Source of the DNA: Myxococcota bacterium
GTDB lineage: Bacteria; Myxococcota; B64-G9
Assembly (NCBI GenBank): GCA_022710975.1
Contig: JAKLGA010000025.1
Span: forward strand, 1-63,089
Reading direction: 5' to 3'
Length of the DNA: 63,089 bases
The translations under genes and the position numbers were made by a program. The number at the start of each line of letters is the position of its first letter. Position 1 is the first letter of the stretch. Of this stretch, positions 1 to 63,089 are shown in pieces. Under the pieces are notes generated by a model. That model saw only the letters and a program-made list of their open reading frames with translations, was not told where the DNA came from and searched no databases.

Positions 1-1
1 C

Positions 2-103
2 GGGCACCTCGAGGAACGGGTCCATGAGGCCCTCGAGGGAACGCAGGCGGAGATGATTCGAAGCGCGTTCCGCCATTCAGGCCTCAGACTACATGGTCGT
101 TAG
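2..103 (+). CDS. C-terminal fragment of an unidentified protein, possibly a transposase tail
   Basis: An open frame enters from the left edge and stops at TAG 101-103, giving a 33-residue tail rich in E, R and A that ends in an F-R-H-S-G-L-R pattern. The spacing of a basic helix followed by F-R-x-x-G resembles the tails of pogo/IS630-like DDE transposases, but this is only a visual impression. No ribosome binding site or start can be judged because the gene begins outside the window. It could equally be a chance frame in high-GC DNA. Confidence 0.25.
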   Translation, partial: GHLEERVHEALEGTQAEMIRSAFRHSGLRLHGR

Positions 104-206
104 ACGATGGTCGCAAGAGTCAATAGGCTCCACAGCTGCCCTGCCCGGCAAGGAAGTTGACCGCCGGGCGACGATGGGCTTGGATGCGCCAGGGGAGGAG
201 AACGCC

Positions 207-755
207 ATGCACACCAAGTTGCTGCCCTTGCTGTCCTCGGCCATGCTGCTCGGGCTCCTCGCGGTAGGCTGCCCGCCCGAGGAGGAGAAGCCCCAGGTGC
301 TCGAGCACAGCTACGCCGGCAGCCTGACGCTGGTGTTCACCCTGGAGGACCCCCCGCTCGAGGCCACGATCAGCATGACGGTCAGCGTGGATGTATACGG
401 GGACATGACCATCACCCCGGGCACCCTCACCTACGAGGGGGAGCGCATCGAGGACGAGGTCAAGTTCCAGCGCAGCGGCAGCGTGGCGCTCCGCCCCACC
501 GGCAAGTGGTTCGAGGAGGGCGGCCGCGACCGCTTCTCGGTCCAGGAGCACGGCAGCGGAGAGGAGCGCCTCCAGACGTGGGGCTGGGACGGGGCGCAGT
601 GGGTGATCATGGTGGACCAGACCATGCCGATCGCCTGGAACGGCGGCCTGGCCTTCATGCTCGACGACGCCGTGCTCAGCGGCTCTGCGATCCAGGTCAA
701 CCTGGGCCTGGGCCTGGCCCGCTGGACCCTGCGCCTGACGCCTTCCATCGAGTAG
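207..755 (+). CDS. Small predicted lipoprotein of unknown function
   Basis: This 182-residue protein begins at an ATG preceded by a strong purine-rich site (AGGGGAGGAG at 191-200), which is why I prefer it to the longer in-frame GTG/ATG upstream. Residues 1-22 form a lipoprotein signal with a lipobox ending L-A-V-G-C22, so the mature protein should be lipid-anchored on the cell envelope. The rest alternates short hydrophobic strands with charged turns, suggesting a single beta-rich domain, and I do not recognise the family. It lies 34 bases before another lipoprotein gene on the same strand, so the two may be co-transcribed. Confidence 0.75.
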   Translation: MHTKLLPLLSSAMLLGLLAVGCPPEEEKPQVLEHSYAGSLTLVFTLEDPPLEATISMTVSVDVYGDMTITPGTLTYEGERIEDEVKFQRSGSVALRPTGKWFEEGGRDRFSVQEHGSGEERLQTWGWDGAQWVIMVDQTMPIAWNGGLAFMLDDAVLSGSAIQVNLGLGLARWTLRLTPSIE

Positions 756-789
756 TGAAATCCGGGCTGACGCGTGGCATGATCGGGCC

Positions 790-2421
790 ATGCGCTGGTT
801 GCCCACCCTCCCCTGCTTGCTGGCCTGTCTGGTCATCATGAGCGCCTGCGACGGCGGCACGGTCGACCTGCAGGACGAACCCGACGGGGCCATCGGGCCA
901 GACGGGAGCACCCCGGACGACGGGGAAGCGGCCCTGGACGATGACGCCAGCGCCCCGGAGGACAACGACACCGTTCCGGAGGACGAAGGCGGGCTGGAAC
1001 CCGACGACGACCTGCCGCACGGGGACGGAGGTTTCGAGGACGGCGCCGAAGGCGAGGCTGACGGTGCGGACCAGGGCGCCGACGAGCCCGTCGAGACGAG
1101 CTGCACCTTCCCGTACGACAACTGGTTCGGTCCACCTCCCCCACCACCTCCGTCCCCGCGCCCGGAGCGGTGGGTGGGACCGGGGCCGGCGCCCGAGCCC
1201 GGGGTGGTCGACTCGATCGCCTGGGTCGAGCCCCTGCCCCCCAGCGTGTCCTGGCTGCCCCTGCCCGCGCCCTCGCCAGGCGGCGACAAGGCCATCGTGT
1301 TCCCGGACTACTCCGACGACATGCCCCTGTTCGAGCGCGGCCAGGCCTGGAACGGCGAGACGCGCTGCTACGAGACCCCGCTCGGCGTCCAGCACCTCGA
1401 CGAGGCCCAGGCCCACGATCTCTGGGTGGCCATCGCCGAGCGGACCACCGGCGTGATCGTGCCCAAGACCCCCGGCCGCCGCTCGGTGGTCGGGCTGCGC
1501 GGGGCTTACCCGGGCACCTTCGCCTGGCACGGCAACCCGCCCAACCGGTTCAACGACACGCTGGTGCTGCTGTGGGTGGACGCGGCCGGCGCCAGGCACG
1601 CGCGCGAGTTCCCGGTCAACACCGACACGGGCGCGCACGACTTCGGGGAGGACTCCTCCTCGTCGATCCGGCCCAACCGCCGCTACCGCTACATCAACGG
1701 TTGGCACCGCGGCTACAACGCGCTGCAGATCGACCTGGCCGGTTACCGCGTGCGGGACGACCACAACACCAACGGGCACTGGGACAGCGATCGCAATGGC
1801 TGGCTGCCGCCCGCGGGCGACGACCACGACCGCGCCGGCTCCGGGCACAACATCCACATGGGCTCGTTGGACGCGCCGCTGGGCGACGCGCTGGTGGACG
1901 TGTGGTCGGCCGGCTGCCAGGTCATCCCGGGCACGGCCAACTGGCGCGAGTTCATCACCACCGCCTGGACCGCCGAGGGCGACCCGGTGGACTACTTCCT
2001 GATCGACGCGCGCGACATCCCGCCCGAGCTGTGGTGGCCCTGTGCCCCGGACGGCAGCCACGCCTGCCCCTACCCCATCGGCGCCCTGCCCTTCACGGAC
2101 AGCCGCACCACCGCGGGCGTCCCCACCCGGAGCTTCGACGTGTACAACTGCTCGGCCGCCGACGAGTCGGGCCCGGAGGTGATGTACGTGCTCACCACCG
2201 ACGTGGGCGGGACGTTGAGCGTGTCGGTGGACTGCCCGGCCGGCGTGGACATCGACGTCTACCTGCTCGACGGCGACGACCACCGCGCCTGCCTGGTCCG
2301 CGACCACACCGACTTCACCTACGACCTGGTTCCGGGGCGCTACTGGATCGCGGCCGACACCTTCGTCGAGGCCGGCGCCGAGCTGGCCGGCGGCTACACC
2401 CTGCACGTGAGCCTGCAGTGA
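790..2421 (+). CDS. Lipoprotein with a YkuD-like (L,D-transpeptidase-like) domain and PPC-like C-terminus
   Basis: This 543-residue secreted lipoprotein has a signal ending V-I-M-S-A-C20. An Asp/Glu-rich linker (about 25-105) and a run of prolines near 118-125 follow, typical of envelope spacers. Between about 240 and 400 sits a globular region containing H356, 16 residues, then S373-A-G-C376, the spacing of the YkuD L,D-transpeptidase signature (H, 14-17 residues, S/T-H-G-C). The usual His before Gly is Ala, so activity may be altered. Residues about 440-543 resemble a bacterial pre-peptidase C-terminal (PPC) beta-sandwich. The family assignment is inference; a peptidoglycan-remodelling or binding role would fit. 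It is convergent with a hydrolase gene, 7 bases away. Confidence 0.65.
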   Translation: MRWLPTLPCLLACLVIMSACDGGTVDLQDEPDGAIGPDGSTPDDGEAALDDDASAPEDNDTVPEDEGGLEPDDDLPHGDGGFEDGAEGEADGADQGADEPVETSCTFPYDNWFGPPPPPPPSPRPERWVGPGPAPEPGVVDSIAWVEPLPPSVSWLPLPAPSPGGDKAIVFPDYSDDMPLFERGQAWNGETRCYETPLGVQHLDEAQAHDLWVAIAERTTGVIVPKTPGRRSVVGLRGAYPGTFAWHGNPPNRFNDTLVLLWVDAAGARHAREFPVNTDTGAHDFGEDSSSSIRPNRRYRYINGWHRGYNALQIDLAGYRVRDDHNTNGHWDSDRNGWLPPAGDDHDRAGSGHNIHMGSLDAPLGDALVDVWSAGCQVIPGTANWREFITTAWTAEGDPVDYFLIDARDIPPELWWPCAPDGSHACPYPIGALPFTDSRTTAGVPTRSFDVYNCSAADESGPEVMYVLTTDVGGTLSVSVDCPAGVDIDVYLLDGDDHRACLVRDHTDFTYDLVPGRYWIAADTFVEAGAELAGGYTLHVSLQ

Positions 2422-2428
2422 GCGCGGG

Positions 2429-3856
2429 TCAGGGGGGCGGTCCGGCCAGCCAGGTGGCCAGGTCCTCGATGACCACGGCGGCCACATGGCCCGGCTGGTT
2501 GTACTCGTCCGGCGTGCCCTTGCCCTCGCCCTCGGAGAACAGGTGGTTGAGGCGTGGGTAGGACTTGAAGGTCACCCGGGCCACGCCGGCCAGCCCCTTC
2601 CGCCAGCCGTCGAAGTCCTCCATGGTCACCTGGTAGTCCCGCTCGCCCTGCAGCACGAGCAGGGGCTTGCCCAGGCTCCGGGCGACGGCCACCTGGTCAT
2701 GGGCCAGCTCCGCCTGCCAGTAGGCGGCCGGGACGCCGAATGGCAACTCGGCCGCCGGCGTCCTCGCCAGGCGCTCCGGATCGGCCAGCGGCGCCACGCG
2801 CCGGCGCATGTCGGCGATGGCGTCCTTCTCCTCGGGGGCCACCACGCCGTCCAGGCTGGCCAGGTACTCGTACTGTTCCAGGATGACCCTGGCGAAGGGG
2901 CGCGCACCGCCGGCGAGCAGCACCGCGCCGGCCACGTCCGCCGAGGCCTGGGCGATGCGCGGTGCGTAACGCCCGCCTGCGCTGTGCCCGAGCACGAAGA
3001 TGCGCTGCGGGTCCACGCGGGCCTCGCCCTTGAGCAGCGCCACGGCGGCCAGCGCGTCGTCGACGTACTCCTGCTGCGGGGTGAACTCCTCCAGCTTCGC
3101 CTTCAGGACGGCGGCGTGCGACAGCGTGCGCTTGTCGTAGCGCAGCACGACGATCCCGCGGGAGGCCAGGCCGAAGGCCAGGTCCTTGAACGGGCGTTGC
3201 TGCCCGACCGTCTCGTCCCGATCGCTGGGGCCCGAGCCGTGCACCAGCACCACGGCCGGGAACGGACCGGGCCCCCTGGGCAGGCTGAGCACCCCTGGCG
3301 TGGCCCACGCGCCCTGGCCCACGACCACCTCGCGCTCCTCGAAGCGCTGCCTGTCGGCGTAGGCCGGCGGCTCCCAGGCGGGCGCGGCGGGCTTGAACCA
3401 CAGCCCGGTCACCTGGCCGCCCGGGTCGAGCACCACCCGCGCCAGCACCAGGCCGGAGGCGAAGCGGCAGCGCACCAGCGCGGCCACCAGCTCTCCGCGG
3501 CGCTCGGTGTCCACGCCCTCGACGCCGCGGAACGCGCCCAGGCGCGCGCCGAGCCCCTTCCAGGCCGCCTCGAGCCCCGCCGCGTCCATGGCCGCGCGCA
3601 TCGGTCCGTCGAAGTGCGAGGCTGCCTGGCTGAACTCGCCGGCGGCCAGGAGCCCGACGAAGCGCGCGCCCCGCTCGGCGCCCTTCTGCGCCTGCGCGTC
3701 CGCCTCCGCGTCCGGGTCCGCGCCCCGGCCAGGGGCGGCGTCCGCCGACTCCGCGGGCGACTGCCCGCCCGTGGTCCGTTCGCAGCCCGAGGAGCAGGCG
3801 GCGAGCGCCCACCAGCCCAGGAGCAACGCCCCGCCAGCGATCCCACCGATCCGCAC
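2429..3856 (-). CDS. Alpha/beta hydrolase lipoprotein with N-terminal DUF3887-like domain
   Basis: The preferred start is the GTG at 3856, six bases after a GGAGG site; the ATG at 3892 would put 12 extra residues before the signal. From this start residues 1-21 form a lipoprotein signal ending A-L-A-A-C. About residues 60-165 look like a DUF3887-type cystatin-fold domain. The rest is an alpha/beta hydrolase of the dienelactone hydrolase/acyl-peptidase type, with G-S-G-P-S-D-R-D at the oxyanion strand, the nucleophile elbow G-H-S-A-G-G, an acid in G-E-R-D and a terminal N-H-L-F histidine. An envelope esterase or peptidase is likely; the substrate is unknown. It is divergent from the large lipoprotein gene on the other side. 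Confidence 0.8.
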   Translation of the reverse strand: MRIGGIAGGALLLGWWALAACSSGCERTTGGQSPAESADAAPGRGADPDAEADAQAQKGAERGARFVGLLAAGEFSQAASHFDGPMRAAMDAAGLEAAWKGLGARLGAFRGVEGVDTERRGELVAALVRCRFASGLVLARVVLDPGGQVTGLWFKPAAPAWEPPAYADRQRFEEREVVVGQGAWATPGVLSLPRGPGPFPAVVLVHGSGPSDRDETVGQQRPFKDLAFGLASRGIVVLRYDKRTLSHAAVLKAKLEEFTPQQEYVDDALAAVALLKGEARVDPQRIFVLGHSAGGRYAPRIAQASADVAGAVLLAGGARPFARVILEQYEYLASLDGVVAPEEKDAIADMRRRVAPLADPERLARTPAAELPFGVPAAYWQAELAHDQVAVARSLGKPLLVLQGERDYQVTMEDFDGWRKGLAGVARVTFKSYPRLNHLFSEGEGKGTPDEYNQPGHVAAVVIEDLATWLAGPPP

Positions 3857-3950
3857 GTGCCACCTCCAGGCGCCCTGCGCCGTGGTCTCCATGCTCTACC
3901 ACACCAGCCCGTCCTCGGGTAGACTGCCCTGGTTCCCACAGGAGGTTTCC

Positions 3951-6900
3951 ATGCAGCGTCACGCGGTCCTGCCGGCGTTCCTCGCTTGCGCGCTCGGCCT
4001 GCTCACGGCTTGCAGCGGCGGCGGGCCCTCGGCCGAGGAGATCTGCGACAGGTTCCTGGAGTGCGCGCCCGGCGGTGACCGGGCCGAGTGCGTCCTGCTG
4101 CTCGGCGAGTACCAGGACGCCTTCCGGCCGGCGTCCTGGTCGGCCTTCGGCGACTGCCTGCTGAGCCTCGACTACGCCCACCTGGAGACCGCGGGCTTCG
4201 AGGGTTGCCTGTCCGTCGCCATGGCGGCCGCACCGGCGAACGCCGCGGACGGGCTGCTGGAGGCCTACTGCGAGCGCGCCATCGCCTGCGACCAGACCGC
4301 GACCGGCGTGGCCGAGTGCGTGGACATCCTGAAGGCCCAGGGGAGCTACGAGATCCGCGGGCTCGGCATGCTGAGCGACGCGCTGCTCGACTGCCTGGCG
4401 GACTGCTCGGGTGCGCTCGCCTGCGACCAGCTCGAGCAGACCTGGGGCCAGTGCATGCAGGCGTGCGGCGTGCCCTGGGCGAACGACGTGCTCGAGTGCG
4501 AGCACGGCCACGAGGAGAACGGGGTGTGCGTGTGCCAGGAGGGCTGGGCCGGCGTCCTGTGCGACGACTGCGCCCCGGACTACACGCTGGACACCTGGGG
4601 CGAGTGCGTGGGGGTGTGCGGCGCGGACACCTGCTCGGGCCACGGTCTGTGCGAGGTCTCCAACCGGCTGATCCGCTGCACCTGCGACACCGGCTACCAG
4701 GGCGCGCGCTGCGAGGCCTGCGCGAGCGGATACCTGGATGTCCAGGGTCTGTGCCGCCCCACGGCCGGCTGCGTCGGGGTCCAGGACGGCGAGCCCTGCG
4801 GCGTCGAGCTGCGCTGCCTCACGGCTGGCGTGTGCGACCAGGGGGTGTGCCTGGGCACGGACCTCGACTGCGACGACGGCGTGGCCTGCACCCGGGACGG
4901 CTGTGACGAGCTGGCGGGTGGCTGCACGCACGAACCCGCGCCCACCGGCCTGCCCGAGGGCTTCCTCGACGAGCCCAGCTGCGAGAACGGGCTGGACGAC
5001 GACTGCGACGGGCAGACCGACGCCCTCGACCCGGACTGCCTGGTCGAGCCGTGCACCTCCCCGGGGGACTGCATGGACGACGGCAACCCCTGCACCCAGG
5101 CGGCCTGCCCGGCTGGCGCCTGCGCCCACGAGCCGGCCGCGGATCTGAGCGCCTGCCCCGGCGCGGACGCCTGCTCGAGCCGGTACCTGTGCTTCCTCGG
5201 GGAGTGCGCGCCCGGCCCGGCCGACCTGGACGCCGACGGCGACGGGGCCGTGGATGGCGCCTGCGCCTACGGCACGGACTGCGACGACGGCGACGCCGCG
5301 ATCCACCCCGGCGCCGAGGGCCTGCCCGGGGGACCGGGCTGCGCGGACGGCCAGGACAACGACTGCGACCAGGTCGCGGATGGCCTCGACCCGGACTGCT
5401 GGCCCGCGGGCTGCAGCCCGGCGGGCTGGTGCTGGCAGAACGCCCGGCCGGCGGGCCACCCGCTGCTCGGCCTGCACGTGGGCGCCGCGGACGACGCCTG
5501 GGCCGTGGGCGACGAGGGCGCGGTGGTGCGCTGGGACGGCGCGGCCTGGCGGGAGGTCGAGCCCCCCTCCCTCATGCCGCTGAGCGACGTGTGCGGCTGC
5601 GGTCCCGACGATGTGTGGGTGAGCCAGACCCACGGCGAGGAGCTGTGGCACTGGGACGGCTCGTCCTGGACCGTGACGTACGGGCCCATGAGCGCCACCG
5701 GCTTCCAGGCGCTCGCCTGCGTGTGCACGACCTCCCCCTGCCAGGACGTGTGGGCCGTGGGCCGGAACGGCGCGGCGGCCCACTGGGACGGCCTGGCCTG
5801 GGTGGAGGTCGCGACGAGCACCAGCGCGGATCTCGAGGGGCTGTGGGCGGCCGGCCCGACCGACCTGTGGGCCGTGGGCGACGACGGCACCTTGCTGCGC
5901 TCCTCGGGCGGCGAGTTCAGCGCCTGGACGAGCGGCACCAGCGAGGATCTCCAGGGGGTGTGGGGCCGCGCGGCCGACGAGGTGTACGCGGTCGGCCGCA
6001 ACGGCGTCGTGCTGCGCTTCGACGGCGCCGCCTGGACGCCCGAGCAGAGCGGCACCGACCGCCACCTGTGGGACGTGTGGGGCACGCCGGGCGGACCGCT
6101 CTACGCCGTGGGCGACTCGGTCTACGGCGGCGTGCTGCTCTGGAGCCCCGTGCCCGGGGCCTGGCAGCAGCGCACCGTGCTGCCCGAGACCCCCGGGCTG
6201 TACGCCCTGGGTGGCACCGCGGACACGGACGTGTGGGCCGTGGGCCTGGGCGGGGCCATCCTCACCAAGAGCGCCGGCAGCTGGCGCTCCTCGAGCGCCA
6301 TCACCCGGCGCCTGACCGACGTGTGCGCCCTGGAGCACGCGGACGGGACGATCGAGGGCTGGGCCGTGGGCTGGTGGAGCTCGGGCGTGCTGCGCTGGGA
6401 CGGCGCCGGCTGGCAGCCCTTCGAGCTGGCCCACAACGACCAGCTCCAGGGTGTCTGGTGCGGCGGGCCCCAGGGCACCTGGGCGGTCGGCTCGAACGGC
6501 CGCGTCTGGCGCTGGGGCCAGGGCTGGTCGAGCGCCATGACCATCGGCGTGGACGCCGACCTGAACGCCATTGCCGGACGGGTGGTGGACGGCCGGGCCG
6601 AGGTGTGGGCCGTGGGCCAGGACGGGACCATCGCGCGCTGGGACGGCACCGCCTGGGCCGTCGAGGCGAGCGGCGGCCAGGCTCTCCACGGCGTGTGGGC
6701 CGCGCCGCCCGGCGGCACCTTCCAGGCCTACGCCGTGGGCGCGGAAGGCACCCTCATGGCGCGGGGCGCGCAGGGCTGGACGGCCATGGAGAGCGGCACC
6801 ACCCGCGATCTCCAGGCCGTGACCGGGGAGACCTGGGACGACGCCTGGATCGCGGGCGCAGGCGGCACCGTGCTGCGCTACGGTGGCGCGGGCTGGTACC

Positions 6901-7118
6901 CGCTCGACCTGGCCGGCGCGAGCGACGATCTCCTCGACGTGCAGGTGGTCAACCCCCTCGAGGCCTGCGTGCTCGGGTTCCGCCAGGTGCTGTGCTACGC
7001 GAGCTCGAGCTGGATGCCGGAGGACCTCGGCTCCTACGGCCTGCAGGCCTTCACCTACACCTCCAACCACGCCTGGGCGGTGGGCCTCGAGGGCAGGATC
7101 CTGCACCAGGATCGCTGA
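3951..7118 (+). CDS. Large lipoprotein with EGF-like, MopE-type metal-binding and beta-propeller repeats
   Basis: The start is the ATG after AGGAGGT (3939-3945), giving 1055 residues and a signal ending L-L-T-A-C21; longer upstream frames lack a signal. An N-terminal Cys-rich helical part is followed by EGF-like loops (about 180-265) with C-x-C pairs. Then come segments rich in D-C-D-D-G and N-G-x-D-D-D-C-D-G, the putative metal-binding MopE signature common in myxobacterial surface proteins. From about residue 500 there are at least ten repeats of a V-W-A-V-G-x-x-G strand motif, the pattern of YCF48/propeller-like repeats. The protein is probably displayed on the outer surface for adhesion or binding, which is inference. 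The next gene starts 4 bases after the stop. Confidence 0.85.
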   Translation: MQRHAVLPAFLACALGLLTACSGGGPSAEEICDRFLECAPGGDRAECVLLLGEYQDAFRPASWSAFGDCLLSLDYAHLETAGFEGCLSVAMAAAPANAADGLLEAYCERAIACDQTATGVAECVDILKAQGSYEIRGLGMLSDALLDCLADCSGALACDQLEQTWGQCMQACGVPWANDVLECEHGHEENGVCVCQEGWAGVLCDDCAPDYTLDTWGECVGVCGADTCSGHGLCEVSNRLIRCTCDTGYQGARCEACASGYLDVQGLCRPTAGCVGVQDGEPCGVELRCLTAGVCDQGVCLGTDLDCDDGVACTRDGCDELAGGCTHEPAPTGLPEGFLDEPSCENGLDDDCDGQTDALDPDCLVEPCTSPGDCMDDGNPCTQAACPAGACAHEPAADLSACPGADACSSRYLCFLGECAPGPADLDADGDGAVDGACAYGTDCDDGDAAIHPGAEGLPGGPGCADGQDNDCDQVADGLDPDCWPAGCSPAGWCWQNARPAGHPLLGLHVGAADDAWAVGDEGAVVRWDGAAWREVEPPSLMPLSDVCGCGPDDVWVSQTHGEELWHWDGSSWTVTYGPMSATGFQALACVCTTSPCQDVWAVGRNGAAAHWDGLAWVEVATSTSADLEGLWAAGPTDLWAVGDDGTLLRSSGGEFSAWTSGTSEDLQGVWGRAADEVYAVGRNGVVLRFDGAAWTPEQSGTDRHLWDVWGTPGGPLYAVGDSVYGGVLLWSPVPGAWQQRTVLPETPGLYALGGTADTDVWAVGLGGAILTKSAGSWRSSSAITRRLTDVCALEHADGTIEGWAVGWWSSGVLRWDGAGWQPFELAHNDQLQGVWCGGPQGTWAVGSNGRVWRWGQGWSSAMTIGVDADLNAIAGRVVDGRAEVWAVGQDGTIARWDGTAWAVEASGGQALHGVWAAPPGGTFQAYAVGAEGTLMARGAQGWTAMESGTTRDLQAVTGETWDDAWIAGAGGTVLRYGGAGWYPLDLAGASDDLLDVQVVNPLEACVLGFRQVLCYASSSWMPEDLGSYGLQAFTYTSNHAWAVGLEGRILHQDR

Positions 7119-7121
7119 GCG

Positions 7122-8444
7122 ATGCGCGTCCCCCTTCCGCTGCTGCTGATCGCCTGGCTGCTGGCCGGCTGCTGCCCACGAAGCGAGGCCTACCTGCGCG
7201 CCGAGGCAGACGACGCCCTGGCCCTGGCCGCGCTGCCCACGGGCCCGGACGGCCCGGACGGCGCGCACGTGGCCGTGCAGCTCCGCCTGGCGAGCCTCCA
7301 CCGCCTGCTGCAGGCGCCGGCGCTGCTCGCGGCCCTGCCGCCCTTCGAGCGCAGCCTCGAGCTGCCCCTGCCCTTCGCCGCCCGGGGCGTGCCGCTGGCC
7401 GTCAGCTTCCGCGTCACCCGGCTCGGGCTGGCCCTGGCGCCCGGACAACCGGTGCGGCTGGCGCTGCGGGTCGGCTACCAGGCGGCGGTGCGGGTGGGCG
7501 GGCGCGGGGCCGGCCTGGAGGTGCTCCTGCCTACCGGCGAGTGGGGGCTGCCGGCCGAGCTCGCGCTCGAGGCTGCCGTGCGGCTGGTGGCCGAGCCCGA
7601 CGGGTCCAGCGCGCTGGCCCTGGACCTCAGCCGGGCCGCGCTGGGGCTGTTCGAGCTCTCCCTGGAGGCCCTGCCGGCGCCCCTGCCCGGGGCGCTGCGG
7701 GAGCTCCTCCTGCCGCTCGCCCGGGCAGTGGCCGACGCCACCCTCTCGGAGCTTCGGCTGGCGCGCATCCCGCCGCTCCCGCTCGGCGCGGGCGGGCTGC
7801 GGGTCTCGGCCCGCAGCCTGCGGCTGGACGCGGCGCGCGACGAGCTGCAGCTCGGCCTGTGGACCAACCTGGCCGTGCCCGAGGACGGGCTGGTCCGCCC
7901 GTCCCTCGACCGGCCGCTCGAGGCCGACGCGCGCATCCGCCTGGCGTCCGCCCTGCCCGAGCTGGCCACGCGCGCGCTCCTGCACCAGGGCGGCCTGCCC
8001 CGACGCCTCGACACCGACATGCGCCCCGACCCCGAGGGCGCGCGCGCCCTGACCCTCACCCACCTGGAGTTCGAGGGGCAGGAGCTGCGGCTCGCCTTCC
8101 GCCTGTGGTCGCTGTGCGTCCCGGTGTTCCAGGCCGACCTCTTGCTCCGCGCCCGGCTCAGCCAGGGCGCCGACGGACGTTTCGCGCTCGAGGCCGCGCC
8201 GCTCGAGCTCCTCGCGGCCAGCGACTACGCGGACCGAATCCGCGCCTCCCTGGCCGAGCCGGCCGAGGGCCTGCGGTCGCTGCTGGATTCGCTGGAACGG
8301 CTGCTCGACGAGCGTTGGCTCTCCCTCGGCCCCGAGGCCAGGCTCGGCTGGCGGCCGCTCGCCTACCGGCTCGGTCCGGAGGCGATCGAGGTGGATGGCC
8401 GGCTCGAGGTCCGGGGCGCAGAGCCGCCCCATCCCGTCCCCTGA
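7122..8444 (+). CDS. Predicted beta-rich lipoprotein of unknown function
   Basis: The 440-residue protein starts three bases after the stop of the large surface lipoprotein (TGA GCG ATG), which suggests translational coupling. Its signal ends L-L-A-G-C17-C18. The body is very rich in Leu, Ala and Arg, with alternating V-x-L-x-V patterns (about 80-170 and 215-350), consistent with long amphipathic beta strands. A DUF4403 or TULIP/BPI-like lipid-binding fold would look like this, but I cannot confirm it. No catalytic motif is visible. The overlapping long frames on both strands have no signals and are shadows. Confidence 0.75.
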   Translation: MRVPLPLLLIAWLLAGCCPRSEAYLRAEADDALALAALPTGPDGPDGAHVAVQLRLASLHRLLQAPALLAALPPFERSLELPLPFAARGVPLAVSFRVTRLGLALAPGQPVRLALRVGYQAAVRVGGRGAGLEVLLPTGEWGLPAELALEAAVRLVAEPDGSSALALDLSRAALGLFELSLEALPAPLPGALRELLLPLARAVADATLSELRLARIPPLPLGAGGLRVSARSLRLDAARDELQLGLWTNLAVPEDGLVRPSLDRPLEADARIRLASALPELATRALLHQGGLPRRLDTDMRPDPEGARALTLTHLEFEGQELRLAFRLWSLCVPVFQADLLLRARLSQGADGRFALEAAPLELLAASDYADRIRASLAEPAEGLRSLLDSLERLLDERWLSLGPEARLGWRPLAYRLGPEAIEVDGRLEVRGAEPPHPVP

Positions 8445-8516
8445 TCCAGGAGCGCCGTCGCACGCGGGCCTGGTGGGTCGAGCACCGGGCTGGCTTCACC
8501 CCGAAGCGCTGAGCGC

Positions 8517-9491
8517 TCAGGCAGCGGGCAGCTCGAGGGTGAGGAGCTCGGCGGCGGGCGGCTCGAGCCGGCCCACGCCCAGCTCCTCGGCCAGGCGCAG
8601 GTGTTCGATCTGGCGGGGGGCCATGCGCTTGCCGTACAGCGGCGCCAGGGTGACGCCCGCGGCGTCGACCGCCACCGGGTCCGTGCCGGCCACCAGGCTG
8701 TCGGCCGCCACCAGGGTGCCCGGGCCGACCGGCCCGTTGTCGGTCATCACCTCGAGCCCCTCGAGGATGCACAGGTGTGGCCGCACAGCGGTGCCGAGGT
8801 CGGCGATGGCCTGATGCAGGTCGAGGTCGCCGTGGAAGCAGCGCCGATCCCAGATCACTCCCATGGCGCCCTTGAGCACCCCGGTGAAACGCGCGCCCCC
8901 ATGGCTCTTGGCCAGGGGCAGCGCGATGTGCACGTCCGCCTCCAGCACAGCCTTCAGCACCTTGGTCCGCTTGAGCGCCCGCCCCCGGGGCACGGCCACG
9001 TCCGCGAACTGGCCCTCCTCGCCTGCGATGAGGAGCTCCACGGGCAGCCCCTTCAAGGCCTCGGCGTAGCGGTTCGTGGTCAGGATCTCGTCCCCGTCCC
9101 GGCAGGGGTAGTCGGCGATCAGGATGCGCTTGGCGCCGCAGGCCTGGACCTTGCGCACCACCGCCGCGGTCAGCCAGGGCGAGGTGGTGGCGCGCACCGC
9201 GGGCGCGTTGGGGAAACCCAGGTTGGGCTTGAGCACCACCGTCTGGCCGGCTCGCACGAAGGCGGCCATGCCGCCCAGCGGCGCGAGCACCCGCTCGAGG
9301 GCGCGGTCGAGGTCCTGCCGCGCCCCGGGCCCCTTGCCGACCACCAGCCGCGGTCTGGCCGCGCTCGCCTCACCTCCGTCCGGGGACGGAGGTGCTGCCG
9401 ACGCCGCCAGCGCGCGGCCTCCGAGGGACAGCGAAGCGAGGCCCAACGCCGTGTTACGCAAGAATTTTCGACGATCGATCGGACCGCTCAC
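8517..9491 (-). CDS. DUF362 family protein with a twin-arginine signal
   Basis: I choose the GTG at 9491 because GGAGGTGG lies three bases upstream, and it places a twin-arginine motif (D-R-R-K-F-L-R) at residues 6-12, giving 324 residues. A hydrophobic stretch follows, ending in A-L-A-A, so export by Tat is expected. The mature part matches the DUF362 family, with V-V-L-K-P-N-L-G-F-P near residue 90, a central K-S-H-G-G and a C-terminal V-A-V-D-A-A-G segment. DUF362 proteins are often associated with ferredoxin-type clusters, but no 4Fe-4S cysteine set is visible here. The function is unknown. It is divergent from the SurA-POTRA gene across about 150 bases, a likely promoter region. Confidence 0.8.
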   Translation of the reverse strand: MSGPIDRRKFLRNTALGLASLSLGGRALAASAAPPSPDGGEASAARPRLVVGKGPGARQDLDRALERVLAPLGGMAAFVRAGQTVVLKPNLGFPNAPAVRATTSPWLTAAVVRKVQACGAKRILIADYPCRDGDEILTTNRYAEALKGLPVELLIAGEEGQFADVAVPRGRALKRTKVLKAVLEADVHIALPLAKSHGGARFTGVLKGAMGVIWDRRCFHGDLDLHQAIADLGTAVRPHLCILEGLEVMTDNGPVGPGTLVAADSLVAGTDPVAVDAAGVTLAPLYGKRMAPRQIEHLRLAEELGVGRLEPPAAELLTLELPAA

Positions 9492-9641
9492 GAGCCACCT
9501 CCGTCCCCGCCTGGTTGCAGGATACCTCAGGGGGCTCTTCAGGACAATAGGACCTTTACTGTCCCATACCAACCCTGTTTTCCTGACTGCTTCCGTCCTT
9601 CGGAGGTGGACCCGGGCCCTGCCCGAGAGGATGATGGACCC

Positions 9642-11279
9642 ATGCTGTCGATGCTCGCCTTCGCCTGGCTGCTGCTGTCACCCCCCGCGCCCGCGGTGCT
9701 CGACCGCGTGGCCGCCTCGGTGGACGGCGAGGCGGTGCTCCTGTCCGAGCTCCTGTCGCGGGCGGGTCCCGCCCGCCTCGCAGCCGGCACGGCCGCGCCG
9801 GAGCCCGGCGCGCCGCTTTCGCCCGCCGAGCGAGGCCTGCTCGGCCAGGTGCTGGACGGGCTGATCCGGGAGCGGCTGGTGGCGGCCGAGGCGGGCCGGC
9901 TGGGGATGGCCGTCTCGCCCGAGGAGGTGGAGGTCGCCCTTGGCGCGGTGGCCGCGCAGAACGGGCTGGAGCGGAGCGCCCTGCTGGCGGAGCTGCCTGG
10001 TCTGGGATTCTCGGAGGCGAGCTACCGGGTTCAGCTCGGCCACCAGCTCCTGCGCGCCAGGCTGCTCCAGGTGCGGATGTCGAACCGGGCCAGGCCGCCC
10101 GGCGGGCCCGAGGCCTGGCAGGCGCAAGCCGTGCTGGAGGACGAGGCCCTGGACCGGGAGCTGGAGCAGACGGCCGCGATCGAGCGCCTGCTCGAGCTCC
10201 CGGCGCCCGCGCGCCCGGCACAGGATCCACCGCCGGAGGCCGCGCGGGCCCCGGGCTGCCCGGGTCAGCCGGGCCTGCCCGAGGCGCGCGCTCCGCTGGT
10301 GCGGGCGCCAGCTCCCTGGCCCGCGGCGCGCCTGGCGCGCGTCACGGTCGTCTCGTCCGATCCCTGGCGCGCCGCCCTGGGACGCCTCCTGGTCTCCACG
10401 CATCCCGGCGAACCCCTGGACACGGGGCGGGTGGCTGCGGATCTCCGCCGGCTGTGGGCCGAGGGCGACGCGGCCGAGCTCTGGGCCGAGGCCCGCACCG
10501 GGGCCGAGGGGCTCGAGCTGGTCTACGTCCAGCGCCCGCGCGCCGTGCTCGGTTCGCTCACGCTGAGCGCCCCGGCCGGGCTGGGCCGCTCCGAGGCGGG
10601 AGAGCTCCTCGAGCTCACGCCCCAGGCGCCGCTCGACCCGCGCGCGTTGCGGCGGGCCGAGCGAGAGCTCGGCGAGCGCCTGCGGCGCCGCGGCTACCTC
10701 GAGGCCCGCCTGGCGTGGCACCACCGGATGCAGCCCTCGGGCCTGGCGCTGCCCGCCCCGGTGGAGCTGTGCCTGCAGGTCCAGCCCGGGCCCCGCTACC
10801 ACATCGGCCCGCTGCGCTTCACGGGCAACCGGCGGCTGTCGGAGCAGCAGCTGCGGGCCTGCATCGGCCCGGAGCCGCTCGAGCGCGCCTGGGCCGAGCC
10901 GGACCTGGCCGCCATGCTGCTGCAGGCCTGCTATTACGACCGCGGTATGATCCAGGCCCGCGTCGAGGCGCCCGCCCCCAGCGCCTTCCGCACCGGCCGC
11001 GTGGTCGCGCTGAGCGTGCGCATCGAGGAGGGCGAGATCTACTCCCTGGGCGGGCTGCGGGTGCAGGGCGCCCTGGCGGCGCCCGAGGCGGACTACCTCG
11101 CCGCCCTGGGACTGGCGAGCGGCGCGTGCTTCTCGCGGGCCGAGGTGCAGGCAGGGCTGACGCGCGTGGCCGAGCTGCACCGCAAGCTCGGCCGGGCGGA
11201 GCTGCGGGCCGAGCCGCGCACCGAGATCGACGCAGAGGTGCGCCTGGTCAACCTGACCCTCGAGATCCTGCCTCCCTAG
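9642..11279 (+). CDS. SurA-like chaperone domain fused to POTRA repeats
   Basis: The 545-residue protein starts at the ATG after GAGAGG; the longer frame upstream is antisense to the DUF362 gene. A short hydrophobic leader is followed by a SurA/PpiD-like N-terminal domain (about 22-150): the opening V-A-A-S-V-D-G-E-A-V-L-L-S-E-L is the hallmark, then helices ending in Q-L-G-H-Q-L-L-R-A-R. After an Ala/Pro-rich linker, residues about 225-545 hold several POTRA-type units, including G-N-R-R-L-S-E-Q-Q-L and repeated R-G-Y-L-E-A-R or D-R-G-M-I-Q-A-R turns as in BamA/TamA. There is no parvulin domain and no C-terminal beta-barrel. A periplasmic outer-membrane-protein assembly factor is inferred. 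Confidence 0.75.
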   Translation: MLSMLAFAWLLLSPPAPAVLDRVAASVDGEAVLLSELLSRAGPARLAAGTAAPEPGAPLSPAERGLLGQVLDGLIRERLVAAEAGRLGMAVSPEEVEVALGAVAAQNGLERSALLAELPGLGFSEASYRVQLGHQLLRARLLQVRMSNRARPPGGPEAWQAQAVLEDEALDRELEQTAAIERLLELPAPARPAQDPPPEAARAPGCPGQPGLPEARAPLVRAPAPWPAARLARVTVVSSDPWRAALGRLLVSTHPGEPLDTGRVAADLRRLWAEGDAAELWAEARTGAEGLELVYVQRPRAVLGSLTLSAPAGLGRSEAGELLELTPQAPLDPRALRRAERELGERLRRRGYLEARLAWHHRMQPSGLALPAPVELCLQVQPGPRYHIGPLRFTGNRRLSEQQLRACIGPEPLERAWAEPDLAAMLLQACYYDRGMIQARVEAPAPSAFRTGRVVALSVRIEEGEIYSLGGLRVQGALAAPEADYLAALGLASGACFSRAEVQAGLTRVAELHRKLGRAELRAEPRTEIDAEVRLVNLTLEILPP

Positions 11280-11370
11280 GCCGCCCGTGCACTTGCCCCT
11301 CGACAGGCACGTCCAGGCACGTTAGATCCAGGGCACACGGGCCCGCGCCCGCGCCAGGAGGAGCCAGAGG

Positions 11371-13512
11371 ATGAAGTCAACCAGCCTGCTCGCCGCGGCC
11401 TTGCTCGCCGCCCAGCTCGGCGGGTGCGCCCACGCGCCCGCCTCCCAGGAGGTCGCCATGCCGGCCAGCCTCGACCCGAGCAACCCCTTCGCCTCCGCCT
11501 GGGACACTCCCTTCGGGGTGCCGCCGTTCGAGCGCATCCGCGAGGAGCACTACCTGCCGGCCTTCGAGGCGGGCATGGCGCTCCAGCGGCAGGAGCTCCG
11601 CGCCATCGCGGACGATCCGGCCCCGCCCACGTTCGAGAACACGCTGGCGGCCTTCGACCGCAGCGGCGCCCTGCTCCAGCGCGTCTCCCTGGTCTTCTCC
11701 AGCCTGAACGGCGCGCACACCAGCGACCGGCTGGATCAGATCGCCCAGCAGGTGGCGCCGCAGCTCTCCGCGCACGAGGACGCCATCCTGCAGGACGAGA
11801 AGCTCTTCGCCCGCATCCGGGCGCTCCACCTGCAGCGGGACACGCTGCCGCTCGACCCCGAGCAGCGCACGCTGCTCGGGGAGGTCTACCTGGACTTCAT
11901 GCAGGGCGGCGCCGAGCTGGACGGTCCGAAGAAGGCGGAGCTCCGCCGGCTGAACGAGCAGCTCGCCACCCTCATGGTGCAGTTCGGGCAGAACCTGCGC
12001 AAGGACTCGAACGCCTTCGAGCTGTGGCTCGGCTCCGAGGCCGAGCTGGCCGGGCTGCCCGACAGCGTGCGCGCGGCCGCCGCCAAGGCCGCGGCCGAGC
12101 GAGGCCGGCCGGGTCAGTGGCTGTTCGGTCTGCAGAAGCCCAGCCTGCTCCCCTTCCTGCAGTTCTCCAGCGTGCGGCCCTTGCGGGAGAAGCTGTTCCG
12201 CGCCTACACCGAGCGCGGGGCCCACCCGGGCGAGCTGGACAACCGCCCGCTGACCAAGGCGATCACCGCGCTGCGCATCCTGAAGGCCCGCCTGCTGGGC
12301 CGTCCGACCTTCGCCGCCCTGCAGCTCGAGCGGCGCATGGCCAAGACGCCCGAGGCGGTGCGCGAGCTGCTCGGGCGCCTGTGGCAGGCCACGCTGCCGG
12401 TGGCCAAGCGCGAGGCCGCGGCCCTCCAGGCGCTCGTCGACGTGGAGGGGGGCGGCTTCAAGCTGCAGCCCTGGGACTGGTGGTACTACGCCGAGAAGCT
12501 GCGGAAGGCGAAGTACGACCTGGACGAGAACGAGCTGCGGCCCTACTTCCAGCTCGAGAACGTGCTGCAGGGCGCCTTCCTGGTGGCCGGCCGGCTGTAC
12601 GGGCTCAAGTTCCTGCCCCGGACCGATCTGCCGCTCTACCACCCGGAGGTGCGCGCCTTCGAGGTGCAGGAGGCGGACGGGCGGCACCTGGGGGTCCTGT
12701 TCGTGGACTACTTCCCCCGGGAGAGCAAGCGCGCCGGCGCCTGGTGCGGCAACCTCCGCGACCAGACCTACCGGGGCGGCCAGCGGATCGCGCCCCTGGT
12801 GACCAACGTGGGCAACTTCACCCGGCCGACCGCCGAGCAGCCCTCGCTGCTGTCCTTCGACGAGGTCAGCACCCTGTTCCACGAGTTCGGCCACGCGCTG
12901 CAGGGCCTGCTGAACGACACCGCCTACACCGCCAGCTCCCAGAACATCAAGGTGGACTTCGTCGAGCTGCCCTCCCAGATCATGGAGAAGTGGGCCTCCG
13001 AGCCCGAGGTGCTGAAGCTCTACGCCCGGCACCACCAGACCGGTGAGCCCATCCCGGACGCCCTGGTGGCCAAGATCCACGCCAGCCGCTTCTTCAACCA
13101 GGGCTTCGAGACCCTCGAGTACCTGGCCGCCAGCGTGCTGGACCTCGACTGGCAGACCCTGGAGACGACCGAGGGCCTGGAACCCACTGCCTTCGAGGCC
13201 GGGTCGCTCGGCAGGCTGGGGCTGATCCCCGAGATCGTCAGCCGCTACCAGAGCCCCAACTTCCAGCACATCTTCAGCAGCGACTTCTACGCGGCGGGCT
13301 ACTACAGCTACATCTGGTCGGCCGTGCTGGACGCCGACGCCTTCGAGGCCTTCCGCGAGCGCGGGCTGTTCGACCCGGCCACCGCCCGAGCCTTCCGCGA
13401 GCTGCTCGCCAGGGGAGGCAGCGAGGATCCCGACGTCCTCTACCAGCGCTTCCGGGGCGCCCCACCCAGGCTCGAGCCCCTGCTCGAGCGGCGGGGTCTG
13501 CGGCCCGAGTGA
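11371..13512 (+). CDS. M3 family zinc oligopeptidase lipoprotein (Dcp/OpdA-like)
   Basis: The start ATG follows an AGGAGG site, and residues 1-19 are a lipoprotein signal ending Q-L-G-G-C. The 713-residue length and overall sequence fit the thimet oligopeptidase/dipeptidyl carboxypeptidase (M3A) family. The zinc site H504-E-F-G-H508 is intact, and the third ligand lies in F-V-E532-L-P-S-Q, both typical of the family. The C-terminal Y-Y-S-Y-I-W-S segment is the usual substrate-binding Tyr region. The enzyme should trim short peptides in the periplasm or at the cell surface; in a predatory or scavenging lifestyle that would serve nutrition (inference). The Cys-repeat lipoprotein gene follows after 35 bases and may share its transcript. 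Confidence 0.92.
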   Translation: MKSTSLLAAALLAAQLGGCAHAPASQEVAMPASLDPSNPFASAWDTPFGVPPFERIREEHYLPAFEAGMALQRQELRAIADDPAPPTFENTLAAFDRSGALLQRVSLVFSSLNGAHTSDRLDQIAQQVAPQLSAHEDAILQDEKLFARIRALHLQRDTLPLDPEQRTLLGEVYLDFMQGGAELDGPKKAELRRLNEQLATLMVQFGQNLRKDSNAFELWLGSEAELAGLPDSVRAAAAKAAAERGRPGQWLFGLQKPSLLPFLQFSSVRPLREKLFRAYTERGAHPGELDNRPLTKAITALRILKARLLGRPTFAALQLERRMAKTPEAVRELLGRLWQATLPVAKREAAALQALVDVEGGGFKLQPWDWWYYAEKLRKAKYDLDENELRPYFQLENVLQGAFLVAGRLYGLKFLPRTDLPLYHPEVRAFEVQEADGRHLGVLFVDYFPRESKRAGAWCGNLRDQTYRGGQRIAPLVTNVGNFTRPTAEQPSLLSFDEVSTLFHEFGHALQGLLNDTAYTASSQNIKVDFVELPSQIMEKWASEPEVLKLYARHHQTGEPIPDALVAKIHASRFFNQGFETLEYLAASVLDLDWQTLETTEGLEPTAFEAGSLGRLGLIPEIVSRYQSPNFQHIFSSDFYAAGYYSYIWSAVLDADAFEAFRERGLFDPATARAFRELLARGGSEDPDVLYQRFRGAPPRLEPLLERRGLRPE

Positions 13513-13547
13513 GCGTGGTGGCACCCGTCCGGGTCCGGGAGGAGCGC

Positions 13548-15374
13548 ATGCGTCACCGCGAGCAGTGGTCTGGCCTGGCGGGCCTCGGGCTCCTGGCCGC
13601 CGGGCTGCTCACCTGCCAGTCCGGAGGGGTGGCGCCCGAGTGCCCTGTGGGGGTGCTGGTCGAGGGCATCTGCTGGCCGCTCGACTGCACGGGCCGGGAC
13701 TGCCCCGACGGCTTCTTCTGCCTCGAGGACGAGTGCGTCGAGGAGGCCTGCCTCGAGCTCACCTGCCCGCCGGAGCAGGCCTGCGCCGGGGGCGGCTGCT
13801 TCCCGAGGGACTGCGCCTGGCGCACCTGCCCGGGCGTGGCCGAGGTGTGCGTCGACGACGAGTGCGCCCCCGCCTCCTGCGTCGCGGTGGACTGCCCGGA
13901 GGGCCAGGCCTGCGCCGCCGGCCGCTGCTACCCCGAGGAGTGCGACACCCGGGCCTGCCCGGGCTACGGCGAGGTGTGCATCGACGAGGAGTGCCTGGAC
14001 CGCTCGTGCGTCGGGGTGCGCTGCCCCGCGGACCAGGTGTGCGCGGGCGGACACTGCTACCCGTCCGACTGCGGCGCGCTCGGCTGCTTCGGCGCGCGCG
14101 AGGCCTGCGTGGAGGGCGCCTGCGCGGTGCTGCCCTGCGCCGGGGTGGCCTGCGCGGGCGGCCGGGTGTGCGGCAACGGGTTCTGCTACGATCCGGACTG
14201 CCCGGCGGAGGACTGCGCCGCGCTCGCCGAGGCCTGCGTCGAGGGGCGCTGCCTGCCGGCCGCCTGCGCCGGGGTGGCGTGCCCGGCGGACCAGCGCTGC
14301 GCGCGCGGCGAGTGCTTCCCCGACTCCTGCGGCGCGACCGCCTGCGCGGATGACGAGGTGTGCTACCAGGCGGCCTGCCTCGACTGGAACTGCGTGGGGG
14401 TGGCCTGCCCCGCCGGGGAAACCTGCCTGGACGGGACCTGCGGCCCGATCCGCTGCGGCTCCGACGCCGAGTGCGACGACGGGAACCCGTGCACGGCGGA
14501 CACCTGCCGGCCCGACCAGGGCTGCGCCTACACGCCCCAGGACCAGCCCTGCAACGATGGGGACGGCTGCACCATGGGCGATCGCTGCCAGGCCGGGAGC
14601 TGCGCGGGCGAGCCGCTGGACACCGACGGCGACGGGTACGTGGCCGCGGGCTGCGGCGGAGGCGACTGCGACGACGCCCGGCCGGCGGTCCACCCGGGGG
14701 CGCCCGAGGGCGGGCTCGGCGACCCGAGCTGCTCGAACGGCCTGGACGACGACTGCGATGGGTCGACCGACCTGGCCGAGGCCTCCTGCGGCGAGTGCGC
14801 AGCGGACGCGGACTGCGCCGACGGCGACGCCTGCAACGGCGTGGAGACCTGCGTGGGCGCGCTGTGCCAGGGCGGCCAGCCGCCCGTGTGCGACGACGGC
14901 AACCCCTGCACCCAGGACGGCTGCGACCCGGCCACGGGCTGCACCCACACCAACAACTCCGCGGCCTGCGCCGACGAGGGCAACGCCTGCACCAGCGACG
15001 TGTGCAGCGGCGGCGTCTGCCGCCACAGCTACATCGGCGATCACCAGGGCTGCGGCGGGATCTCGTCCCTGCGCTGCTGCGGCGGTGGCTGCGTGGACAT
15101 CCGCTACGACACGAACCACTGCGGGGGGTGCTACGCCGCCTGCGCCGCCGGCCAGGGCTGCGAGGACGTGGCCGCCACGACCACCTGCAGCCCCCACCCC
15201 TCCGGGCTGACCGGCCGCTGCCAGTGCGCCTCGAACCTCCAGTGCCCGGACGGCCAGATCTGCCGCATGGGCCAGCCCAGCGTGAACAACCGCTGCGCGC
15301 CGGAGAACGCGGCCGACTGCCCCGACCGCGCCTTCGTGGATGTGGTGTCCTGCCCGAACTACTGCAGCTACTGA
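13548..15374 (+). CDS. Cys-rich repeat lipoprotein with MopE-type motif
   Basis: The chosen ATG is preceded by GGGAGGAG and gives 608 residues with a signal ending G-L-L-T-C23. The first half is an array of about ten Cys-rich units of roughly 35 residues, each with the pattern C-x-G-V-x-C-P-x-x-x-x-C-x-x-G-x-C-Y/F-P. They form a disulfide-stabilised stalk-like series. Around 345-415 is a D-x-D-x-D-G plus D-C-D-D and N-G-L-D-D-D-C-D-G element of the MopE metal-binding type. The C-terminal part has more C-x-x-G-x-C loops (about 430-608). Such proteins are typical surface or secreted proteins of myxobacteria; the partner is unknown. Its stop lies 16 bases from the convergent kinase gene's stop. 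Confidence 0.85.
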   Translation: MRHREQWSGLAGLGLLAAGLLTCQSGGVAPECPVGVLVEGICWPLDCTGRDCPDGFFCLEDECVEEACLELTCPPEQACAGGGCFPRDCAWRTCPGVAEVCVDDECAPASCVAVDCPEGQACAAGRCYPEECDTRACPGYGEVCIDEECLDRSCVGVRCPADQVCAGGHCYPSDCGALGCFGAREACVEGACAVLPCAGVACAGGRVCGNGFCYDPDCPAEDCAALAEACVEGRCLPAACAGVACPADQRCARGECFPDSCGATACADDEVCYQAACLDWNCVGVACPAGETCLDGTCGPIRCGSDAECDDGNPCTADTCRPDQGCAYTPQDQPCNDGDGCTMGDRCQAGSCAGEPLDTDGDGYVAAGCGGGDCDDARPAVHPGAPEGGLGDPSCSNGLDDDCDGSTDLAEASCGECAADADCADGDACNGVETCVGALCQGGQPPVCDDGNPCTQDGCDPATGCTHTNNSAACADEGNACTSDVCSGGVCRHSYIGDHQGCGGISSLRCCGGGCVDIRYDTNHCGGCYAACAAGQGCEDVAATTTCSPHPSGLTGRCQCASNLQCPDGQICRMGQPSVNNRCAPENAADCPDRAFVDVVSCPNYCSY

Positions 15375-15390
15375 CGGAAGGGCGGCGGGC

Positions 15391-17466
15391 TCAAAGCTGC
15401 TCCACGACGGTGCTGGTCCTGCCCGCCCGGATCACCACCGGCACGCTCTTCTTGGCCTTGGTGTTCGGGTTGACGAGCAGCAGGTTGTAGCGCCCGGCCG
15501 GCAGGCGGACGCGCAGCAGCGGCGTGGTGCCGAGCTTGGTGCGCCCCAGGAACACCTCGCTCCAGGGGTTGGAGTTCACCTTGAGGTAACCCATCGGCTG
15601 GGCCGCCGCGCCCGGCAGAGCCCGCGGCGCGAACTCCAGCAGCTCGCCTTCCCCGGAGATCAGGGTGACGCTGCGCTCCTCCGGCGCGTGGCCAGGGCAG
15701 CTCACCTTGAACTTGTGGGGCAGGTCCGGCTCGAGGTCGATGGCCTCCATCGGCGTGGTCCCGGCCAGCCTCCGCCCGTCCAGGACGACCCGGCAGCCGG
15801 GCGGCATGGTCTCCACGGCCACCCGCGCGGGGGGCCGGATCATCAACCCGGCGTCGGGATCCGGCGCGGCCAGGCCGGCGTCGGGAGCCGCCGCGGCCAG
15901 CCCGGCGTCCGGCGCCGCCTCGGCCAGGCCGGCGTCCGGCGCCGCCGCGGCCAGCCCGGCGTCGGGAGCCGCCGCGGCCAGCCCGGCGTCCGGCGCCACC
16001 ATGGGCTCGGGCTCGATCGGCGACGGCGCTGACGGGTCGCCAGGCAGCACCAGGGCGAGCACCACCACCAGCGCCAGGATCAGGCCTCCCAGGATCGCCG
16101 CCACCACAGGGAAGCGACTCCTCACGGGCTCCCTGGCAGCCTGCACCGGCCTGGACACCACCGCCGGCATCCTCAGGGTTCCACCCGCGGGCAGCGCCTC
16201 GAGCCCGGGTCTGGCGCCCACCGCGGTGTCGGGCACCTCGTCGACCGGGTCCTCCGCCCCCGCAGCGGCCGGCCCCGGGGAGGCGCCAGGGCGGGTGCCC
16301 AGCTGGGTGTCGGCGGCCTCCTCGTCGTCCTCGGCGGGTCCCTGGTCGATGGCCTCCGCGGGCACCTCCGCGGCGTCGGGCGCCTCGAGCGCCGCGCGCT
16401 CGTGCGACCCGGAGGGCATCGACTCCCCGGTGTCCTGCTTGAGCTCGTCCGCCACGATCTGGCGGCCGTCGGAGGCCAGGGCCTGCTCGACGATCGATCT
16501 CCGGCGGGCGGCGCGCTCGGCGAACACCTCCGCCATGAAGTCGGACACCTCGCGCGGGCCGGAGCGCAGCCCGGCCGCGCGCATGGCCTCCCGCAGGGCC
16601 TCGCCCATCTCCCCCGCCGTGGCGAACCGATCCGCGGGCTCCTTCTGCAACGCCCGCAGGGCCACCTTGTCCAGGGCCGAGGGCACCTCGGGCCGCACGG
16701 AGCGCACCGGGGTGATCGGCCCGTACACGATGGCGTGCAGCGTGGCCACGTCGTGCTCGCGCTTGTACAGGCGGTGGCGGGCGAGCAGCTCCCACAGCAC
16801 GATGCCCAGCGAGAACACGTCCGCGCGGGAGTCCATGGTGCCCGCGATGCACTGCTCCGGGGACATGTAGGCGACCTTGCCCTTGAGCGTCCCGACCTTG
16901 GTGGTGCTGGACGAGCCGGCGGCCTTGGCGATGCCGAAGTCGACCAGTTTCACCGCCCCGTCGTACTGCACGATGATGTTCTGCGGGCTCACGTCGCGGT
17001 GGATCAGCCCCAGAGGCTTGCCCTGCTCGTCGCACAGGTGGTGGGCGTAGTCCAGCCCGTCGCACACCTGGGCCAGGATGCCGGCCGCCAGCTCCACGGG
17101 CAGGTGGCGCTTCAGCGCGGCGCAGCGCTGGACCAGGTAGGCCAGGTTCTCGCCGTCCAGGTACTCCATGGCGATGTAGAAGTCATCGCCGTCCCGGCCG
17201 AGGTCGTAGATCTGCACGATGTTGCCGTGGGTCAGGCGGGCGGCCAGGCGCGCCTCGTGGATGAACATCTCGACGAAGCGGGGCTCCTTGGCCAGGTGGG
17301 GCCGGATGCGCTTCACCACCGCCAGGCGCTCGAAGCCCCGCAGGCCGGTCAGGCGGGCCAGGTAGATCTCGGCCATGCCACCCATGGCCAGCAGCGCCAG
17401 GAGCTCGTACCGGCCCATGGTCTTCTTGGGCAGGCTCGCGGTGGTCGGCTGTTCGCTGTCCGTCAT
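15391..17466 (-). CDS. Membrane Ser/Thr protein kinase with two C-terminal PEGA domains
   Basis: Start at the ATG 17466 gives 691 residues. The Hanks-type kinase domain (about 18-290) has a V-V-K-R-I lysine, the catalytic loop H-R-D-V-S-P-Q-N (about 154-161) characteristic of myxobacterial kinases, a D-F-G-I-A-K activation segment and A-Y-M-S-P-E-Q. An acidic linker leads to one transmembrane helix (about 451-475), so the kinase is cytoplasmic and the C-terminus extracytoplasmic. Outside are tandem P-D-A-G-L-A repeats (about 488-538) followed by two PEGA domains (about 540-691). PEGA domains may bind envelope ligands, making this a candidate envelope sensor. The kinase motifs are intact, so it should be active. 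Confidence 0.93.
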   Translation of the reverse strand: MTDSEQPTTASLPKKTMGRYELLALLAMGGMAEIYLARLTGLRGFERLAVVKRIRPHLAKEPRFVEMFIHEARLAARLTHGNIVQIYDLGRDGDDFYIAMEYLDGENLAYLVQRCAALKRHLPVELAAGILAQVCDGLDYAHHLCDEQGKPLGLIHRDVSPQNIIVQYDGAVKLVDFGIAKAAGSSSTTKVGTLKGKVAYMSPEQCIAGTMDSRADVFSLGIVLWELLARHRLYKREHDVATLHAIVYGPITPVRSVRPEVPSALDKVALRALQKEPADRFATAGEMGEALREAMRAAGLRSGPREVSDFMAEVFAERAARRRSIVEQALASDGRQIVADELKQDTGESMPSGSHERAALEAPDAAEVPAEAIDQGPAEDDEEAADTQLGTRPGASPGPAAAGAEDPVDEVPDTAVGARPGLEALPAGGTLRMPAVVSRPVQAAREPVRSRFPVVAAILGGLILALVVVLALVLPGDPSAPSPIEPEPMVAPDAGLAAAAPDAGLAAAAPDAGLAEAAPDAGLAAAAPDAGLAAPDPDAGLMIRPPARVAVETMPPGCRVVLDGRRLAGTTPMEAIDLEPDLPHKFKVSCPGHAPEERSVTLISGEGELLEFAPRALPGAAAQPMGYLKVNSNPWSEVFLGRTKLGTTPLLRVRLPAGRYNLLLVNPNTKAKKSVPVVIRAGRTSTVVEQL
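15851..16000 (-). repeat. 27-nt tandem repeat inside the kinase gene
   Basis: Five full copies and one partial copy of a 27-base unit lie head to tail, encoding on the minus strand the nine-residue unit P-D-A-G-L-A-A-A-A with minor variants. Copies differ at a few positions (GGATCC or GGAGCC versus GGCGCC). The array is the flexible extracytoplasmic spacer between the transmembrane helix and the PEGA domains. Slippage here would change spacer length without a frameshift. Confidence 0.85.
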
Positions 17467-17561
17467 CCGCGGCGAGTGTACCACGGCCCCCCGTGTGGTT
17501 CCCAGAAAGTGTCCAGCGATACCCGCCCGTTACGGCCAGCGGCGGGGCGGCGGGGCCGTCC

Positions 17562-18161
17562 TCAGGCGATCATGTCCACCGTGGGGCGGCCGCCCTCGAC
17601 GGTCACCCGGCCGACGAGCTGCCCGTCCGAGAGCACCCACACCTCGGGTGACAGCCTGTCGTCCGAGTCCTCGGCGAGCTTGCCGTGGGTCCAGCGGGTC
17701 ACCTCGAGCAGCTCCCCGCTGAGCGCCCTCTCGAGCGGCGCGGCGAACAGGAACGGCCGGCCCGGGATGCCCACCGCCAGGAACTCGGCCTTGAACACCT
17801 CGGCCTGCAGGTAGCGCATGAAGGCCCCGTGCAGGACGCGCTCGACGGCGAAGGGATCCTGCGGGCCGCTGGCCACCTCGAGGGTGCCGCCGCCCGGCAG
17901 GTTGATGGTGGTCAGCGAGCACACCGGCTGGTTGCGCGAGAGGTTGCGCAGCGCCTCCTCGATCACCTGCTCCGCGGTCTGGCCGAGCTTCTGCAGGCGG
18001 GCCGGGCCGACGAAGGGGCGCAGGTCGGAGCCGGGGTAGTTGAAGGCCACCAGCGGTTGCCCGGGCAGCTTCAGCCCGGGCAGCAGGGGCCGCACCACGT
18101 TGGCCTTGGCGCCGGGCCAGCCGGCCGGCTTGAGCACCGGGAACACGGGGCCGAAGTCCAT
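17562..18161 (-). CDS. Conserved-looking soluble protein of unknown function
   Basis: The ATG at 18161 is preceded by AGGAGG at a six-base spacing, giving 199 residues and excluding the longer start ten codons upstream. There is no signal peptide or membrane segment. The protein begins with a Pro/Gly-rich part (F-P-V-L-K-P-A-G-W-P) and then has mixed alpha/beta character. I do not recognise a family or catalytic motif. It sits between the kinase and the VIT/vWA gene, all on the minus strand, with 64 bases to the vWA gene and 95 to the kinase. Confidence 0.75.
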   Translation of the reverse strand: MDFGPVFPVLKPAGWPGAKANVVRPLLPGLKLPGQPLVAFNYPGSDLRPFVGPARLQKLGQTAEQVIEEALRNLSRNQPVCSLTTINLPGGGTLEVASGPQDPFAVERVLHGAFMRYLQAEVFKAEFLAVGIPGRPFLFAAPLERALSGELLEVTRWTHGKLAEDSDDRLSPEVWVLSDGQLVGRVTVEGGRPTVDMIA

Positions 18162-18225
18162 GGCCTTCCTCCTGGCAGGGGTTCGGGTCATGGTACCACG
18201 GCGGGCGCCGCGGGTGGGTCGGAGC

Positions 18226-21200
18226 TCACAGGTCGAGGCTGGTGGCGCCGGCTGGCAGGCCGAGCTCCTTCACGGTGACCTGGAGGTCGCTGCCGTCCCA
18301 GCGGATCTCCTGGCGCCGGAGCTGGATGGTGTGGTCCGCGGCCGGGGAGCGCACGAACAGCTTGAGCGCCACCCCCGAGCGGTCGTTCGGGGCCAGCAGC
18401 AGGCCGGCCAGCCCGACCGGGGCGGCGTCCACGGCCTGGCCCACGCTCACCTCGCTGCCGGCCTTGACAGTGGCCAGGCGCAGGTCCGCGCCGAGATCGT
18501 CCCAGGTGACGAGCACCAGGCTGCCCGGCCCGCGGAAGAGCTGCAGCTCCTTGAGCCGGGTCTTGAGCCCCTCGGCCACCTTCCTCGGCTCGCCCGCGCC
18601 GGCCGGCGGCGCGGCCAGCAGGCGGGCCAGCCTGGCCGCCGACAGCAGCTCGGCCCAGCGGCGCGGATCGGCGGGCCCGGGCCGGCCGGCGGTGGAGGCC
18701 ACCTGGCGCTCCAGCCGCAGCGCCTCGTCCACCCGGCCGGCGCCAGCCGCGGCCGCGGCCAGGCGCAGCCAGAACAGGGCCTCCCTGGGGAGCTGCTCGG
18801 TCAGCGTGCGGTACTGGCGGTAGGCCGGCTCGAACCAGCCGTGCGCCAGGTACACGTCGCCCAGCAGCAGGCGTGTGCGCGGGTTCTGCGGATCGAACTC
18901 GACGATCTCCGAGTAGGTGCGCACCGCCTCGTCCGTGAGCTTCTGGCTGGCCAGCACGTCGCCAAGCTCCCGGGCCAGGAAGGGGGTGGTCAGCCCGGCG
19001 TCCCGCAGCCGCCGGCCCTGCAGCAGGGCCTCGTCGAGCTGGTTGCCCTTGACCAGCAGGCGCACCAGGCGGATGAGCCCGTTGGGATCGTCTGGGTTGC
19101 GGGCCAGGATCTGGCGCAGCTTGGCCAGGCGCTGGGCGGGCTCCTTGATCTGGCTGAGTTCCCCGTCCACGCTGGCCCAGTTCACCTGGTTGCCGAACAG
19201 CACACCCTCGACCACCGCGATGATGCGCGCGTCCACCGTCTGGCGCAGGATCAGCCGCGCCAGGTAGCGCTGGGTCTCGGGCTCGTTGCGGAAGTAGGTC
19301 AGCACGTAGCGGGCCGCGCCCTCGTCGGTGATGCGCGGCTGCAGCAGCTCCAGGAAGATGGCCTCGGCGAACCAGTCCGGCAGCTCGCAGGCCTGGCGCG
19401 CGGACTGGAAGCGGCCCACCAGCTCCTGGGGGGTCTGGGCCGTCGCCACCCGCTTGCGCCACACCAGCACCCGCTCGTACAGCGGGCGCCGGGCCGTGTC
19501 GGAGCAGACCTGCAGGGCCTGCGCCAGCCGGCTGTCCGGCGCGGCGGGCACGGGCTGCAGGGCGGCCGCGTCCCCGGGCACCGGGCCCCGCGGCGCCGAC
19601 GCCACGGCCGCCGGTGGCTCCGCCGGGGCCGGGGCCGCCTCGAGCCGGGCCTCGGCCTCCAGCGCGTCCTCGGCCGCGCTCTCGCGCGGCGCCGACTTCC
19701 TGGCCGCGGCCGGCCGGGCCCGGACCGCGTCCGGGGCGTCGGCGCCCGTGCCCAGCCTGCTCCCCACGCCCACGGAGGCGGCCTGCACCAGGGGCCGCCG
19801 GGGAGCCGCCTCGGGCTTCCGATCCAGGTCCGCCAGGCGCAGCCCCCGCAGGGGCAGGTAGCGGCGCTGGACGCCCATGGCCTGGTAGGCCTGCTCGCTC
19901 TCCAGGGCCAGGAAGGAGGTGAACGGGGTCATCAGCCCGTACTCGATGCCCAGCGACATGACCTTGCCGCGCACCGCCTCCGGCTCCTGGGCCGAGCCCA
20001 GCAGCCGGCGGATGTTCTCGGCCGCCCACAGCCGGGGCACGAAGGCCGTGGCCAGGCTGCGGTCCCACACGGCCGGGTACTCGCGGCTGAAGGCCTGCCC
20101 GCCCAGCCGCCCGTGCGCCTTGATGCGCGCCGGCAGATCGTGGTGGGTGCGGGCCAGCACGATCACCTCGTCGCCGCTCTTCAGCTTGCCGTGGATGTTG
20201 TCGAACACCTCGTCCAGGCCCGCGCCCAGCTCCAGGCCGAAGTCGGTCAGTGTGGGCGTCTTCAGCTCCGCCACCATGCGCAGCGCGCGCTCGGTGGCCG
20301 CGCGCGGCTCGTTGACCTGGAAGGCCTCGCCGCCGCCGGCGGACGCCAGGGCTTGGAGCAGGCTGCGGTTGGCCTGGGGGCCCGCCCCCACGGTGAACAG
20401 CCGCGCCCGCGAGGTGGCCAGCGCGCGGCGCAGCTGGGCGATGAGCGCCGCGTTGCCGAGCTCGCCCGAGGTCGGCAGGCCGTCGCCCACGTAGATCACC
20501 GCCGGCTGCTCGGCGCCGTGCAGCCGCTCGAGCGCCACGTCGAAGAGGGCGGACAGATCGGTGGCGCCGCCGCTGACGTGCTCGGCCAGGAGCTTCAGCG
20601 CCGCGGCCACGTTCTCCTCGCTGGCCGCGGCCAGGCCGTCGGCCGGGTAGAGCACGCTCGGACGCACGTCGAGCGCCACCAGGGCGAAACGGTCCTCGGC
20701 CGAAAGCGCCCGCAGGATGGCCTGGGCGGTGGCTGCCTTGAGCGAGCGCGAGCCGTCGTCCCCGCCGGCCGAGGTGTCCACCACCAGCACGATCTCGCCC
20801 CGCGGCTGCTTGACCTTGTGCCACTCCACGTCCGGCACGTAGCGCGCCATGACGTAGTCGGCCGCGTCCTGTCCGGCCGTGAAGCGCAGCAGCCTGAGCG
20901 GCTCGCGCTTCCTGGCCTGGCGGGCCTCGAGCTGGAAGTCGCAGCGGGGCACGAAACCCGAGCGGCGCATGCTCACCCGCCGCCCGCCGTCCTCCACCCT
21001 GGCGTCCGCCAGGGTGGTCAGCGACATGCCGCGCCCCTCCTCGCCCAGATCGACGGACAGCGAGAACTCGCCGATGCGCACCGGCTCGACGGCCTGCAGC
21101 GGGTACAGGTAGCGGAGCTGCCCGCCGTTGGCGGGCAGCAGCTGCAGGTAGCGCAGCACCACCCGGCGCGTGCCGATGGCCGGCACCGGGAAGATGCGCG

Positions 21201-22125
21201 CGCGGAAGGTGCGGCTGTCGATCCACTCGAGCAGCGCCGGGGCGTGCCCGCTGCCGGCGGCGCGCTCGTACTGCGCGGCGGCCTCCTGGCGCTCGATCAG
21301 CTCGCCCTCCACCAGCACCCCGTTCGTCTCCAGCGCGAAGCCGGTGACGCTGGCGCCCTCGGGCACCTTGAACCAGTACCAGCCCTCCACCGCCCGCTCG
21401 GTGGGGTTGAAGAAGGTCTGATCCACCTCGGTCTCGGCCAGCCCCGCCCGCAGCACCACCCGCACGGCCTGCCGCGCGATCTCCAGCCGCTCCGCCGGGG
21501 TGCCCGCGGGCGCCTGGCGATCCACGCCGAAGATCTGCCCGGAGCCCTCCCCCGCCAGGCTGCCCAGGATGGGGTTGTCGGCCATGCCGCCGGTCCAGTC
21601 CTCCCAGAAGGCCACCGGCTCGACCCTGGGCTTGCCGGCGTTGGGGATGCTGGCGGCTTCCCCGGCGTGGACCTCGGCCCGCCCGCCGGGCGCGGTGGCG
21701 GTGGCCAGCCCCCGGGCCACGTACAGCCGGGCCCCGTCTCCGGCCTGGCGGATGGAGAGCCCGGCCTCGACCGCGTACACCAGCACGTCCCCCACCCGGT
21801 AGCTGAGCTCGCCGCGCTCGCTCGGCGGCGCGTCCACCCACAGCTCGCCCGCGACCAGGCGCACCTGGTCGGCGCCGATCTCGGCGGTGGTCCCGCCGCG
21901 CAGGAAGAGCGCCGCGCCGTCGGACAGGCGCACCAGCGCGCGCGCCCCCTCCCCCGTCTTCACCCGGGCGTTGGCCAGGAGCGCCGCCCCGGACAGGGCC
22001 GGCTGGCCGTCGACCTGGACGTCTCCCGCGGCCAGCTCCAGGCGCGCCAGCATGGGCGCGGACGGGGCGGGCAGGCGCGGGGCCAGGAGCAGACCGAGGA
22101 ACAACACCTGGAGTGCCTGGAGCAT
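18226..22125 (-). CDS. Exported FecR/VIT/vWA/TPR-type protein
   Basis: The 1299-residue protein has an N-terminal signal (1-23) and then a FecR-like beta domain (about 27-160, with R-V-K-T-G-E-G-A-R-A-L-V-R-L-S-D-G). A VIT domain (about 215-360) follows, with Q-T-F-F-N-P and the E-A-x-A-x-Y-E-R-A segment. A von Willebrand A domain starts near 440 with the MIDAS motif D450-T-S-A-G and a distal G-G-A-T-D-L threonine. After a low-complexity Ala/Pro linker, the C-terminal third (about 800-1250) is helical and TPR-like. VIT-vWA proteins act in metal-dependent adhesion or complex scaffolding. The next minus-strand gene upstream is a SecA-like ATPase 87 bases away, so shared expression is plausible. 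Confidence 0.88.
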   Translation of the reverse strand: MLQALQVLFLGLLLAPRLPAPSAPMLARLELAAGDVQVDGQPALSGAALLANARVKTGEGARALVRLSDGAALFLRGGTTAEIGADQVRLVAGELWVDAPPSERGELSYRVGDVLVYAVEAGLSIRQAGDGARLYVARGLATATAPGGRAEVHAGEAASIPNAGKPRVEPVAFWEDWTGGMADNPILGSLAGEGSGQIFGVDRQAPAGTPAERLEIARQAVRVVLRAGLAETEVDQTFFNPTERAVEGWYWFKVPEGASVTGFALETNGVLVEGELIERQEAAAQYERAAGSGHAPALLEWIDSRTFRARIFPVPAIGTRRVVLRYLQLLPANGGQLRYLYPLQAVEPVRIGEFSLSVDLGEEGRGMSLTTLADARVEDGGRRVSMRRSGFVPRCDFQLEARQARKREPLRLLRFTAGQDAADYVMARYVPDVEWHKVKQPRGEIVLVVDTSAGGDDGSRSLKAATAQAILRALSAEDRFALVALDVRPSVLYPADGLAAASEENVAAALKLLAEHVSGGATDLSALFDVALERLHGAEQPAVIYVGDGLPTSGELGNAALIAQLRRALATSRARLFTVGAGPQANRSLLQALASAGGGEAFQVNEPRAATERALRMVAELKTPTLTDFGLELGAGLDEVFDNIHGKLKSGDEVIVLARTHHDLPARIKAHGRLGGQAFSREYPAVWDRSLATAFVPRLWAAENIRRLLGSAQEPEAVRGKVMSLGIEYGLMTPFTSFLALESEQAYQAMGVQRRYLPLRGLRLADLDRKPEAAPRRPLVQAASVGVGSRLGTGADAPDAVRARPAAARKSAPRESAAEDALEAEARLEAAPAPAEPPAAVASAPRGPVPGDAAALQPVPAAPDSRLAQALQVCSDTARRPLYERVLVWRKRVATAQTPQELVGRFQSARQACELPDWFAEAIFLELLQPRITDEGAARYVLTYFRNEPETQRYLARLILRQTVDARIIAVVEGVLFGNQVNWASVDGELSQIKEPAQRLAKLRQILARNPDDPNGLIRLVRLLVKGNQLDEALLQGRRLRDAGLTTPFLARELGDVLASQKLTDEAVRTYSEIVEFDPQNPRTRLLLGDVYLAHGWFEPAYRQYRTLTEQLPREALFWLRLAAAAAGAGRVDEALRLERQVASTAGRPGPADPRRWAELLSAARLARLLAAPPAGAGEPRKVAEGLKTRLKELQLFRGPGSLVLVTWDDLGADLRLATVKAGSEVSVGQAVDAAPVGLAGLLLAPNDRSGVALKLFVRSPAADHTIQLRRQEIRWDGSDLQVTVKELGLPAGATSLDL

Positions 22126-22211
22126 GAGTGTCTCCCTGGGTTCGGGCGGCCTCGGGAACGCGGACAGCGTAGGCTACAGACGAGGCACGACGCAAATGGT
22201 TCTGCCGGGGC

Positions 22212-24638
22212 CTACCGGGGCCGCCTGCGGAAGCGCTCGACCAGCGCGCCCGCGATGTAGAGCGGGTAGTACAGGGCCGCGCCCAGGCTGAGCGCCAGGT
22301 CGCCGGCCACCCGCAGGCCCATGCGATCGCGGAAGGGATCGTCGTCCACCAGGTAGGTCCAGGTCGAGGAGGGCCCGCGCAGCTCCTCGGCGAGCCGCTC
22401 CAGCCCCGCGGCGCTGGGCTCGAGCCGCTCGAGCGCCTCCAGGCAGTCCGCCTCCAGCCGCGCGCCGAGCTCCTGGAAGGCCAGGTCCGCCTGGCGCTGG
22501 AACTCGGTCAGGGGGTCCATGGCCCCCAGGCGCACCATGTGGATACCCTCGCGCATCTCGGCCAGGGCCGCCAGGTGCTCGGTCCACAGCCGATCGTGCG
22601 CGTGCAGCGCGACCCGGCGCTCGAGCTCCTCCGCCCGCTCCGCCCCGCAGGCCGCCACCAGGGCCGCCCGCCGCGCCGGCCGGGCCGCGGCCCAGCGCGA
22701 CGGCGCCGGCGGCGCTCCCTGGACCAGCGCCTCCCGCCGGGCCCGCCAGTCCGCGCGCTGCACCTCCTGGATGGCCGAGTAGCGCCACAGGTTGCGGCGG
22801 ATGTCGAAGTTCTGCCCGGCGATCACCCGCTGGGCCCAGTCGATGCGCCGCCGCACGCGCGGGTCCGCCAGGGGCTCGTCCTGGCGCGCGCGCCGGGCGG
22901 CGGGCAGCAGCTCGTCCACCCCGTAGCGCACGATCAGCTCGTCCTCCAGGCTGACGAACAGCTCGCTCACGCCCGGATCCCCCTGCCGGCCGGCCCGCCC
23001 GCGGAGCTGCCGGTCGATGCGCTGGCTCTCGTGCCGGTTGGTGCCGATCACGTACAGGCCGCCCGCCGCCACCACCTCGGCCCGCCGCCCGCCGTCCGCG
23101 CCGCCCAGGCGGATGTCGGTGCCCCGCCCGGCCATGTTGGTGGAGATGGTCAGCGCCCCGGGCGCGCCGGCCTCGGCCACGATGCGCGCCTCCAGCTCGT
23201 CGGTCTTGGCGTTGAGCACCTGGCAGCCGAGCCCGGCCGCGGCGAGCTCGGCCGCCAGCTCCTCGCTCTCGCGCACGCTGGCGGTGCCCACCAGCACCGG
23301 CTGCCCGCGCGCGTGGGCGCCCGCGATGGCCGCGAGCAGCGCGCGGCGCTTGGCCTCGCGGTGGGTGAACAGGCGATCGGGCAGGTCCCGGCGCTGGCAG
23401 GGCCGGTTGGGCGGCACCACCACCACCCCCAGGCCGTAGAGCTCGTCGAGCTCCTCCTCGCCCCCGCGCGCGGTGCCGGTCATGCCGGCGAGAAGCGGGT
23501 ACAGCCCCAGGAAGTGCTGCAGGGTGACGGTGCCGAGGATCTCGCCCGCGGCCCCGAAGCGCAGCCCCTCCTTGGCCTCGAGGGCCGCCTGCAGCCCGTC
23601 CGGCCAGTGCCGATCCTTGACCACGCGCCCGGTCAGCTCGTCCACCAGCTCGATGCGGCCGCCGCGCACGATGTAGTCCACGTCGCGCCGGAGCAGCGCC
23701 TCGGCGTGCAGCGCCAGGTTGAGCTCGCAGAGCAGGCCGGCGTTCTCCGGGCCGTGCAGGCCGCCGCGACCGAGCTCCCGCTCCGCGACGTCCAGACCCG
23801 CCTCGGTCAGGAACACGTTGCGGCCCTGGCCGTCGGTCTCGAAGTGCAGCCCGGGCTCGAGGGAGCGCACCAGGGCGCACAGCCGCGCGGCCTGGTGGGC
23901 CTGGGGCGCGCGGCTGCCGGCAATGACCAGCGGCACGCGCGCCTCGTCGATCAGGATGGAGTCGGCCTCGTCCACGATGGCGAAGTGGAAGGGCCGCTGC
24001 AGGGGCGGCGCGCCCGGGGGCCGCAGCCCATCGCGCAGGTAGTCGAAGCCCGCCTCCTTGGCGGTCAGGTAGGTGACGTCCGCCTGGTAGGCCTGGCGGC
24101 GCGCCTCCGGGCCCGAGCCGGCCTCGAGATGCGCCACGCTCACCCCCAGGAGCTCGTAGATCGGCCCCATCCAGCGGGCGTCGCGCCGGGCCAGGTAGTC
24201 GTTGAAGGTGAGCACGTGCACGCCCTGGCCGCTGAGGGCGTGCAGCACCGCGGGCAGGACCGCCACCAGGGTCTTGCCCTCGCCGGTCTCCAGCTCCGCG
24301 ACCTTGGCCTGGTGCAGCGCGAGCCCGCCCAGCACCTGCACCGGGTAGGGGCTCAGCCCGAGCGCGCGCCGGCCGGCCTCGCGCACCAGGGCGAAGGCCT
24401 CCGGCAGGAGCTCGTCCAGGTCCGCGCCGCCCCGGGCCCTCTCCCTCAGGCGATCGGCCCGGGCGCGCAGGTCCGCGGCCCGCAGCTCGCCCTCCAGACC
24501 GAGCACCCGGGCGAGCCGCGGCAGGTAGTGACGGAGGTCGTACTCGACCCGCCTGCCCCGCCAGCGGTCGACCCAGCGGCGCAGCGCCCCGGGCGTGCCC
24601 GTGGCGCGGCCGAGGGTCGGGGTTGCGCTCGCGTCCAT
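22212..24638 (-). CDS. Short SecA-like preprotein translocase ATPase (SecA2-type)
   Basis: This 808-residue DEAD-type ATPase matches SecA. It has E-T-G-E-G-K-T Walker A at 117-123, T-F-N-D-Y-L-A-R-R-D, D-E-A-D at 223-226 followed by S-I-L-I-D-E-A-R, M-T-G-T-A, and S-T-N-M-A-G-R-G-T-D-I in the second motor domain. The canonical C-terminal zinc-binding SEC-C tail is missing. It is shorter than a housekeeping SecA of around 900 residues, so it is probably an accessory paralog. It would drive export through SecYEG of a subset of proteins. The adjacent VIT/vWA exported protein is an obvious candidate substrate, although this is inference. It is divergent from the GH9 gene across 84 bases. Confidence 0.88.
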   Translation of the reverse strand: MDASATPTLGRATGTPGALRRWVDRWRGRRVEYDLRHYLPRLARVLGLEGELRAADLRARADRLRERARGGADLDELLPEAFALVREAGRRALGLSPYPVQVLGGLALHQAKVAELETGEGKTLVAVLPAVLHALSGQGVHVLTFNDYLARRDARWMGPIYELLGVSVAHLEAGSGPEARRQAYQADVTYLTAKEAGFDYLRDGLRPPGAPPLQRPFHFAIVDEADSILIDEARVPLVIAGSRAPQAHQAARLCALVRSLEPGLHFETDGQGRNVFLTEAGLDVAERELGRGGLHGPENAGLLCELNLALHAEALLRRDVDYIVRGGRIELVDELTGRVVKDRHWPDGLQAALEAKEGLRFGAAGEILGTVTLQHFLGLYPLLAGMTGTARGGEEELDELYGLGVVVVPPNRPCQRRDLPDRLFTHREAKRRALLAAIAGAHARGQPVLVGTASVRESEELAAELAAAGLGCQVLNAKTDELEARIVAEAGAPGALTISTNMAGRGTDIRLGGADGGRRAEVVAAGGLYVIGTNRHESQRIDRQLRGRAGRQGDPGVSELFVSLEDELIVRYGVDELLPAARRARQDEPLADPRVRRRIDWAQRVIAGQNFDIRRNLWRYSAIQEVQRADWRARREALVQGAPPAPSRWAAARPARRAALVAACGAERAEELERRVALHAHDRLWTEHLAALAEMREGIHMVRLGAMDPLTEFQRQADLAFQELGARLEADCLEALERLEPSAAGLERLAEELRGPSSTWTYLVDDDPFRDRMGLRVAGDLALSLGAALYYPLYIAGALVERFRRRPR

Positions 24639-24722
24639 GGTCCCTCAAGATGGCCATGGATCGGGCCCGGCGCAAGGGGCCGCCTCCGCCGGGAAAACGA
24701 CAGGATCTCATCGAGGTGAGGA

Positions 24723-26819
24723 ATGACCAGATTCCCATTCTTCCTCGTTCTCGGCGCCCTGGGGGCGGTCGCCTGCACCGGTGGCATCGCCGCACCCGAT
24801 GGCGAGACCGAGGAGGAGAGCGACGCGGCGGACGGCGGGCTGGACGATGGAGAGGACGGCGGGCAGATCGGGGACGACGGCGCCCCCGCGGCAGACGACG
24901 GCGGGCCAGTCGAAGATGACGGCGGGCAGTTCCAGGACGATGGCGCGCCAGACGGGTCCGATCAGGGCGGCCCGGCGGGCGCGCTGAGCGCCGTGCTGCG
25001 CGTGGATCACCTGGGCTGGCGTCCCGGGGACCCCAAGCAGGCGGTCCTGCTCGGGCACGCCGGGGAGACCGTCGAGCTGCGCCGCGCCGGTGACCAGGGC
25101 GTGGCCGGGAGCTACACCGCGGGCGGGCTCGCGGCCGACGAGGACTCCGGGGACCAGGTCGCCCTGGTGGACTTCAGCGCCTGCGCGACGCCCGGGGAGT
25201 ACTACCTGCTCCTGCCCGGGGCCGGGCTGCGCTCCTACCCCTTCCGCATCGCGGAGGACGTCTACGACGCGGCGGGCGCCGTGGCCATGAAGAGCTTCTA
25301 CTTCCAGCGCTGCAACCACGACAAGGCCCTGCCCTTCGCCGGCGACGCGCTCGCCGGCCTGCCCGGGCTGGGCGGCCGCTGGCTTGACGGCGACTGCCAC
25401 CCGGCCGACGCCGCCCTGGGGCCGGGCCCGGGCTCCGCGGACCACGGTCCGCTGGACGTGCGGGGCGGCTGGCACGACGCGGGCGACTACCAGAAGACGC
25501 TGTGGGGCCGCGGGGTGCCGGAGATGCTGTGGGCCTACGAGCTCCACGCCGGCGCCTGGAGCGACGGGCAGCTCAACCTCCCGGAGAGCGGCAACGGCGT
25601 CCCGGACATCCTGGACGAGCTCGGCTGGGAGCTCGACTTCTACGTGCGCATGCAGCGGCCCGACGGCCACTTCATGTCCTCGGCCAAGGGCCGCGACGCG
25701 ACCATCACCTCCCCGCCCAGCGCCTCGGACGAGGCGCGGGTGTACTTCGACTGCACCTCGCCGGACGGCGACGGCTGGTCGGGTGGCGGGGTGACCCTCG
25801 GCCAGGCCACCGGGAACGCGGTGCTGTCGCTGGCCCACGCGGCGATCGCGTTCCGTGCGGCCGGGGACACCCAGCGCGGCGACGGCTACGCCGACGCGGC
25901 CCTCGCGGGCTGGGCGTGGCTCGCGGCCTACGCGCCCCAGGGCGACCAGGAGCGGCGGGTGCGGGCCGCGGCGGCCGCGGCCGTCTACCGCCTCGATCCC
26001 GCGCAGGCCTCCGCGCGGGCCGTGGTCGAGGGCTTCCCCTGGGACACCTGGGACGGGATGATCCCCGCGTGGAGCGTGACCCCCTCCGAGAGCACCCTCG
26101 CCGCCGGGGCCTGGCACGTGCTCGCCAACCCCGCGGCCAGCGCGGCCCTGAAGGCCGAGGTCTCCGAGGCCGTGCGCCAGGCCATCGTGGAGGGCGCCTT
26201 CTCCGAGGCGGGCGCCTACGGCGGCATGTTCGGCGGGCCGGGCAACGGCTGGGACTGGAGCTGGGGCAGCAACCGACAGCAGTCGAGCTACGGCGCGAAC
26301 CTCCTGCTGGCCGCGCACTTCGGCGCGCTGGGCGGGCGCAGCCGCGCCGAGGTGGAGGCCCAGGCCCAGCGCTACCTGCACTTCCTCCTGGGACTGAACC
26401 CGCTGCAGATGGTGTACCTGACGAACATGGCGGCCTACGGGGGCGAGCACTCCTCGTTCCAGCTCTACCACGGCTGGTTCTCGTGCCAGGGCGGGGATGG
26501 CGATCACGGCAACCCGGACTACAACGGCAAGCCCGCAGCGGTGGACGAGCCCGCCTACCCCTACCACCCGGACGACGCCCAGGCGTCCACCTACGGGCCG
26601 GCCCCGGGGCTGCTGGTGGGCGGGCCGAACCCGTACTACTCCTGCGCCTATGACATCCCGAACCTGGACCGGCCGGCCTACGCCTACCGGGACTTCTCGG
26701 TGGGCTGCGACTGGGACGGCGGGCAGTGCCTGGCCTGTAGCTGGGAGATCACCGAGCCCATGGCCGCCTACCAGGGGCCGTTCGTGCTGCTGGTGTCCTT
26801 CTTCATGAGCGCTCAGTAG
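24723..26819 (+). CDS. Glycoside hydrolase family 9 lipoprotein with CelD-type Ig-like domain
   Basis: The 698-residue protein has a lipoprotein signal ending G-A-V-A-C18, then an Asp/Gly-rich linker (about 22-80). An N-terminal Ig-like domain of the CelD_N type (about 90-185, starting V-D-H-L-G-W-R-P-G-D) precedes the GH9 catalytic domain. That domain has G-G-W-H-D-A-G-D-Y-Q-K near 247-257, which supplies the catalytic base Asp, and N-P-L-Q-M-V-Y-L-T-N further on. Near the end lies V-G-G-P-N and then I-T-E678-P-M-A-A-Y, aligning with the N-E-P general acid. It should cleave beta-1,4-glucan or a related polysaccharide at the cell surface. GH9 members also include exo-glucosaminidases, so the substrate is uncertain. 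Confidence 0.9.
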   Translation: MTRFPFFLVLGALGAVACTGGIAAPDGETEEESDAADGGLDDGEDGGQIGDDGAPAADDGGPVEDDGGQFQDDGAPDGSDQGGPAGALSAVLRVDHLGWRPGDPKQAVLLGHAGETVELRRAGDQGVAGSYTAGGLAADEDSGDQVALVDFSACATPGEYYLLLPGAGLRSYPFRIAEDVYDAAGAVAMKSFYFQRCNHDKALPFAGDALAGLPGLGGRWLDGDCHPADAALGPGPGSADHGPLDVRGGWHDAGDYQKTLWGRGVPEMLWAYELHAGAWSDGQLNLPESGNGVPDILDELGWELDFYVRMQRPDGHFMSSAKGRDATITSPPSASDEARVYFDCTSPDGDGWSGGGVTLGQATGNAVLSLAHAAIAFRAAGDTQRGDGYADAALAGWAWLAAYAPQGDQERRVRAAAAAAVYRLDPAQASARAVVEGFPWDTWDGMIPAWSVTPSESTLAAGAWHVLANPAASAALKAEVSEAVRQAIVEGAFSEAGAYGGMFGGPGNGWDWSWGSNRQQSSYGANLLLAAHFGALGGRSRAEVEAQAQRYLHFLLGLNPLQMVYLTNMAAYGGEHSSFQLYHGWFSCQGGDGDHGNPDYNGKPAAVDEPAYPYHPDDAQASTYGPAPGLLVGGPNPYYSCAYDIPNLDRPAYAYRDFSVGCDWDGGQCLACSWEITEPMAAYQGPFVLLVSFFMSAQ

Positions 26820-26845
26820 GGGCGGGTTCGCCAGACCCGCCCCTA
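26817..26845. terminator. Perfect 11-bp inverted repeat between convergent genes
   Basis: TAGGGGCGGGT and ACCCGCCCCTA form an 11-bp stem around a 7-base loop; the left arm includes the TAG stop of the GH9 gene. No T-run follows on either side, so it is at best a strong pausing or partial terminator. The position between two converging genes supports a role in transcription ending. Confidence 0.6.
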
Positions 26846-26958
26846 ACATCCTGGCCCCGAAGGGGGACGTTTGCAGAACCTCCTTGTGTGAATCTCTGCG
26901 GGCATTTCTTTGATGGTGAAGGACGGGAGGGCGAGGCGGCGGGCACCTGCCGGAGGGG

Positions 26959-28269
26959 TCAGAGCAGCTTGAGCACGAGGGTGGCCGAGCCGTCGTTCGT
27001 CTCCTCCTGGGACTTCTTGCCGCCCGGCAGGACCTGGTCCTGGCGCCACTTGAGGGTGCCCTTGACGAACACGTTGACCTGCTCCCCAGGCTTGGCCCGG
27101 GGGGTCCAGCGCACCCTGCCCTTCTCCAGCTTCCAGTACGCGCCGCTCGAGGCCCTGGGATCGTCCTCGAGCGCGCTGTTCGCGGACGGCTTCCAGTCGA
27201 AGCGCTCCTCCTGGATGAGCCAGGCCGAGCGGGCGTTGCCCTGGGTCGAGTGGTACACCAGGCTGTCCTCCGGACCGCCACCCGGGCCCGGCTCCAGCAC
27301 GATGGTCTTCGTCTTGGCCGCGTAGGCGCGCTTGTCCAGGCAGAACTGGCGCCGCGCGTCCTGCACCCGGGCGGTGAGCACCACCGGGGCCTCGAGCTCG
27401 AGGGTCTGTCCCTTCATCCCGGCCGTCACCTCGGCGCCGCCGAGGGTGAGCTTGAGGGCGCGCAGAGACACGTCCACCACCTGGACCCGGAAGCGCGCCC
27501 GGCCCGCCGCCTGCATCCAGCGGAAGGCCTGCCAGGCCTTCTCCGCCTCGGCCGCGCCCTGGGCGGCCTTCACCTCGGCGTCCATGGCGCGGGCGACCGC
27601 CATGACCTTCTCGCGGGAGGCCTCGCAGCCCTTCAGCAGCTTGGCCCCGTCAGCGATGCTCACGAAGTTGTCCTTGAGGAGCTTCACCTCGGACAGCCCG
27701 CCGGTGATGGGCTCGGCGATGTACTTGTCCATGAGGTAGCCGTTCAGCCGCTTCGCCCCCTCGACCACGAACTCCGTGAGCTCGCCGCCCGGCCGGCCGG
27801 GCGCGTTCTCCACGGTGAACTTGAGGGCCGAGATGGCGATGGTGGCGAGCTGCCGGTTCTTGGCCTTCAGCAGCGCGTCGCTGGCCGCCTGGCAGTCCTT
27901 GTTGAGCGCCTTGGCCGCGGCCAGGGCGAGCTTCTTGGCCTCCTTGAACTCGGACAGCCGAGCGAGGGCCGGGCTGTCGTCGAGATCGAGGGACAGGCCC
28001 GGCGAGTAGCCAGGCTCGCTCTTCTGCACCTCCCGGGCGAGCCGCGCCATCTGCTCCAGCACCTCGGTCACCCCGCGGATCTGGAGCGTGGCCGTGTCCA
28101 TCTTCCTCTGGCGCAGGAGCTCGCGGATGCTCTTCACCCGCTCGGCCAGCCCGCGGTCCAGGAAGCCGATCTGCTTCTTGGCCTCGGCCGTGTCCTGGGC
28201 GCTTGCGGTCTGCACGAGCAGCAGACCAGCCGCCAGAACGACGACGATGGCTCTCAGAGATGGCTTCAC
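26959..28269 (-). CDS. Exported protein of unknown function, mixed helical and beta
   Basis: A GTG at 28269 preceded by AGGAGGT at optimal spacing starts a 436-residue protein; the long frame that runs on into the upstream gene is not a fusion, because it is in another frame from that gene. Residues 1-25 are a signal peptide ending in A-S-A-Q. About 26-260 is helical and Lys/Glu/Ala rich, possibly coiled coil. The C-terminal part (about 270-436) is beta-rich with R-F-R-V-Q-V-V-D-V and V-L-T-A-R-V-Q-D-A strands. I do not recognise the family. It lies 50 bases after the SH3/Tudor-like protein gene and probably forms an operon with it. Confidence 0.75.
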   Translation of the reverse strand: MKPSLRAIVVVLAAGLLLVQTASAQDTAEAKKQIGFLDRGLAERVKSIRELLRQRKMDTATLQIRGVTEVLEQMARLAREVQKSEPGYSPGLSLDLDDSPALARLSEFKEAKKLALAAAKALNKDCQAASDALLKAKNRQLATIAISALKFTVENAPGRPGGELTEFVVEGAKRLNGYLMDKYIAEPITGGLSEVKLLKDNFVSIADGAKLLKGCEASREKVMAVARAMDAEVKAAQGAAEAEKAWQAFRWMQAAGRARFRVQVVDVSLRALKLTLGGAEVTAGMKGQTLELEAPVVLTARVQDARRQFCLDKRAYAAKTKTIVLEPGPGGGPEDSLVYHSTQGNARSAWLIQEERFDWKPSANSALEDDPRASSGAYWKLEKGRVRWTPRAKPGEQVNVFVKGTLKWRQDQVLPGGKKSQEETNDGSATLVLKLL

Positions 28270-28319
28270 GATGACCTCCTGACCTCGCTGCACGAAGCAC
28301 GAAGCACCAGGCACGACTC

Positions 28320-30026
28320 CTACTTGTCGACCTTGCGCACGGCCTCTGCCGGCACCCACTCCTTGGAGCCGTCGTCGTACCACACCATGACCTTGCCCGG
28401 CTTGAGGGTCTTCACCACGCCCGGGAGCTCCTTGCCGTTGCCCTGCCACTTGCTCATCACCCGGTCGCCGACCGCCAGGCCGGCGGGCATCGAGGGAGCG
28501 GGCTTCTCGACCACGGCGGGCTTGTCGGCGGGCTTGTCGGCCGGCTTGTCGGCGGCGCCCTTGGCAGTCCCCGGATCGGCCGGCGCGGCGGGCTGGCCAC
28601 CGGCCGGCAGGCCCTTGCCCCGGGCGGCCTTGAAGGCCGCGACGTCCTCGGGGGTGGCGCGCCGGAGCTGGTTCAGGGGCATGTCCTCGTAGCTGCCGTT
28701 GTCGAGGTACACCAGCCCGATCCCGGGGTCGTCCCTCTTCATCTGGGCGATGGTACCCAGGTGCTCGACCTTCCACTTCGGCAGCTTGCCGACCACCTGG
28801 TCGTCCACCTTGAGGCCCAGCGGGTTCGGGTCCACCTCCGGGGGCAGGGTCTCCACGCAGGCCGTGCCCTCGGCCACGGCGGCGACCTCGTCGGCCTTGG
28901 CGCCGTCGGCCAGCTCGAGCGCCAGATCGTTCACCCAGAAGCCGTCCCCGCGGGTGTCCACCCGGATGTAGCCCCTGTTGCCCCTGGCCTTGTCGTAGAA
29001 GTACACCGACACGCCGTTGGCCGTGCGCTTGCCCGGCCGCTCCTGGAGCACCAGCTCCGGGCAGTACTGGCGCTTCCACTGCTCGAAGGGCTTGATGAAC
29101 CAGTCCCTGCCCTTGTCGTAGGCCTCGGGCGCGAACTCCCCGTGGTTGCGGATGAGGAAGGCGTCCCAGGTCTTGAGGTCGCCCGTGCGCAGCGCCTTGT
29201 AGGCGTAGCGGGCGAACTCGGTCTCGTTCTTGAACTTCTCTGGCGCGCCCAGGGCCGCGTACTTGGGGGTGACCCACTTGTCGAGCCCGATCTGGAAGAG
29301 CGTCGGGATCTTCTTCAGCTGCTCGGCGGACATCTTCCGCGAGGAGACGTCGAAGCGCTGGCCACCCGAGCCGATCCCGCCCAGCAGGCAGGGGTTGTCC
29401 GGCCGGCAGGCCGCGGCCCACTTCTCCTTGGGCGAGCTGCGCTTCAGGCCGACCGTGCCGGTCTGCCTGACCCGGCGCAGCTCGTCGGAGGAGATCACCT
29501 CGTACTCGACGACCAGGTTGAAGCTCACCTCGTTCGGGGAGGAGAAGGAGAACTTGGGATCCTTGTCCAGCTTGACCGAGAACACCTGGCTGGTCTGCTT
29601 CTGGAGGTAGGTGTCGAACAGATCGCCCGCGTTGCTGGCCTCGACGGCTTTCTTGATGTCGGCCTCGGTGGGCTTGTCCACGCCGGTGTACCAGGAGTCG
29701 TTCTTGCGGAAGCGGACGAACACCCACTTGTTGCCACCCCAGTGGTACTCCACGTCCCCGCGCAGGATGTAGGTGACGCCCTTCCACTCGGTCTTGTAGT
29801 GGATCTCGATGGTCTGCTCCCAGTAGATCAGTCCCTCGGAGTTCTTGACCGCGCCGCCGCCCGGGCGCACGTCGATCTTGAGGACGTCCTTGCCCCAGTT
29901 GTCCTTCTTGATCTGGGCCGGGGTGAGCGCCGCGACCTTCTCCGCGGCCGCGTCGAGCGGCAGCAGGCTCAGGCCGAAGAACGCGGCCGCGACGAGAGCG
30001 AGGATGCCCCCACGAGTGCGTGCCAT
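28320..30026 (-). CDS. Exported protein with two SH3/Tudor-like modules
   Basis: The ATG follows AGGAGGT, and the 568-residue product has a Sec signal (1-28, ending D-A-A-A-E). Residues about 30-310 are beta-rich with many Trp/Tyr and no recognised motif. Two short barrel-like modules then appear: one near 395-450 (L-K-V-D-D-Q-V-V-G-K...N-G-S-Y-E-D-M-P) and one at the C-terminus (about 515-568, V-G-D-R-V-M-S-K-W-Q-G...D-D-G-S-K-E-W-V-P). Both have the W-x-G...Y-x-D-G-S pattern of Tudor/agenet or chromo-barrel folds. Between them is an A-D-K-P repeat spacer. An extracytoplasmic Tudor-like module is unusual; the ligand is unknown. Confidence 0.75.
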   Translation of the reverse strand: MARTRGGILALVAAAFFGLSLLPLDAAAEKVAALTPAQIKKDNWGKDVLKIDVRPGGGAVKNSEGLIYWEQTIEIHYKTEWKGVTYILRGDVEYHWGGNKWVFVRFRKNDSWYTGVDKPTEADIKKAVEASNAGDLFDTYLQKQTSQVFSVKLDKDPKFSFSSPNEVSFNLVVEYEVISSDELRRVRQTGTVGLKRSSPKEKWAAACRPDNPCLLGGIGSGGQRFDVSSRKMSAEQLKKIPTLFQIGLDKWVTPKYAALGAPEKFKNETEFARYAYKALRTGDLKTWDAFLIRNHGEFAPEAYDKGRDWFIKPFEQWKRQYCPELVLQERPGKRTANGVSVYFYDKARGNRGYIRVDTRGDGFWVNDLALELADGAKADEVAAVAEGTACVETLPPEVDPNPLGLKVDDQVVGKLPKWKVEHLGTIAQMKRDDPGIGLVYLDNGSYEDMPLNQLRRATPEDVAAFKAARGKGLPAGGQPAAPADPGTAKGAADKPADKPADKPAVVEKPAPSMPAGLAVGDRVMSKWQGNGKELPGVVKTLKPGKVMVWYDDGSKEWVPAEAVRKVDK

Positions 30027-30105
30027 GTCGGCGGACCTCCTTGGGTGGACCGAATTGGGAGCAGGTTACCACCGTGCGGCGCCGGGGAGAAGCGGGGCGG
30101 GCGGC

Positions 30106-32052
30106 TCACGGAGGGGCCGGGGGCTGGACGGGGATCAGCGCTGGCGCCTCCTCCCCCTCCGCCGCCTCGGCCGTGGCGGGCGCCGCGGAGGGGGCGCCGG
30201 CGAGCTGGCGCTGGTGCCAGCGCAGGTGGGCCTCGAGCGCTCCCAGCCAGGTGGCCCAGTCGTGTCCGCCCCGGCTCTCGAGGTACTCGTGCGACACGCC
30301 CTGCCGGTCCAGCTCCTGGTGCAGCGCCTCGTTGGATGGGTGCCAGCGGTCCTGGCGGCCCACGCTCAGCAGCCAGGGCCGGTCGCGGAAACGCTCGGGC
30401 GAGCTCCGGACCAGGTGCAGGGGGGAGCGCTCCAGCCAGGCCTCCGGCCGCTCCTCGTACGGGCCGAGCAGGCGGCGCAGCTCGCCGCGCTGCCGGAGCC
30501 GGGTGAGATCCACCGCGCCGCTCATGGAGCTGGCCGAGGCGAACAGCCCGGGGTGGCGGGCAGCCAGGGTCAGGGCCCCGGCGCCGCCCATGCTCAGCCC
30601 GAGCAGGCCTCGCCGCCCGGAGACCGGCAGCCGGCGCTCGAGATCCGGCAGCAGCTCGGCCGTCAGGTAGCCCTCGATGCGGTTGGTGGGCTCGCGCTCG
30701 CTGTCCAGGTACCAGCCCCGCCGGCGGCCGTCCGGCGCCACCAGCACCAGGTCGAGCGCGACGCTCAGGCGCTGCAGCTCCTCGTGGGCGTGCTCGGACC
30801 AGTCGGTCCAGTCCCCCTCCCGCCCGTGCAGCAGGAGCACCACGGGCAGGCGCACGTCCGCGGCGTAGGCCCTGGGCGGCACGAAGGCCAGGTAGGAGGT
30901 CCGCTCGCGGCGCAGGCCGGAGTCGAGCTCGAAACGCCGGACCAGCGCCAGCTCCGGCGCGCGCGGGGTGAAGTTGAGCTCCCGCTGCAGGCGGGCCACC
31001 AGGCGATGGGCGGCGAAGTCGGCCCCCAGCAGCGAGAAGTGGATGCCGTCGGACAGGCGCAGCAGGCCCCGCTGGCCCCGGTAGCGGATCTCCGCGCGGT
31101 ACCGGCCGTGCTCGTCGCTGGTCAGGTCCCAGAGGGGCACGAACACCGCCCCCGCGCGCTCGGCCTCCTCCTGCAGCACCTCGTTGAGCTGGTGCAGGCG
31201 GCCGGCGAAGGAGGCCTTGCGCACCCTGGCCTGGCCCAGCAGGACCGCCCGGGCACCTCCGGCCTGCATCTGGAGCAGGAAGGCGGACAGCCGCCGCCGG
31301 TACTCGGCCCGCCAGCCGGGCGTGCCGTAGTCGTGCAGCCGCCCGTCGACCTGAATGGGCTGGCAGTCGTTGCCGCCGAACAGCGCGATCACCAGGTCGG
31401 GCTGGAACTCCGCCTGCAGGGCCGCCAGCCTGGCCGGCCAGTCGAACAGATCCGGGCGGGTCAGCCCGGTGGACAGCTTGCCCAGCCGGAACACGCTGAC
31501 GCCCTGGAAGTCGCCGAGCCGCCGCTCGAGCTCGGCGCCCAGGTAGAACTGGATGGAGGACGCGCCGATGAGCAGGACACGGCCCGGCGCGGGCCGGCCG
31601 TTGGCCTGGGGGTCGATGCGCGGCTCCGGCGGTGGGGCCTGCCCGACCCGGACGCTGGCCAGGGCCACGGCCAGGCGCCGGGCCGCGTCGGCCTGCTCCG
31701 GGCTGGGCGCCGCGGCGACCGGGGGCGGCGGGGCCGTCGGCACGGCCTCGCGGCGTGGCACGTACACCACCGGCGAGCTCCTGAGCTCCTCCGCCCAGGC
31801 ATCCAGGCGGGCCTTCCCGGAGACCAGGCCGAGCTGCTGCGCGAGCTCGAGGTTGAAGGCCACCACGGGCAACCACAGCCGCCGTCCCACCAGCCGGTCG
31901 TCCAGGGCCACCAGGGCGTACAGATCGTTCGCCGACACCAGCGCCAGGCAGGCGAAGGTCAGCCACAGCGCCAGGACGACCCACAGCGGGCGCGCCTCGC
32001 GAGCCCGCGAGTCTCGCGCGGTCGGGTCGCGGGTCGGATCGGGTTCGGCCAC
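30106..32052 (-). CDS. SGNH/DUF459-like domain fused to a serine esterase
   Basis: The 648-residue protein has an N-terminal membrane helix (about 22-42). A SGNH-hydrolase/DUF459-like domain (about 150-350) follows, with block I L-L-I-G-A-S-S, block III F-G-G-N-D and block V D-G-I-H-F-S. The second half (about 370-640) is an alpha/beta esterase of the S-formylglutathione hydrolase/esterase-D type, with nucleophile elbow G-L-S-M-G-G near 487 and a final G-G-H-D-W histidine. The MBOAT acyltransferase gene ends nine bases upstream, so they are co-transcribed. MBOAT plus SGNH partners such as AlgI/AlgJ and PatA/PatB O-acetylate polysaccharides; here an esterase is fused on, suggesting add-and-remove chemistry (inference). 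Confidence 0.88.
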   Translation of the reverse strand: MAEPDPTRDPTARDSRAREARPLWVVLALWLTFACLALVSANDLYALVALDDRLVGRRLWLPVVAFNLELAQQLGLVSGKARLDAWAEELRSSPVVYVPRREAVPTAPPPPVAAAPSPEQADAARRLAVALASVRVGQAPPPEPRIDPQANGRPAPGRVLLIGASSIQFYLGAELERRLGDFQGVSVFRLGKLSTGLTRPDLFDWPARLAALQAEFQPDLVIALFGGNDCQPIQVDGRLHDYGTPGWRAEYRRRLSAFLLQMQAGGARAVLLGQARVRKASFAGRLHQLNEVLQEEAERAGAVFVPLWDLTSDEHGRYRAEIRYRGQRGLLRLSDGIHFSLLGADFAAHRLVARLQRELNFTPRAPELALVRRFELDSGLRRERTSYLAFVPPRAYAADVRLPVVLLLHGREGDWTDWSEHAHEELQRLSVALDLVLVAPDGRRRGWYLDSEREPTNRIEGYLTAELLPDLERRLPVSGRRGLLGLSMGGAGALTLAARHPGLFASASSMSGAVDLTRLRQRGELRRLLGPYEERPEAWLERSPLHLVRSSPERFRDRPWLLSVGRQDRWHPSNEALHQELDRQGVSHEYLESRGGHDWATWLGALEAHLRWHQRQLAGAPSAAPATAEAAEGEEAPALIPVQPPAPP

Positions 32053-32061
32053 GGTCCCTCC

Positions 32062-33492
32062 TCAGAACTGCGAGTAGATGTAGGGCGCCACGTCGGAGGG
32101 CTTCAACAGGAGCAGCGCCAGCCCGACCGCGGCCCACAGCAGCGGCCACAGCGGCGCCGGCGTGCGGGTGTGCAGCCACAGGAAGCCCCGCCGGATGGGG
32201 CGGCCGAAGAAGTTGAGCCCGATGCCCAGGCTGGCCACCGCCAGCACGCCCAGCTCGAGACCGCGGCCCGGGGCACCCGGCTCGAGCATGCGCCCGAAGT
32301 ACACCCAGGCGGTGCCGATGTCCGGGGAGCGGAAGAAGACCCGGGCCAGGGCGCAGGTGTGGAAGGTCAGCAGCCAGCCGAGCGCCAGGTACCACCAGGG
32401 CCGGGCGCGCTCCACGGCCACGCCCAGGGCCCGGCGCAGATCCAGGGAGGCCTTGTAGATCGCCAGGGCCAGGCCGTGGATGGCGCCCCAGGTGATGAAC
32501 TTCCAGTCGGCGCCGTGCCACAGCCCTCCCGCCATGAAGGTGAGGATCAGGTTCAGGTAGGTGCGCAGCGGGTGCCCCCGCGAGCCGCCCAGGGGGAAGT
32601 AGATGAAGTCGCGCAGCCAGCGTGAGTAGGTCATGTGCCAGCGGCGCCAGAACTCGCCGATGTTCGTGGCCGCCAGCGGCGCGTTGAAGTTCTCCGGCAG
32701 GTGGAAGCCGAGCAGCAGCCCCAGGCCGCGCGCCATGTCGGTGTAGCCCGAGAAGTCGCAGTACACCATGGCGGTGTAGGCGTACACGCCCACCCACAGC
32801 TCGAAGGCGGAGTAGTTCTCCGGCGCGATGAAGGCGTCGTCGACCAGGTGGGTGGACAGGAAGGTCGCCAGCACCACCTTCTTGAACAGCCCCGAGGCGA
32901 TCAGCGAGACCGCCAGCGGCAGGTCCGGGACGCGGTTCGGCGCCTCCCCCATGAGCTGGGGCAGCAGGTCCCGGGAGCGGCAGATCGGCCCGAGCAGCAG
33001 CTGGGGGAAGAAGCTCATGAACAGCAGGTGGTCCAGCAGCGAGGCGGCCTTCACCCCCTTGCCCTGGTACAGCTCGATCGTGTAGGCCAGCGTCTGGAAC
33101 GTGTAGAAGGAGATGCCCACCGGCAGGATCACCTCGAGCACGGGCAGGTGGGCCTGCAGCCCCAGCAGCCCGGCCAGGTGGGCGACGTTGACCTGGAAGA
33201 AGTTGTAGTACTTGAAGAACCCGAGCATGGCCAGGCTGGTGACGAGGCTCGCCAGCAGCCAGGCCCGCCGCGCCCCGCGACCTCTCGCGCGGACGATCAT
33301 CTCGCCGGTCAGGTAGCCGATGAGCGAGGACAGCAGCAGCAGCCCGAGGAAACGCAGATCCCACCAGCCGTAGAAGAAGTAGGAGGCCGCCAGCAGGAAG
33401 ACCTTCTGGGCCGGGCGGGAGCGGCGCACGGCCCAGCTCACCGCCAGCACCACGAGGAAGAACACGGCGAAGGGTACGGTCGGGAACAGCAT
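32062..33492 (-). CDS. MBOAT family O-acyltransferase (AlgI-like)
   Basis: A polytopic 476-residue membrane protein with about ten hydrophobic helices, matching the AlgI/PatA/DltB-type MBOAT family in length. Family signatures include R-R-W-H-M-T-Y-S-R-W-L-R-D-F-I-Y-F-P-L-G-G (in part), then G-G-L-W-H-G-A-D-W near 320 and W-G-A-I-H-G near 335, which carries the conserved catalytic His. Such enzymes move acyl groups from the cytoplasm across the membrane to an extracytoplasmic acceptor. The SGNH-esterase gene directly downstream is the expected periplasmic partner. The acceptor could be exopolysaccharide, O-antigen or peptidoglycan; nothing nearby identifies it. Confidence 0.93.
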   Translation of the reverse strand: MLFPTVPFAVFFLVVLAVSWAVRRSRPAQKVFLLAASYFFYGWWDLRFLGLLLLSSLIGYLTGEMIVRARGRGARRAWLLASLVTSLAMLGFFKYYNFFQVNVAHLAGLLGLQAHLPVLEVILPVGISFYTFQTLAYTIELYQGKGVKAASLLDHLLFMSFFPQLLLGPICRSRDLLPQLMGEAPNRVPDLPLAVSLIASGLFKKVVLATFLSTHLVDDAFIAPENYSAFELWVGVYAYTAMVYCDFSGYTDMARGLGLLLGFHLPENFNAPLAATNIGEFWRRWHMTYSRWLRDFIYFPLGGSRGHPLRTYLNLILTFMAGGLWHGADWKFITWGAIHGLALAIYKASLDLRRALGVAVERARPWWYLALGWLLTFHTCALARVFFRSPDIGTAWVYFGRMLEPGAPGRGLELGVLAVASLGIGLNFFGRPIRRGFLWLHTRTPAPLWPLLWAAVGLALLLLKPSDVAPYIYSQF

Positions 33493-33623
33493 CTCGCGGT
33501 CTCTGGCCTCCAGGCGTCGACGGCCGGTCCAGGCTATGGAGTCCGGCGCCGGGAAGCAACCCCGAAGAACAGGGGACGGAGGTCGGGCTGGCGCCGCCCC
33601 GCGAGCGCGGTTATCCTGGGGCC

Positions 33624-35006
33624 ATGGGGGGCTCCCGACCCATCCGTCTCGCCGCGCTGCTCGGGCTGGCCGCCTGGCTGGCCGGCTGCACCAAGGAGCC
33701 CCACGCGAACTCGACCGATCCTCCCGGGGACTACGCCGCCTTCGCGGTGCAGGAGACCTTCCCGGCGGTGGCGGCCTTCGCCGGCCAGGACGCCGCGCTC
33801 GTCTCGATCGAGGCCTATGGCGTGACGTCCTCCGGCGCCGTCGATCTCCTGCGACCCGTCCAACTCTGCGCCGAGCTGCGGGACCCCCACGTGCGCTACC
33901 AGTTCGTGCGCCCGTTCCAGGCCGTGGCCGTCGAGGCGCCCACGCCGGAGGAGCAGCAGGAGCTGGAGGCCAGGATCCGCGAGGGCGTCAAGCGGGTCCA
34001 GGTGGCGCCGCCTGGAGCGCCCGCGGGCTACCCCTACCAGGCGGTGGAGGTCAGCGTGGGCGAGCGGCACTCCTTCAGCATCCCGAGGAGCACCTGGGCG
34101 CGCTTCGACGTCAAGCGCATGGCCCGGGAGGTGAAGCCCGCGGACCGGCCCGGGCTGCAGGTGCCGGCCCCGAAGATCGCCTTCTCGAAGATCTGGGCGA
34201 TCGCCCTGGCCGAGGGCGCGCCGCCCGAGGACATGGCCGCCATCACCTACGACCTCGACGGCTACCACTTCGTCCTCGAGGAGCTGGTCATCCTCCAGAG
34301 CCCGCAGGGTAGCGACTGCTCCAGCCACACGATCTTCGAGATGCAGGTGAGCGTGGACGGCCAGCTCCTGTTCAGCCGGGGCGCCAAGGGCGTCCGGGAC
34401 GAGCGCGCCGCGGTCTTCAAGCCCGAGCGCGGGACCTTCACGGACGGGCGCGACGGGAGGAGCTACAGGTCGATCGCCATCGGGCGCCAGGTCTGGATGG
34501 CGGAGAACCTGGCCCACCCGAGCCCGGGCTCCTGGTGTCACTCGAACCAGCCCCGCAACTGCGAGAAGCTCGGCCGGCTGTACACCTGGGACGAGGCCAG
34601 GGCGGCGTGCCCCGCGGGCTGGCACCTGCCCAGCGACCTGGAGTGGCAGTGGCTGGAGCGCCACCTGGGCATGAACCGGCTCGAGCTGGAGGATCAGGGC
34701 AAGCGCGGCGAGGCGGACAACGTGGGCGGCAAGCTGGCGGACAGGACCGCCTGGAGCCGACGCGGAACCGACGTCTCCAACGAGAGCGGTTTCTCCGCCC
34801 TGTCGGCGGGCTACCGCATGCCGGACGGGACCTTCACCGGGCTGGGGCGCTGGGCCGAGTTCTGGACGGCGACCCGCGGGCCCGAGGGCCCCTTCCACCG
34901 CGGCCTGCACTGCGACTGGTACGAATCGGTGGTGCGCTACGACCACGACGCCCCGGAGACCGGCTACAGCGTGCGCTGCCTGAGGGACCGGCCGCGGTTC
35001 GAGTAG
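33624..35006 (+). CDS. Lipoprotein with FISUMP domain
   Basis: The 460-residue protein has a signal ending W-L-A-G-C22. Residues about 40-265 form a unique N-terminal region of mixed strands with no recognised family. From about 271 to 455 it carries the Fibrobacter succinogenes major paralogous (FISUMP) domain: D-G-R-S-Y-R-S-I-A-I-G-R-Q-V-W-M-A-E-N-L at the start, then Y-T-W-D-E-A, C-P-A-G-W-H-L-P-S-D-L-E-W and F-W-T-A-T-R. The domain is typical of surface proteins, and its function is not established. Its stop codon directly abuts the stop of the convergent phosphoesterase gene. Confidence 0.87.
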   Translation: MGGSRPIRLAALLGLAAWLAGCTKEPHANSTDPPGDYAAFAVQETFPAVAAFAGQDAALVSIEAYGVTSSGAVDLLRPVQLCAELRDPHVRYQFVRPFQAVAVEAPTPEEQQELEARIREGVKRVQVAPPGAPAGYPYQAVEVSVGERHSFSIPRSTWARFDVKRMAREVKPADRPGLQVPAPKIAFSKIWAIALAEGAPPEDMAAITYDLDGYHFVLEELVILQSPQGSDCSSHTIFEMQVSVDGQLLFSRGAKGVRDERAAVFKPERGTFTDGRDGRSYRSIAIGRQVWMAENLAHPSPGSWCHSNQPRNCEKLGRLYTWDEARAACPAGWHLPSDLEWQWLERHLGMNRLELEDQGKRGEADNVGGKLADRTAWSRRGTDVSNESGFSALSAGYRMPDGTFTGLGRWAEFWTATRGPEGPFHRGLHCDWYESVVRYDHDAPETGYSVRCLRDRPRFE

Positions 35007-36005
35007 TCAGGGAGCGGGCGTCAGCTCGATCAGGGTGAGCTCCGGGCGGCACAGGAAGCGCACCCGGGGGGCGGCGCCGCCCTCCACCCCGAGCCCGCGG
35101 TTGACGTAGAGGTGCCCGCCGTCGAGCCGGTGGAGCCCGGCGGTGAAGTACCTCCCGAAGCGGCTCAGGCGCACCAGCTCCCCGAGCAGCGGGAGCCAGA
35201 CCTGCCCGCCGTGGGTGTCCCCGGAGAGCGCGAGATCCGCCCCGCGGCGGGCGCCGAGCGCGGCGACCTCGGGGTAGTGGTGCACCAGCACCCGGACGCT
35301 CCCCTCCGGGGCGCCGTCGAGCAGCGCGGCCACGAGAGGCTCGTTCGCCTCCAGGGCGCGGGCCTCCCAGCCCTCCTGGACCGCGAAGCCCGCCAGGTGG
35401 AGCTCGACGCCCCGCACCACCAGCCGCTGGGCGCGCTCGCCGCGGAGCTCGATCGCCCCGGTGCCGCCGAACAGATCGAGCCCTCCGAAGTACCAGACGT
35501 CCCAGTTCCCCCGCACCACGTAGGTGGGCGCGAGCCTCACCAGCTCGGTCAGGAGCGCCCGGAACACGGGCAGGCCTCCGGGCGCGTTCAGCGCGTCGCC
35601 GGCGAAGACGATGAGATCCGGGGCCAGCCCCGCCAGCGCGCCCGGGAGCTCCCGCTCGAGGTGGGCCTCGGGCTCCGAGTGCGTGTCCGACAGGAGCGCC
35701 AGGCGGACGGCCGGCGCGCCCGGGGGGAGCCCGCGGAGCGGCACGGACACGCGCTCCACGGCCAGCCAGTCCGGCTCGACCCAGTGGGCGTACGCGCTGC
35801 ACAGCAGGCCGGCCAGGGCCAGGGCCAGCACGACCCGCCGGGCCCACACACGTGAGCGCAAGACGGCCGGTGGCCCCTCGCCCGCGACCCGGGCGCTCCG
35901 CCTGGCACGGACCTCGAGCAAGAGCGAGACCAGGCCGCGGAGCGCGAGCGCGCAGACCACCGCGACGGCCACGAACGCGAGCAGGGCGCGCCACAGGCTC
36001 AGCAC
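35007..36005 (-). CDS. Membrane-anchored metallophosphoesterase (YkuE/LpxG-like)
   Basis: The 332-residue protein has two N-terminal hydrophobic segments (about 4-30 and 55-75) and then a calcineurin-like phosphoesterase domain. All metal-binding motifs are visible in order: D-T-H, G-D, G-N-W-D (replacing the usual G-N-H-D), H-H and G-D-T-H-G-G-Q. The layout resembles YkuE and membrane UDP-diacylglucosamine hydrolases (LpxG/LpxI-type activity), but lipid A involvement is only a possibility. It is convergent with the FISUMP gene and co-directional with the pseudouridine synthase gene, 37 bases away. Confidence 0.88.
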   Translation of the reverse strand: MLSLWRALLAFVAVAVVCALALRGLVSLLLEVRARRSARVAGEGPPAVLRSRVWARRVVLALALAGLLCSAYAHWVEPDWLAVERVSVPLRGLPPGAPAVRLALLSDTHSEPEAHLERELPGALAGLAPDLIVFAGDALNAPGGLPVFRALLTELVRLAPTYVVRGNWDVWYFGGLDLFGGTGAIELRGERAQRLVVRGVELHLAGFAVQEGWEARALEANEPLVAALLDGAPEGSVRVLVHHYPEVAALGARRGADLALSGDTHGGQVWLPLLGELVRLSRFGRYFTAGLHRLDGGHLYVNRGLGVEGGAAPRVRFLCRPELTLIELTPAP

Positions 36006-36042
36006 GGCGGCGAGCTCCCCGCCCGGGCTGGGTGGGCCCGGG

Positions 36043-36831
36043 TCACGATCCCCCTCGCCTGCCGGACCCCGGCCGGGGCGCCAGCGCCTGGACCTCCTGC
36101 TCGGTCAGCGCGCGGTACTCGCCCTTGGCCAGGTCCTCCAGCCGCAGCGGCCCGATGGCGACGCGCACGAGCCGGAGCACCTGGACGCCCAGGGCCGCGA
36201 GCAGCCGGCGGATGTGCCGGTTCTTGCCCTCCTCGAGCACGATCTCGAGCCACGAGTTCTTCTGCCCGGTGCGCAGCACGACGGCGCGCGTGGCGCCCAG
36301 GCGTTCGCCGTCCACGTCCTGGCCCTGCTCCACCTGGCGCGCCAGCGCCGCGTCCGCGACGCGGTCGATCTGCACGTGGTAGGCCTTGGGCAGGTGGCTC
36401 TCCGCCGCGGTGATCCGCGCCGCCCAGCGCGTGTCGTTGGTGAAGAGCAGCAGCCCCTCGCTGGCCTTGTCCAGGCGCCCGACCGGGGACAGGAAGGGCA
36501 GCCCCTGGCCCTGGAAGCAGTCGAACACCGTCTCGCGCCCCTGCTCGTCGGAGCGGGTGGTGACCAGGCCGCGCGGCTTGTTGAGCATCAGGTAGACGGG
36601 GCCCGCCTTCTGCAGGGCCTGCTGGTCGACCTCGACCCGGTCGTGCTGCAGCTCCACGGACCGGCGCCCGTCCCGGCAGACCGCGCCGTTGACTCGCACC
36701 CGGCCGGCCTGGATCAGCTCCCAGGCCTGGCTCCGCGAGCAGAAGCCCAGCTTGGAGAGCGCCCTGGCCAGGCCCCGGCCCTCCTGGTCGGAGCGCGGCG
36801 CCCGCGGCTGGTTTGACTTGTTCTCGGTCAC
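36043..36831 (-). CDS. Pseudouridine synthase, RsuA/RluB family
   Basis: I start at GTG 36831 (about 262 residues), because the upstream extension is basic, Pro-rich and not family-like; the ribosome site there is weak, so a nearby start is possible. Residues about 20-65 form an S4 RNA-binding domain (L-A-R-A-L-S-K-L-G-F-C-S-R-S-Q-A). The catalytic domain contains V-G-R-L-D121-K-A-S-E-G-L-L with the conserved Asp, N-K-P-R-G and R-H-I-R-R-L-L. It would isomerise a uridine in 23S or 16S rRNA; RluB is somewhat favoured over RsuA, but the position cannot be told here. Confidence 0.9.
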   Translation of the reverse strand: MTENKSNQPRAPRSDQEGRGLARALSKLGFCSRSQAWELIQAGRVRVNGAVCRDGRRSVELQHDRVEVDQQALQKAGPVYLMLNKPRGLVTTRSDEQGRETVFDCFQGQGLPFLSPVGRLDKASEGLLLFTNDTRWAARITAAESHLPKAYHVQIDRVADAALARQVEQGQDVDGERLGATRAVVLRTGQKNSWLEIVLEEGKNRHIRRLLAALGVQVLRLVRVAIGPLRLEDLAKGEYRALTEQEVQALAPRPGSGRRGGS

Positions 36832-37018
36832 AGCGACCCCGCGGCGGTGGAGAATCCAGGCTACCGGTGTACCGCACCCAGATTCCCGGACACAAGCTGG
36901 AGCAGGCAGCCGGAGCGCTGGCGCCACTGGGCCCGGGCCCGGGTGGCCGCCGAGCCGGGGGCTGTCGCGGAGGATCCGCCGCGTGCTACGCTGCCTGCGT
37001 CCGACCCAGGAGGTACGC

Positions 37019-38686
37019 ATGAGGCGCGAGACCCGCCGTCACGTCCCCTCGTCCGCCGGGCTCCCCGGTCTGGCCCTGGCGCTGTGGAGCCTGACCGCGG
37101 CGGCGCAGGACCGGCCCGCGCCCGCGCTGCGGGTCGCGGCGGGTCAGGACTTCTCCTGCGCCCTCACGGCGGACGGCAGCATCCGGTGCTGGGGCGAGAA
37201 CCAGGATGGCCGCGCCTCGCCACCGGCCGGCGCCTTCACGGACCTCGCCCTGTCGGAGGGCTTCGGCTGCGGGATCACCCGGGAGGCCGCGCTGGTCTGC
37301 TGGGGGCGCCGCCGGGGCGGTCCCTCCCCGCTGGCCGGCCGCTTCCGGCAGGTCGCGCTCGGGTCCGACTTCGGTTGCGCCCTGGCCGAGGGCGGGCAGA
37401 TCGCCTGCTGGGGTGACGACAGCTACGGCCAGGCGAGCCCCCCGCCGGGCACCTTCACCCGCCTGGCCACCGCGGACTGGCACGCCTGCGCGCTGGACGA
37501 GGCGGGCCACGCCCACTGCTGGGGCTACAACCGCGACCGCCAGTGCGCGGCTCCAGCCGACGAGCTGGTCGACCTCGCGACCAGCCGCCGCACGAGCTGC
37601 GGCCTGCGGACGGACGGCACCCGCGTCTGCTGGGGCGAGCGGCGGCCCGCGCTCCCGGGCAAGCTCGCGCGGATCGTGGTCGGCTGCGGCCTCACGGATC
37701 GAGGGGAGGTCGTGTGCGAGGAGGGCAGCCCGCCCGCCGGCGCCTTCGCCCAGATCTCCCGCCTGGGCCCGAACCTGTGCGGCCTGAGGATCAGCGGCGA
37801 GGTGCTGTGCTGGGGCTCGAACCGCCGCGGCGAGCGGGATCCCCCCGAGGCGCTGGCCGGACCCGCGCCCGCCGTCGGCCCCGCGATCTCGACCCGCCCG
37901 CCGGGCGGTCGGATCGCGGCTGGCTACAACCTCGCCTGCCGCGTTGGCCCGCGCGGGCGGGCGGCCTGCTGGGGCAGGCCGGAGCTGGTGCGCGGGCTAC
38001 CCGCCGAGGAGCTGCGTCAGCTCGCCGCGGGCGAGAACCACGCCTGCGGCCTCAAGCTCGACGGCATGCTCGAGTGCTGGGGCGACGACACCTACGGGCA
38101 GACCCTCTTCCCCAGCCTGATGCCCATGACGGATCTCGCCCTGGGCGAGGCCCACGGCTGCAGCGTGCGGGCCTCCAGCGGCGCCATCGTGTGCTGGGGC
38201 GCGGGCCGCGATCGCTCGGGCGGCGCGCACCGGGGCCAGGCAAGCCCGCCCCGGGGCGAGTTCATTCGGGTTGCGGCCGCCGGCCTCGACACCTGCGGCC
38301 TGCGCCGCGACGGGGTCGCGATCTGCTGGGGGGCGAGCTACTCCGACGCCACGACCCGGATCGACGGGCCGTTCGTCGAGATCGCCCTGGGCAACGGTTT
38401 CGGCTGCGGCCTGTCCCCTTCGGGCGAGGTCCGCTGCTGGGGCAGCATGCAGGGGCAGCCGCCCGCCGCCGGGCTGAGCGCCGTGCGAGCTGGCTACGCC
38501 ACGGCCTGCGGGATCCATGCTGACGGGAGGGTCACCTGCTGGGAGGGCTCGCTCGGGGATCCTCCGGCCGAGCTGCGCTTCGCGGACATCAGCCTGGGCC
38601 GGAACTACGCGTGCGGTCTCACGACCGAGGGCGCGACCGTGTGCTGGGGGAGCGCGGGGCACGGGCAGACCAACCCACCGAGGTAA
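37019..38686 (+). CDS. Secreted RCC1-like repeat protein
   Basis: The ATG follows AGGAGGT (37009-37014), giving 555 residues with a signal peptide (1-24, ending T-A-A-A-Q). The rest is a run of about a dozen repeats of the type C-A-L/G-L...D-G-x-x-x-C-W-G, as in RCC1/BNR-like beta-propellers; the paired Cys in each blade suggest disulfides after export. Such repeat proteins are common in deltaproteobacterial secretomes, with an unknown ligand. Its last 68 bases overlap the 3' end of the convergent metallo-beta-lactamase-fold gene. Confidence 0.88.
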   Translation: MRRETRRHVPSSAGLPGLALALWSLTAAAQDRPAPALRVAAGQDFSCALTADGSIRCWGENQDGRASPPAGAFTDLALSEGFGCGITREAALVCWGRRRGGPSPLAGRFRQVALGSDFGCALAEGGQIACWGDDSYGQASPPPGTFTRLATADWHACALDEAGHAHCWGYNRDRQCAAPADELVDLATSRRTSCGLRTDGTRVCWGERRPALPGKLARIVVGCGLTDRGEVVCEEGSPPAGAFAQISRLGPNLCGLRISGEVLCWGSNRRGERDPPEALAGPAPAVGPAISTRPPGGRIAAGYNLACRVGPRGRAACWGRPELVRGLPAEELRQLAAGENHACGLKLDGMLECWGDDTYGQTLFPSLMPMTDLALGEAHGCSVRASSGAIVCWGAGRDRSGGAHRGQASPPRGEFIRVAAAGLDTCGLRRDGVAICWGASYSDATTRIDGPFVEIALGNGFGCGLSPSGEVRCWGSMQGQPPAAGLSAVRAGYATACGIHADGRVTCWEGSLGDPPAELRFADISLGRNYACGLTTEGATVCWGSAGHGQTNPPR

Positions 38687-39815
38687 CGGTGCCCCGTGGG
38701 GTTCCGGGGGCCCCGTCCGGCGCCACCCGCCTGGCGCTGCCCTTCAGCCCGGCCTCGAAGACCAACGTCCCGTCCCAGCCGGTGGCGTAGATGGCCCGCT
38801 CGATGCGCAGCGGCTCGAACCGCTTGGGCCCGACGGCCACCTGGGCCTCGAGCGGGCGCTCGCGATTCCCGCGCACCGCGCCGACCAGCCGGGTCACGGC
38901 CACCTTGTTCGGGTAGCCGAGCTCCCAGGCGGACCCGGGGGCCTGCCGGCTGCTGGGACCCACGCTGATCACCGCCACCTCGGGAGTGACCTCGTCCATG
39001 AACTCCCGGTTCGGCCCGGTCCCGCCCCCGTGGCGCGCGGCCTGCACGATGTCCACGTCCAGGGCCCTGGAGCCGATCATGGTGCTCAGCAGGACGGAGC
39101 GGCCGGTCTTCTCGAGGTCCGACAGCAGCAGCACGGAGGTCTCGCCGAAGTCCACGCGCAGCACCATGCTGCGGTTGTTCAGGTTCTCGAAGTCGCGCCG
39201 CTCCCAGTCGGTGGGCTGGAGCTCCGGCCCGCTGTAGAGCACCCGGATGTCCGGATCGAAACCCGGACACTGGATGGGATCGACGACCGCGTCGGACAGC
39301 CCCCGCATCGGCAGGACGTCGTTCTTGGCGATCCGCGCCAGGGGGATCTGCTCCGCCGCGGCCCACAGGTGGATCCGCTTGAGCTCCTCCGCGCCCGAGG
39401 AGGACTCCTGGCCGTTGGTGATGATGTTCTGGATCTTGAACGGAGAGTCGATCGCCAGGAGGAAGGAGGCCCCGCGCACGTGGTCGATCAGCGGGTGGGT
39501 CACGGCGACCAGCGCCAGGGTGCGCTGGAGGTCGGCCCGGCGCTCGAAGAACGCGGTCAGGTAGGACCTCAGGGCCTGGACGCCGTCGAAGGCGGCGTTC
39601 TGCTCCCCGCCGAGGTCCACCAGCATGGCCCCGCAGGGGAACTCGAACAGGGTCGCGTTGCCCTGGCCGACGTCGATGAAGTGCACCCGCATGGAGGCGC
39701 GCGGGTCGAGGGTCGCGGCCGGCGGCCCCGGATCCGGCAGCACCTCGGCGCCGGAGCAGGCGGCCAGGACGAGCGCGAGGAGCGCCGGCAGGCAGGTCGG
39801 AAGGGTGCGTCGCAT
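38619..39815 (-). CDS. ComEC/Rec2-like metallo-beta-lactamase-fold lipoprotein
   Basis: The ATG at 39815 starts a 398-residue protein with a signal ending V-L-A-A-C20. The opening F-I-D-V-G-Q-G-N-A-T is the signature of the ComEC-type metallo-beta-lactamase domain, followed by L-V-D-L-G-G. The metal motif reads T-H107-P-L-I-D111-H112, lacking the usual second acidic/His ligand, so the metal site may be altered. A later S-D-L-E-K segment fits the family's Asp strand. A free-standing lipid-anchored nuclease or hydrolase is possible. The last 22 codons overlap the convergent RCC1-like gene, and the extreme C-terminus is basic and low complexity. Confidence 0.8.
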   Translation of the reverse strand: MRRTLPTCLPALLALVLAACSGAEVLPDPGPPAATLDPRASMRVHFIDVGQGNATLFEFPCGAMLVDLGGEQNAAFDGVQALRSYLTAFFERRADLQRTLALVAVTHPLIDHVRGASFLLAIDSPFKIQNIITNGQESSSGAEELKRIHLWAAAEQIPLARIAKNDVLPMRGLSDAVVDPIQCPGFDPDIRVLYSGPELQPTDWERRDFENLNNRSMVLRVDFGETSVLLLSDLEKTGRSVLLSTMIGSRALDVDIVQAARHGGGTGPNREFMDEVTPEVAVISVGPSSRQAPGSAWELGYPNKVAVTRLVGAVRGNRERPLEAQVAVGPKRFEPLRIERAIYATGWDGTLVFEAGLKGSARRVAPDGAPGTPRGTVTSVGWSARAPRSPSTRSRPRS

Positions 39816-39945
39816 GGTTCGCCTCCCGGGCGGATGGTAGCACCCCGCCAGGAGCCCCTTCAACCCACCCCAGGCGTCCTCTGCCCCTCGCCACCCCGGG
39901 TGGCGCGCACCTCCGCACCGAGGGCCCGACCAGGAGCGCGGCACC

Positions 39946-40746
39946 TCACCTGGGCCTCGCGGACCGCCCGCACCGGAACCCGAGGTCGTCGACCGCGTAC
40001 AGCGGGCCGTACCTGAGCCAGAGCGAGGCCCGCTGAAAACCCGGGTCGCCCAGGCTCCACGAGCCGCCGCGCATCACCCGGGCGAGCCCCGCCGAGGAAG
40101 AGGTCCACTCCCACACATTCCCGCTCATGTCGCACAGCCCGCTCACGCTGTGGCCCGCGGGCTTCGAGCACACGGGCCAGGTCGAGTCCAGCCCGCAGCC
40201 CCTGCCGCCCTGGCTCCAGATCGCCCGCTCGCAGCTCACCTCCTGATCACCCCAGGGGTACTGCCGCTCGCCCCCGTCCGAGGCCTCGGCGAACCACTCC
40301 TGTTCGGTCGGCAGCCGTGCGCCTGCCCATTCGCAGAAGGCGGTCGCCTGGTTCCAGTCCACGCAGTTGACCGGGTGCTGCTCCCGGCCCGCCTGGCCCC
40401 AGTTGCAGCTCCAACCGGTCTTCGGCGCGCTGCACCTCTCGGCCTCCACGCAGGCGCGGTACTGGGCCACGGTCACCTCGCTCCTGGTGAGCTCGATCCC
40501 GGCCGGACGGCTGAAGACCCACTCGAGCGCTGCGTTCCCCGCCGGTCCCCCGTCCGGCCTGCCAGCCTTCTTCTTCTCCTCCTCCTCCAGCGCGAGCTTC
40601 TGCGCGAGCTCCTCCTCCAGGAGCCTCTGCTTGCTGCCATCTCCGGTCTGCTTGCGCGGCCTGGCGTCCTGGGCCAGGGTCCCGAAGGTCGTGGTCAGGG
40701 CGAGGCCCAGGTAGAGCAGGCCTGCGGCCATGGGGCGGATGCGCAT
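39946..40746 (-). CDS. SUMF1/FGE-fold (EgtB-PvdO type) exported protein
   Basis: The ATG at 40746 follows GGAGGT, five bases upstream. The 266-residue protein has a signal (1-23), a Lys/Glu-rich helix (about 35-60) and then the SUMF1 fold: T-R-S-E-V-T-V-A-Q-Y, H-P-V-N-C-V-D-W, A-R-L-P-T-E-Q-E-W, G-N-V-W-E-W-T and R-G-G-S-W. The two active-site cysteines of true formylglycine-generating enzymes are not seen, so it is probably a non-catalytic or unrelated-activity member. It resembles the larger SUMF1-fold gene at about 44-45 kb. It is divergent from the TetR gene. Confidence 0.87.
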   Translation of the reverse strand: MRIRPMAAGLLYLGLALTTTFGTLAQDARPRKQTGDGSKQRLLEEELAQKLALEEEEKKKAGRPDGGPAGNAALEWVFSRPAGIELTRSEVTVAQYRACVEAERCSAPKTGWSCNWGQAGREQHPVNCVDWNQATAFCEWAGARLPTEQEWFAEASDGGERQYPWGDQEVSCERAIWSQGGRGCGLDSTWPVCSKPAGHSVSGLCDMSGNVWEWTSSSAGLARVMRGGSWSLGDPGFQRASLWLRYGPLYAVDDLGFRCGRSARPR

Positions 40747-40985
40747 CCGGGACCTCCGGGGTGATCCTGGGAGTGATGGTAGGCCTGGCCAGGCGTGGCG
40801 GGCAAGGTAGCGCGGGCCATCGGCTGCAGAAGGGCTGCGCCCACGGCCTCCTGTAGCTGCTGTGGGTGGTTGGCACCAGCGTACCATGGGGACACGCCAA
40901 CGAGACGGAACGCCTCCTGGAAAGGTGCCGGGACCCGCGCCGGCTTCCGCCCCGCCTCGTGTCGGCCCTTGTACTTCTTCGAACA

Positions 40986-41018
40986 GTCGGATACTTTTTT
41001 CAAGCCGGTTATCCGGAC
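40986..41018. promoter_or_regulatory. Imperfect inverted repeat upstream of the TetR gene, possible operator
   Basis: GTCGGATA and TATCCGGAC face each other around an AT-rich spacer containing a T6 run, 16 bases before the TetR start. Many TetR regulators bind such palindromes to repress themselves. The match is imperfect and no clear -35/-10 pair was assigned, so the site is tentative. Confidence 0.3.
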
Positions 41019-41033
41019 AGAGAGGCTGTGAAC

Positions 41034-41615
41034 ATGGACGAAGTCCGCGCAGCGCAAATCCTGGATGCGGCCCTGGACATGATCGGCAAGCAGGGCTCCC
41101 ACCGGGTGACCCTGGAGGGGGTTGGTAAGCGGGTCGGGCTCACCAAGAGCGCCATCTACCACTACTTCGCCAGCAAGCAGGACATGGTTCGCGCCCTGAT
41201 TCTGCGCGAGGGGACGAGGATGATGACGGCCCTCGAGCGCGCTGCCGAGCACACCGCTGACCCCGCAACCAAGCTCCGGGCCATCCTGCGCGCCCGGGCC
41301 GAGTACCTGTCGCGTATGGGCGGACCCTTGACCTGGAGCCTGGAGACCGCGCTCGACATCGAGTCCATCATCCGGGAGGTGATCCCCGTCCTCCGCGGGG
41401 CCGAGCAGGACCTCTACGCGAGCGTCCTCAGGCAGGGCAAAGCGAACGGCAGCCTCGCGGTGGCCAACCCTGAAGCGGCGGCCAAGATGCTGGGCAACTG
41501 CCTGTACGGCTTCGACCAGGGCACGATGTACACGCGCAACGCGAAGGCCAAGAAGGAGCAGCTTGACGCGCTCCTCCAGATGGTGGTCGAGGGCTTTCTG
41601 GCGAGGGGCAAGTAG
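41034..41615 (+). CDS. TetR/AcrR family transcriptional regulator
   Basis: The 193-residue protein begins at the ATG after AGAGAGG; a GTG two codons earlier is an alternative. Residues about 5-50 form the TetR helix-turn-helix, with I-L-D-A-A-L-D-M-I-G-K-Q-G and then V-G-L-T-K-S-A-I-Y-H-Y-F-A-S-K, a near-perfect family match. The C-terminal helical part is the ligand/dimerisation domain. It does not sit beside an efflux pump; the divergent neighbour is a SUMF1-fold gene, so its target is unclear. Autoregulation is likely. Confidence 0.93.
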   Translation: MDEVRAAQILDAALDMIGKQGSHRVTLEGVGKRVGLTKSAIYHYFASKQDMVRALILREGTRMMTALERAAEHTADPATKLRAILRARAEYLSRMGGPLTWSLETALDIESIIREVIPVLRGAEQDLYASVLRQGKANGSLAVANPEAAAKMLGNCLYGFDQGTMYTRNAKAKKEQLDALLQMVVEGFLARGK

Positions 41616-41622
41616 GACGGAT

Positions 41623-42306
41623 TCAACGTTCCTCGAACTCGACCTGCGTCTCGACCCCAGTCACTTGCTCACCCATCGCCTCCAGGGCCGCCTTGGCGGC
41701 CTGACGGACGTAATACTCACGGTGGGGCTTGCCTTCGCTCGGATAGACAGACACGTAGGAGTCGTCCTGGAGAAGGGTCCTGAGAGCGGGGATCGCCTCC
41801 CGGATGTTCATCTGCCCAACGGCCAGGGCGCCTGTCTCGCGCTCCACAGGCTCCTTCGAGGCGAGCAGCTCCACCGCCCTCGTCCGGAACCAGCGAGTTG
41901 CCTCGGCCAGGGGCTCCTTCGGCGGCGTTACGGCGACACGGCCACGGCCCAGGTCGAGGACCACGATCTCGCCGGAATCCGACCGGAGGAAGAAGTACCG
42001 CTCGTCCTGGCTGATGAACCCCATCGCGTTCCGGTACCAGTGCGTTCCCGCCGTGGTCAAGCGCCTCCCCCACCGCCGTTCGAGGTCAGCGCTGAGTTCC
42101 TTCAGCCCGAGCTTGATCGGCTCCGGGGGGGCAGCGCGAAAGATCTCGAGCGCGCCCTCTCTGGCCGTGGGGTTGAGCCGCACCTCGACCTTGCCGCTGG
42201 TGCCATGGAACCGACGACTCGAGTGGGGCGTGGTGGCCCGAGATGAGCCCTCAACGAGAAGAAGCAGGGCCAGGGCGGCCACGACTGGGGCGGCGAAGAC
42301 ACGCAT
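41623..42306 (-). CDS. Exported protein with HEAT-like C-terminus, unknown function
   Basis: The 227-residue protein has a clear signal peptide (1-23, A-L-L-L-L-V-E-G-S-S). Residues about 40-125 are mixed, with a R-Y-F-F-L-R-S-D-S-G-E-I-V-V-L-D strand pair. From about 145 the sequence L-A-V-G-Q-M-N-I-R-E-A-I-P-A-L-R-T-L-L resembles a HEAT repeat and is followed by another helix pair. No enzyme motif is visible. The gene is convergent with TetR (7 bases between stops). Confidence 0.75.
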   Translation of the reverse strand: MRVFAAPVVAALALLLLVEGSSRATTPHSSRRFHGTSGKVEVRLNPTAREGALEIFRAAPPEPIKLGLKELSADLERRWGRRLTTAGTHWYRNAMGFISQDERYFFLRSDSGEIVVLDLGRGRVAVTPPKEPLAEATRWFRTRAVELLASKEPVERETGALAVGQMNIREAIPALRTLLQDDSYVSVYPSEGKPHREYYVRQAAKAALEAMGEQVTGVETQVEFEER

Positions 42307-42380
42307 CGGGAGCCTCCTGGCGGTTCTGGGGATGGATCGTAGTCGGCCAAGGGCGGGAGGGCAAGGGCGGGAATGAAGGT

Positions 42381-43559
42381 CTACTGGAGCAACTCCGCCG
42401 GGATCTCGACCCTACTCAGCGTGTCGATGCCCCCTACGAATATCCTGCAATGGTCTCGCGTGCTGACGACCGCCTCGAGCGACTCCTCGTCGATCCAGGC
42501 GCTCGCAAGCCCCACACCCGTGGCCACGTCCATGACGCCCAGGATGCTCGGTGGGTCGTTGAAGGAGTACGCCAGAGCCACCCTGGTCCTGCCTAGCACC
42601 GTGCCATCCTCGCACCAACCCGGCTGGAGGTTGGGATGCTTACCCAGGCGCTCCCAGGTGTCGAGGTCGCGAACCCACCATTGCGTCGACAGCCCGCCAC
42701 CTCCGATGAGGGTCCGGAGGTCTTCATCCACCTCGAGCCAGGACGCACTGTCCAACCTGTTCACCATCTCGGCCACCTGGTTGGTGTCGAGGTCGAGGGT
42801 GAAGTCGTGCATGCTCTCCGGGGCAACGACCATGTAGGTGGCCTGTACCAAGTGGCCATCAAAGGCTATACCGACAGTCGTGCCGTGGGTCCCGGGGATA
42901 TCGGCGCGTCTCTCCATGGTCAGTTCGCCGGTCTCGAGATCCAAGATGGGCACGTCGATGCCCGCCTCGACGACCGCGTCGAACTCGTAGTGTTTGGCAG
43001 GGCCAAGGGCGAAGACCGCGCGCTGGCCATCGTTCATCGGTGCGAGCCCGACGAAGTTGCGACCGGTCAGGTCATAGACATTGCCGTTGTAGGGGGAGTC
43101 CGGGTCCCGGTAGGACGGGAACTCCCAGAGCGCGTCCAGCCCCCGGGTGGCCAGGTCCACCTTGCCCATGATCATCCTGGAGGGCGAGGCCGAGGGGAAG
43201 TGGGAGTTGCCGTAGTAGGCGTAGACCTTGCCCCCGATGCGCTTGATGCGGCAGTAGCCGTCCGGTCGGTCCGGGTCCTCGCCCAGGGTCACCCGGGCCT
43301 TCTCCTCGAGGGTCTCGGCGTCGTAGAGGATGACCTCGCCGCCCATGGAGCAGGCCACCACCTCGGTCTCATCCTCGCTCAGGGTCACGTCGGCCAGGAA
43401 CTCGTCGTGGGTGCTCCTGGTCACGAACTCGAGCTTCAGGAGCCCATCGGGGTTCACGTCGCCGTCCAGGGAGCCGTCCGAGTTGCCCTGGTGGCCCTCG
43501 TCGCAGCCGACGGGGAGGCCAGCGAGGAGGAGCGAGAGAACGGCGGTTCGGACCTGCAT
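42381..43559 (-). CDS. Predicted lipoprotein with propeller-like strands
   Basis: The ATG at 43559 has GGGAGG upstream and gives 392 residues with a signal ending L-P-V-G-C19; the longer upstream frame has no signal. An N/D/G-rich linker precedes strands such as E-V-V-A-C-S-M-G-G-E-V-I-L-Y-D-A-E-T-L and V-D-L-A-T-R-G-L, repeated in a way typical of seven-bladed propellers (YVTN/quinoprotein-like). No catalytic residues were recognised. It ends 75 bases before the HEAT-like protein gene on the same strand. Confidence 0.77.
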   Translation of the reverse strand: MQVRTAVLSLLLAGLPVGCDEGHQGNSDGSLDGDVNPDGLLKLEFVTRSTHDEFLADVTLSEDETEVVACSMGGEVILYDAETLEEKARVTLGEDPDRPDGYCRIKRIGGKVYAYYGNSHFPSASPSRMIMGKVDLATRGLDALWEFPSYRDPDSPYNGNVYDLTGRNFVGLAPMNDGQRAVFALGPAKHYEFDAVVEAGIDVPILDLETGELTMERRADIPGTHGTTVGIAFDGHLVQATYMVVAPESMHDFTLDLDTNQVAEMVNRLDSASWLEVDEDLRTLIGGGGLSTQWWVRDLDTWERLGKHPNLQPGWCEDGTVLGRTRVALAYSFNDPPSILGVMDVATGVGLASAWIDEESLEAVVSTRDHCRIFVGGIDTLSRVEIPAELLQ

Positions 43560-43767
43560 TCCTGTCCCTCCCGAAGGACCGATTCGCAGCTTCCATCCAA
43601 TGAACCCGCGGCACAAGGCCCAAAGGTGGTCCGCATGAACCCACGAGGGCGCATGATGCGGGCCGGCGGGAACCCTTGGCCCAGCTCCGCTGGGCCGAGG
43701 GCTGCTCGGCCTGCGGCCTCGCTGTCGAACAGGGCATTTTCGTGATTGTACCGCCGCCGACATTCGC

Positions 43768-43800
43768 AAAAAGGGCTCCCCAGGAGGGGGAGCCCTTTTT
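43768..43800. terminator. Strong bidirectional Rho-independent terminator
   Basis: AAAAAGGGCTCCCC pairs perfectly with GGGGAGCCCTTTTT around an AGGAG loop, and the flanking GC bases extend the stem. T-runs exist on both strands, so it can end transcription in either direction. On the minus strand it directly follows the tRNA-like 3' end, as expected after a structural RNA gene. Confidence 0.9.
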
Positions 43801-43805
43801 GCGGA

Positions 43806-43882
43806 TGGAGGCGGCGGGAATCGAAAACTAGAAGGGGCGTTTTGAAAAACCTTGGCGGCACGCGCCGTTAGACCAATTTCTC
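43806..43882 (-). other. Degenerate tRNA/tmRNA-like sequence, possible attachment-site remnant
   Basis: Read on the minus strand, the last 20 bases are TTCGATTCCCGCCGCCTCCA, identical in form to a T-loop plus acceptor 3' arm of tRNA or tmRNA. The upstream GAGGCG can pair with CGCCTC, and a D-loop-like A-A-T-T-G-G-T-C-T-A-A-C follows it. The 5' half of the T-stem does not pair and no sound anticodon arm forms. It is therefore not a working tRNA, and a complete tmRNA does not fit before the next gene. It may be a decayed tRNA or an att duplication left by an integrating element. Confidence 0.45.
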
Positions 43883-44016
43883 TTGCGCCTCTTGAAGTTG
43901 CTCGTTCCGTCCTGTTCCGTCCAGTTCCGTCTGAAACCGTCCTGTGGTGCAGAGTCACGGCCCCAGTACGGCCCCGGTTTCGGACCCACAGTGGGTCTGG
44001 GCCAGCGCCTGGACCC

Positions 44017-45180
44017 TCAAGGACCGACGGCCGCGGAACCAGCACAGCGAAACCCGAAGACGCTGTACCCGACGACCGGGGGAATTCCGCGGCGGGTGGA
44101 GGCACGCGAGCCCCAGGTACCGAGGTCCCAGGAGCCGCCCCGCATAGAACGGTTTTCTCCGCTGCTCAGCCCGGCCGGGTCGCGCTCGGGCGAGCCCTGG
44201 TAGTAGCCCTCTCCATACCAGTCCGCGCACCACTCCCACACGTTCCCCAGCATGTCGTACAGGCCGAAGGCGTTGGGCTGCTTCTCGCCCACGGGGTGGG
44301 TCACACCGCCAGCGTTGCCTCTGTGCCAGGCGATAGCATCGAGTTCCCCGTACTTCGGCCTGGTCGTCCCTCCCCGTGCCGCCTTTTCCCACTCCGCCTC
44401 GGTGGGCAGACGCTTCCCGGCCCATTCGCAGTACCCCTTGGCCTGGCTCCAGTCCACGCAGTTGACAGGGTGGCTCTCCTTGCCTGTGACACCCCAGGTG
44501 CATTTGTCGCCCTTCGTCGGCGCGCTGCACCGACCTGACTGCATGCACCTCTGGTATGCCGCCACCGTGACCTCGGTCGCGTCCAGGGAGAACTCACTCA
44601 CCCAGACCTTATGGGCCGGCTTCTCGGGGTCCTCGCACTCCTCGTCCCCGGGGCTGCAGCCCATCAGGAACTCTCCAGCCGGAATGAGCACCATGCCCTC
44701 TGGTAAGCCCCTGAGCTCCACCTCCACCTTGCTGACCTGCTTTTCCACGAGCGAGAGCGCCTTCTTGATCGAGCCCAGCTTGGCGTGCCGGACCTCGACC
44801 TCCTTGGCGCACACCGACACCTTGAACCGCCCCGGAGTGGTGCCCACCTTCACTCCGTCGACCAGTACGTCCGCCTCCAGGTCGTTGCCCTTCCCGTCCT
44901 TGGCCTTCACCTCGAGCCCGGCCTCCTTAGCCGCCGGGCTGACCGACACCTCGCGGACCTGGCCGAGTTCAACCTTCACCCGCTCGCCGGCATCCGCATG
45001 GCAGGGACCGCCCACCAAGACCTCGTAGCCACCGGGCGCCACCTCCTTCTTCTCCAGGGGTGTGTTCCCGGACGGCTGGCCGTTGATGGTCACCGGCAGC
45101 CCGGCTGGCGTCGAGCGGACGGTGAGCCAGCCGAAGGCCGGCTTGAGTTCCCATTCGAGCTTGGCGCCCTTGACCACCAC
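44017..45180 (-). CDS. PEGA plus SUMF1/FGE-fold protein, probably 5'-truncated
   Basis: The open frame encodes 387 residues from a GTG and can be read upstream only about 11 codons to a TAG. It begins inside what looks like a PEGA repeat (F-G-W-L-T-V-R-S-T-P-A-G-L-P-V-T-I-N-G), then another PEGA-like unit (about 85-150). The SUMF1 fold (about 160-385) has G-E-F-L-M-G-C, D-A-T-E-V-T, H-P-V-N-C-V-D-W-S-Q-A and G-N-V-W-E-W-C. Relatives usually carry a signal or kinase part before the PEGA region; here that part is missing and base composition drops just upstream. I infer truncation by island insertion. Active-site FGE cysteines are not seen. Confidence 0.75.
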   Translation of the reverse strand: MVVKGAKLEWELKPAFGWLTVRSTPAGLPVTINGQPSGNTPLEKKEVAPGGYEVLVGGPCHADAGERVKVELGQVREVSVSPAAKEAGLEVKAKDGKGNDLEADVLVDGVKVGTTPGRFKVSVCAKEVEVRHAKLGSIKKALSLVEKQVSKVEVELRGLPEGMVLIPAGEFLMGCSPGDEECEDPEKPAHKVWVSEFSLDATEVTVAAYQRCMQSGRCSAPTKGDKCTWGVTGKESHPVNCVDWSQAKGYCEWAGKRLPTEAEWEKAARGGTTRPKYGELDAIAWHRGNAGGVTHPVGEKQPNAFGLYDMLGNVWEWCADWYGEGYYQGSPERDPAGLSSGENRSMRGGSWDLGTWGSRASTRRGIPPVVGYSVFGFRCAGSAAVGP

Positions 45181-45210
45181 GACCCGCTCGCTGCGCTGCG
45201 ATCGGTTTCG

Positions 45211-45672
45211 CTACTTTCCCGCAGTTTCCCCACCCTCCGTCGGCTTCACAGTGGGCCCGTCCGTATCGGCGATGGAAATGTCGATATCGTAGGGCGGTTT
45301 TGCTTCCAAGACAACATTGCCACCTGCAGAGATCTTCGTCACAAACGAGAGTTTTCCAGATTCAGCAACTGGAAGAGTGATGGACGGTGAGGCAATTCCA
45401 AACAATGCCTGTCGCCCAGTCGCCGTGATAGTTCCATCAAGCCTGGCGAACTCCTTTGCACCATGAAATATCAATATTTGAAAACTTTCAGGAATTGGAT
45501 CTTGCGCTTCAATAAAGAAACGGAAAAACACCGCACACCGAAATGGAACCGGCCTAGGCGTGCCAGTACGAACTTGGAGGGCAACATTATGTCCAAACAC
45601 GCCCATGAATGAGAGCTTGCCTCCTACTTCACTCCGAATATCATCACAAATAATGAAATCAAGTAGCTTCAT
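45211..45672 (-). CDS. Small unknown protein, DUF6941-like
   Basis: The 153-residue AT-rich gene product begins with L-D-F-I-I-C-D-D-I-R-S-E-V-G-G-K-L-S-F-M, a pattern I associate with the DUF6941 group (small beta-sandwich proteins of unknown function). The middle is strand-rich and the end is a polar tail. It follows the MqsA-like gene by 32 bases on the same strand and so probably rides on the toxin-antitoxin transcript. The family name is from memory and tentative. Confidence 0.65.
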   Translation of the reverse strand: MKLLDFIICDDIRSEVGGKLSFMGVFGHNVALQVRTGTPRPVPFRCAVFFRFFIEAQDPIPESFQILIFHGAKEFARLDGTITATGRQALFGIASPSITLPVAESGKLSFVTKISAGGNVVLEAKPPYDIDISIADTDGPTVKPTEGGETAGK

Positions 45673-45704
45673 GCGTTCCTCGTCTGTTGAATACAGCTAA
45701 CGAT

Positions 45705-46337
45705 TCAACACTCACCAGGCTTTTCAGCGATATATTCCAGGGCAGGTTCTGGCTTCGCGATCTCCCAGCCACTGCTGGATGTTTGGATGGAACCAGCATT
45801 CGCATCACGAAGCTGAAACTCCGCGCGTACATTCACAATCCCTGCAGATGCAGCAACGCCAACCTGAACAGAATCCACTCTTTCTCGCAGCTTAGACAAT
45901 AGCAGATCGGCAGCAGCCCTAACGAGTTCGGAATTCGCAGCAGAGCGATCAAACCCAGAAACAGCAACATTCAGTAACCATGGAAATGTCCATACGGCGC
46001 GAAGGAGAGCAAGAGGTGCAGCAGAGAGTCCACCCACCTTCCACCGGGCAGTAGTGCGCGCAGGGAGACGAAGAGCTCTCTCGAAATAGGCCAAGCTGAT
46101 GCCCATCGCCGCAAGACCATCAAACATCTTCACGACAGACTCATCAATGGATTTCTTCATTGCGGCTTCGACGATCGCGTCGTTCTCGCCGGTAAAGTCT
46201 CCAGATTCACCACATGTGGCGCAGGTGTACTGCGCAGTTGTGAACGATGCGTCAACTCCGTACGGTACAGGCAAAGTCTCTTCAACCCGCTCTCGCTTCA
46301 CATCAGTCGAACCACAAGCTGGGCATCTAATTTCCAT
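45705..46337 (-). CDS. MqsA-like antitoxin (zinc finger plus HTH)
   Basis: The 210-residue protein has N-terminal zinc-ribbon cysteines C5-x2-C8 and C39-x2-C42, as in the toxin-binding domain of MqsA/YgiT antitoxins. About residues 65-125 form a helix-turn-helix-like region (L-A-Y-F-E-R-A-L-R-L-P-A-R-T-T-A-R-W) followed by P-L-A-L-L-R-A-V-W-T-F-P-W-L-L-N, matching the layout of MqsA's HTH and terminal helices. About 85 extra C-terminal residues have no counterpart in E. coli MqsA. It starts 13 bases after the toxin stop, the toxin-first order of mqsRA. It should bind the toxin and repress the operon. Confidence 0.7.
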   Translation of the reverse strand: MEIRCPACGSTDVKRERVEETLPVPYGVDASFTTAQYTCATCGESGDFTGENDAIVEAAMKKSIDESVVKMFDGLAAMGISLAYFERALRLPARTTARWKVGGLSAAPLALLRAVWTFPWLLNVAVSGFDRSAANSELVRAAADLLLSKLRERVDSVQVGVAASAGIVNVRAEFQLRDANAGSIQTSSSGWEIAKPEPALEYIAEKPGEC

Positions 46338-46350
46338 AACCTGCCTCCTA

Positions 46351-46743
46351 CTATCGTCCCGCTGGGAGTGCGGGCGTTTTCGCGACGAGGCATCGAGGAT
46401 CAGGATGAATGTTTTCCTTGAATGACTTGACTATCCATTTGTATCTTCCGTTTCTACTCTGAAAAATTGCAATGTATCCGAAGATACGCGACTCGAAGCT
46501 ATACGCATAGACAAGAATCGGGTTTGCAAGATCTGGGTTATTCATCCATGGCACGGAGTTGATAAAAACTGGATGCTCCAAGCCTCCCCCAGCGATGAAG
46601 CCAATGACTTCCGCTTGGGTCAGAAGGCGAAAATCGCTTCTTGCTGTCTCAAGTGCTCCTTTGGTCACCCAAACAAGCTTCGGATGGTCGCAATCGGCTA
46701 CGAATTCTGCAAAAATTTCTAGAGGTGTTGGTGTCGTTGGCAT
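46351..46743 (-). CDS. MqsR-like toxin (predicted mRNA interferase)
   Basis: I use the ATG at 46743 (130 residues) because a GGAG site lies nine bases upstream and the longer TTG-type start adds residues with no family match. It has T-K-G-A-L-E-T-A-R-S-D-F-R-L-L, then I-G-F-I, V-F-I-N-S and the terminal W-I-V-K-S-F-K-E-N, which parallels the conserved I-V-S-F-K-E-K end of E. coli MqsR. The family is a RelE-fold, GCU-specific endoribonuclease. Positions and order with the MqsA-like gene support the call. The last 20 residues extend beyond MqsR. Confidence 0.65.
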   Translation of the reverse strand: MPTTPTPLEIFAEFVADCDHPKLVWVTKGALETARSDFRLLTQAEVIGFIAGGGLEHPVFINSVPWMNNPDLANPILVYAYSFESRIFGYIAIFQSRNGRYKWIVKSFKENIHPDPRCLVAKTPALPAGR

Positions 46744-46888
46744 TTTCACGCTACGCTCCAGAAAGTAGCCATTATTTATACGCTCCGTGATAAAAAGCAA
46801 GGGAAAAATGCTTTTCGGAGTGCCCCGAGATCGTTCCTGAATACCGGAATTACCAACCTGCTCATGACGATTTCCTGGTCGGCGATTC

Positions 46889-49800
46889 TCACCACACGTG
46901 GAGCTTCACCCTCAGATCCTCGACCATGCTCTCAGGCAAGGGTATCAGATCTAGCTGGCCAGAGGCACCCTCGGCCAGGTCATGCTCGTCCGAGCCCTCA
47001 CGGTCCGCGGCGGCCAGGTCGCCGCCGGTCAGGAACTCGAAGGCCTGGGCACGCAGGCGCAGCTCCTCGAACATGCGCTCGTCATACGTCCCAGCCAGGA
47101 ACGGCAGGCCGATCTCGAGGAAGGCCCCATCTTGCCTGGCGTGCTCCCGGTCGGCCTTGCTACCGATGCGATCGGTGCGGCCGGTGCGCTGCTCGAGCAC
47201 GGCCGGGTTCCAGGCCAGGTCGTAGTGGATCACGTTGCGGCAATGACGGTGGAGGTCGATGCCCTCCTGCCCCACCGAGGTGCAAATGAGGATCTCCGGT
47301 TGCAGTGGGGTGTTGAAGCCGATGAAGATGCGGCTCCTGGTCTCCTTGCCTTGCGAGCCGGTCACCAGGGCGACGTACTTGTCCTTGAAGCGTGTCGCTT
47401 CCAGGAGGGCTCCCCGGGCGGTATCCGTCTTACTGGCATCACCGCTCGCAGCCCGCAGGTCCCCCAGGAAGGCGACCATGCGGTCGGCCATGCTCTCCAC
47501 CTGGCCTTCCAGGGGCGCGAAGAACCGCTCCACCAGCAGGTGGCCCCAGCCCTCCTCGGCCAACTCCGAGCGCTCGGGTAGCAGGCGCAGGAGAACCGAC
47601 TCCCGAAGCAGCGTCCGGCGGAGAGCCTGGAGGACCAGCCGCCGGGTGGACCAACCGGTCTCACCGTCCTCCGTGGTCAACGCCTGGAGCTCGCGGTGCA
47701 GGGCCCTGACAACGGCAGGCGCGCGGTCCTTCACGGCCAGCGTCCGCGGGTCGGCCCCCAGCCACAGGCTCGGTCCCTGGCTATACGCCCCAAAGATGCC
47801 TCCTGCGGTCGTCTGGGTCCGCTTCCAGCGGTCCTCGAGCACGACGGCCAGAGCCGCCACCTCGGATTCTCCAGGTTCGGCGGTCTTAGGTTCGTAGACG
47901 GTGTGGATACCCCGTTCGTCGAACTCGGCGCGCTCCGCACCCTCGTCCCCGTCCTCATCCTGGTCGTCATCCACGTCCGGATCATCGCCGTAGGGCCGCT
48001 TGACCCACATTGGATCGACCATCCTCTCAAGGAGGGCCTGACCCACGGCATCGATCCCGGGCAGATGCAGCAGCCGATGCGCGAGCACGTGCTCGGTCGC
48101 CCGGTTCAGGAACACCCGGTCCACCTTCTCGCCACGGAAATCCTCGTTGCGGTAGCTCAGGGACAGCTTCGCCAGCTCCCCGAAGTCCTTACCCTGGAGA
48201 TCGAGGTCCTCGGGGTCGAAAGGCGCGGGAGTGCCCTCGGGCCGTCCCCAGTACCAGGACCACAGCACCCGGTCCAGCCCCAGGGTGATGAGGTCCCGGT
48301 CCCGTCCCTGCAGGCGGCTGCGGAGTGCCTTCAGCGACTCCTTGCCACCCAGGCAGCGCTCGCGCCTCCGGGCCAGCTCCTTGCGAATGTGCTCGTCGAG
48401 GATGTCCCGGAGCCGCTCGGCCGTGTTCAACCGGAAGCAGAAGATCAGGGTCTTCTCACCCGCGCGCCAGGCCGCCATGACCCGCTCGGCCATGGCCTTC
48501 ACCTTGGGATGCTGCGGGTCCTGTTCGGGCGAGACCAGCTCCCGGAGCAGATCGAGGTAGGCTTTGCCCTTCCCAGTAGCGCCGAGCTCCCGGTCCACCT
48601 TGCGGCCCTTCTCGCTGTGAAGCAGGGTCGAGTAGCAGCCGGTGAGCTCGCTCCCCAGCGCGGTTTTGCCCCTGCCCTTGTTCCACAGGGACACGCAGCG
48701 CATGAGCAGGTAGTGGGGCAGCTCCCCCTCGCCTCGCACGTCGATGCCCGGTGAGGAGTGGATGAGGTGTCGGTCCGACCGCTTGGCCACAGCGGACACA
48801 CCGGCGGGGTACTCCCGGCCCACCAGGAAGGCCCTGTGCTGGGTCCGCCGCCTGTGACGGACGACCAGCGCCCCCAGCTCCTGGGAGTAGTCCGCGTTGT
48901 AGGCGTAGAGCTGCAGGGCCACTCGGACCAGCTCGCGCAGGTTGGGGTCCAGCGGGGCCACGGCCGGATCTACGATGGCGCGCATCGCCTTCTCGTCGAG
49001 CGTGCCCTTCTTGGTGGCCAGCTCGTGGAGCTGTTCCCGCGCGGTCACCAGGGCTGGGGAGCGCCAGACCCTGTCCAGGTCGGCGCTGCTCACGTCAACG
49101 GGCAGCCTGCGCCAGGCCTTGGCTACCGCACGGCTGCAGAGCTCGGAGCGCTCCAGGACCGGACGGATGGTCTCCTCGCGGTGCTTCCTGAGATGCTCCT
49201 GGCGTTCCTTCCGTTCTCCTGCGCCGTTGCCTATGCCCATGTGGTCGGAGATCTGGAGCACGCTCAGGATCTCCTCGGGCCGGAGCTGGAACGGGGTCGC
49301 GGTGAGCAGGAGCGCCCGCCGGGCGCGGGGCGCCAGGACCTCGATGAACCTGTCGTAGCCGTTCTTGTGGTTCTTCCAGTTGTGCGCCTCGTCCACGATC
49401 ACCAGGGGGATGTGCCGGAGCAGCAGGTGCGGAACGATGGACCGGTAGACTTCCGTAAGCCGGTTGTCGAGCTTCTTGAACTCCTCGTCTCGGTTGCGTG
49501 CGTAGGGCTGGGCAATGGCGCGGCAATCCTCTGGCAGGCGGTCGAGCTCGTCCCTGTCCCGAAGCTTGCCGAGCGCCCCCACCGCCTCGGCCTGGGTGAA
49601 GATCTCTCCGCTCTCGCGCTCTTCCTCGTCCATGAGGGCGTCAGGATTGGAGGGCCAGCCCTCGGGCGCACCCTTGAGCAGGTGCGCGCGCTGGTCCCGG
49701 GTGAACGCCCGAGCCCAATGGCGGAACAGGGCCTGCAGGATGAACCGACGCTTGAGGTCGTACTTGCTCAGCTTCCCGCCCGAGAAGATGCCCATGCTGG

Positions 49801-50263
49801 CTACGATCACCCGGTCGTTGACGCTCCGGTCCCGGAGCGCCAGGGCTAGCTCGTCCAGACGCTCAACCCTCCTTGGGGCGAACCAGGCCTGGGCCTCCTT
49901 GCGGAAGGGCTCCTTGACGCAACGCTTGACGAACTCACCTACCTCCCGCACCCACTTGTCGAACAGCGCCGGGTTCTGCGGGGTCAGGACCACCACCCGC
50001 CGGTAGCTGCTCGAGAACTCCGGCTCCATCTCGGCCTTTCGGAACTCGAGCAGGATCGAGTAGGCCACGGCCAGAGCCACGAAGGTCTTCCCCATGCCGA
50101 CTTCGTCCGCCAGGATCTGGAGCTCCCATCGGCTGCTCGGCCGCCGGTGGTAGAAGCGATCCAGGATCTCCTGGGCCGTGGCCATCTGCCGCTTGCCGTC
50201 GTCCGGGTCCTTCAGCCGGGTGTGGTCCAGCCCAAGGTCGATCTGGTCCGAGAAGGCGATCAC
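46889..50263 (-). CDS. SNF2-family helicase of the DrmD-like type
   Basis: The 1124-residue superfamily 2 ATPase has Walker A D-E-V-G-M-G-K-T (53-60), D-E-A-H at 291-294, L-L-T-A-T-P-F soon after and, in the second motor domain, E-G-I-D-L (from 1000) with Q-R-T-G-R-T-D-R-I-G (1025-1034). A long insert (about 650-900) separates the motor halves. The type resembles DrmD of DISARM and other phage-defence SNF2 proteins. Its ATG overlaps the PLD gene's TGA in an ATGA, so the two are translationally coupled. It would be the DNA-translocating motor of the module. About 145 bases separate it from the MqsR gene. Confidence 0.9.
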   Translation of the reverse strand: MIAFSDQIDLGLDHTRLKDPDDGKRQMATAQEILDRFYHRRPSSRWELQILADEVGMGKTFVALAVAYSILLEFRKAEMEPEFSSSYRRVVVLTPQNPALFDKWVREVGEFVKRCVKEPFRKEAQAWFAPRRVERLDELALALRDRSVNDRVIVASMGIFSGGKLSKYDLKRRFILQALFRHWARAFTRDQRAHLLKGAPEGWPSNPDALMDEEERESGEIFTQAEAVGALGKLRDRDELDRLPEDCRAIAQPYARNRDEEFKKLDNRLTEVYRSIVPHLLLRHIPLVIVDEAHNWKNHKNGYDRFIEVLAPRARRALLLTATPFQLRPEEILSVLQISDHMGIGNGAGERKERQEHLRKHREETIRPVLERSELCSRAVAKAWRRLPVDVSSADLDRVWRSPALVTAREQLHELATKKGTLDEKAMRAIVDPAVAPLDPNLRELVRVALQLYAYNADYSQELGALVVRHRRRTQHRAFLVGREYPAGVSAVAKRSDRHLIHSSPGIDVRGEGELPHYLLMRCVSLWNKGRGKTALGSELTGCYSTLLHSEKGRKVDRELGATGKGKAYLDLLRELVSPEQDPQHPKVKAMAERVMAAWRAGEKTLIFCFRLNTAERLRDILDEHIRKELARRRERCLGGKESLKALRSRLQGRDRDLITLGLDRVLWSWYWGRPEGTPAPFDPEDLDLQGKDFGELAKLSLSYRNEDFRGEKVDRVFLNRATEHVLAHRLLHLPGIDAVGQALLERMVDPMWVKRPYGDDPDVDDDQDEDGDEGAERAEFDERGIHTVYEPKTAEPGESEVAALAVVLEDRWKRTQTTAGGIFGAYSQGPSLWLGADPRTLAVKDRAPAVVRALHRELQALTTEDGETGWSTRRLVLQALRRTLLRESVLLRLLPERSELAEEGWGHLLVERFFAPLEGQVESMADRMVAFLGDLRAASGDASKTDTARGALLEATRFKDKYVALVTGSQGKETRSRIFIGFNTPLQPEILICTSVGQEGIDLHRHCRNVIHYDLAWNPAVLEQRTGRTDRIGSKADREHARQDGAFLEIGLPFLAGTYDERMFEELRLRAQAFEFLTGGDLAAADREGSDEHDLAEGASGQLDLIPLPESMVEDLRVKLHVW

Positions 50264-52386
50264 GACCCCACCTCCTCGTCCCTGCGCAGGCTGGCCACCA
50301 TGTTCTGGTACCTACGGAAGGCGCTTCGCCCGCCGAACTCGGCCCGGCCTCCCTGGATCTCGGCCAGGAGCCGCTCGAGCTGTCGCAGAGCCTCCTGGGC
50401 GTGCTCGCGCCAGACTTTGCCCGCGTCGACCTGGTCCGCGGCCTGGAGAACCTCGCGCACGCAGGCCATGAGCTCGACCACCTCGAACGCCCCCGCCACC
50501 GCGGTCCGGCGCCCGGTCTTCACCGCCTCGAGAGCCTTCCGTGAAAGTGCAAGCGGGCTCAGCGGGCCGAGCAGGGCAATCCGCATCCTGCTGGCGATCA
50601 ACCTGGAATCCGCCAGGACAGCGCGGACGCCGGGCAAGGCCTCGACGAATTCCCGGACCTGGTAGGACTGGATGCGGGACTTGTCGACCTCGCTCTCGGT
50701 CATGGGCTGGAGGCCCAGAGGCGACCGTTCCTCCTCGCTTCCGGCCACGGCCTCCTCCCAGGAGATCCGGCCCCGGAAGTAGTCCAGGAGGCTCGCCTCG
50801 CTGAGATCGTCACGCAGCTCGCCGAGGGGCAGCTCCAGCCGCCCCTCCTCCGAGAGGTTGACCGGGAAGGCCACCGGCGCCAGCGCCGCGGGCCAGGCCA
50901 CCAGCACCTGCTTCTGGGCGAGGAGCCGCCGACGCAGGTCCTCGTCCAGGGCGACAGCGTGCTCGACAAGGGCAGACTTGCCGCTCGCCTCGAGCAAGAG
51001 GGTGTCGGGGCCGCCGTCTCCACCGACGGAGACCGCCCAGGAGGCGGGCTGTTTGTCAGGCTCGGTCACCAGGACGAGGCGGAGGTCCTGCGTCCCGGGC
51101 GAGCAAGGTTCCAGCCGCGCCTCGCGCAGGAACATGGGCCAGCAGGGCGCGTCTTCCTCCTTCACCTCGATCTCGTACTCGGCCACGGCCTTCGATGCCG
51201 ACGGGCCGATCGTCAGCTTCTCGCCTTCGAAGGGAGGCAATAGCGCCGTGAGCGACTCCCTGTCCTTGCCCTGGCGGAGCAACGCCACCCCGGCTTCCAC
51301 GTTGGGTACGACATGAGGCAGGCCGAAGCCCCAGCCGCGAAGCGTGAAGTTGGCCGAGCCCAGGTAGGCCAGCGATGATGACTTGCCCGTGAGCAGCACC
51401 ACCTTGGCATGGAGCGGTCGCACGCCCTGGTAGTCTTCGATGTCGGGTGCCTCGCCGCTATCGGGCACAAGCCTCACGGCCCGGGCTGTCCCGGTCGCGC
51501 CCAGGGCAGTCAGGTCGAAGCGCCAGTGGTCCGCTGGCAGCAGTGGCACGAGTCCATGCTGGGTGGCGGCGAAGCCGGAGCAGTAGAGCTCGACCTGGGC
51601 ACCGGAGGCCAGGCATTCCCGACGCCGGAGCTCGCCCAGGAAGGTCCCCAGGGTGGAGGCTGCGTGGCCCTTGGACCAGAAGGGCGACACGATGGCGATT
51701 CGCTCCACCGGCTCGTCGGCGGGCCAACGCTCCAGGAAGCTCCTCCACAGCGGCCGGCCAGCGCCGGACCAGAGGAAGGCGTCCTCTGGTCTGTCGGCAC
51801 GAACTAGCCGGGCCGCCCGCCAGGTGCGCAGCTTGTCCCCTGCATCCTGGAGGACCTGGCGGTCCGATCTGTCGAGCCAGCGCCCGAGGACTTCGCCCAG
51901 GCCGTCGATGGCCGAGAGCAGGAGTGAAGCAGACTCGATCTGCTTGGGGCCGGCCTCGATCCAGGCGGCCACTTCGCGGTTGGTGCGGTAGCCCGGTTGG
52001 GTCAGGTTGGCGCTGCCCACAAAGAGGCGGACCGCCTCGCGGTGCACCAGGAGCAGCACCTTGGCGTGGAGCCGGCCCTGCGGCAGGCCCACGGGCCGCA
52101 GGTTGATGTGGATGTGGCTGGGTCGGCCATGGTAGCGGGTGGCCTCCATGAGCACCGAGGCACTGACGAGCTCGGCCAGCTTCCCGATCAGGGCGACCTG
52201 GCTCGTTCGGCTGCGGTCGTCCCAGGCGCCCAGCCCCAGCACCGAGGGCAGGAAGTCCGTGTCGAAGAACTCGGGCTGCAGCTCGTAGGTAGTGGCGAGC
52301 AGGCCCTCCAGCGGTCCGTGCTCGGCCCCGAGCACCAGCCGGTCCACGAGCTTCCGGGCCTCGATGCTCTGGTCCTTGGGCTTCAT
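50260..52386 (-). CDS. Phospholipase D-like protein with two HKD motifs
   Basis: Start at ATG 52386, overlapping the previous gene's stop (ATGA), gives 708 residues. Two HKD-type half-sites are visible: H107-A-K109 with G-S-A-N-L-T at 124-129, and H326-A-K328 with G-S-A-N-F-T at 343-348. Two such halves make one PLD active site, so a monomer could be active. The remaining C-terminal 350 residues are of unknown fold. PLD nucleases accompany helicases in DISARM (DrmC) and other systems, but DrmC is usually smaller with one motif. The likely role is DNA cleavage guided by the coupled SNF2 motor (inference). Confidence 0.88.
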   Translation of the reverse strand: MKPKDQSIEARKLVDRLVLGAEHGPLEGLLATTYELQPEFFDTDFLPSVLGLGAWDDRSRTSQVALIGKLAELVSASVLMEATRYHGRPSHIHINLRPVGLPQGRLHAKVLLLVHREAVRLFVGSANLTQPGYRTNREVAAWIEAGPKQIESASLLLSAIDGLGEVLGRWLDRSDRQVLQDAGDKLRTWRAARLVRADRPEDAFLWSGAGRPLWRSFLERWPADEPVERIAIVSPFWSKGHAASTLGTFLGELRRRECLASGAQVELYCSGFAATQHGLVPLLPADHWRFDLTALGATGTARAVRLVPDSGEAPDIEDYQGVRPLHAKVVLLTGKSSSLAYLGSANFTLRGWGFGLPHVVPNVEAGVALLRQGKDRESLTALLPPFEGEKLTIGPSASKAVAEYEIEVKEEDAPCWPMFLREARLEPCSPGTQDLRLVLVTEPDKQPASWAVSVGGDGGPDTLLLEASGKSALVEHAVALDEDLRRRLLAQKQVLVAWPAALAPVAFPVNLSEEGRLELPLGELRDDLSEASLLDYFRGRISWEEAVAGSEEERSPLGLQPMTESEVDKSRIQSYQVREFVEALPGVRAVLADSRLIASRMRIALLGPLSPLALSRKALEAVKTGRRTAVAGAFEVVELMACVREVLQAADQVDAGKVWREHAQEALRQLERLLAEIQGGRAEFGGRSAFRRYQNMVASLRRDEEVGS

Positions 52387-53717
52387 GCCGACCTCGACGC
52401 TTCGAGCAGGGCCAGCACCGACCGGAGGCGGTACTCGTGGGCCGGGATGTTTTCCGGCGCAGTCACCTCGCGCTGCCAGCGTCCCACCCGCAGTATTGTC
52501 AGGCTCAGGCCCTTGTCGCCACGCTTGACCCACGAGGACTTCTTATGCCCGCCATCCCACTTGCCGCTCTGGATCTCGGAGTGCCGGTCGATGAGGGCAT
52601 CGATGAAGCCAGTCCCGGAATCGCAGGTCGCGCTCAGGGAATCCAGGAAACCTCGGGTGTCCTGGATGCGCAGCCACTCCCCGACGGCCTGCAGGTACTT
52701 CTGGAGCTCGTCCAGGGTGCGCGTGAGGTTCTGGATCTCAGCCGGCAGCCTCTTTCGCGCCTCACGAAGGGCATCGTCCTTGGCCAGTTCTTCGGCGCAG
52801 GCCAGGCCGGTCGCCGCCTGGCGGCAGCCCATGAGGATGCGCTCGAAAGCCATCAGGGTGAGGCGGTAGCAGCGCTCGTAGGCCAGGATGGCGCGCATGG
52901 CGGCCCGAAGATCCGCGTCTTCGCCCTTCTCCGACAGCTTGCCCGAAACCCGTTCGAGCCACTCGAGCTCGCGCTCCTTCTGCTTCAGGGGGTACTTCTG
53001 CAGGAGCCTCGCGGTCCGCCCCCTGTTCATCTCCCGCTCGTCGAACAGGGCGTCCCCGAGCAAGCGTCCTTCGACCGGGCCAGGGTCCGCGGTCAGAAAG
53101 GCCTTCTCCCCCCATTTCGCAAGGGTGGCGAGCCCTACTTCCCCATTTTCCCGCACGGCGCGCTTGAGTGAGTCGGGTGCCTGGGACTCTCCGAAAAAAG
53201 CCTCTGCGAGCCTCTCGCCGGAGTCCGGGGTGAGCCCGTAGGCGGTTCTCTCCAGGAGCCGCATCTGCTCGGCCACGGCTCCGTAGATACCGAGTGCGCC
53301 GTAGGGCTCCTGGCGGGAAAGCAGCCGGAACTTCGAAGAGCAGCTCGTGGCCGAGCGGCGGTCCAGAGACTCGGCCTCGGCGAGCGCGTAGGTCACACCC
53401 CGGAGCCCGCTGCATTCCTCCTTCCTACGCCCAGCCGCCAGCACGTTGGCCAAGGCCCAGAAGCGCTCGAATCGCAGGGCGGTCTCGCGCCGCTTGGCGC
53501 GGGCATTCCGTGGCGCCTCGCCCTGTTCCACCTCAGCGAGCGGAACCCCGGCGCACAGGAGGGACAGGTAGCGGGGCTGATTGGCCACGTTGGTCAGGCC
53601 GGGCAGGATCTGGTCCGCCAGGAACAGGTATCCCCGCTCGAAGCCCATGGGGTCCACGCTGGAACCCGGGAGGTCACTGGGGTCGAACGATGACAAGAAT
53701 GCAAGATTGGTTCTCAT
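52383..53717 (-). CDS. Unknown defence-associated protein, first gene of the SNF2-PLD operon
   Basis: The 444-residue product opens with a distinctive segment: L-S-S-F-D-P-S-D-L-P-G-S-S, D-P-M-G-F-E-R-G-Y and L-P-G-L-T-N-V-A-N-Q-P-R-Y-L-S. The P-G-L-T...R-Y wording recalls DUF6361-type proteins, but I cannot place it in a family. The rest is largely helical and charged, with coiled-coil-like parts (about 330-370). It shares an ATGA overlap with the PLD gene. Constant pairing with PLD and SNF2 genes would make it a target-recognition or adaptor subunit. No catalytic motif is visible. Confidence 0.8.
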   Translation of the reverse strand: MRTNLAFLSSFDPSDLPGSSVDPMGFERGYLFLADQILPGLTNVANQPRYLSLLCAGVPLAEVEQGEAPRNARAKRRETALRFERFWALANVLAAGRRKEECSGLRGVTYALAEAESLDRRSATSCSSKFRLLSRQEPYGALGIYGAVAEQMRLLERTAYGLTPDSGERLAEAFFGESQAPDSLKRAVRENGEVGLATLAKWGEKAFLTADPGPVEGRLLGDALFDEREMNRGRTARLLQKYPLKQKERELEWLERVSGKLSEKGEDADLRAAMRAILAYERCYRLTLMAFERILMGCRQAATGLACAEELAKDDALREARKRLPAEIQNLTRTLDELQKYLQAVGEWLRIQDTRGFLDSLSATCDSGTGFIDALIDRHSEIQSGKWDGGHKKSSWVKRGDKGLSLTILRVGRWQREVTAPENIPAHEYRLRSVLALLEASRSA

Positions 53718-53752
53718 ACCTGCAATCGCTCTACTGTCTATATTGGACGCGT

Positions 53753-54736
53753 TCAGAAAGGTACCTTGATTCGTCTCTTGAGTTTCTCATCCATCCTACC
53801 TGTGATGATGAATCTGAAGAAGTCCTCCTTTTCAAGTAGTCTTATCTGTCTGCTCCCAGGCTCACCCTCACTTTCGACTCTTTCTCGTGCTTCTTCTGTA
53901 AAGCCAAATACTGACACAAAACAAAGATTAGCATCGCCAATTTTCTCAAGAATGTCTTCGATTTCTGGCCAATCTACTTTGGAATCCTGGCGGCGTTTTA
54001 CCTGAACTCGCCATATATCAAATCCAAGCTCACCGCGATCGAAACGCGCCTCAGCATCAATTACTGGCTGGTTGCCGCCAACTTTCCCCACCTCTGCACC
54101 TTGCGCTCGAAAGTACTCGGCGACTAGAGTTTCCCAGTCCTTCTCATTAAGCACCATGCAGCGGTCCATCACAATTTTCTGTAGATTCTGATAGGCAGCT
54201 TCCAGTTCTGGTTCCGCTGCAGCGATCTCTTCAGGCGATACCTTGTTGGCTAGGCCCTCGATCGTCTCGTAGCCCCAGCTGATGTCCCAAAACGACATTC
54301 GCGGGCCCAACAAGCTTCCTTTCAGTGCCCCATAGAAGTCGAGGATCGGGATTGGATCAATCGGATACTCGACCTTACGATAATGCCAAATGTCAGTCTC
54401 ATCATTCGTCTCAAAGTCTCGATACATTGGGTCCGATACAACTCTGCAAATTCGTACGTGCTTCCTGGGTGGGTCATAGTAGAGCATGTAGTCGCCAACA
54501 CTGCATTCATGATAAAAAGACCAAAGCTGTCCAGCAGACCGTCCGGCAGCTCCGCTGCTTGAGCAGTAGTCAGGGTAGTTCTTCCGAAGAGCGGTCTTTA
54601 AGACGCCCCAATCTTCCTTCTTTATAACTTCCGGGTCGATCTTGGGCCATCCGAGGCCAACAACTCGGCGCTTTTCGCAGAAGTCCACACAGATTCCCCC
54701 GGAACCCAGCTTGATCGCCCAAGCTCGCTCAGCCAT
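53753..54736 (-). CDS. Mrr-like restriction endonuclease with N-terminal EVE-like domain
   Basis: The 327-residue AT-rich gene product has two parts. Residues about 1-130 resemble an EVE/PUA-like module (W-A-I-K-L at the start, D-Y-M-L-Y-Y and R-I-C-R-V-V later). Residues about 195-300 form an Mrr-type PD-(D/E)XK nuclease core: W-E202-T-L-V-A-E-Y-F, D227 and V-Q245-V-K247-R-R. EVE domains read modified bases, so cleavage of modified phage DNA is a sensible prediction. Its start overlaps the SEC-C gene's stop by 8 bases, so they are coupled. Base use is much lower in GC than the PLD operon that follows. Confidence 0.82.
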
Positions 54737-56615
54737 GCTTATTCTCCCCTTTTTTGTCTATTTCATTTCCCTCTTTAGTTCTCGAACTATTGGGTCGAAA
54801 TAGAACTTCTATGCTCCTCTCCATTGACCTGTTGAATGCCAGCTGCATCTCTATAATCGGTTTCAGTCCCCTTGGATCACAATGCCTGCTTAGGAACCAA
54901 CTCCGAAACGACTGTGCAATTCCTTCGTTCACAATTACATTTCCGAATTCTATCCTTGATACATACTCTATTAGGTATCTGAAAATAGTGATTCCGCCGC
55001 CAGCCGCGACGAATGCCATCAGCTCTTCTGAGTCAACAATATGCCATCCTGCAAATCTAGATCTGTTTTCGTCAAACCATTCACTTTCTTCTTCATTGAG
55101 TCGTTGCTTCACCTCAGATTCTACATATTGCCTGAAGATACCCATATGGAAAATGGGTGGCATCGTATTCACAACACCCAGCAGAAATATTCTTCCTGCG
55201 GTAAGAACGCGTCTACTGGTAGTTTCATTCTCAGGATTCAGGCGTCCCTGCTTCGCCCCCTTCTCTAGGTTGAAGAGGTACTTGATTGACTTCCAAATAG
55301 CCTCTCCCAGCGCACCATGCACATCTTTCTTTATAGCATCAAGATCATATCCAAAAAATGCCCCCGGAGAAAGGCTCTTCAACTTAGCTTGTATGAGTAC
55401 TAGACTATCCCCATTGAAAATTCCGAAATCTGGACTATCTAGACTTTCTGGCTTGCCTTTTCTGCTCAAGTACCTATGCTGACGGAATAGGTGTTCTGGA
55501 TTTATTGTTTTTTTCAAGCAGAAGGCAACGAGTTCTTCAAACCTATTTCCCATTCTCTCGCTAAATTCATTGGTCCAATATGATGGTTGCCCAAGTTTCT
55601 TACAGTGTTCTCTTGCCAGCGCAAGCGTCTGAAACAAAGTCAGACCGTAAGCTGCCATTCTCATGTAGGGATGCGGACCGCAAAGAAAAACACTTTCATT
55701 GAATTTCAACACTGGCGTAGTCGAGAAGAACGCCATAACAAGAGCCTCATTACGATAGTGTTTGTAATCAGAATGTATTTTACTTCTAATGTTTCTGGTT
55801 TCGCAGCTCTTAGTATCAAGAATACTTCTAAGTATTTCAATTAGTTTTGCACTGTTAGATGATTCGCTAAATATCTTTTCAGGGCTAAAGCCGTCGTATT
55901 GTTGTGAGTGAGCCCATAAGGCCAGCATGATTGATGCATACTCTCTTGTGTTACAACCAAATGCCTCTTGGAATAATATGTCATATGCGCTTGCATCCAA
56001 AGAGGCACCAGATACTATATCCTCCAATTCCAGCAGGTATAGAGTGCGTGCAATCTGATGTATGTAATCACCCTGAAGGCTGGTTTGCCCGCAGAGTAGT
56101 CTCAAAGTCAAGAGCGCTCCTTCGCTCTCCTTTTCATGCGGTTGCAGTGTGTTTGGGATTCCCTCGTAAACACCACTGGCTCGATATAATAGCTGTTGAA
56201 CATCATATTCATTGAGGCAAGAAATCTCATGACCTAAAAATTGAGGCAGGGTCTCTCTGTTGAATGCCGCCAGAATTATGGCTCCGTGCTGCCATGCATG
56301 GAAAGCGCTGCTTTTTGGCATGCCATTCATTTCAATGTCAATACGAGCGGATCTAGTCGCTGAAGCGGCTACCGTATGAGGATCGCATGGAAGACTTTCT
56401 ATGTAACTGCTAAAATCCTCGAAAGAAATACGCGGAGAATTGGGTCCAAACCGAATGTTGGATTTCGTTTTTTCTGGAGGCTGTTGATTCGCAGCTCTTA
56501 GTAGACAGCATTTCTTGTGTTTTAAGCCGCTTCCACATGGGCATGGATCGTTGCGTCCGATTTTGATGCGCGAACTCACAACAATACCTGTTCTTCTACC
56601 TTTGGACGGCACCAC
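54729..56615 (-). CDS. SEC-C motif protein with cryptic PD-(D/E)XK nuclease-like core
   Basis: The 628-residue product starts at a GTG; another GTG at about residue 13 is an alternative. A SEC-C zinc motif lies at residues 21-37 (N-D-P-C-P-C-G-S-G then K-K-C-C). The central 300 residues are helical and unknown. Around 355-415 there is F-E360-E-L-V, D396-F-G-I-F, then V-L-I-Q-A-K411-L-K, the order expected of a PD-(D/E)XK nuclease fold with Q-x-K in place of E-x-K. The gene is AT-rich and overlaps the Mrr-like gene. A nuclease-effector pair is inferred; the fold call is mine and not tested. Confidence 0.75.
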
Positions 56616-56767
56616 CTCGGATCCACCGGAGGCGGGCCGAGGCGGGTCTGGTATGGTTTGCTGGTCCGGATGTCCTCATCCATCTCGTCGCAGATCTCCA
56701 GAATGACTTGCCATGCTCAGGGGGTTTTCCCAAGGTCTCGCGCATGCGGTGACTCCAGCGAATCCCA

Positions 56768-59700
56768 TCAAGTTTGGGTCAGGTAGATCCCCATTTCCTC
56801 CAGATGCACCGCCACGCTGCCCTCGTCCTGCAACGCCTCCGCGGTGATCTCGACCACGTGGAAGCCCTTCATGCGGGCCTTGGCCCTGAGCAGCTTGTCC
56901 TTCCTGGCCCGCTCCGGGTCGCCGTGGAGGGTCCTGCCCATGCCATCGATGAACACCAGCACCTTCTTCTCCGGGTAGGCGAAGTCGGCCACGGTGTAGG
57001 ACCCGTCGTCGAAGATCACCTTGAACTGGGAGGCCGTGGGCGCCGGGAAGTCGTGCCGCTTGCACACGGCCACGAAGTCCGTCTCGGCCTTGCTGTCGTC
57101 CTTCTTGCTGTCGAGCTCGGCCTGGGCCAGCGCGTGCGGGATAGCATGCGGCAGGTCGACGGGCAGCTGCAGCTCGGAGAGCAGGTTCACCGCCGCGTGC
57201 CGGTCCAGGAACTCGTGCGCCATCTGGTTCCGGAAGTGCTTCAGACAGGAGTAGCAGGCCTTGTCGCACTTGGAGGCGCAGTGCTCGAGCGCCTCCCGGG
57301 CCCGCTCCACGATGACCTCCCAGAAGGCGAGGAGCTGCGGCAGGAAGCCTGAGCCGCCGGGCATGGGATCGAACATGACCAGCCACCTGCCCCCGTGCTC
57401 GTCGGCCTCCACGAACCCCTCGATCTCGGTCGTGCCCATGTCCAGCACCTGGCGCGCCCCGATACGCAGCGCCTCCAGGATGTTCAGGGCCGGCGCGTCG
57501 TCCTTGAACGGCCCGAGGTGCAGGGTGTCGGAGGCGTCCTCCACGTGGAGCGCGTACTTCCCGGTGGTGGGCCGGCCGTGGAGCTTCTGGTGGTCCTCGG
57601 CGAACTTCGCCAGCTCCCCCTCGCTGGCGTAGGGCGAGCGGGTCGCGCCGCAGGCCGTGCACAGCGGGAACAGGCTGAAGCCGGGCTCCTTGCTCACCGG
57701 GACCCCGAGGTTCACCAGACGGAAGTCCTGCCGCCGGAGGTACTTGAGGGTGTAGGGCCCGACCTTGCCCTCCTGCCCGCCCGCGTGCCGGGCCAGGGTG
57801 GAGCCCAGCACCCGGAAGCTCGAGCGCCGCCGGTCCTTCTCCCGGTCGTCGATGTCGTCCTGGGGGTGCATCTCCACGTCGGTCAGACGGTAGGAGCCGA
57901 AGGGCACCGGCGCCCGCGCGTGGCCACCCTCGACCTTGGCCTGGCCCTTTTCGAACACCCGGTCGTGCTCCGGGTCGAAGACCATGGCCTTCTGCAGCAC
58001 GGCGGTCAGCGTCTTCTCGTCCCGGGCCTTGACCTTGTAGAACTCGAGCTTCCGCACCCGGAAGACCTTCTTGTTGGCGTAGATGAAGTTCGCCGGGGTG
58101 AGCTCCCGGAGGGCCACGGCGGAGGGCCGGGAGAGCTCCAGGTAGGGCTGCAGGCACTGGGCGGTCACGCTGTCCCGGGCGAGCGCGTAGCCCGGGAAGA
58201 ACCCATCCGAGCCCAGGTAGCTGAGCGCGTAGTTCTCCTGGCGCCGGTCGTCCTGGAGCACCTCGAGTGCGTGCTGGAGCCTGCGGCGCTGGTTCTGCTC
58301 GTCGTCGCTCAGGCTCTCCCCGTGGTCCTCCACCTTGCGCAGCTCGGCCAACTCGCTCCGGAAGGTCTGCACCTGGTCGAACAGCCGGTTCACGTGGGCC
58401 TCGAGGTCCGCCTGGAACTCGGCCACGAAGCGCTCGAGCGCCGGCCGGTCCACGGCCTCCCGCTCCTCGGGCGGCCAGGTCGCCGTGAACGTTCGCTCCA
58501 GCATGGCCACCAGGGCTGGCCCGTGTCTGGCGACCAGGGCCCGCAGGTCCTCGAGCCCGCGGGGCCGGTCGAGGTACCTGACCTTGCTGCCGTCCGGTAC
58601 CCGCTCGGCGAAGTAGGCCGAGACGTGGGCCGGGAAGGCCCTTTCAAGAGCCTTCTTGTCCTCGGGGCCAGCCAACGCCCGGAGCGCGGTCAGGATGGCC
58701 GAGTGGGCGTGCTTGCGGATGAGGGGCTCGTTCCGCAGCGAGAAGGCCGGCACCCGGATCTCGCCGGCGATCATGGCCCGGGGGTCCTCGAAGAAGTAGC
58801 GCCCGTGGGCCCCCGCCTGGCAGTGGGTGAAGACCACGGCGATGCGGTGCCGGCGGCCGGCTCGGCCGGCCCGCTGGGCGTAGTTGGCGGGCGTGGGCGG
58901 GACGTTCCGGAGGAGCACCATCTCCAGCTTGCCGATGTCCACCCCGAGCTCGAGGGTCGGGGTGCACACCAGGCAGTTGTACAGCCCGCCCTTCTCCCGC
59001 TTGAACTCCCGCTCCAGCTTCTGGCGCATGTCCTTGGGCACCTGGGCCGAGTGCTCCCAGGGCTTCAGCGGCACGAACTGGGTGTGGGTGTACTGGTAGA
59101 CGTCGTGGTGGCTCTCGTCCCGGCCCGCCTCCTTGAGCGTCCCCTTGCAACCGTACTCCGGGCAGGCCCCGGTGGGCGTGGTCACGGTCTGGGCCCGCTG
59201 GCAGGCCGGGCAGAAGAGACGCCGGTCGGTGAGCCGCACGCCCAGCTTCTCCACGTTGATCTGCTGGATGCCGCCCGGCACCTTGAGCGCCTGCTGCTTG
59301 CCGTGGTGCTTGTAGGTCAGCGTGGTCCCGACCAGGACCTCCTTCTCCCTCAGCCATTCCCACAGCTCGGTCAGGAACTCATCGCGGGCCTTCTTGTCCG
59401 GCTCGCCGCCCAGGCCCTTCTTGAAGATCACCTGGGCCACGGAGCGGCCGTTCTTGGCCAGCCAGCCCCTGCTGTAACCCTTGCCGTAACCCGTGTCGTC
59501 GCTCCGGATGGGCACGAGTGCCTTGGGCCGGTACTGGTCGTACACCCCCACCAGGCCCTTCCGGACCTCCTCGTCCTTGTCGTTCCACTTGCGGCACAGG
59601 AGCGGGTCCGAGACCACCCCGCGCCGCCTGTGGTTGTCCAGGATGAGCCGGACGACGCGGGCGAGGGCGGCGGGCGCCGCGCCGAGCCGCTTCGACCACT

Positions 59701-62068
59701 CCTCGTAGAAGCGCGGGGCGTCCTCGACGCCGATGCCCTGGGTCAGCACCTCGGCCAGCGCGAGCGTCTCCAGGCTGCCACGGCGCTGGCCGGAGGCGGC
59801 GAACTCCTCCAGCAGGAACCACTTCACCCGGATGAGGTTGTCGTCCTCGTCCCAGGTGCCGGGCTTCAGCACCCCTTGCTGCTTGGCGAGATCCACCACC
59901 CGGCTGGTGAGCTTCTCCAGGCTCCAGATCTTCTCCCGGTCCTCGGCGAGCACCTGGACCAGGAGGTGCCGCAACCGGAACCGCCGGGAGCGCTCCTCCA
60001 TCCAGCCGGCCTGGAAGGCGGCGTCCTGGCGGCTGTCGGTGAAGATGAGGAGCTTCTGCAGCGACTCCTCGTGCATGGCCGAGAGCATGCTCTGGGCAAG
60101 GATGGTCACGTCCGCCACCTCGCTCGAGCGCGCGGGCGTGACGATCTCCTCGTACCCCTTGGCCGAGGTGCCGCAGGCCCTGCACTTCTTCATCTCGCCG
60201 TCGAAGCGCCGCACCCCGACCAGCGTCCCGGCCGTGCGGCACTTGCCGTTCAGGCAGGTGTCCGACTTCGCGTCGTGGAGCGCGCCGCACACCCGGCACA
60301 GGAACGCGTCTTTTCCTTCGCTTGGGCCTTGATCCTCGTCTTCCTCCTCATCGAGGGCCACCAGGTGATCGGTGAGGTACACCAGGGTCTCGTCCGGTCC
60401 GGGCAGATCGTCCCGGCCAGGAACCCGGGTCAGGCTGACCCCGATCGCGCCCTCGCGGACGGGCTGGCCGGCGAACAGTCGGAAGTAGTGCTGGCCGCAC
60501 GAGCGGCAGAGCCACAGCGGCATCACCTTGGCTCCGCCCTCGGCCTGGCCGGCCTCGACGTCGAAGCGCACCTCCGGCTTGCCGTCCTTGTCCAGCGAGC
60601 AGCCCAAGCCCAGGAAGCCCTGCACGAAGTAGTGGAGCCGTGGCCTCAGGATGGGCTCTCCCTCGAGCTGGGCCAGCGCGCCCAGCACGAGGTAGCAGAG
60701 CAGCTCGGCCACCAGGTCCTCGTCTCCGGCGCCGCCCCGGTCGAGGGCCTTCATCCGGGGCAAGGCCTTGGACAGAAGGTCCGGGCTCTTGAACACGTCG
60801 CCGAGGAGCGCCACCAGGCGGTTTCCCAGGAGCAACCGGGCCACGCGCTCCATGGCTTTCGTGCCTGCAGGCGCGGCCCGCCCGCACAGCCGCTCGCAGA
60901 GCGCCAGGAGCGCGGGTCCGAGATCCTCGACCTCGTCCTGGAGCTGGAGCACCCGCGAAGCCTCGAGGAGCTCGGCCAGGAGCTCCCGCGGTTTGGCCGG
61001 GATGGGCGGCAAAAAGGAAGCCTTGCCGGGGTCGGGCAGGCTCTCGCGCTTGTACCGCTCGGTGACCAGCTCGACCTCGACCTCCGGGACGCCGAACAGG
61101 CGGGAGGCGAACTTCCGGGTGGCCGCCGCGGCGTCCACCTTGGACTCGGTCTCCTGGACCGTGGCCGAGGTGCCGACGCAGATCACCTCGTGGGCCTGCT
61201 TCCCGGCCACGTCCCGGAGCCGGCGGATGAGGCAGGCGGTCTCGGAGCCGAGCGCGCCGGTGTAGGTGTGGACCTCGTCCAGCACCAGGAAGCGGAGCGG
61301 CGCGCCGCGGAAGAGGTCGAGATCCTTGTCGCGGAGGAGCAGGTACTCGAGCTGGGAGTAGTTGGTGAGCAGGATGCGGGGCTTCCGCGAGCGGATCTCC
61401 GCGCGGTGGTAGCACTCCTCCCAGGGCAGAGGAACCTTGTCCTCCTTGCCCTCGGCGAGCAGCGTCCGTTCGGCCGGGGTGTAAGCGCGGGGCTCGCTGA
61501 GCTTCCCCTGCTCGGGCGCATCGTCCTCCGGGGTGACGCCGGTGTACCGGCCGAAGGTGACCCGGGTGCCGGCGAGCAAGGGCCGGAGGCGCTTGAGCTG
61601 GTCGTCCACCAGGGCGTTCATGGGGTAGACCAGGACGGCGACCACGCCCTCGGGGGCCTTGTCGTCGCGGAGGCGAAGGCAATGGTCCACGATGGGCAGG
61701 AGGAAGGCCTCGGTCTTGCCCGAGCCGGTGCCGGTGGCCACCACGGTGTGCATGTTGTTCTTGATGGCGCGGAGGGCGAGCTCCTGGTGCTTGTGGACGC
61801 TGGCGAAGGAGAAGACGCTGCGGATGGCCGGGTGCAGGCAGAGGCCGTCCTCGCGGCAGAGCTCGTCCACGGTTGGGCCGGTCTCGAAGGGGCGGGTCAG
61901 ATAGACGTAGGGGCCCTTGGCGATCAGCCGCTCCCCGCCGATGTCGTGCTTCAGGTGCTCCCGCACCTGGGCCGCCATGGAGCGGTCGGCGATGGGGAAC
62001 GTGGTGAGCAGGTAGCGACCGAACTGGTCGATCACCTCGGTGCCGAACTGGACGGGATTCAGAGTCAC
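56768..62068 (-). CDS. Giant DEAD/DEAH helicase with DUF1998 region and Vsr-like C-terminal domain
   Basis: The 1766-residue protein has Walker A T-G-T-G-S-G-K-T at 112-119, D-E-V-H at 264-267, V-G-T-S-A-T and a second motor half with Q-R-A-G-R-A-G-R-R near 1065. Several zinc-ribbon-like cysteine pairs lie between (about 520-640 and 980-1010). Near 1569-1610 is the DUF1998 signature M-P-G-G-S-G followed by C1597, C1601, C1605 and C1608. Residues about 1660-1760 look like a Vsr/PD-(D/E)XK nuclease (D1695-F-A-Y-P-E, then V-F-I-D-G, H1715). Size and domains resemble DruE of Druantia and MrfA. Base composition matches the host better than its neighbours. Confidence 0.88.
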
Positions 62069-62162
62069 GCATTCATCCTTATAAGAATTCTAATCCTGAC
62101 CATCTAGTCCACCATAACCGCCATCTCCGCCTCACCTGAGCTTCATTCGTAAAATATCTCAG

Positions 62163-62948
62163 CTAATCTAATTCCGCCATTACTGGTAAAGGCAGCTGCA
62201 GCCCAGACAGTTTCTTCACTGTCTCTACATGCTCCCTTAAGGTTCCCATAATTCGTTTATTTACACCCTTCAACGTCGCTCCCCTCCAAATTTCTGACAT
62301 GATCTCTTCGTCTTTAACTAGTTCCTCTGCCTCCTCAGGTCTAACAGGATCAATTGGGTCGCCAGCGCCATGCACAATTGCTCGAAATAGCCAGATGAGA
62401 TTATCCTGTATTCTGACGTCGCTATGCGCCCTAGTAATAACAACATCTCTGAACCATCTAGTGTTAGCTTCGCTCCAGAATGGACTTCTCTTTCTCAGTA
62501 GCATATAGTAGACAGCCATGGCGTCAGGAAATACCAACCCATCCAATCCGCCAGGCCTAAGTAGAAGGTCCTTTGTATACTCAAGCAACCTACCCTCCAA
62601 TACCTTCATTACTTCAAGATAAAGCTCTTTTGACTCATCATCTCGAATTTCCAATGGCTTATGCCATGGGCTAAGTTCTCGATACACAGAACATATATCA
62701 AGTGGAGCCTTCTCGGTTAGTTTCAAAAGTAGTTCTTTTTCTATGCGCCTCAGATCTAAATACTCCCTCCCCGAGAAATGCGCCCATCCTGCGAACTGCC
62801 GAAATATTTTCAAGTAATTATCATTGCGTATTGCGCTCCGGTAATCTCCCATATCTCCCACCAGCAGTAATTCAAAGACATCAAGAGTTTTCTCTGCCTG
62901 CTTAATGCATTCAAATTGCTTTTCCTTCGTACTCAATTGCGACGCCAT
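62163..62948 (-). CDS. AT-rich unknown gene upstream of the giant helicase
   Basis: I use the ATG at 62948 (261 residues), two codons inside a possible TTG start; the ribosome site is weak. The product is helical and charged with no signal or membrane helix and no family I recognise. It ends 94 bases before the helicase start on the same strand, so it could be the first gene of the cluster. The composition is strongly AT-rich compared with the helicase, which argues for a separate origin. Confidence 0.65.
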   Translation of the reverse strand: MASQLSTKEKQFECIKQAEKTLDVFELLLVGDMGDYRSAIRNDNYLKIFRQFAGWAHFSGREYLDLRRIEKELLLKLTEKAPLDICSVYRELSPWHKPLEIRDDESKELYLEVMKVLEGRLLEYTKDLLLRPGGLDGLVFPDAMAVYYMLLRKRSPFWSEANTRWFRDVVITRAHSDVRIQDNLIWLFRAIVHGAGDPIDPVRPEEAEELVKDEEIMSEIWRGATLKGVNKRIMGTLREHVETVKKLSGLQLPLPVMAELD

Positions 62949-63011
62949 TTCCAACAGTCCGTTCCTATTGACCCTTGTTTCTACGGTCTAACTGTGCTTA
63001 ATGCCTGAGGT

Positions 63012-63089
63012 ATGCCAAAACGAGGAACCAAGCAAGAACTCGAGGCTCGCCGGATGCTTGCGGTGCCGATGCTCCGGCGGGGCGAAAGC
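63012..63089 (+). CDS. N-terminal fragment of an IS630-like transposase or wHTH protein
   Basis: The first 26 codons of a gene run off the right edge: M-P-K-R-G-T-K-Q-E-L-E-A-R-R-M-L-A-V-P-M-L-R-R-G-E-S. The E-x-R-R-x-x-A-V-x-M-L-R-x-G-E-S wording is typical of the winged-helix start of IS630-family transposases. It is divergent from the unknown AT-rich gene. Only the fragment is visible, so family and integrity are uncertain. Confidence 0.5.
   Translation, partial: MPKRGTKQELEARRMLAVPMLRRGES

Follow-up and report, generated by a model that had tools for sequence, protein, structure and literature searches.

A SurA-like chaperone core fused to a barrel-less POTRA array in a Myxococcota genome and its two-gene counterpart in another family of the phylum

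Introduction

How outer-membrane proteins (OMPs) pass from SurA to BamA is under active study. In E. coli, the isolated SurA core binds BAM with an affinity comparable to that of full SurA and can complement ΔsurA in its membrane sensitivity, and residues 23–28 of SurA extend the edge of BamA POTRA-1 by a strand (PMC11366764). Here we analyzed a Myxococcota locus that raises the question of what a protein might do that carries both partners of this interaction in one chain. The window (the whole stretch of 63,089 nucleotides that was analyzed) contains a gene for which an original prediction had proposed a SurA-like chaperone fused to POTRA domains, lacking a parvulin domain and a barrel, that would act as a soluble shuttle docking onto the BAM machine.

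Results

The ATG at position 9642 opens a 545-aa ORF (9642–11279, + strand) whose GC content by codon position in the sense direction (0.84/0.55/0.94) follows a strong coding-type pattern. The predicted protein begins with a Sec signal followed by a SurA core; a proline-rich linker then leads to four POTRA domains, which match POTRA1–4 of BamA (Table 1). Residues 229–545 align to residues 24–344 of E. coli BamA, such that the C-terminus coincides with the end of POTRA4 and both POTRA5 and the barrel of BamA are absent. The signal region contains no cysteine when the sequence is read and therefore no lipobox. Because it lacks this site, and with it a lipid anchor, the protein is probably soluble and free in the periplasm. 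The proposal of a single soluble chain thus stands for the single chain, which is given by the ORF, and its solubility is probable given a signal peptide without lipobox. Three cysteines of the POTRA part (C377, C407, and C430) are shared with the aligned relative from genome G007.

Table 1. Features of the window gene and of the encoded protein.
Feature	Position in window	Strand	Evidence
Whole gene, 545 aa + stop	9642..11279	+	ORF, codon-position GC
Sec signal peptide, residues 1-18, MLSMLAFAWLLLSPPAPA, no lipobox Cys	9642..9695	+	Sequence; aligned with SurA and SurA-core signal peptides
SurA_N, residues 20-141	9699..10064	+	Pfam PF09312 E 3.4e-9; alignment to E. coli SurA
SurA-core C-terminal helix + strand, residues 166-187	10137..10202	+	Profile of stand-alone cores; alignment
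Proline/alanine-rich linker, residues 188-228	10203..10325	+	Sequence; model pLDDT about 25-36
POTRA1-like, residues 229-300, partial in model	10326..10541	+	Alignment to BamA 24-91; model
POTRA2-like, residues 301-383	10542..10790	+	Alignment to BamA 92-172; model
POTRA3-like, residues 386-464	10797..11033	+	Alignment to BamA 175-263; model
POTRA4-like, residues 467-545	11040..11276	+	Pfam POTRA 469-542; BamA 266-344; pLDDT about 77-93

The N-terminal half was assigned by Pfam to SurA_N (PF09312; residues 20–140, E 3.4e-9, above the cut-off), and no Pfam match to a rotamase (parvulin/PPIase) domain was found in the protein. Profile and alignment place the C-terminal helix directly after SurA_N with no PPIase in between, and the helix and strand that complete the SurA core are present and align with the ends of SurA from E. 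coli and from the same genome. We used a ten-core profile built from stand-alone SurA-core proteins only, leaving the window sequence out. This profile aligned collinearly and end to end with the window protein (model positions 5–173 to residues 2–181, 89 bits); for full SurA proteins, the match breaks at the PPIase insertion and the final helix is picked up separately. Profile A6, composed of the window row and six cores, matched E. coli SurA with an E-value of 2.5e-18. Just before SurA_N, the segment PAVLDRV aligns with the strand of E. coli SurA (residues 23–28) that binds BamA POTRA-1. Since the full-length model of the protein is weak (pLDDT 50), our identification of the SurA half is based on sequence profiles.

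In the C-terminal half, Pfam detected three stretches of POTRA (PF07244, E 2.4e-14), and the protein gave no Pfam match to the Omp85 barrel (PF01103). The BamA model TIGR03303 matched residues 252–544 at model positions 24–318 of 741, which corresponds to the periplasmic part only, and profile A4 (the window row and eight relatives) matched BamA with E-values of 1e-37 to 1e-43. Structure prediction, which had been suggested as a check of the POTRA assignment, recovered POTRA folds: the model of this region (pLDDT 71.8, from a 3-sequence alignment) presents repeated beta-alpha-alpha-beta-beta units, the first of them partial. Compared with residues 34–344 of E. coli BamA, it yielded a Z-score of 17.0 over 286 residues (rmsd 5.7), using a comparison set without some POTRA types such as FtsQ. 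Because POTRA1 is partial in the model, its receptor edge may not be intact. Altogether, Pfam, the profiles, and the structure comparison confirm that SurA-like and POTRA domains occur in one chain, and the predicted lack of parvulin domain and barrel agrees with the lack of rotamase and Omp85 barrel matches in Pfam. We also considered a frameshifted or split BamA with a nearby barrel and rejected this candidate: the next gene encodes an M3 peptidase.

The genome (G000, 7.1 Mb) also encodes a SurA with a PPIase domain (contig C7), a BamA with a barrel (contig C4), and other Omp85 proteins (contigs C1 and C25). All five PF01103 matches of the genome are located on contigs other than that of the window gene. 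Given the separate SurA and barrel BamA, the window protein is an addition to the ordinary proteins and not the sole copy of either. Two further observations concern these families. A second SurA_N protein without PPIase, of about 247 aa, was found at C10:40083-40301 (-) (L125), adjoining an EngB-like GTPase gene, and contig C4 carries at 232959-235649 (L036) a BamA-like frame of 1145 aa with an extended POTRA array and a barrel.

The flanking genes of the window gene, encoding a DUF362 protein and the M3 peptidase (92 bp downstream), gave no hint of function, and scans for promoters and terminators of the locus found nothing. The DUF362 gene (8517–9572, -) adjoins on the opposite strand and presents a possible Tat signal below the cut-off. 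Further upstream, positions 7122–8441 (+) encode a predicted lipoprotein of 440 aa without Pfam match, and a gene near the window gene matches a myxobacterial Cys repeat below the cut-off.

We then considered related proteins. In another family within the same phylum (f8), a search with one barrel-less POTRA protein returned ten genomes at E 2e-43 or better, with BamA at E 8e-37 or worse. All ten genomes possess an ORF of 150–180 aa for a SurA core directly before the ORF of a barrel-less lipoprotein with four POTRA domains. The stop of the former and the start of the latter overlap by exactly 4 nt in every one of the ten pairs, and a lipobox-like site is likewise found in the POTRA ORF of each (10/10). 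The SurA-core ORFs end in an IEVRP-like motif, and the POTRA lipoproteins, which are 38–49% identical to the query used, measure 355–377 aa, apart from one that is truncated at a contig end. The homologue search recovered the same two halves in ten genomes, there as a gene pair and not as one chain. Here the module is defined by a SurA core without PPIase that is either fused to a barrel-less protein of four POTRA domains or encoded beside it, and on this definition the window protein belongs to it. The existence of a separate two-gene version in ten other genomes strongly supports that the SurA core and the POTRA domains belong together functionally.

The flanks of the f8 pairs vary where they were read, and include LGT, a Ser/Thr kinase, a sigma-54 activator with a histone-deacetylase-like gene, sigma-70, and a transhydrogenase. 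By eye, an OmpA-like neighbour was common to two or three close genomes of one f8 genus. One carrier of the pair (G172) has a further POTRA lipoprotein gene without SurA core upstream (L115, G172:C796, 209–1291, -). Among the nine genomes of the window's own class, two others, G007 and G005, encode a POTRA protein that lacks a barrel and carries a lipoprotein signal; neither gene has a SurA core as its neighbour. In G005, the gene (L035, G005:C339, 541–1644, -) contains one in-frame TGA, reflecting either a pseudogene or an assembly error. The distribution is patchy, comprising three of the nine own-class genomes (the window's included) and the ten f8 genomes. A light search of contigs for copies in other phyla, using patterns from three sequences, returned only the two known relatives.

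A tree of POTRA1–4 with 64 rows placed the barrel-less proteins, including that of the window, on one side of a branch supported at 100/99 and all BamAs on the other; the G005 row is one of the barrel-less proteins of this tree. The union of the three own-class barrel-less POTRAs with own-class BamA was rejected (p-AU 0.003). Leaving out one set at a time kept the other intact, with support of 100/99 for the own-class proteins and 100/100 for those of f8. The end branch of the window POTRA is very divergent (2.57) and calls for a long-branch warning; because of such long branches, a single group of own-class and f8 barrel-less POTRAs is less certain than the 100/99 suggests. With a lipoprotein-only profile, the window POTRA scored 134 bits, below the f8 BamAs (about 177–208 bits). 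In the SurA_N tree, the position of the window core relative to the f8 cores had a support of just 51/33.

Discussion

On our results, the most fitting reading of the window gene is a SurA-core/POTRA module in fused form, which the genome retains in addition to its ordinary SurA and BamA. An origin by fusion of two genes is simpler to envisage than one by fission. As for its role, we give roughly even chances to the fused, soluble form being an auxiliary holdase-plus-receptor for OMPs, a satellite of the BAM pathway. The SurA core without PPIase would hold unfolded OMP chains. It might then engage POTRA1/2 of the same chain in the way SurA engages BamA, which would create a handover unit in cis, and the POTRA array would present or pass clients on to BamA, or shield them from aggregation. 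In f8, the lipid of the POTRA protein would tether the unit to a membrane, probably the outer membrane. More generally, we tentatively propose a two-component BAM satellite, in which a SurA core reduced to its minimum and a POTRA receptor lacking a barrel, encoded as an overlapping gene pair or fused, capture OMPs and relay them without BamA's own POTRA array. This wider scheme may well prove wrong, but if it is true, the handover between SurA and POTRA constitutes a separable unit. The docking onto the BAM machine that was originally predicted is plausible for the window protein. The picture of a free shuttle is less apt for the relatives because their POTRA half is a predicted lipoprotein; judging from these sequences, their module resembles a receptor that is anchored in a membrane and accompanied by its chaperone. 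It is also conceivable that the POTRA half serves the SurA core as a receptor in cis and is not a BAM adaptor.

Alternatively, the protein might act as a decoy or regulator of BAM. Its POTRA array would then vie with BamA for SurA, Bam lipoproteins, or clients and in this way throttle or gate assembly, and the SurA core would sense unfolded clients. A chain that stops precisely where POTRA4 ends could interact with these partners but cannot insert barrels, and full BamA and SurA coexist in the genome. The flanks, however, show no consistent pointer to regulation, and a decoy role does not itself explain the constant pairing with a SurA core; we consider it unlikely. The patchy distribution described above is what would be expected of a specialized function, such as that of a dedicated, BAM-independent chaperone for one or a few clients (e.g., a particular surface or secreted protein). 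No constant neighbour offers itself as a candidate client, however, and this explanation also appears rather doubtful.

It is far less probable that the gene is a functionless evolutionary remnant, in which a BamA paralogue that had lost its barrel and a SurA fragment came together by chance. The very long branch of the window POTRA and the in-frame stop in the G005 relative would fit such an origin. Against it stand the strong coding pattern of the window gene and the recurrence of the same parts and boundaries as an overlapping pair in ten genomes, whose POTRA proteins retain 38–49% identity to the query used. The p-AU of 0.003 also disfavours a recent truncation of own-class BamA.

The window protein resembles SurA in its signal peptide, SurA_N, C-terminal helix and strand, and N-terminal stretch aligned with the BAM-binding strand, but it lacks the parvulin/PPIase domain and carries four POTRA domains. 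It shares with BamA/Omp85 the ordered POTRA1–4 (Z 17 to BamA 34–344), but it has an N-terminal SurA core and lacks POTRA5 and the membrane barrel (PF01103), which is the defining feature of BamA/Omp85 (PMC4104836). The Omp85 lipoprotein subfamily of Bacteroidetes/Chlorobi has three POTRAs and retains the barrel (PMC4104836), whereas the window protein has neither barrel nor lipobox, the latter being present in the f8 and G007 relatives. The E. coli BAM-SurA complex likewise brings the SurA core and POTRA1/2 together, but there the partners meet in trans and BamA is full-length (PMC11366764), whereas the window gene encodes both in one chain. Finally, the f8 unit presents the same two domain sets in the same order, but as two overlapping genes with a lipobox on the POTRA half, in contrast to the single gene without lipobox of the window.

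In the literature searched, we found no published description of a natural SurA-POTRA fusion or of a barrel-less POTRA lipoprotein. The parts belong to known families, and what appears new relative to that literature is their combination, whether fused in one chain or encoded by two overlapping genes. The Omp85 survey was seeded from a barrel profile (PMC4104836) and, for this reason, would not list barrel-less POTRA proteins. These results indicate that POTRA arrays can persist without a barrel. The SurA-BAM complexes of E. coli were trapped by engineering disulphides and fusions (PMC11366764). With a SurA-POTRA protein that occurs naturally as a single chain, together with a natural gene pair, this interface could be studied without engineering.

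What the first reader, a model, noticed from the sequence alone, without database searches (positions are those of the whole stretch)
46889..53717. Translationally coupled trio: unknown 444-aa protein, double-HKD PLD, SNF2 helicase
The three genes share ATGA stop/start overlaps at both junctions, so they are expected to be made in fixed ratio as a complex. SNF2 plus PLD recalls DISARM, but there is no methyltransferase, the PLD protein has two motifs and about 700 residues, and the first subunit belongs to no family I know. This looks like a compact, methylation-independent defence unit.
Basis: partly seen in the sequence, partly recalled or inferred. Interest (0 to 1): 0.85.

Follow-up and report, generated by a model that had tools for sequence, protein, structure and literature searches.

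The report
Divergent Azaca-like three-gene defence cassette
Three genes that travel together across many bacteria most likely encode a DNA-cutting anti-phage machine that is a distant, uncatalogued branch of the already known Azaca defence system, so the find is real but extends a known kind rather than opening a new one.

Summary
The trio is real: on the minus strand, U444 (444 aa), a two-motif PLD protein (708 aa) and an SNF2 ATPase (1124 aa), with 4-base stop/start overlaps (ATGA, then GTGA). It is a conserved unit. Every relative found in Myxococcota, Planctomycetota, Verrucomicrobiota, Acidobacteriota and others keeps the A-B(-C) order wherever the contig is long enough. A second copy in the same genome shares exactly these three genes (93% DNA identity, dN/dS about 0.1). 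'No known family' does not hold. The PLD's best PADLOC hit is ZacB; the SNF2 hits PDC-M27C, ZacC and DrmD. Profile comparison links U444 strongly to PDC-M27A-like proteins and, through intermediates, to ZacA. Genuine Azaca loci have the same order and similar sizes. Trees separate this branch from Azaca and PDC-M27. The PLD model resembles Tdp1/PLD3, one chain with two HxK...N...E sites, unlike one-motif DrmC. U444 is all-helical, with no clear fold match. It is not DISARM: neither DrmA/B nor a methyltransferase travels with it. Best reading: SNF2 translocase plus Tdp1-like nuclease plus helical adaptor restricting foreign DNA. Defence is inferred from homology and island context; the mechanism is untested. 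Novelty: new variant of a known kind.

The parts
52383..53717 (-). U444 (A subunit), 444 aa, all-helical; divergent member of the PDC-M27A/ZacA superfamily; motif S-x-D-P-[LM]-G ... LPGLTNVA-x-x-PRY near the N-terminus and GKFDxGRRKMPW-like segment near the C-terminus
50260..52386 (-). PLD-superfamily nuclease (B subunit), 708 aa; residues 1-409 modelled as a tandem PLD fold like Tdp1/PLD3 with two HxK...N...E sites; ~300-residue C-terminal extension
   Evidence: (ZacB 2.6e-22)
46889..50263 (-). SNF2-family ATPase (C subunit), 1124 aa, GTG start; motifs DEVGMGKT, VDEAH, QRTGRTDRIG
   Evidence: (PDC-M27C 5.4e-40, ZacC 1.3e-30, DrmD 3.1e-24)
52383..52386 (-). ATGA overlap, U444 stop / PLD start
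50260..50263 (-). GTGA overlap, PLD stop / SNF2 start
53753..54736 (-). Mrr-type restriction endonuclease, 35 nt upstream of U444; same operon direction, not part of the conserved cassette
   Evidence: (Mrr_cat 1.5e-8)
54729..56615 (-). SEC-C motif protein with weak similarity to GapS1; neighbour, not part of the cassette
56768..62068 (-). YprA/DruE-like helicase with MZB (MrfA Zn-binding) domain; defence-island neighbour, not part of the cassette
   Evidence: (DruE3 6e-112)

Best explanation
The trio is a complete A-B-C anti-phage (anti-foreign-DNA) cassette of the Azaca/PDC-M27 kind, forming its own uncatalogued branch. C (SNF2-family ATPase) most likely moves along double-stranded DNA. B is a single-chain Tdp1/PLD3-like phosphodiesterase whose two HxK...N...E half-sites should form one metal-independent active site working through a phospho-histidine intermediate, and it cuts or degrades the DNA that C engages. 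A (U444), an all-helical protein, acts as the adaptor or licensing subunit that holds B to its motor and keeps the nuclease off host DNA. Shown here: the genes, their conservation as a unit, purifying selection, intact catalytic motifs, predicted folds, homology to Azaca and PDC-M27. Inferred: defence function, complex formation, translocation, DNA cleavage, and the role of A.
For: PADLOC: B to ZacB 2.6e-22; C to PDC-M27C 5.4e-40, ZacC 1.3e-30. A: the 43% homologue hits PDC-M27A at 1e-4 and the Myxococcaceae homologue at 2e-23. Profile-profile A vs M27A-like 97%, E 1e-10; vs intermediate ZacA-like proteins 98.6%, E 7e-16 over 301 columns; control A vs PLD 0.1%. Those intermediates link to genuine ZacA, E 2e-7; the merged A profile vs ZacA 72.5%, E 3e-5, in the same motif register. 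B vs ZacB 97%, E 2.5e-11; C vs ZacC 99.7%, E 3e-25. Genuine Azaca loci have the same order and similar sizes. Conserved trio. Exact second cassette copy, dN/dS about 0.1. Tdp1/PLD3 fold, Z about 19-21; SauUSI and NgoAVII restriction nucleases also match. Defence neighbours: YprA/DruE-like helicase and Mrr in the window, an ARMADA-like operon beside the C24 copy, BrxL and PglZ (L036).
Against: U444 itself hits no PADLOC model even at E 10. Its direct profile match to genuine ZacA is weak alone (3%, E 0.014), and the A homology concentrates in the N-terminal part. No experiment. SNF2 hits are partly generic for the helicase C-terminal domain. Some members of the wider family have A+B without an adjacent SNF2 gene, so the motor may not be obligate.
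Confidence: 0.72

Rival explanations
1. A DISARM-related or split ARMADA/DISARM system: the trio is the effector half of the longer operon led by the YprA/DruE-like helicase in the window.
For: Both copies in this genome lie directly downstream of operons that include a YprA-family helicase; SNF2 scores DrmD 3.1e-24 and PLD scores DrmC 1.2e-9.
Against: None of the 14 related loci has a homologue of the window's YprA-like helicase within the fetched flanks. The two helicases in this genome are only ~28-31% identical while the trio is 93% identical, and DNA homology stops at the trio's ends. Best matches are ZacB and PDC-M27C/ZacC, not DISARM models; NCBIfam DrmC/DrmD scores lie far below cut-off.
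Confidence: 0.1
2. A type IV-like restriction system that attacks modified phage DNA, a three-chain analogue of SauUSI (PLD nuclease plus SF2 motor), with A as the modified-base reader.
For: The PLD model matches SauUSI and NgoAVII among PDB hits; no modification enzyme is conserved with the trio.
Against: No reader fold was found for A, and no domain by Pfam.
Confidence: 0.25
3. A DNA repair or chromosome-maintenance module (Tdp1-like end processing plus a RapA/SNF2 motor), not defence.
For: B resembles Tdp1, a repair enzyme; weak RapA similarity of C.
Against: Patchy distribution: the close branch is in 2 of 193 genomes of the phylum while scattered over distant phyla. Neighbours in several loci are defence genes or an integrase; homologues are named defence proteins.
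Confidence: 0.07

Closest known systems
Azaca (ZacA-ZacB-ZacC)
   Same: Same gene order, strand and similar sizes (A ~410-450, PLD ~600-670, SNF2 ~1090-1210 aa in Myxococcota loci). B and C homologous at profile level; A linked through intermediates.
   Different: U444 is not recognised by the ZacA model; C and B fall outside the Azaca clade in trees; the PLD protein is somewhat longer.
PDC-M27 (PADLOC candidate: M27A-M27B-M27C)
   Same: Same three components and order; C's best PADLOC hit (5.4e-40); A profile match 97%, E 1e-10.
   Different: Separate clade in the SNF2 and PLD trees. PDC-M27 is a catalogue candidate; I found no paper on it in the library.
DISARM (DrmA/DrmB/DrmC/DrmD/DrmM)
   Same: PLD plus SNF2 proteins in one operon.
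   Different: No DrmA/DrmB and no methyltransferase travels with the trio. DrmC has one PLD motif (own knowledge; PADLOC DrmC models are ~150-380 positions); here one chain carries two.
ARMADA type I
   Same: An ARMADA-like operon lies directly upstream of the second copy.
   Different: [quoted passage not shown] the trio shares only an SNF2-family motor.
Tdp1 / PLD3 / SauUSI (PLD-superfamily DNA phosphodiesterases)
   Same: Tandem PLD fold in one chain (Tdp1, PLD3); PLD nuclease driven by an SF2 motor (SauUSI).
   Different: Sequence identity ~12%; B has an extra ~300-residue C-terminal region and a separate motor protein.

Membership tests
Azaca | ZacB-type PLD protein | tested here: met
   Best PADLOC hit ZacB 2.6e-22; hhalign 97.3%, E 2.5e-11 against ZacB from genuine loci
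Azaca | ZacC-type SNF2 helicase | tested here: met
   ZacC 1.3e-30; hhalign 99.7%, E 3e-25; PDC-M27C scores higher
Azaca | ZacA protein recognised by its model | tested here: inconclusive
   No PADLOC hit for U444; relative L044 3e-3; homology only through intermediates
Azaca | Gene order A-B-C on one strand | tested here: met
   Same order in genuine Azaca loci and here
Azaca | Falls within the Azaca clade | tested here: not met
   Trees place it outside; hence filed as Azaca-like, not as Azaca
Azaca | Anti-phage activity | not testable with these tools
   Needs plaque assays
PDC-M27 | M27C-type SNF2 | tested here: met
   5.4e-40
PDC-M27 | M27B-type PLD | tested here: inconclusive
   9.8e-8, below ZacB
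PDC-M27 | M27A protein | tested here: inconclusive
   U444 no direct hit; 43% homologue 1.1e-4; profile-profile 97%
DISARM | DrmA helicase and DrmB (DUF1998) core | tested here: not met
   None travels with the trio; the window's YprA-like helicase fits DruE best
DISARM | DNA methyltransferase in the operon | tested here: not met
   None among the six genes of the window operon; none conserved in relatives
DISARM | One-motif PLD DrmC | tested here: not met
   Two-motif single-chain tandem PLD

The most novel reading that the evidence does not exclude
A+B is a portable Tdp1-like nuclease core that is paired with interchangeable SF2 motors. In this branch, Azaca and PDC-M27 the motor is the adjacent SNF2 protein. 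In plasmid loci with A+B but no third gene it may be borrowed from a neighbouring type I restriction system: in Myroides A+B sits between HsdS and HsdR, and in Prevotella and Roseovarius next to a type I system.
Probability: 0.3. Interest if true: 0.65.

Novelty: new variant of a known kind. Interest (0 to 1): 0.42.

Why it matters
It shows that Azaca and the PADLOC candidate PDC-M27 belong to one larger superfamily that spans many phyla and includes branches that current defence-finding models miss, because the A subunit is too divergent. It also gives a concrete mechanistic lead for Azaca, whose mechanism I found no report of in the library searched: B looks like a single-chain Tdp1/PLD3-type, metal-independent DNA phosphodiesterase rather than a DrmC-like dimer. 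That is directly testable by point mutation and biochemistry.

Tried and rejected
DISARM membership: rejected (no DrmA/B, no methyltransferase, two-motif PLD). Six-gene operon as the functional unit: rejected, because relatives and the second copy keep only the trio. U444 fold: Foldseek against PDB gave nothing below E 0.3 and the second aligner best Z 6.3 with unrelated chains, within the range expected for helical proteins; a weak local match to the MukF N-terminal domain (Z 4.5) was not pursued. Solved-structure sequence search for A and B: nothing significant. Viral contigs: none. Plasmids: no U444 relative by tblastn. Direct ZacA search in the own genome: no credible hit. Papers on ZacA/B/C mechanism or PDC-M27: none found in the held library. 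In the first SNF2 tree one row was out of frame; it was redone.

Full report
Observation. The three ORFs are present at the stated place on the minus strand. The order is U444 (52383-53717), PLD (50260-52386, 708 aa from the ATG that overlaps the U444 stop) and SNF2 (46889-50263, GTG start). The A/B 4-base overlap is kept in 11 of 11 related loci and the B/C overlap in 8 of 11.

The trio is a unit. A scan of one genome per bacterial/archaeal species with the U444 family found 14 loci in Myxococcota/Deltaproteobacteria, Planctomycetota (Planctomycetales, Pirellula, Phycisphaerae), Verrucomicrobiota, Acidobacteriota (Bryobacterales, Solibacteraceae), Omnitrophota and Lindowbacteria MAGs. In every locus whose contig reaches far enough, the PLD and then the SNF2 gene follow directly. 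No homologue of the YprA-like, SEC-C or Mrr neighbours was found in those loci. The own genome carries a second copy on contig C24. DNA homology to the window runs from 46892 to 53687 at 93.5% identity, i.e. the three genes and nothing else, with dN/dS 0.12, 0.11 and 0.10. The assembly has about 2% estimated contamination, so the two copies could in principle come from two strains.

Identity. PADLOC: the PLD protein's best hit is ZacB (2.6e-22); the SNF2 protein's are PDC-M27C (5.4e-40), ZacC (1.3e-30) and DrmD (3.1e-24); U444 has none. Pfam finds PLDc_2 and SNF2/Helicase_C domains only; NCBIfam scores stay far below cut-offs. The 43% identical U homologue hits PDC-M27A at 1e-4 and the Myxococcaceae U homologue at 2e-23. 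The near-U profile finds the A proteins of Methylocystis and Sphingopyxis plasmid loci at 1e-10 and 7e-9, which in turn hit ZacA at about 1e-3, and Polaromonas at 1.5e-5. Profile-profile: U vs M27A-like 97%, E 1e-10; U vs these intermediates 98.6%, E 7e-16; negative control U vs PLD 0.1%; intermediates vs genuine ZacA 93.8%, E 1.8e-7; merged U+intermediate profile vs ZacA 72.5%, E 3e-5; U alone vs ZacA not significant (3%). With the merged profile all four M27A-like rows and four of six ZacA rows score above every shuffled decoy. Genuine Azaca loci from Myxococcota genomes (ZacA model up to 3e-134) show the order ZacA-PLD-SNF2 with similar sizes. B and C are homologous to their ZacB and ZacC. 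SNF2 and PLD trees put the window's branch apart from Azaca and from PDC-M27 (several long branches, so the exact branching order is unsure). I therefore file it as an Azaca/PDC-M27-type system, a separate uncatalogued branch. That Azaca is an experimentally shown defence system (Millman et al. 2022) is my own knowledge; library papers list Azaca as a defence system with a PLD-like domain (PMC10952713) and a helicase ZacC (PMC12278908).

How it probably works. The PLD model (pLDDT 79.7) over residues 1-409 matches human Tdp1 (Z about 21) and PLD3 (Z about 19-20), and SauUSI/NgoAVII nucleases appear among Foldseek hits. Both half-sites read HxK...N...E and all eight residues are invariant in the 11 aligned family members. 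They lack the Asp of the classical HKD motif, as Tdp1 and BfiI do (own knowledge). A single-chain, metal-independent nuclease is therefore expected. The SNF2 protein has intact ATPase motifs; SNF2 proteins are usually double-stranded DNA translocases (own knowledge). U444 is predicted almost all-helical with good confidence (pLDDT 86.3) and no convincing fold match. The family's conserved GKFDxGRRKMPW segment (GKWDGGHKKSSW in the window) is basic and may contact DNA or B; this is inference. The role of A as adaptor/licensing subunit is inferred from its strict partnership with B.

Context. In the window the trio follows, 35 nt downstream, a DruE/YprA-like helicase, a SEC-C protein and an Mrr nuclease. 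On C24 it follows an ARMADA type I-like operon: YprA-like helicase, BrxHII/DrmD/DpdE-like SNF2, DrmMI-like methyltransferase and a 278-aa protein; ARMADA is defined in PMC12458937. In L036 the trio lies between an SMC-like ATPase gene and BrxL/PglZ genes. These are defence islands.

Wider family. On plasmids there are A+B pairs with no SNF2 gene directly following: Myroides (between HsdS and HsdR of a type I system), Prevotella and Roseovarius (next to type I systems), Sphingobium (behind an SNF2-related gene), and Undibacterium, Sphingopyxis, Polaromonas and Halobaculum without an annotated helicase directly next to them. A further Myxococcus branch (L016, L017, L021, L022) is also a trio; its A (L016) is missed by PADLOC. 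This suggests A+B as a nuclease core with exchangeable motors, which I give as the novel case (probability 0.3).

Verdict. A real, conserved, probably functional defence cassette; not DISARM; not categorically new; a new variant of the Azaca/PDC-M27 kind. Methylation independence remains untested.

Noticed in passing
window 56768-62068 (-): 1766-aa YprA/DruE-like helicase (DruE3 6e-112) with MZB domain and a C-terminal stretch that by eye resembles a Vsr/PD-(D/E)xK nuclease; followed by a SEC-C/GapS1-like protein and an Mrr nuclease: possibly a Druantia III-like or ARMADA-like operon of its own.
   Followed up: partly
L014 1-12489 (contig C24): ARMADA type I-like operon (YprA-like helicase, BrxHII/DrmD/DpdE-like SNF2, DrmMI-like methyltransferase, 278-aa unknown) directly upstream of the second trio copy.
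   Followed up: partly
L053 7965-12082; L054 7977-12115; L057 7971-12034; L055, L048, L049, L056, L058: Two-gene A+PLD pairs without a directly following SNF2 gene, several inside or next to type I restriction operons (Myroides: between HsdS and HsdR); seen in Pseudomonadota, Bacteroidota and one haloarchaeon.
   Followed up: partly
L016, L017, L021, L022, L091: Another uncatalogued trio branch in Myxococcaceae (A ~463-529 aa, PLD ~773-889 aa, SNF2 ~1000 aa); the A scanned (L016) has no PADLOC hit.
   Followed up: partly
L060 1731-3989 and L035 6824-9073: A gene pair (metallo-beta-lactamase/RMMBL protein plus ~320-aa unknown) lies next to the trio in two distant genomes (56% and 28% identity between them); possibly another defence or RNA-processing pair.
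   Followed up: partly
window 39946-40887 (-) and 44017-45180 (-): Two ORFs that look, by eye, like formylglycine-generating-enzyme (SUMF1)-type proteins outside the defence island.
   Followed up: no
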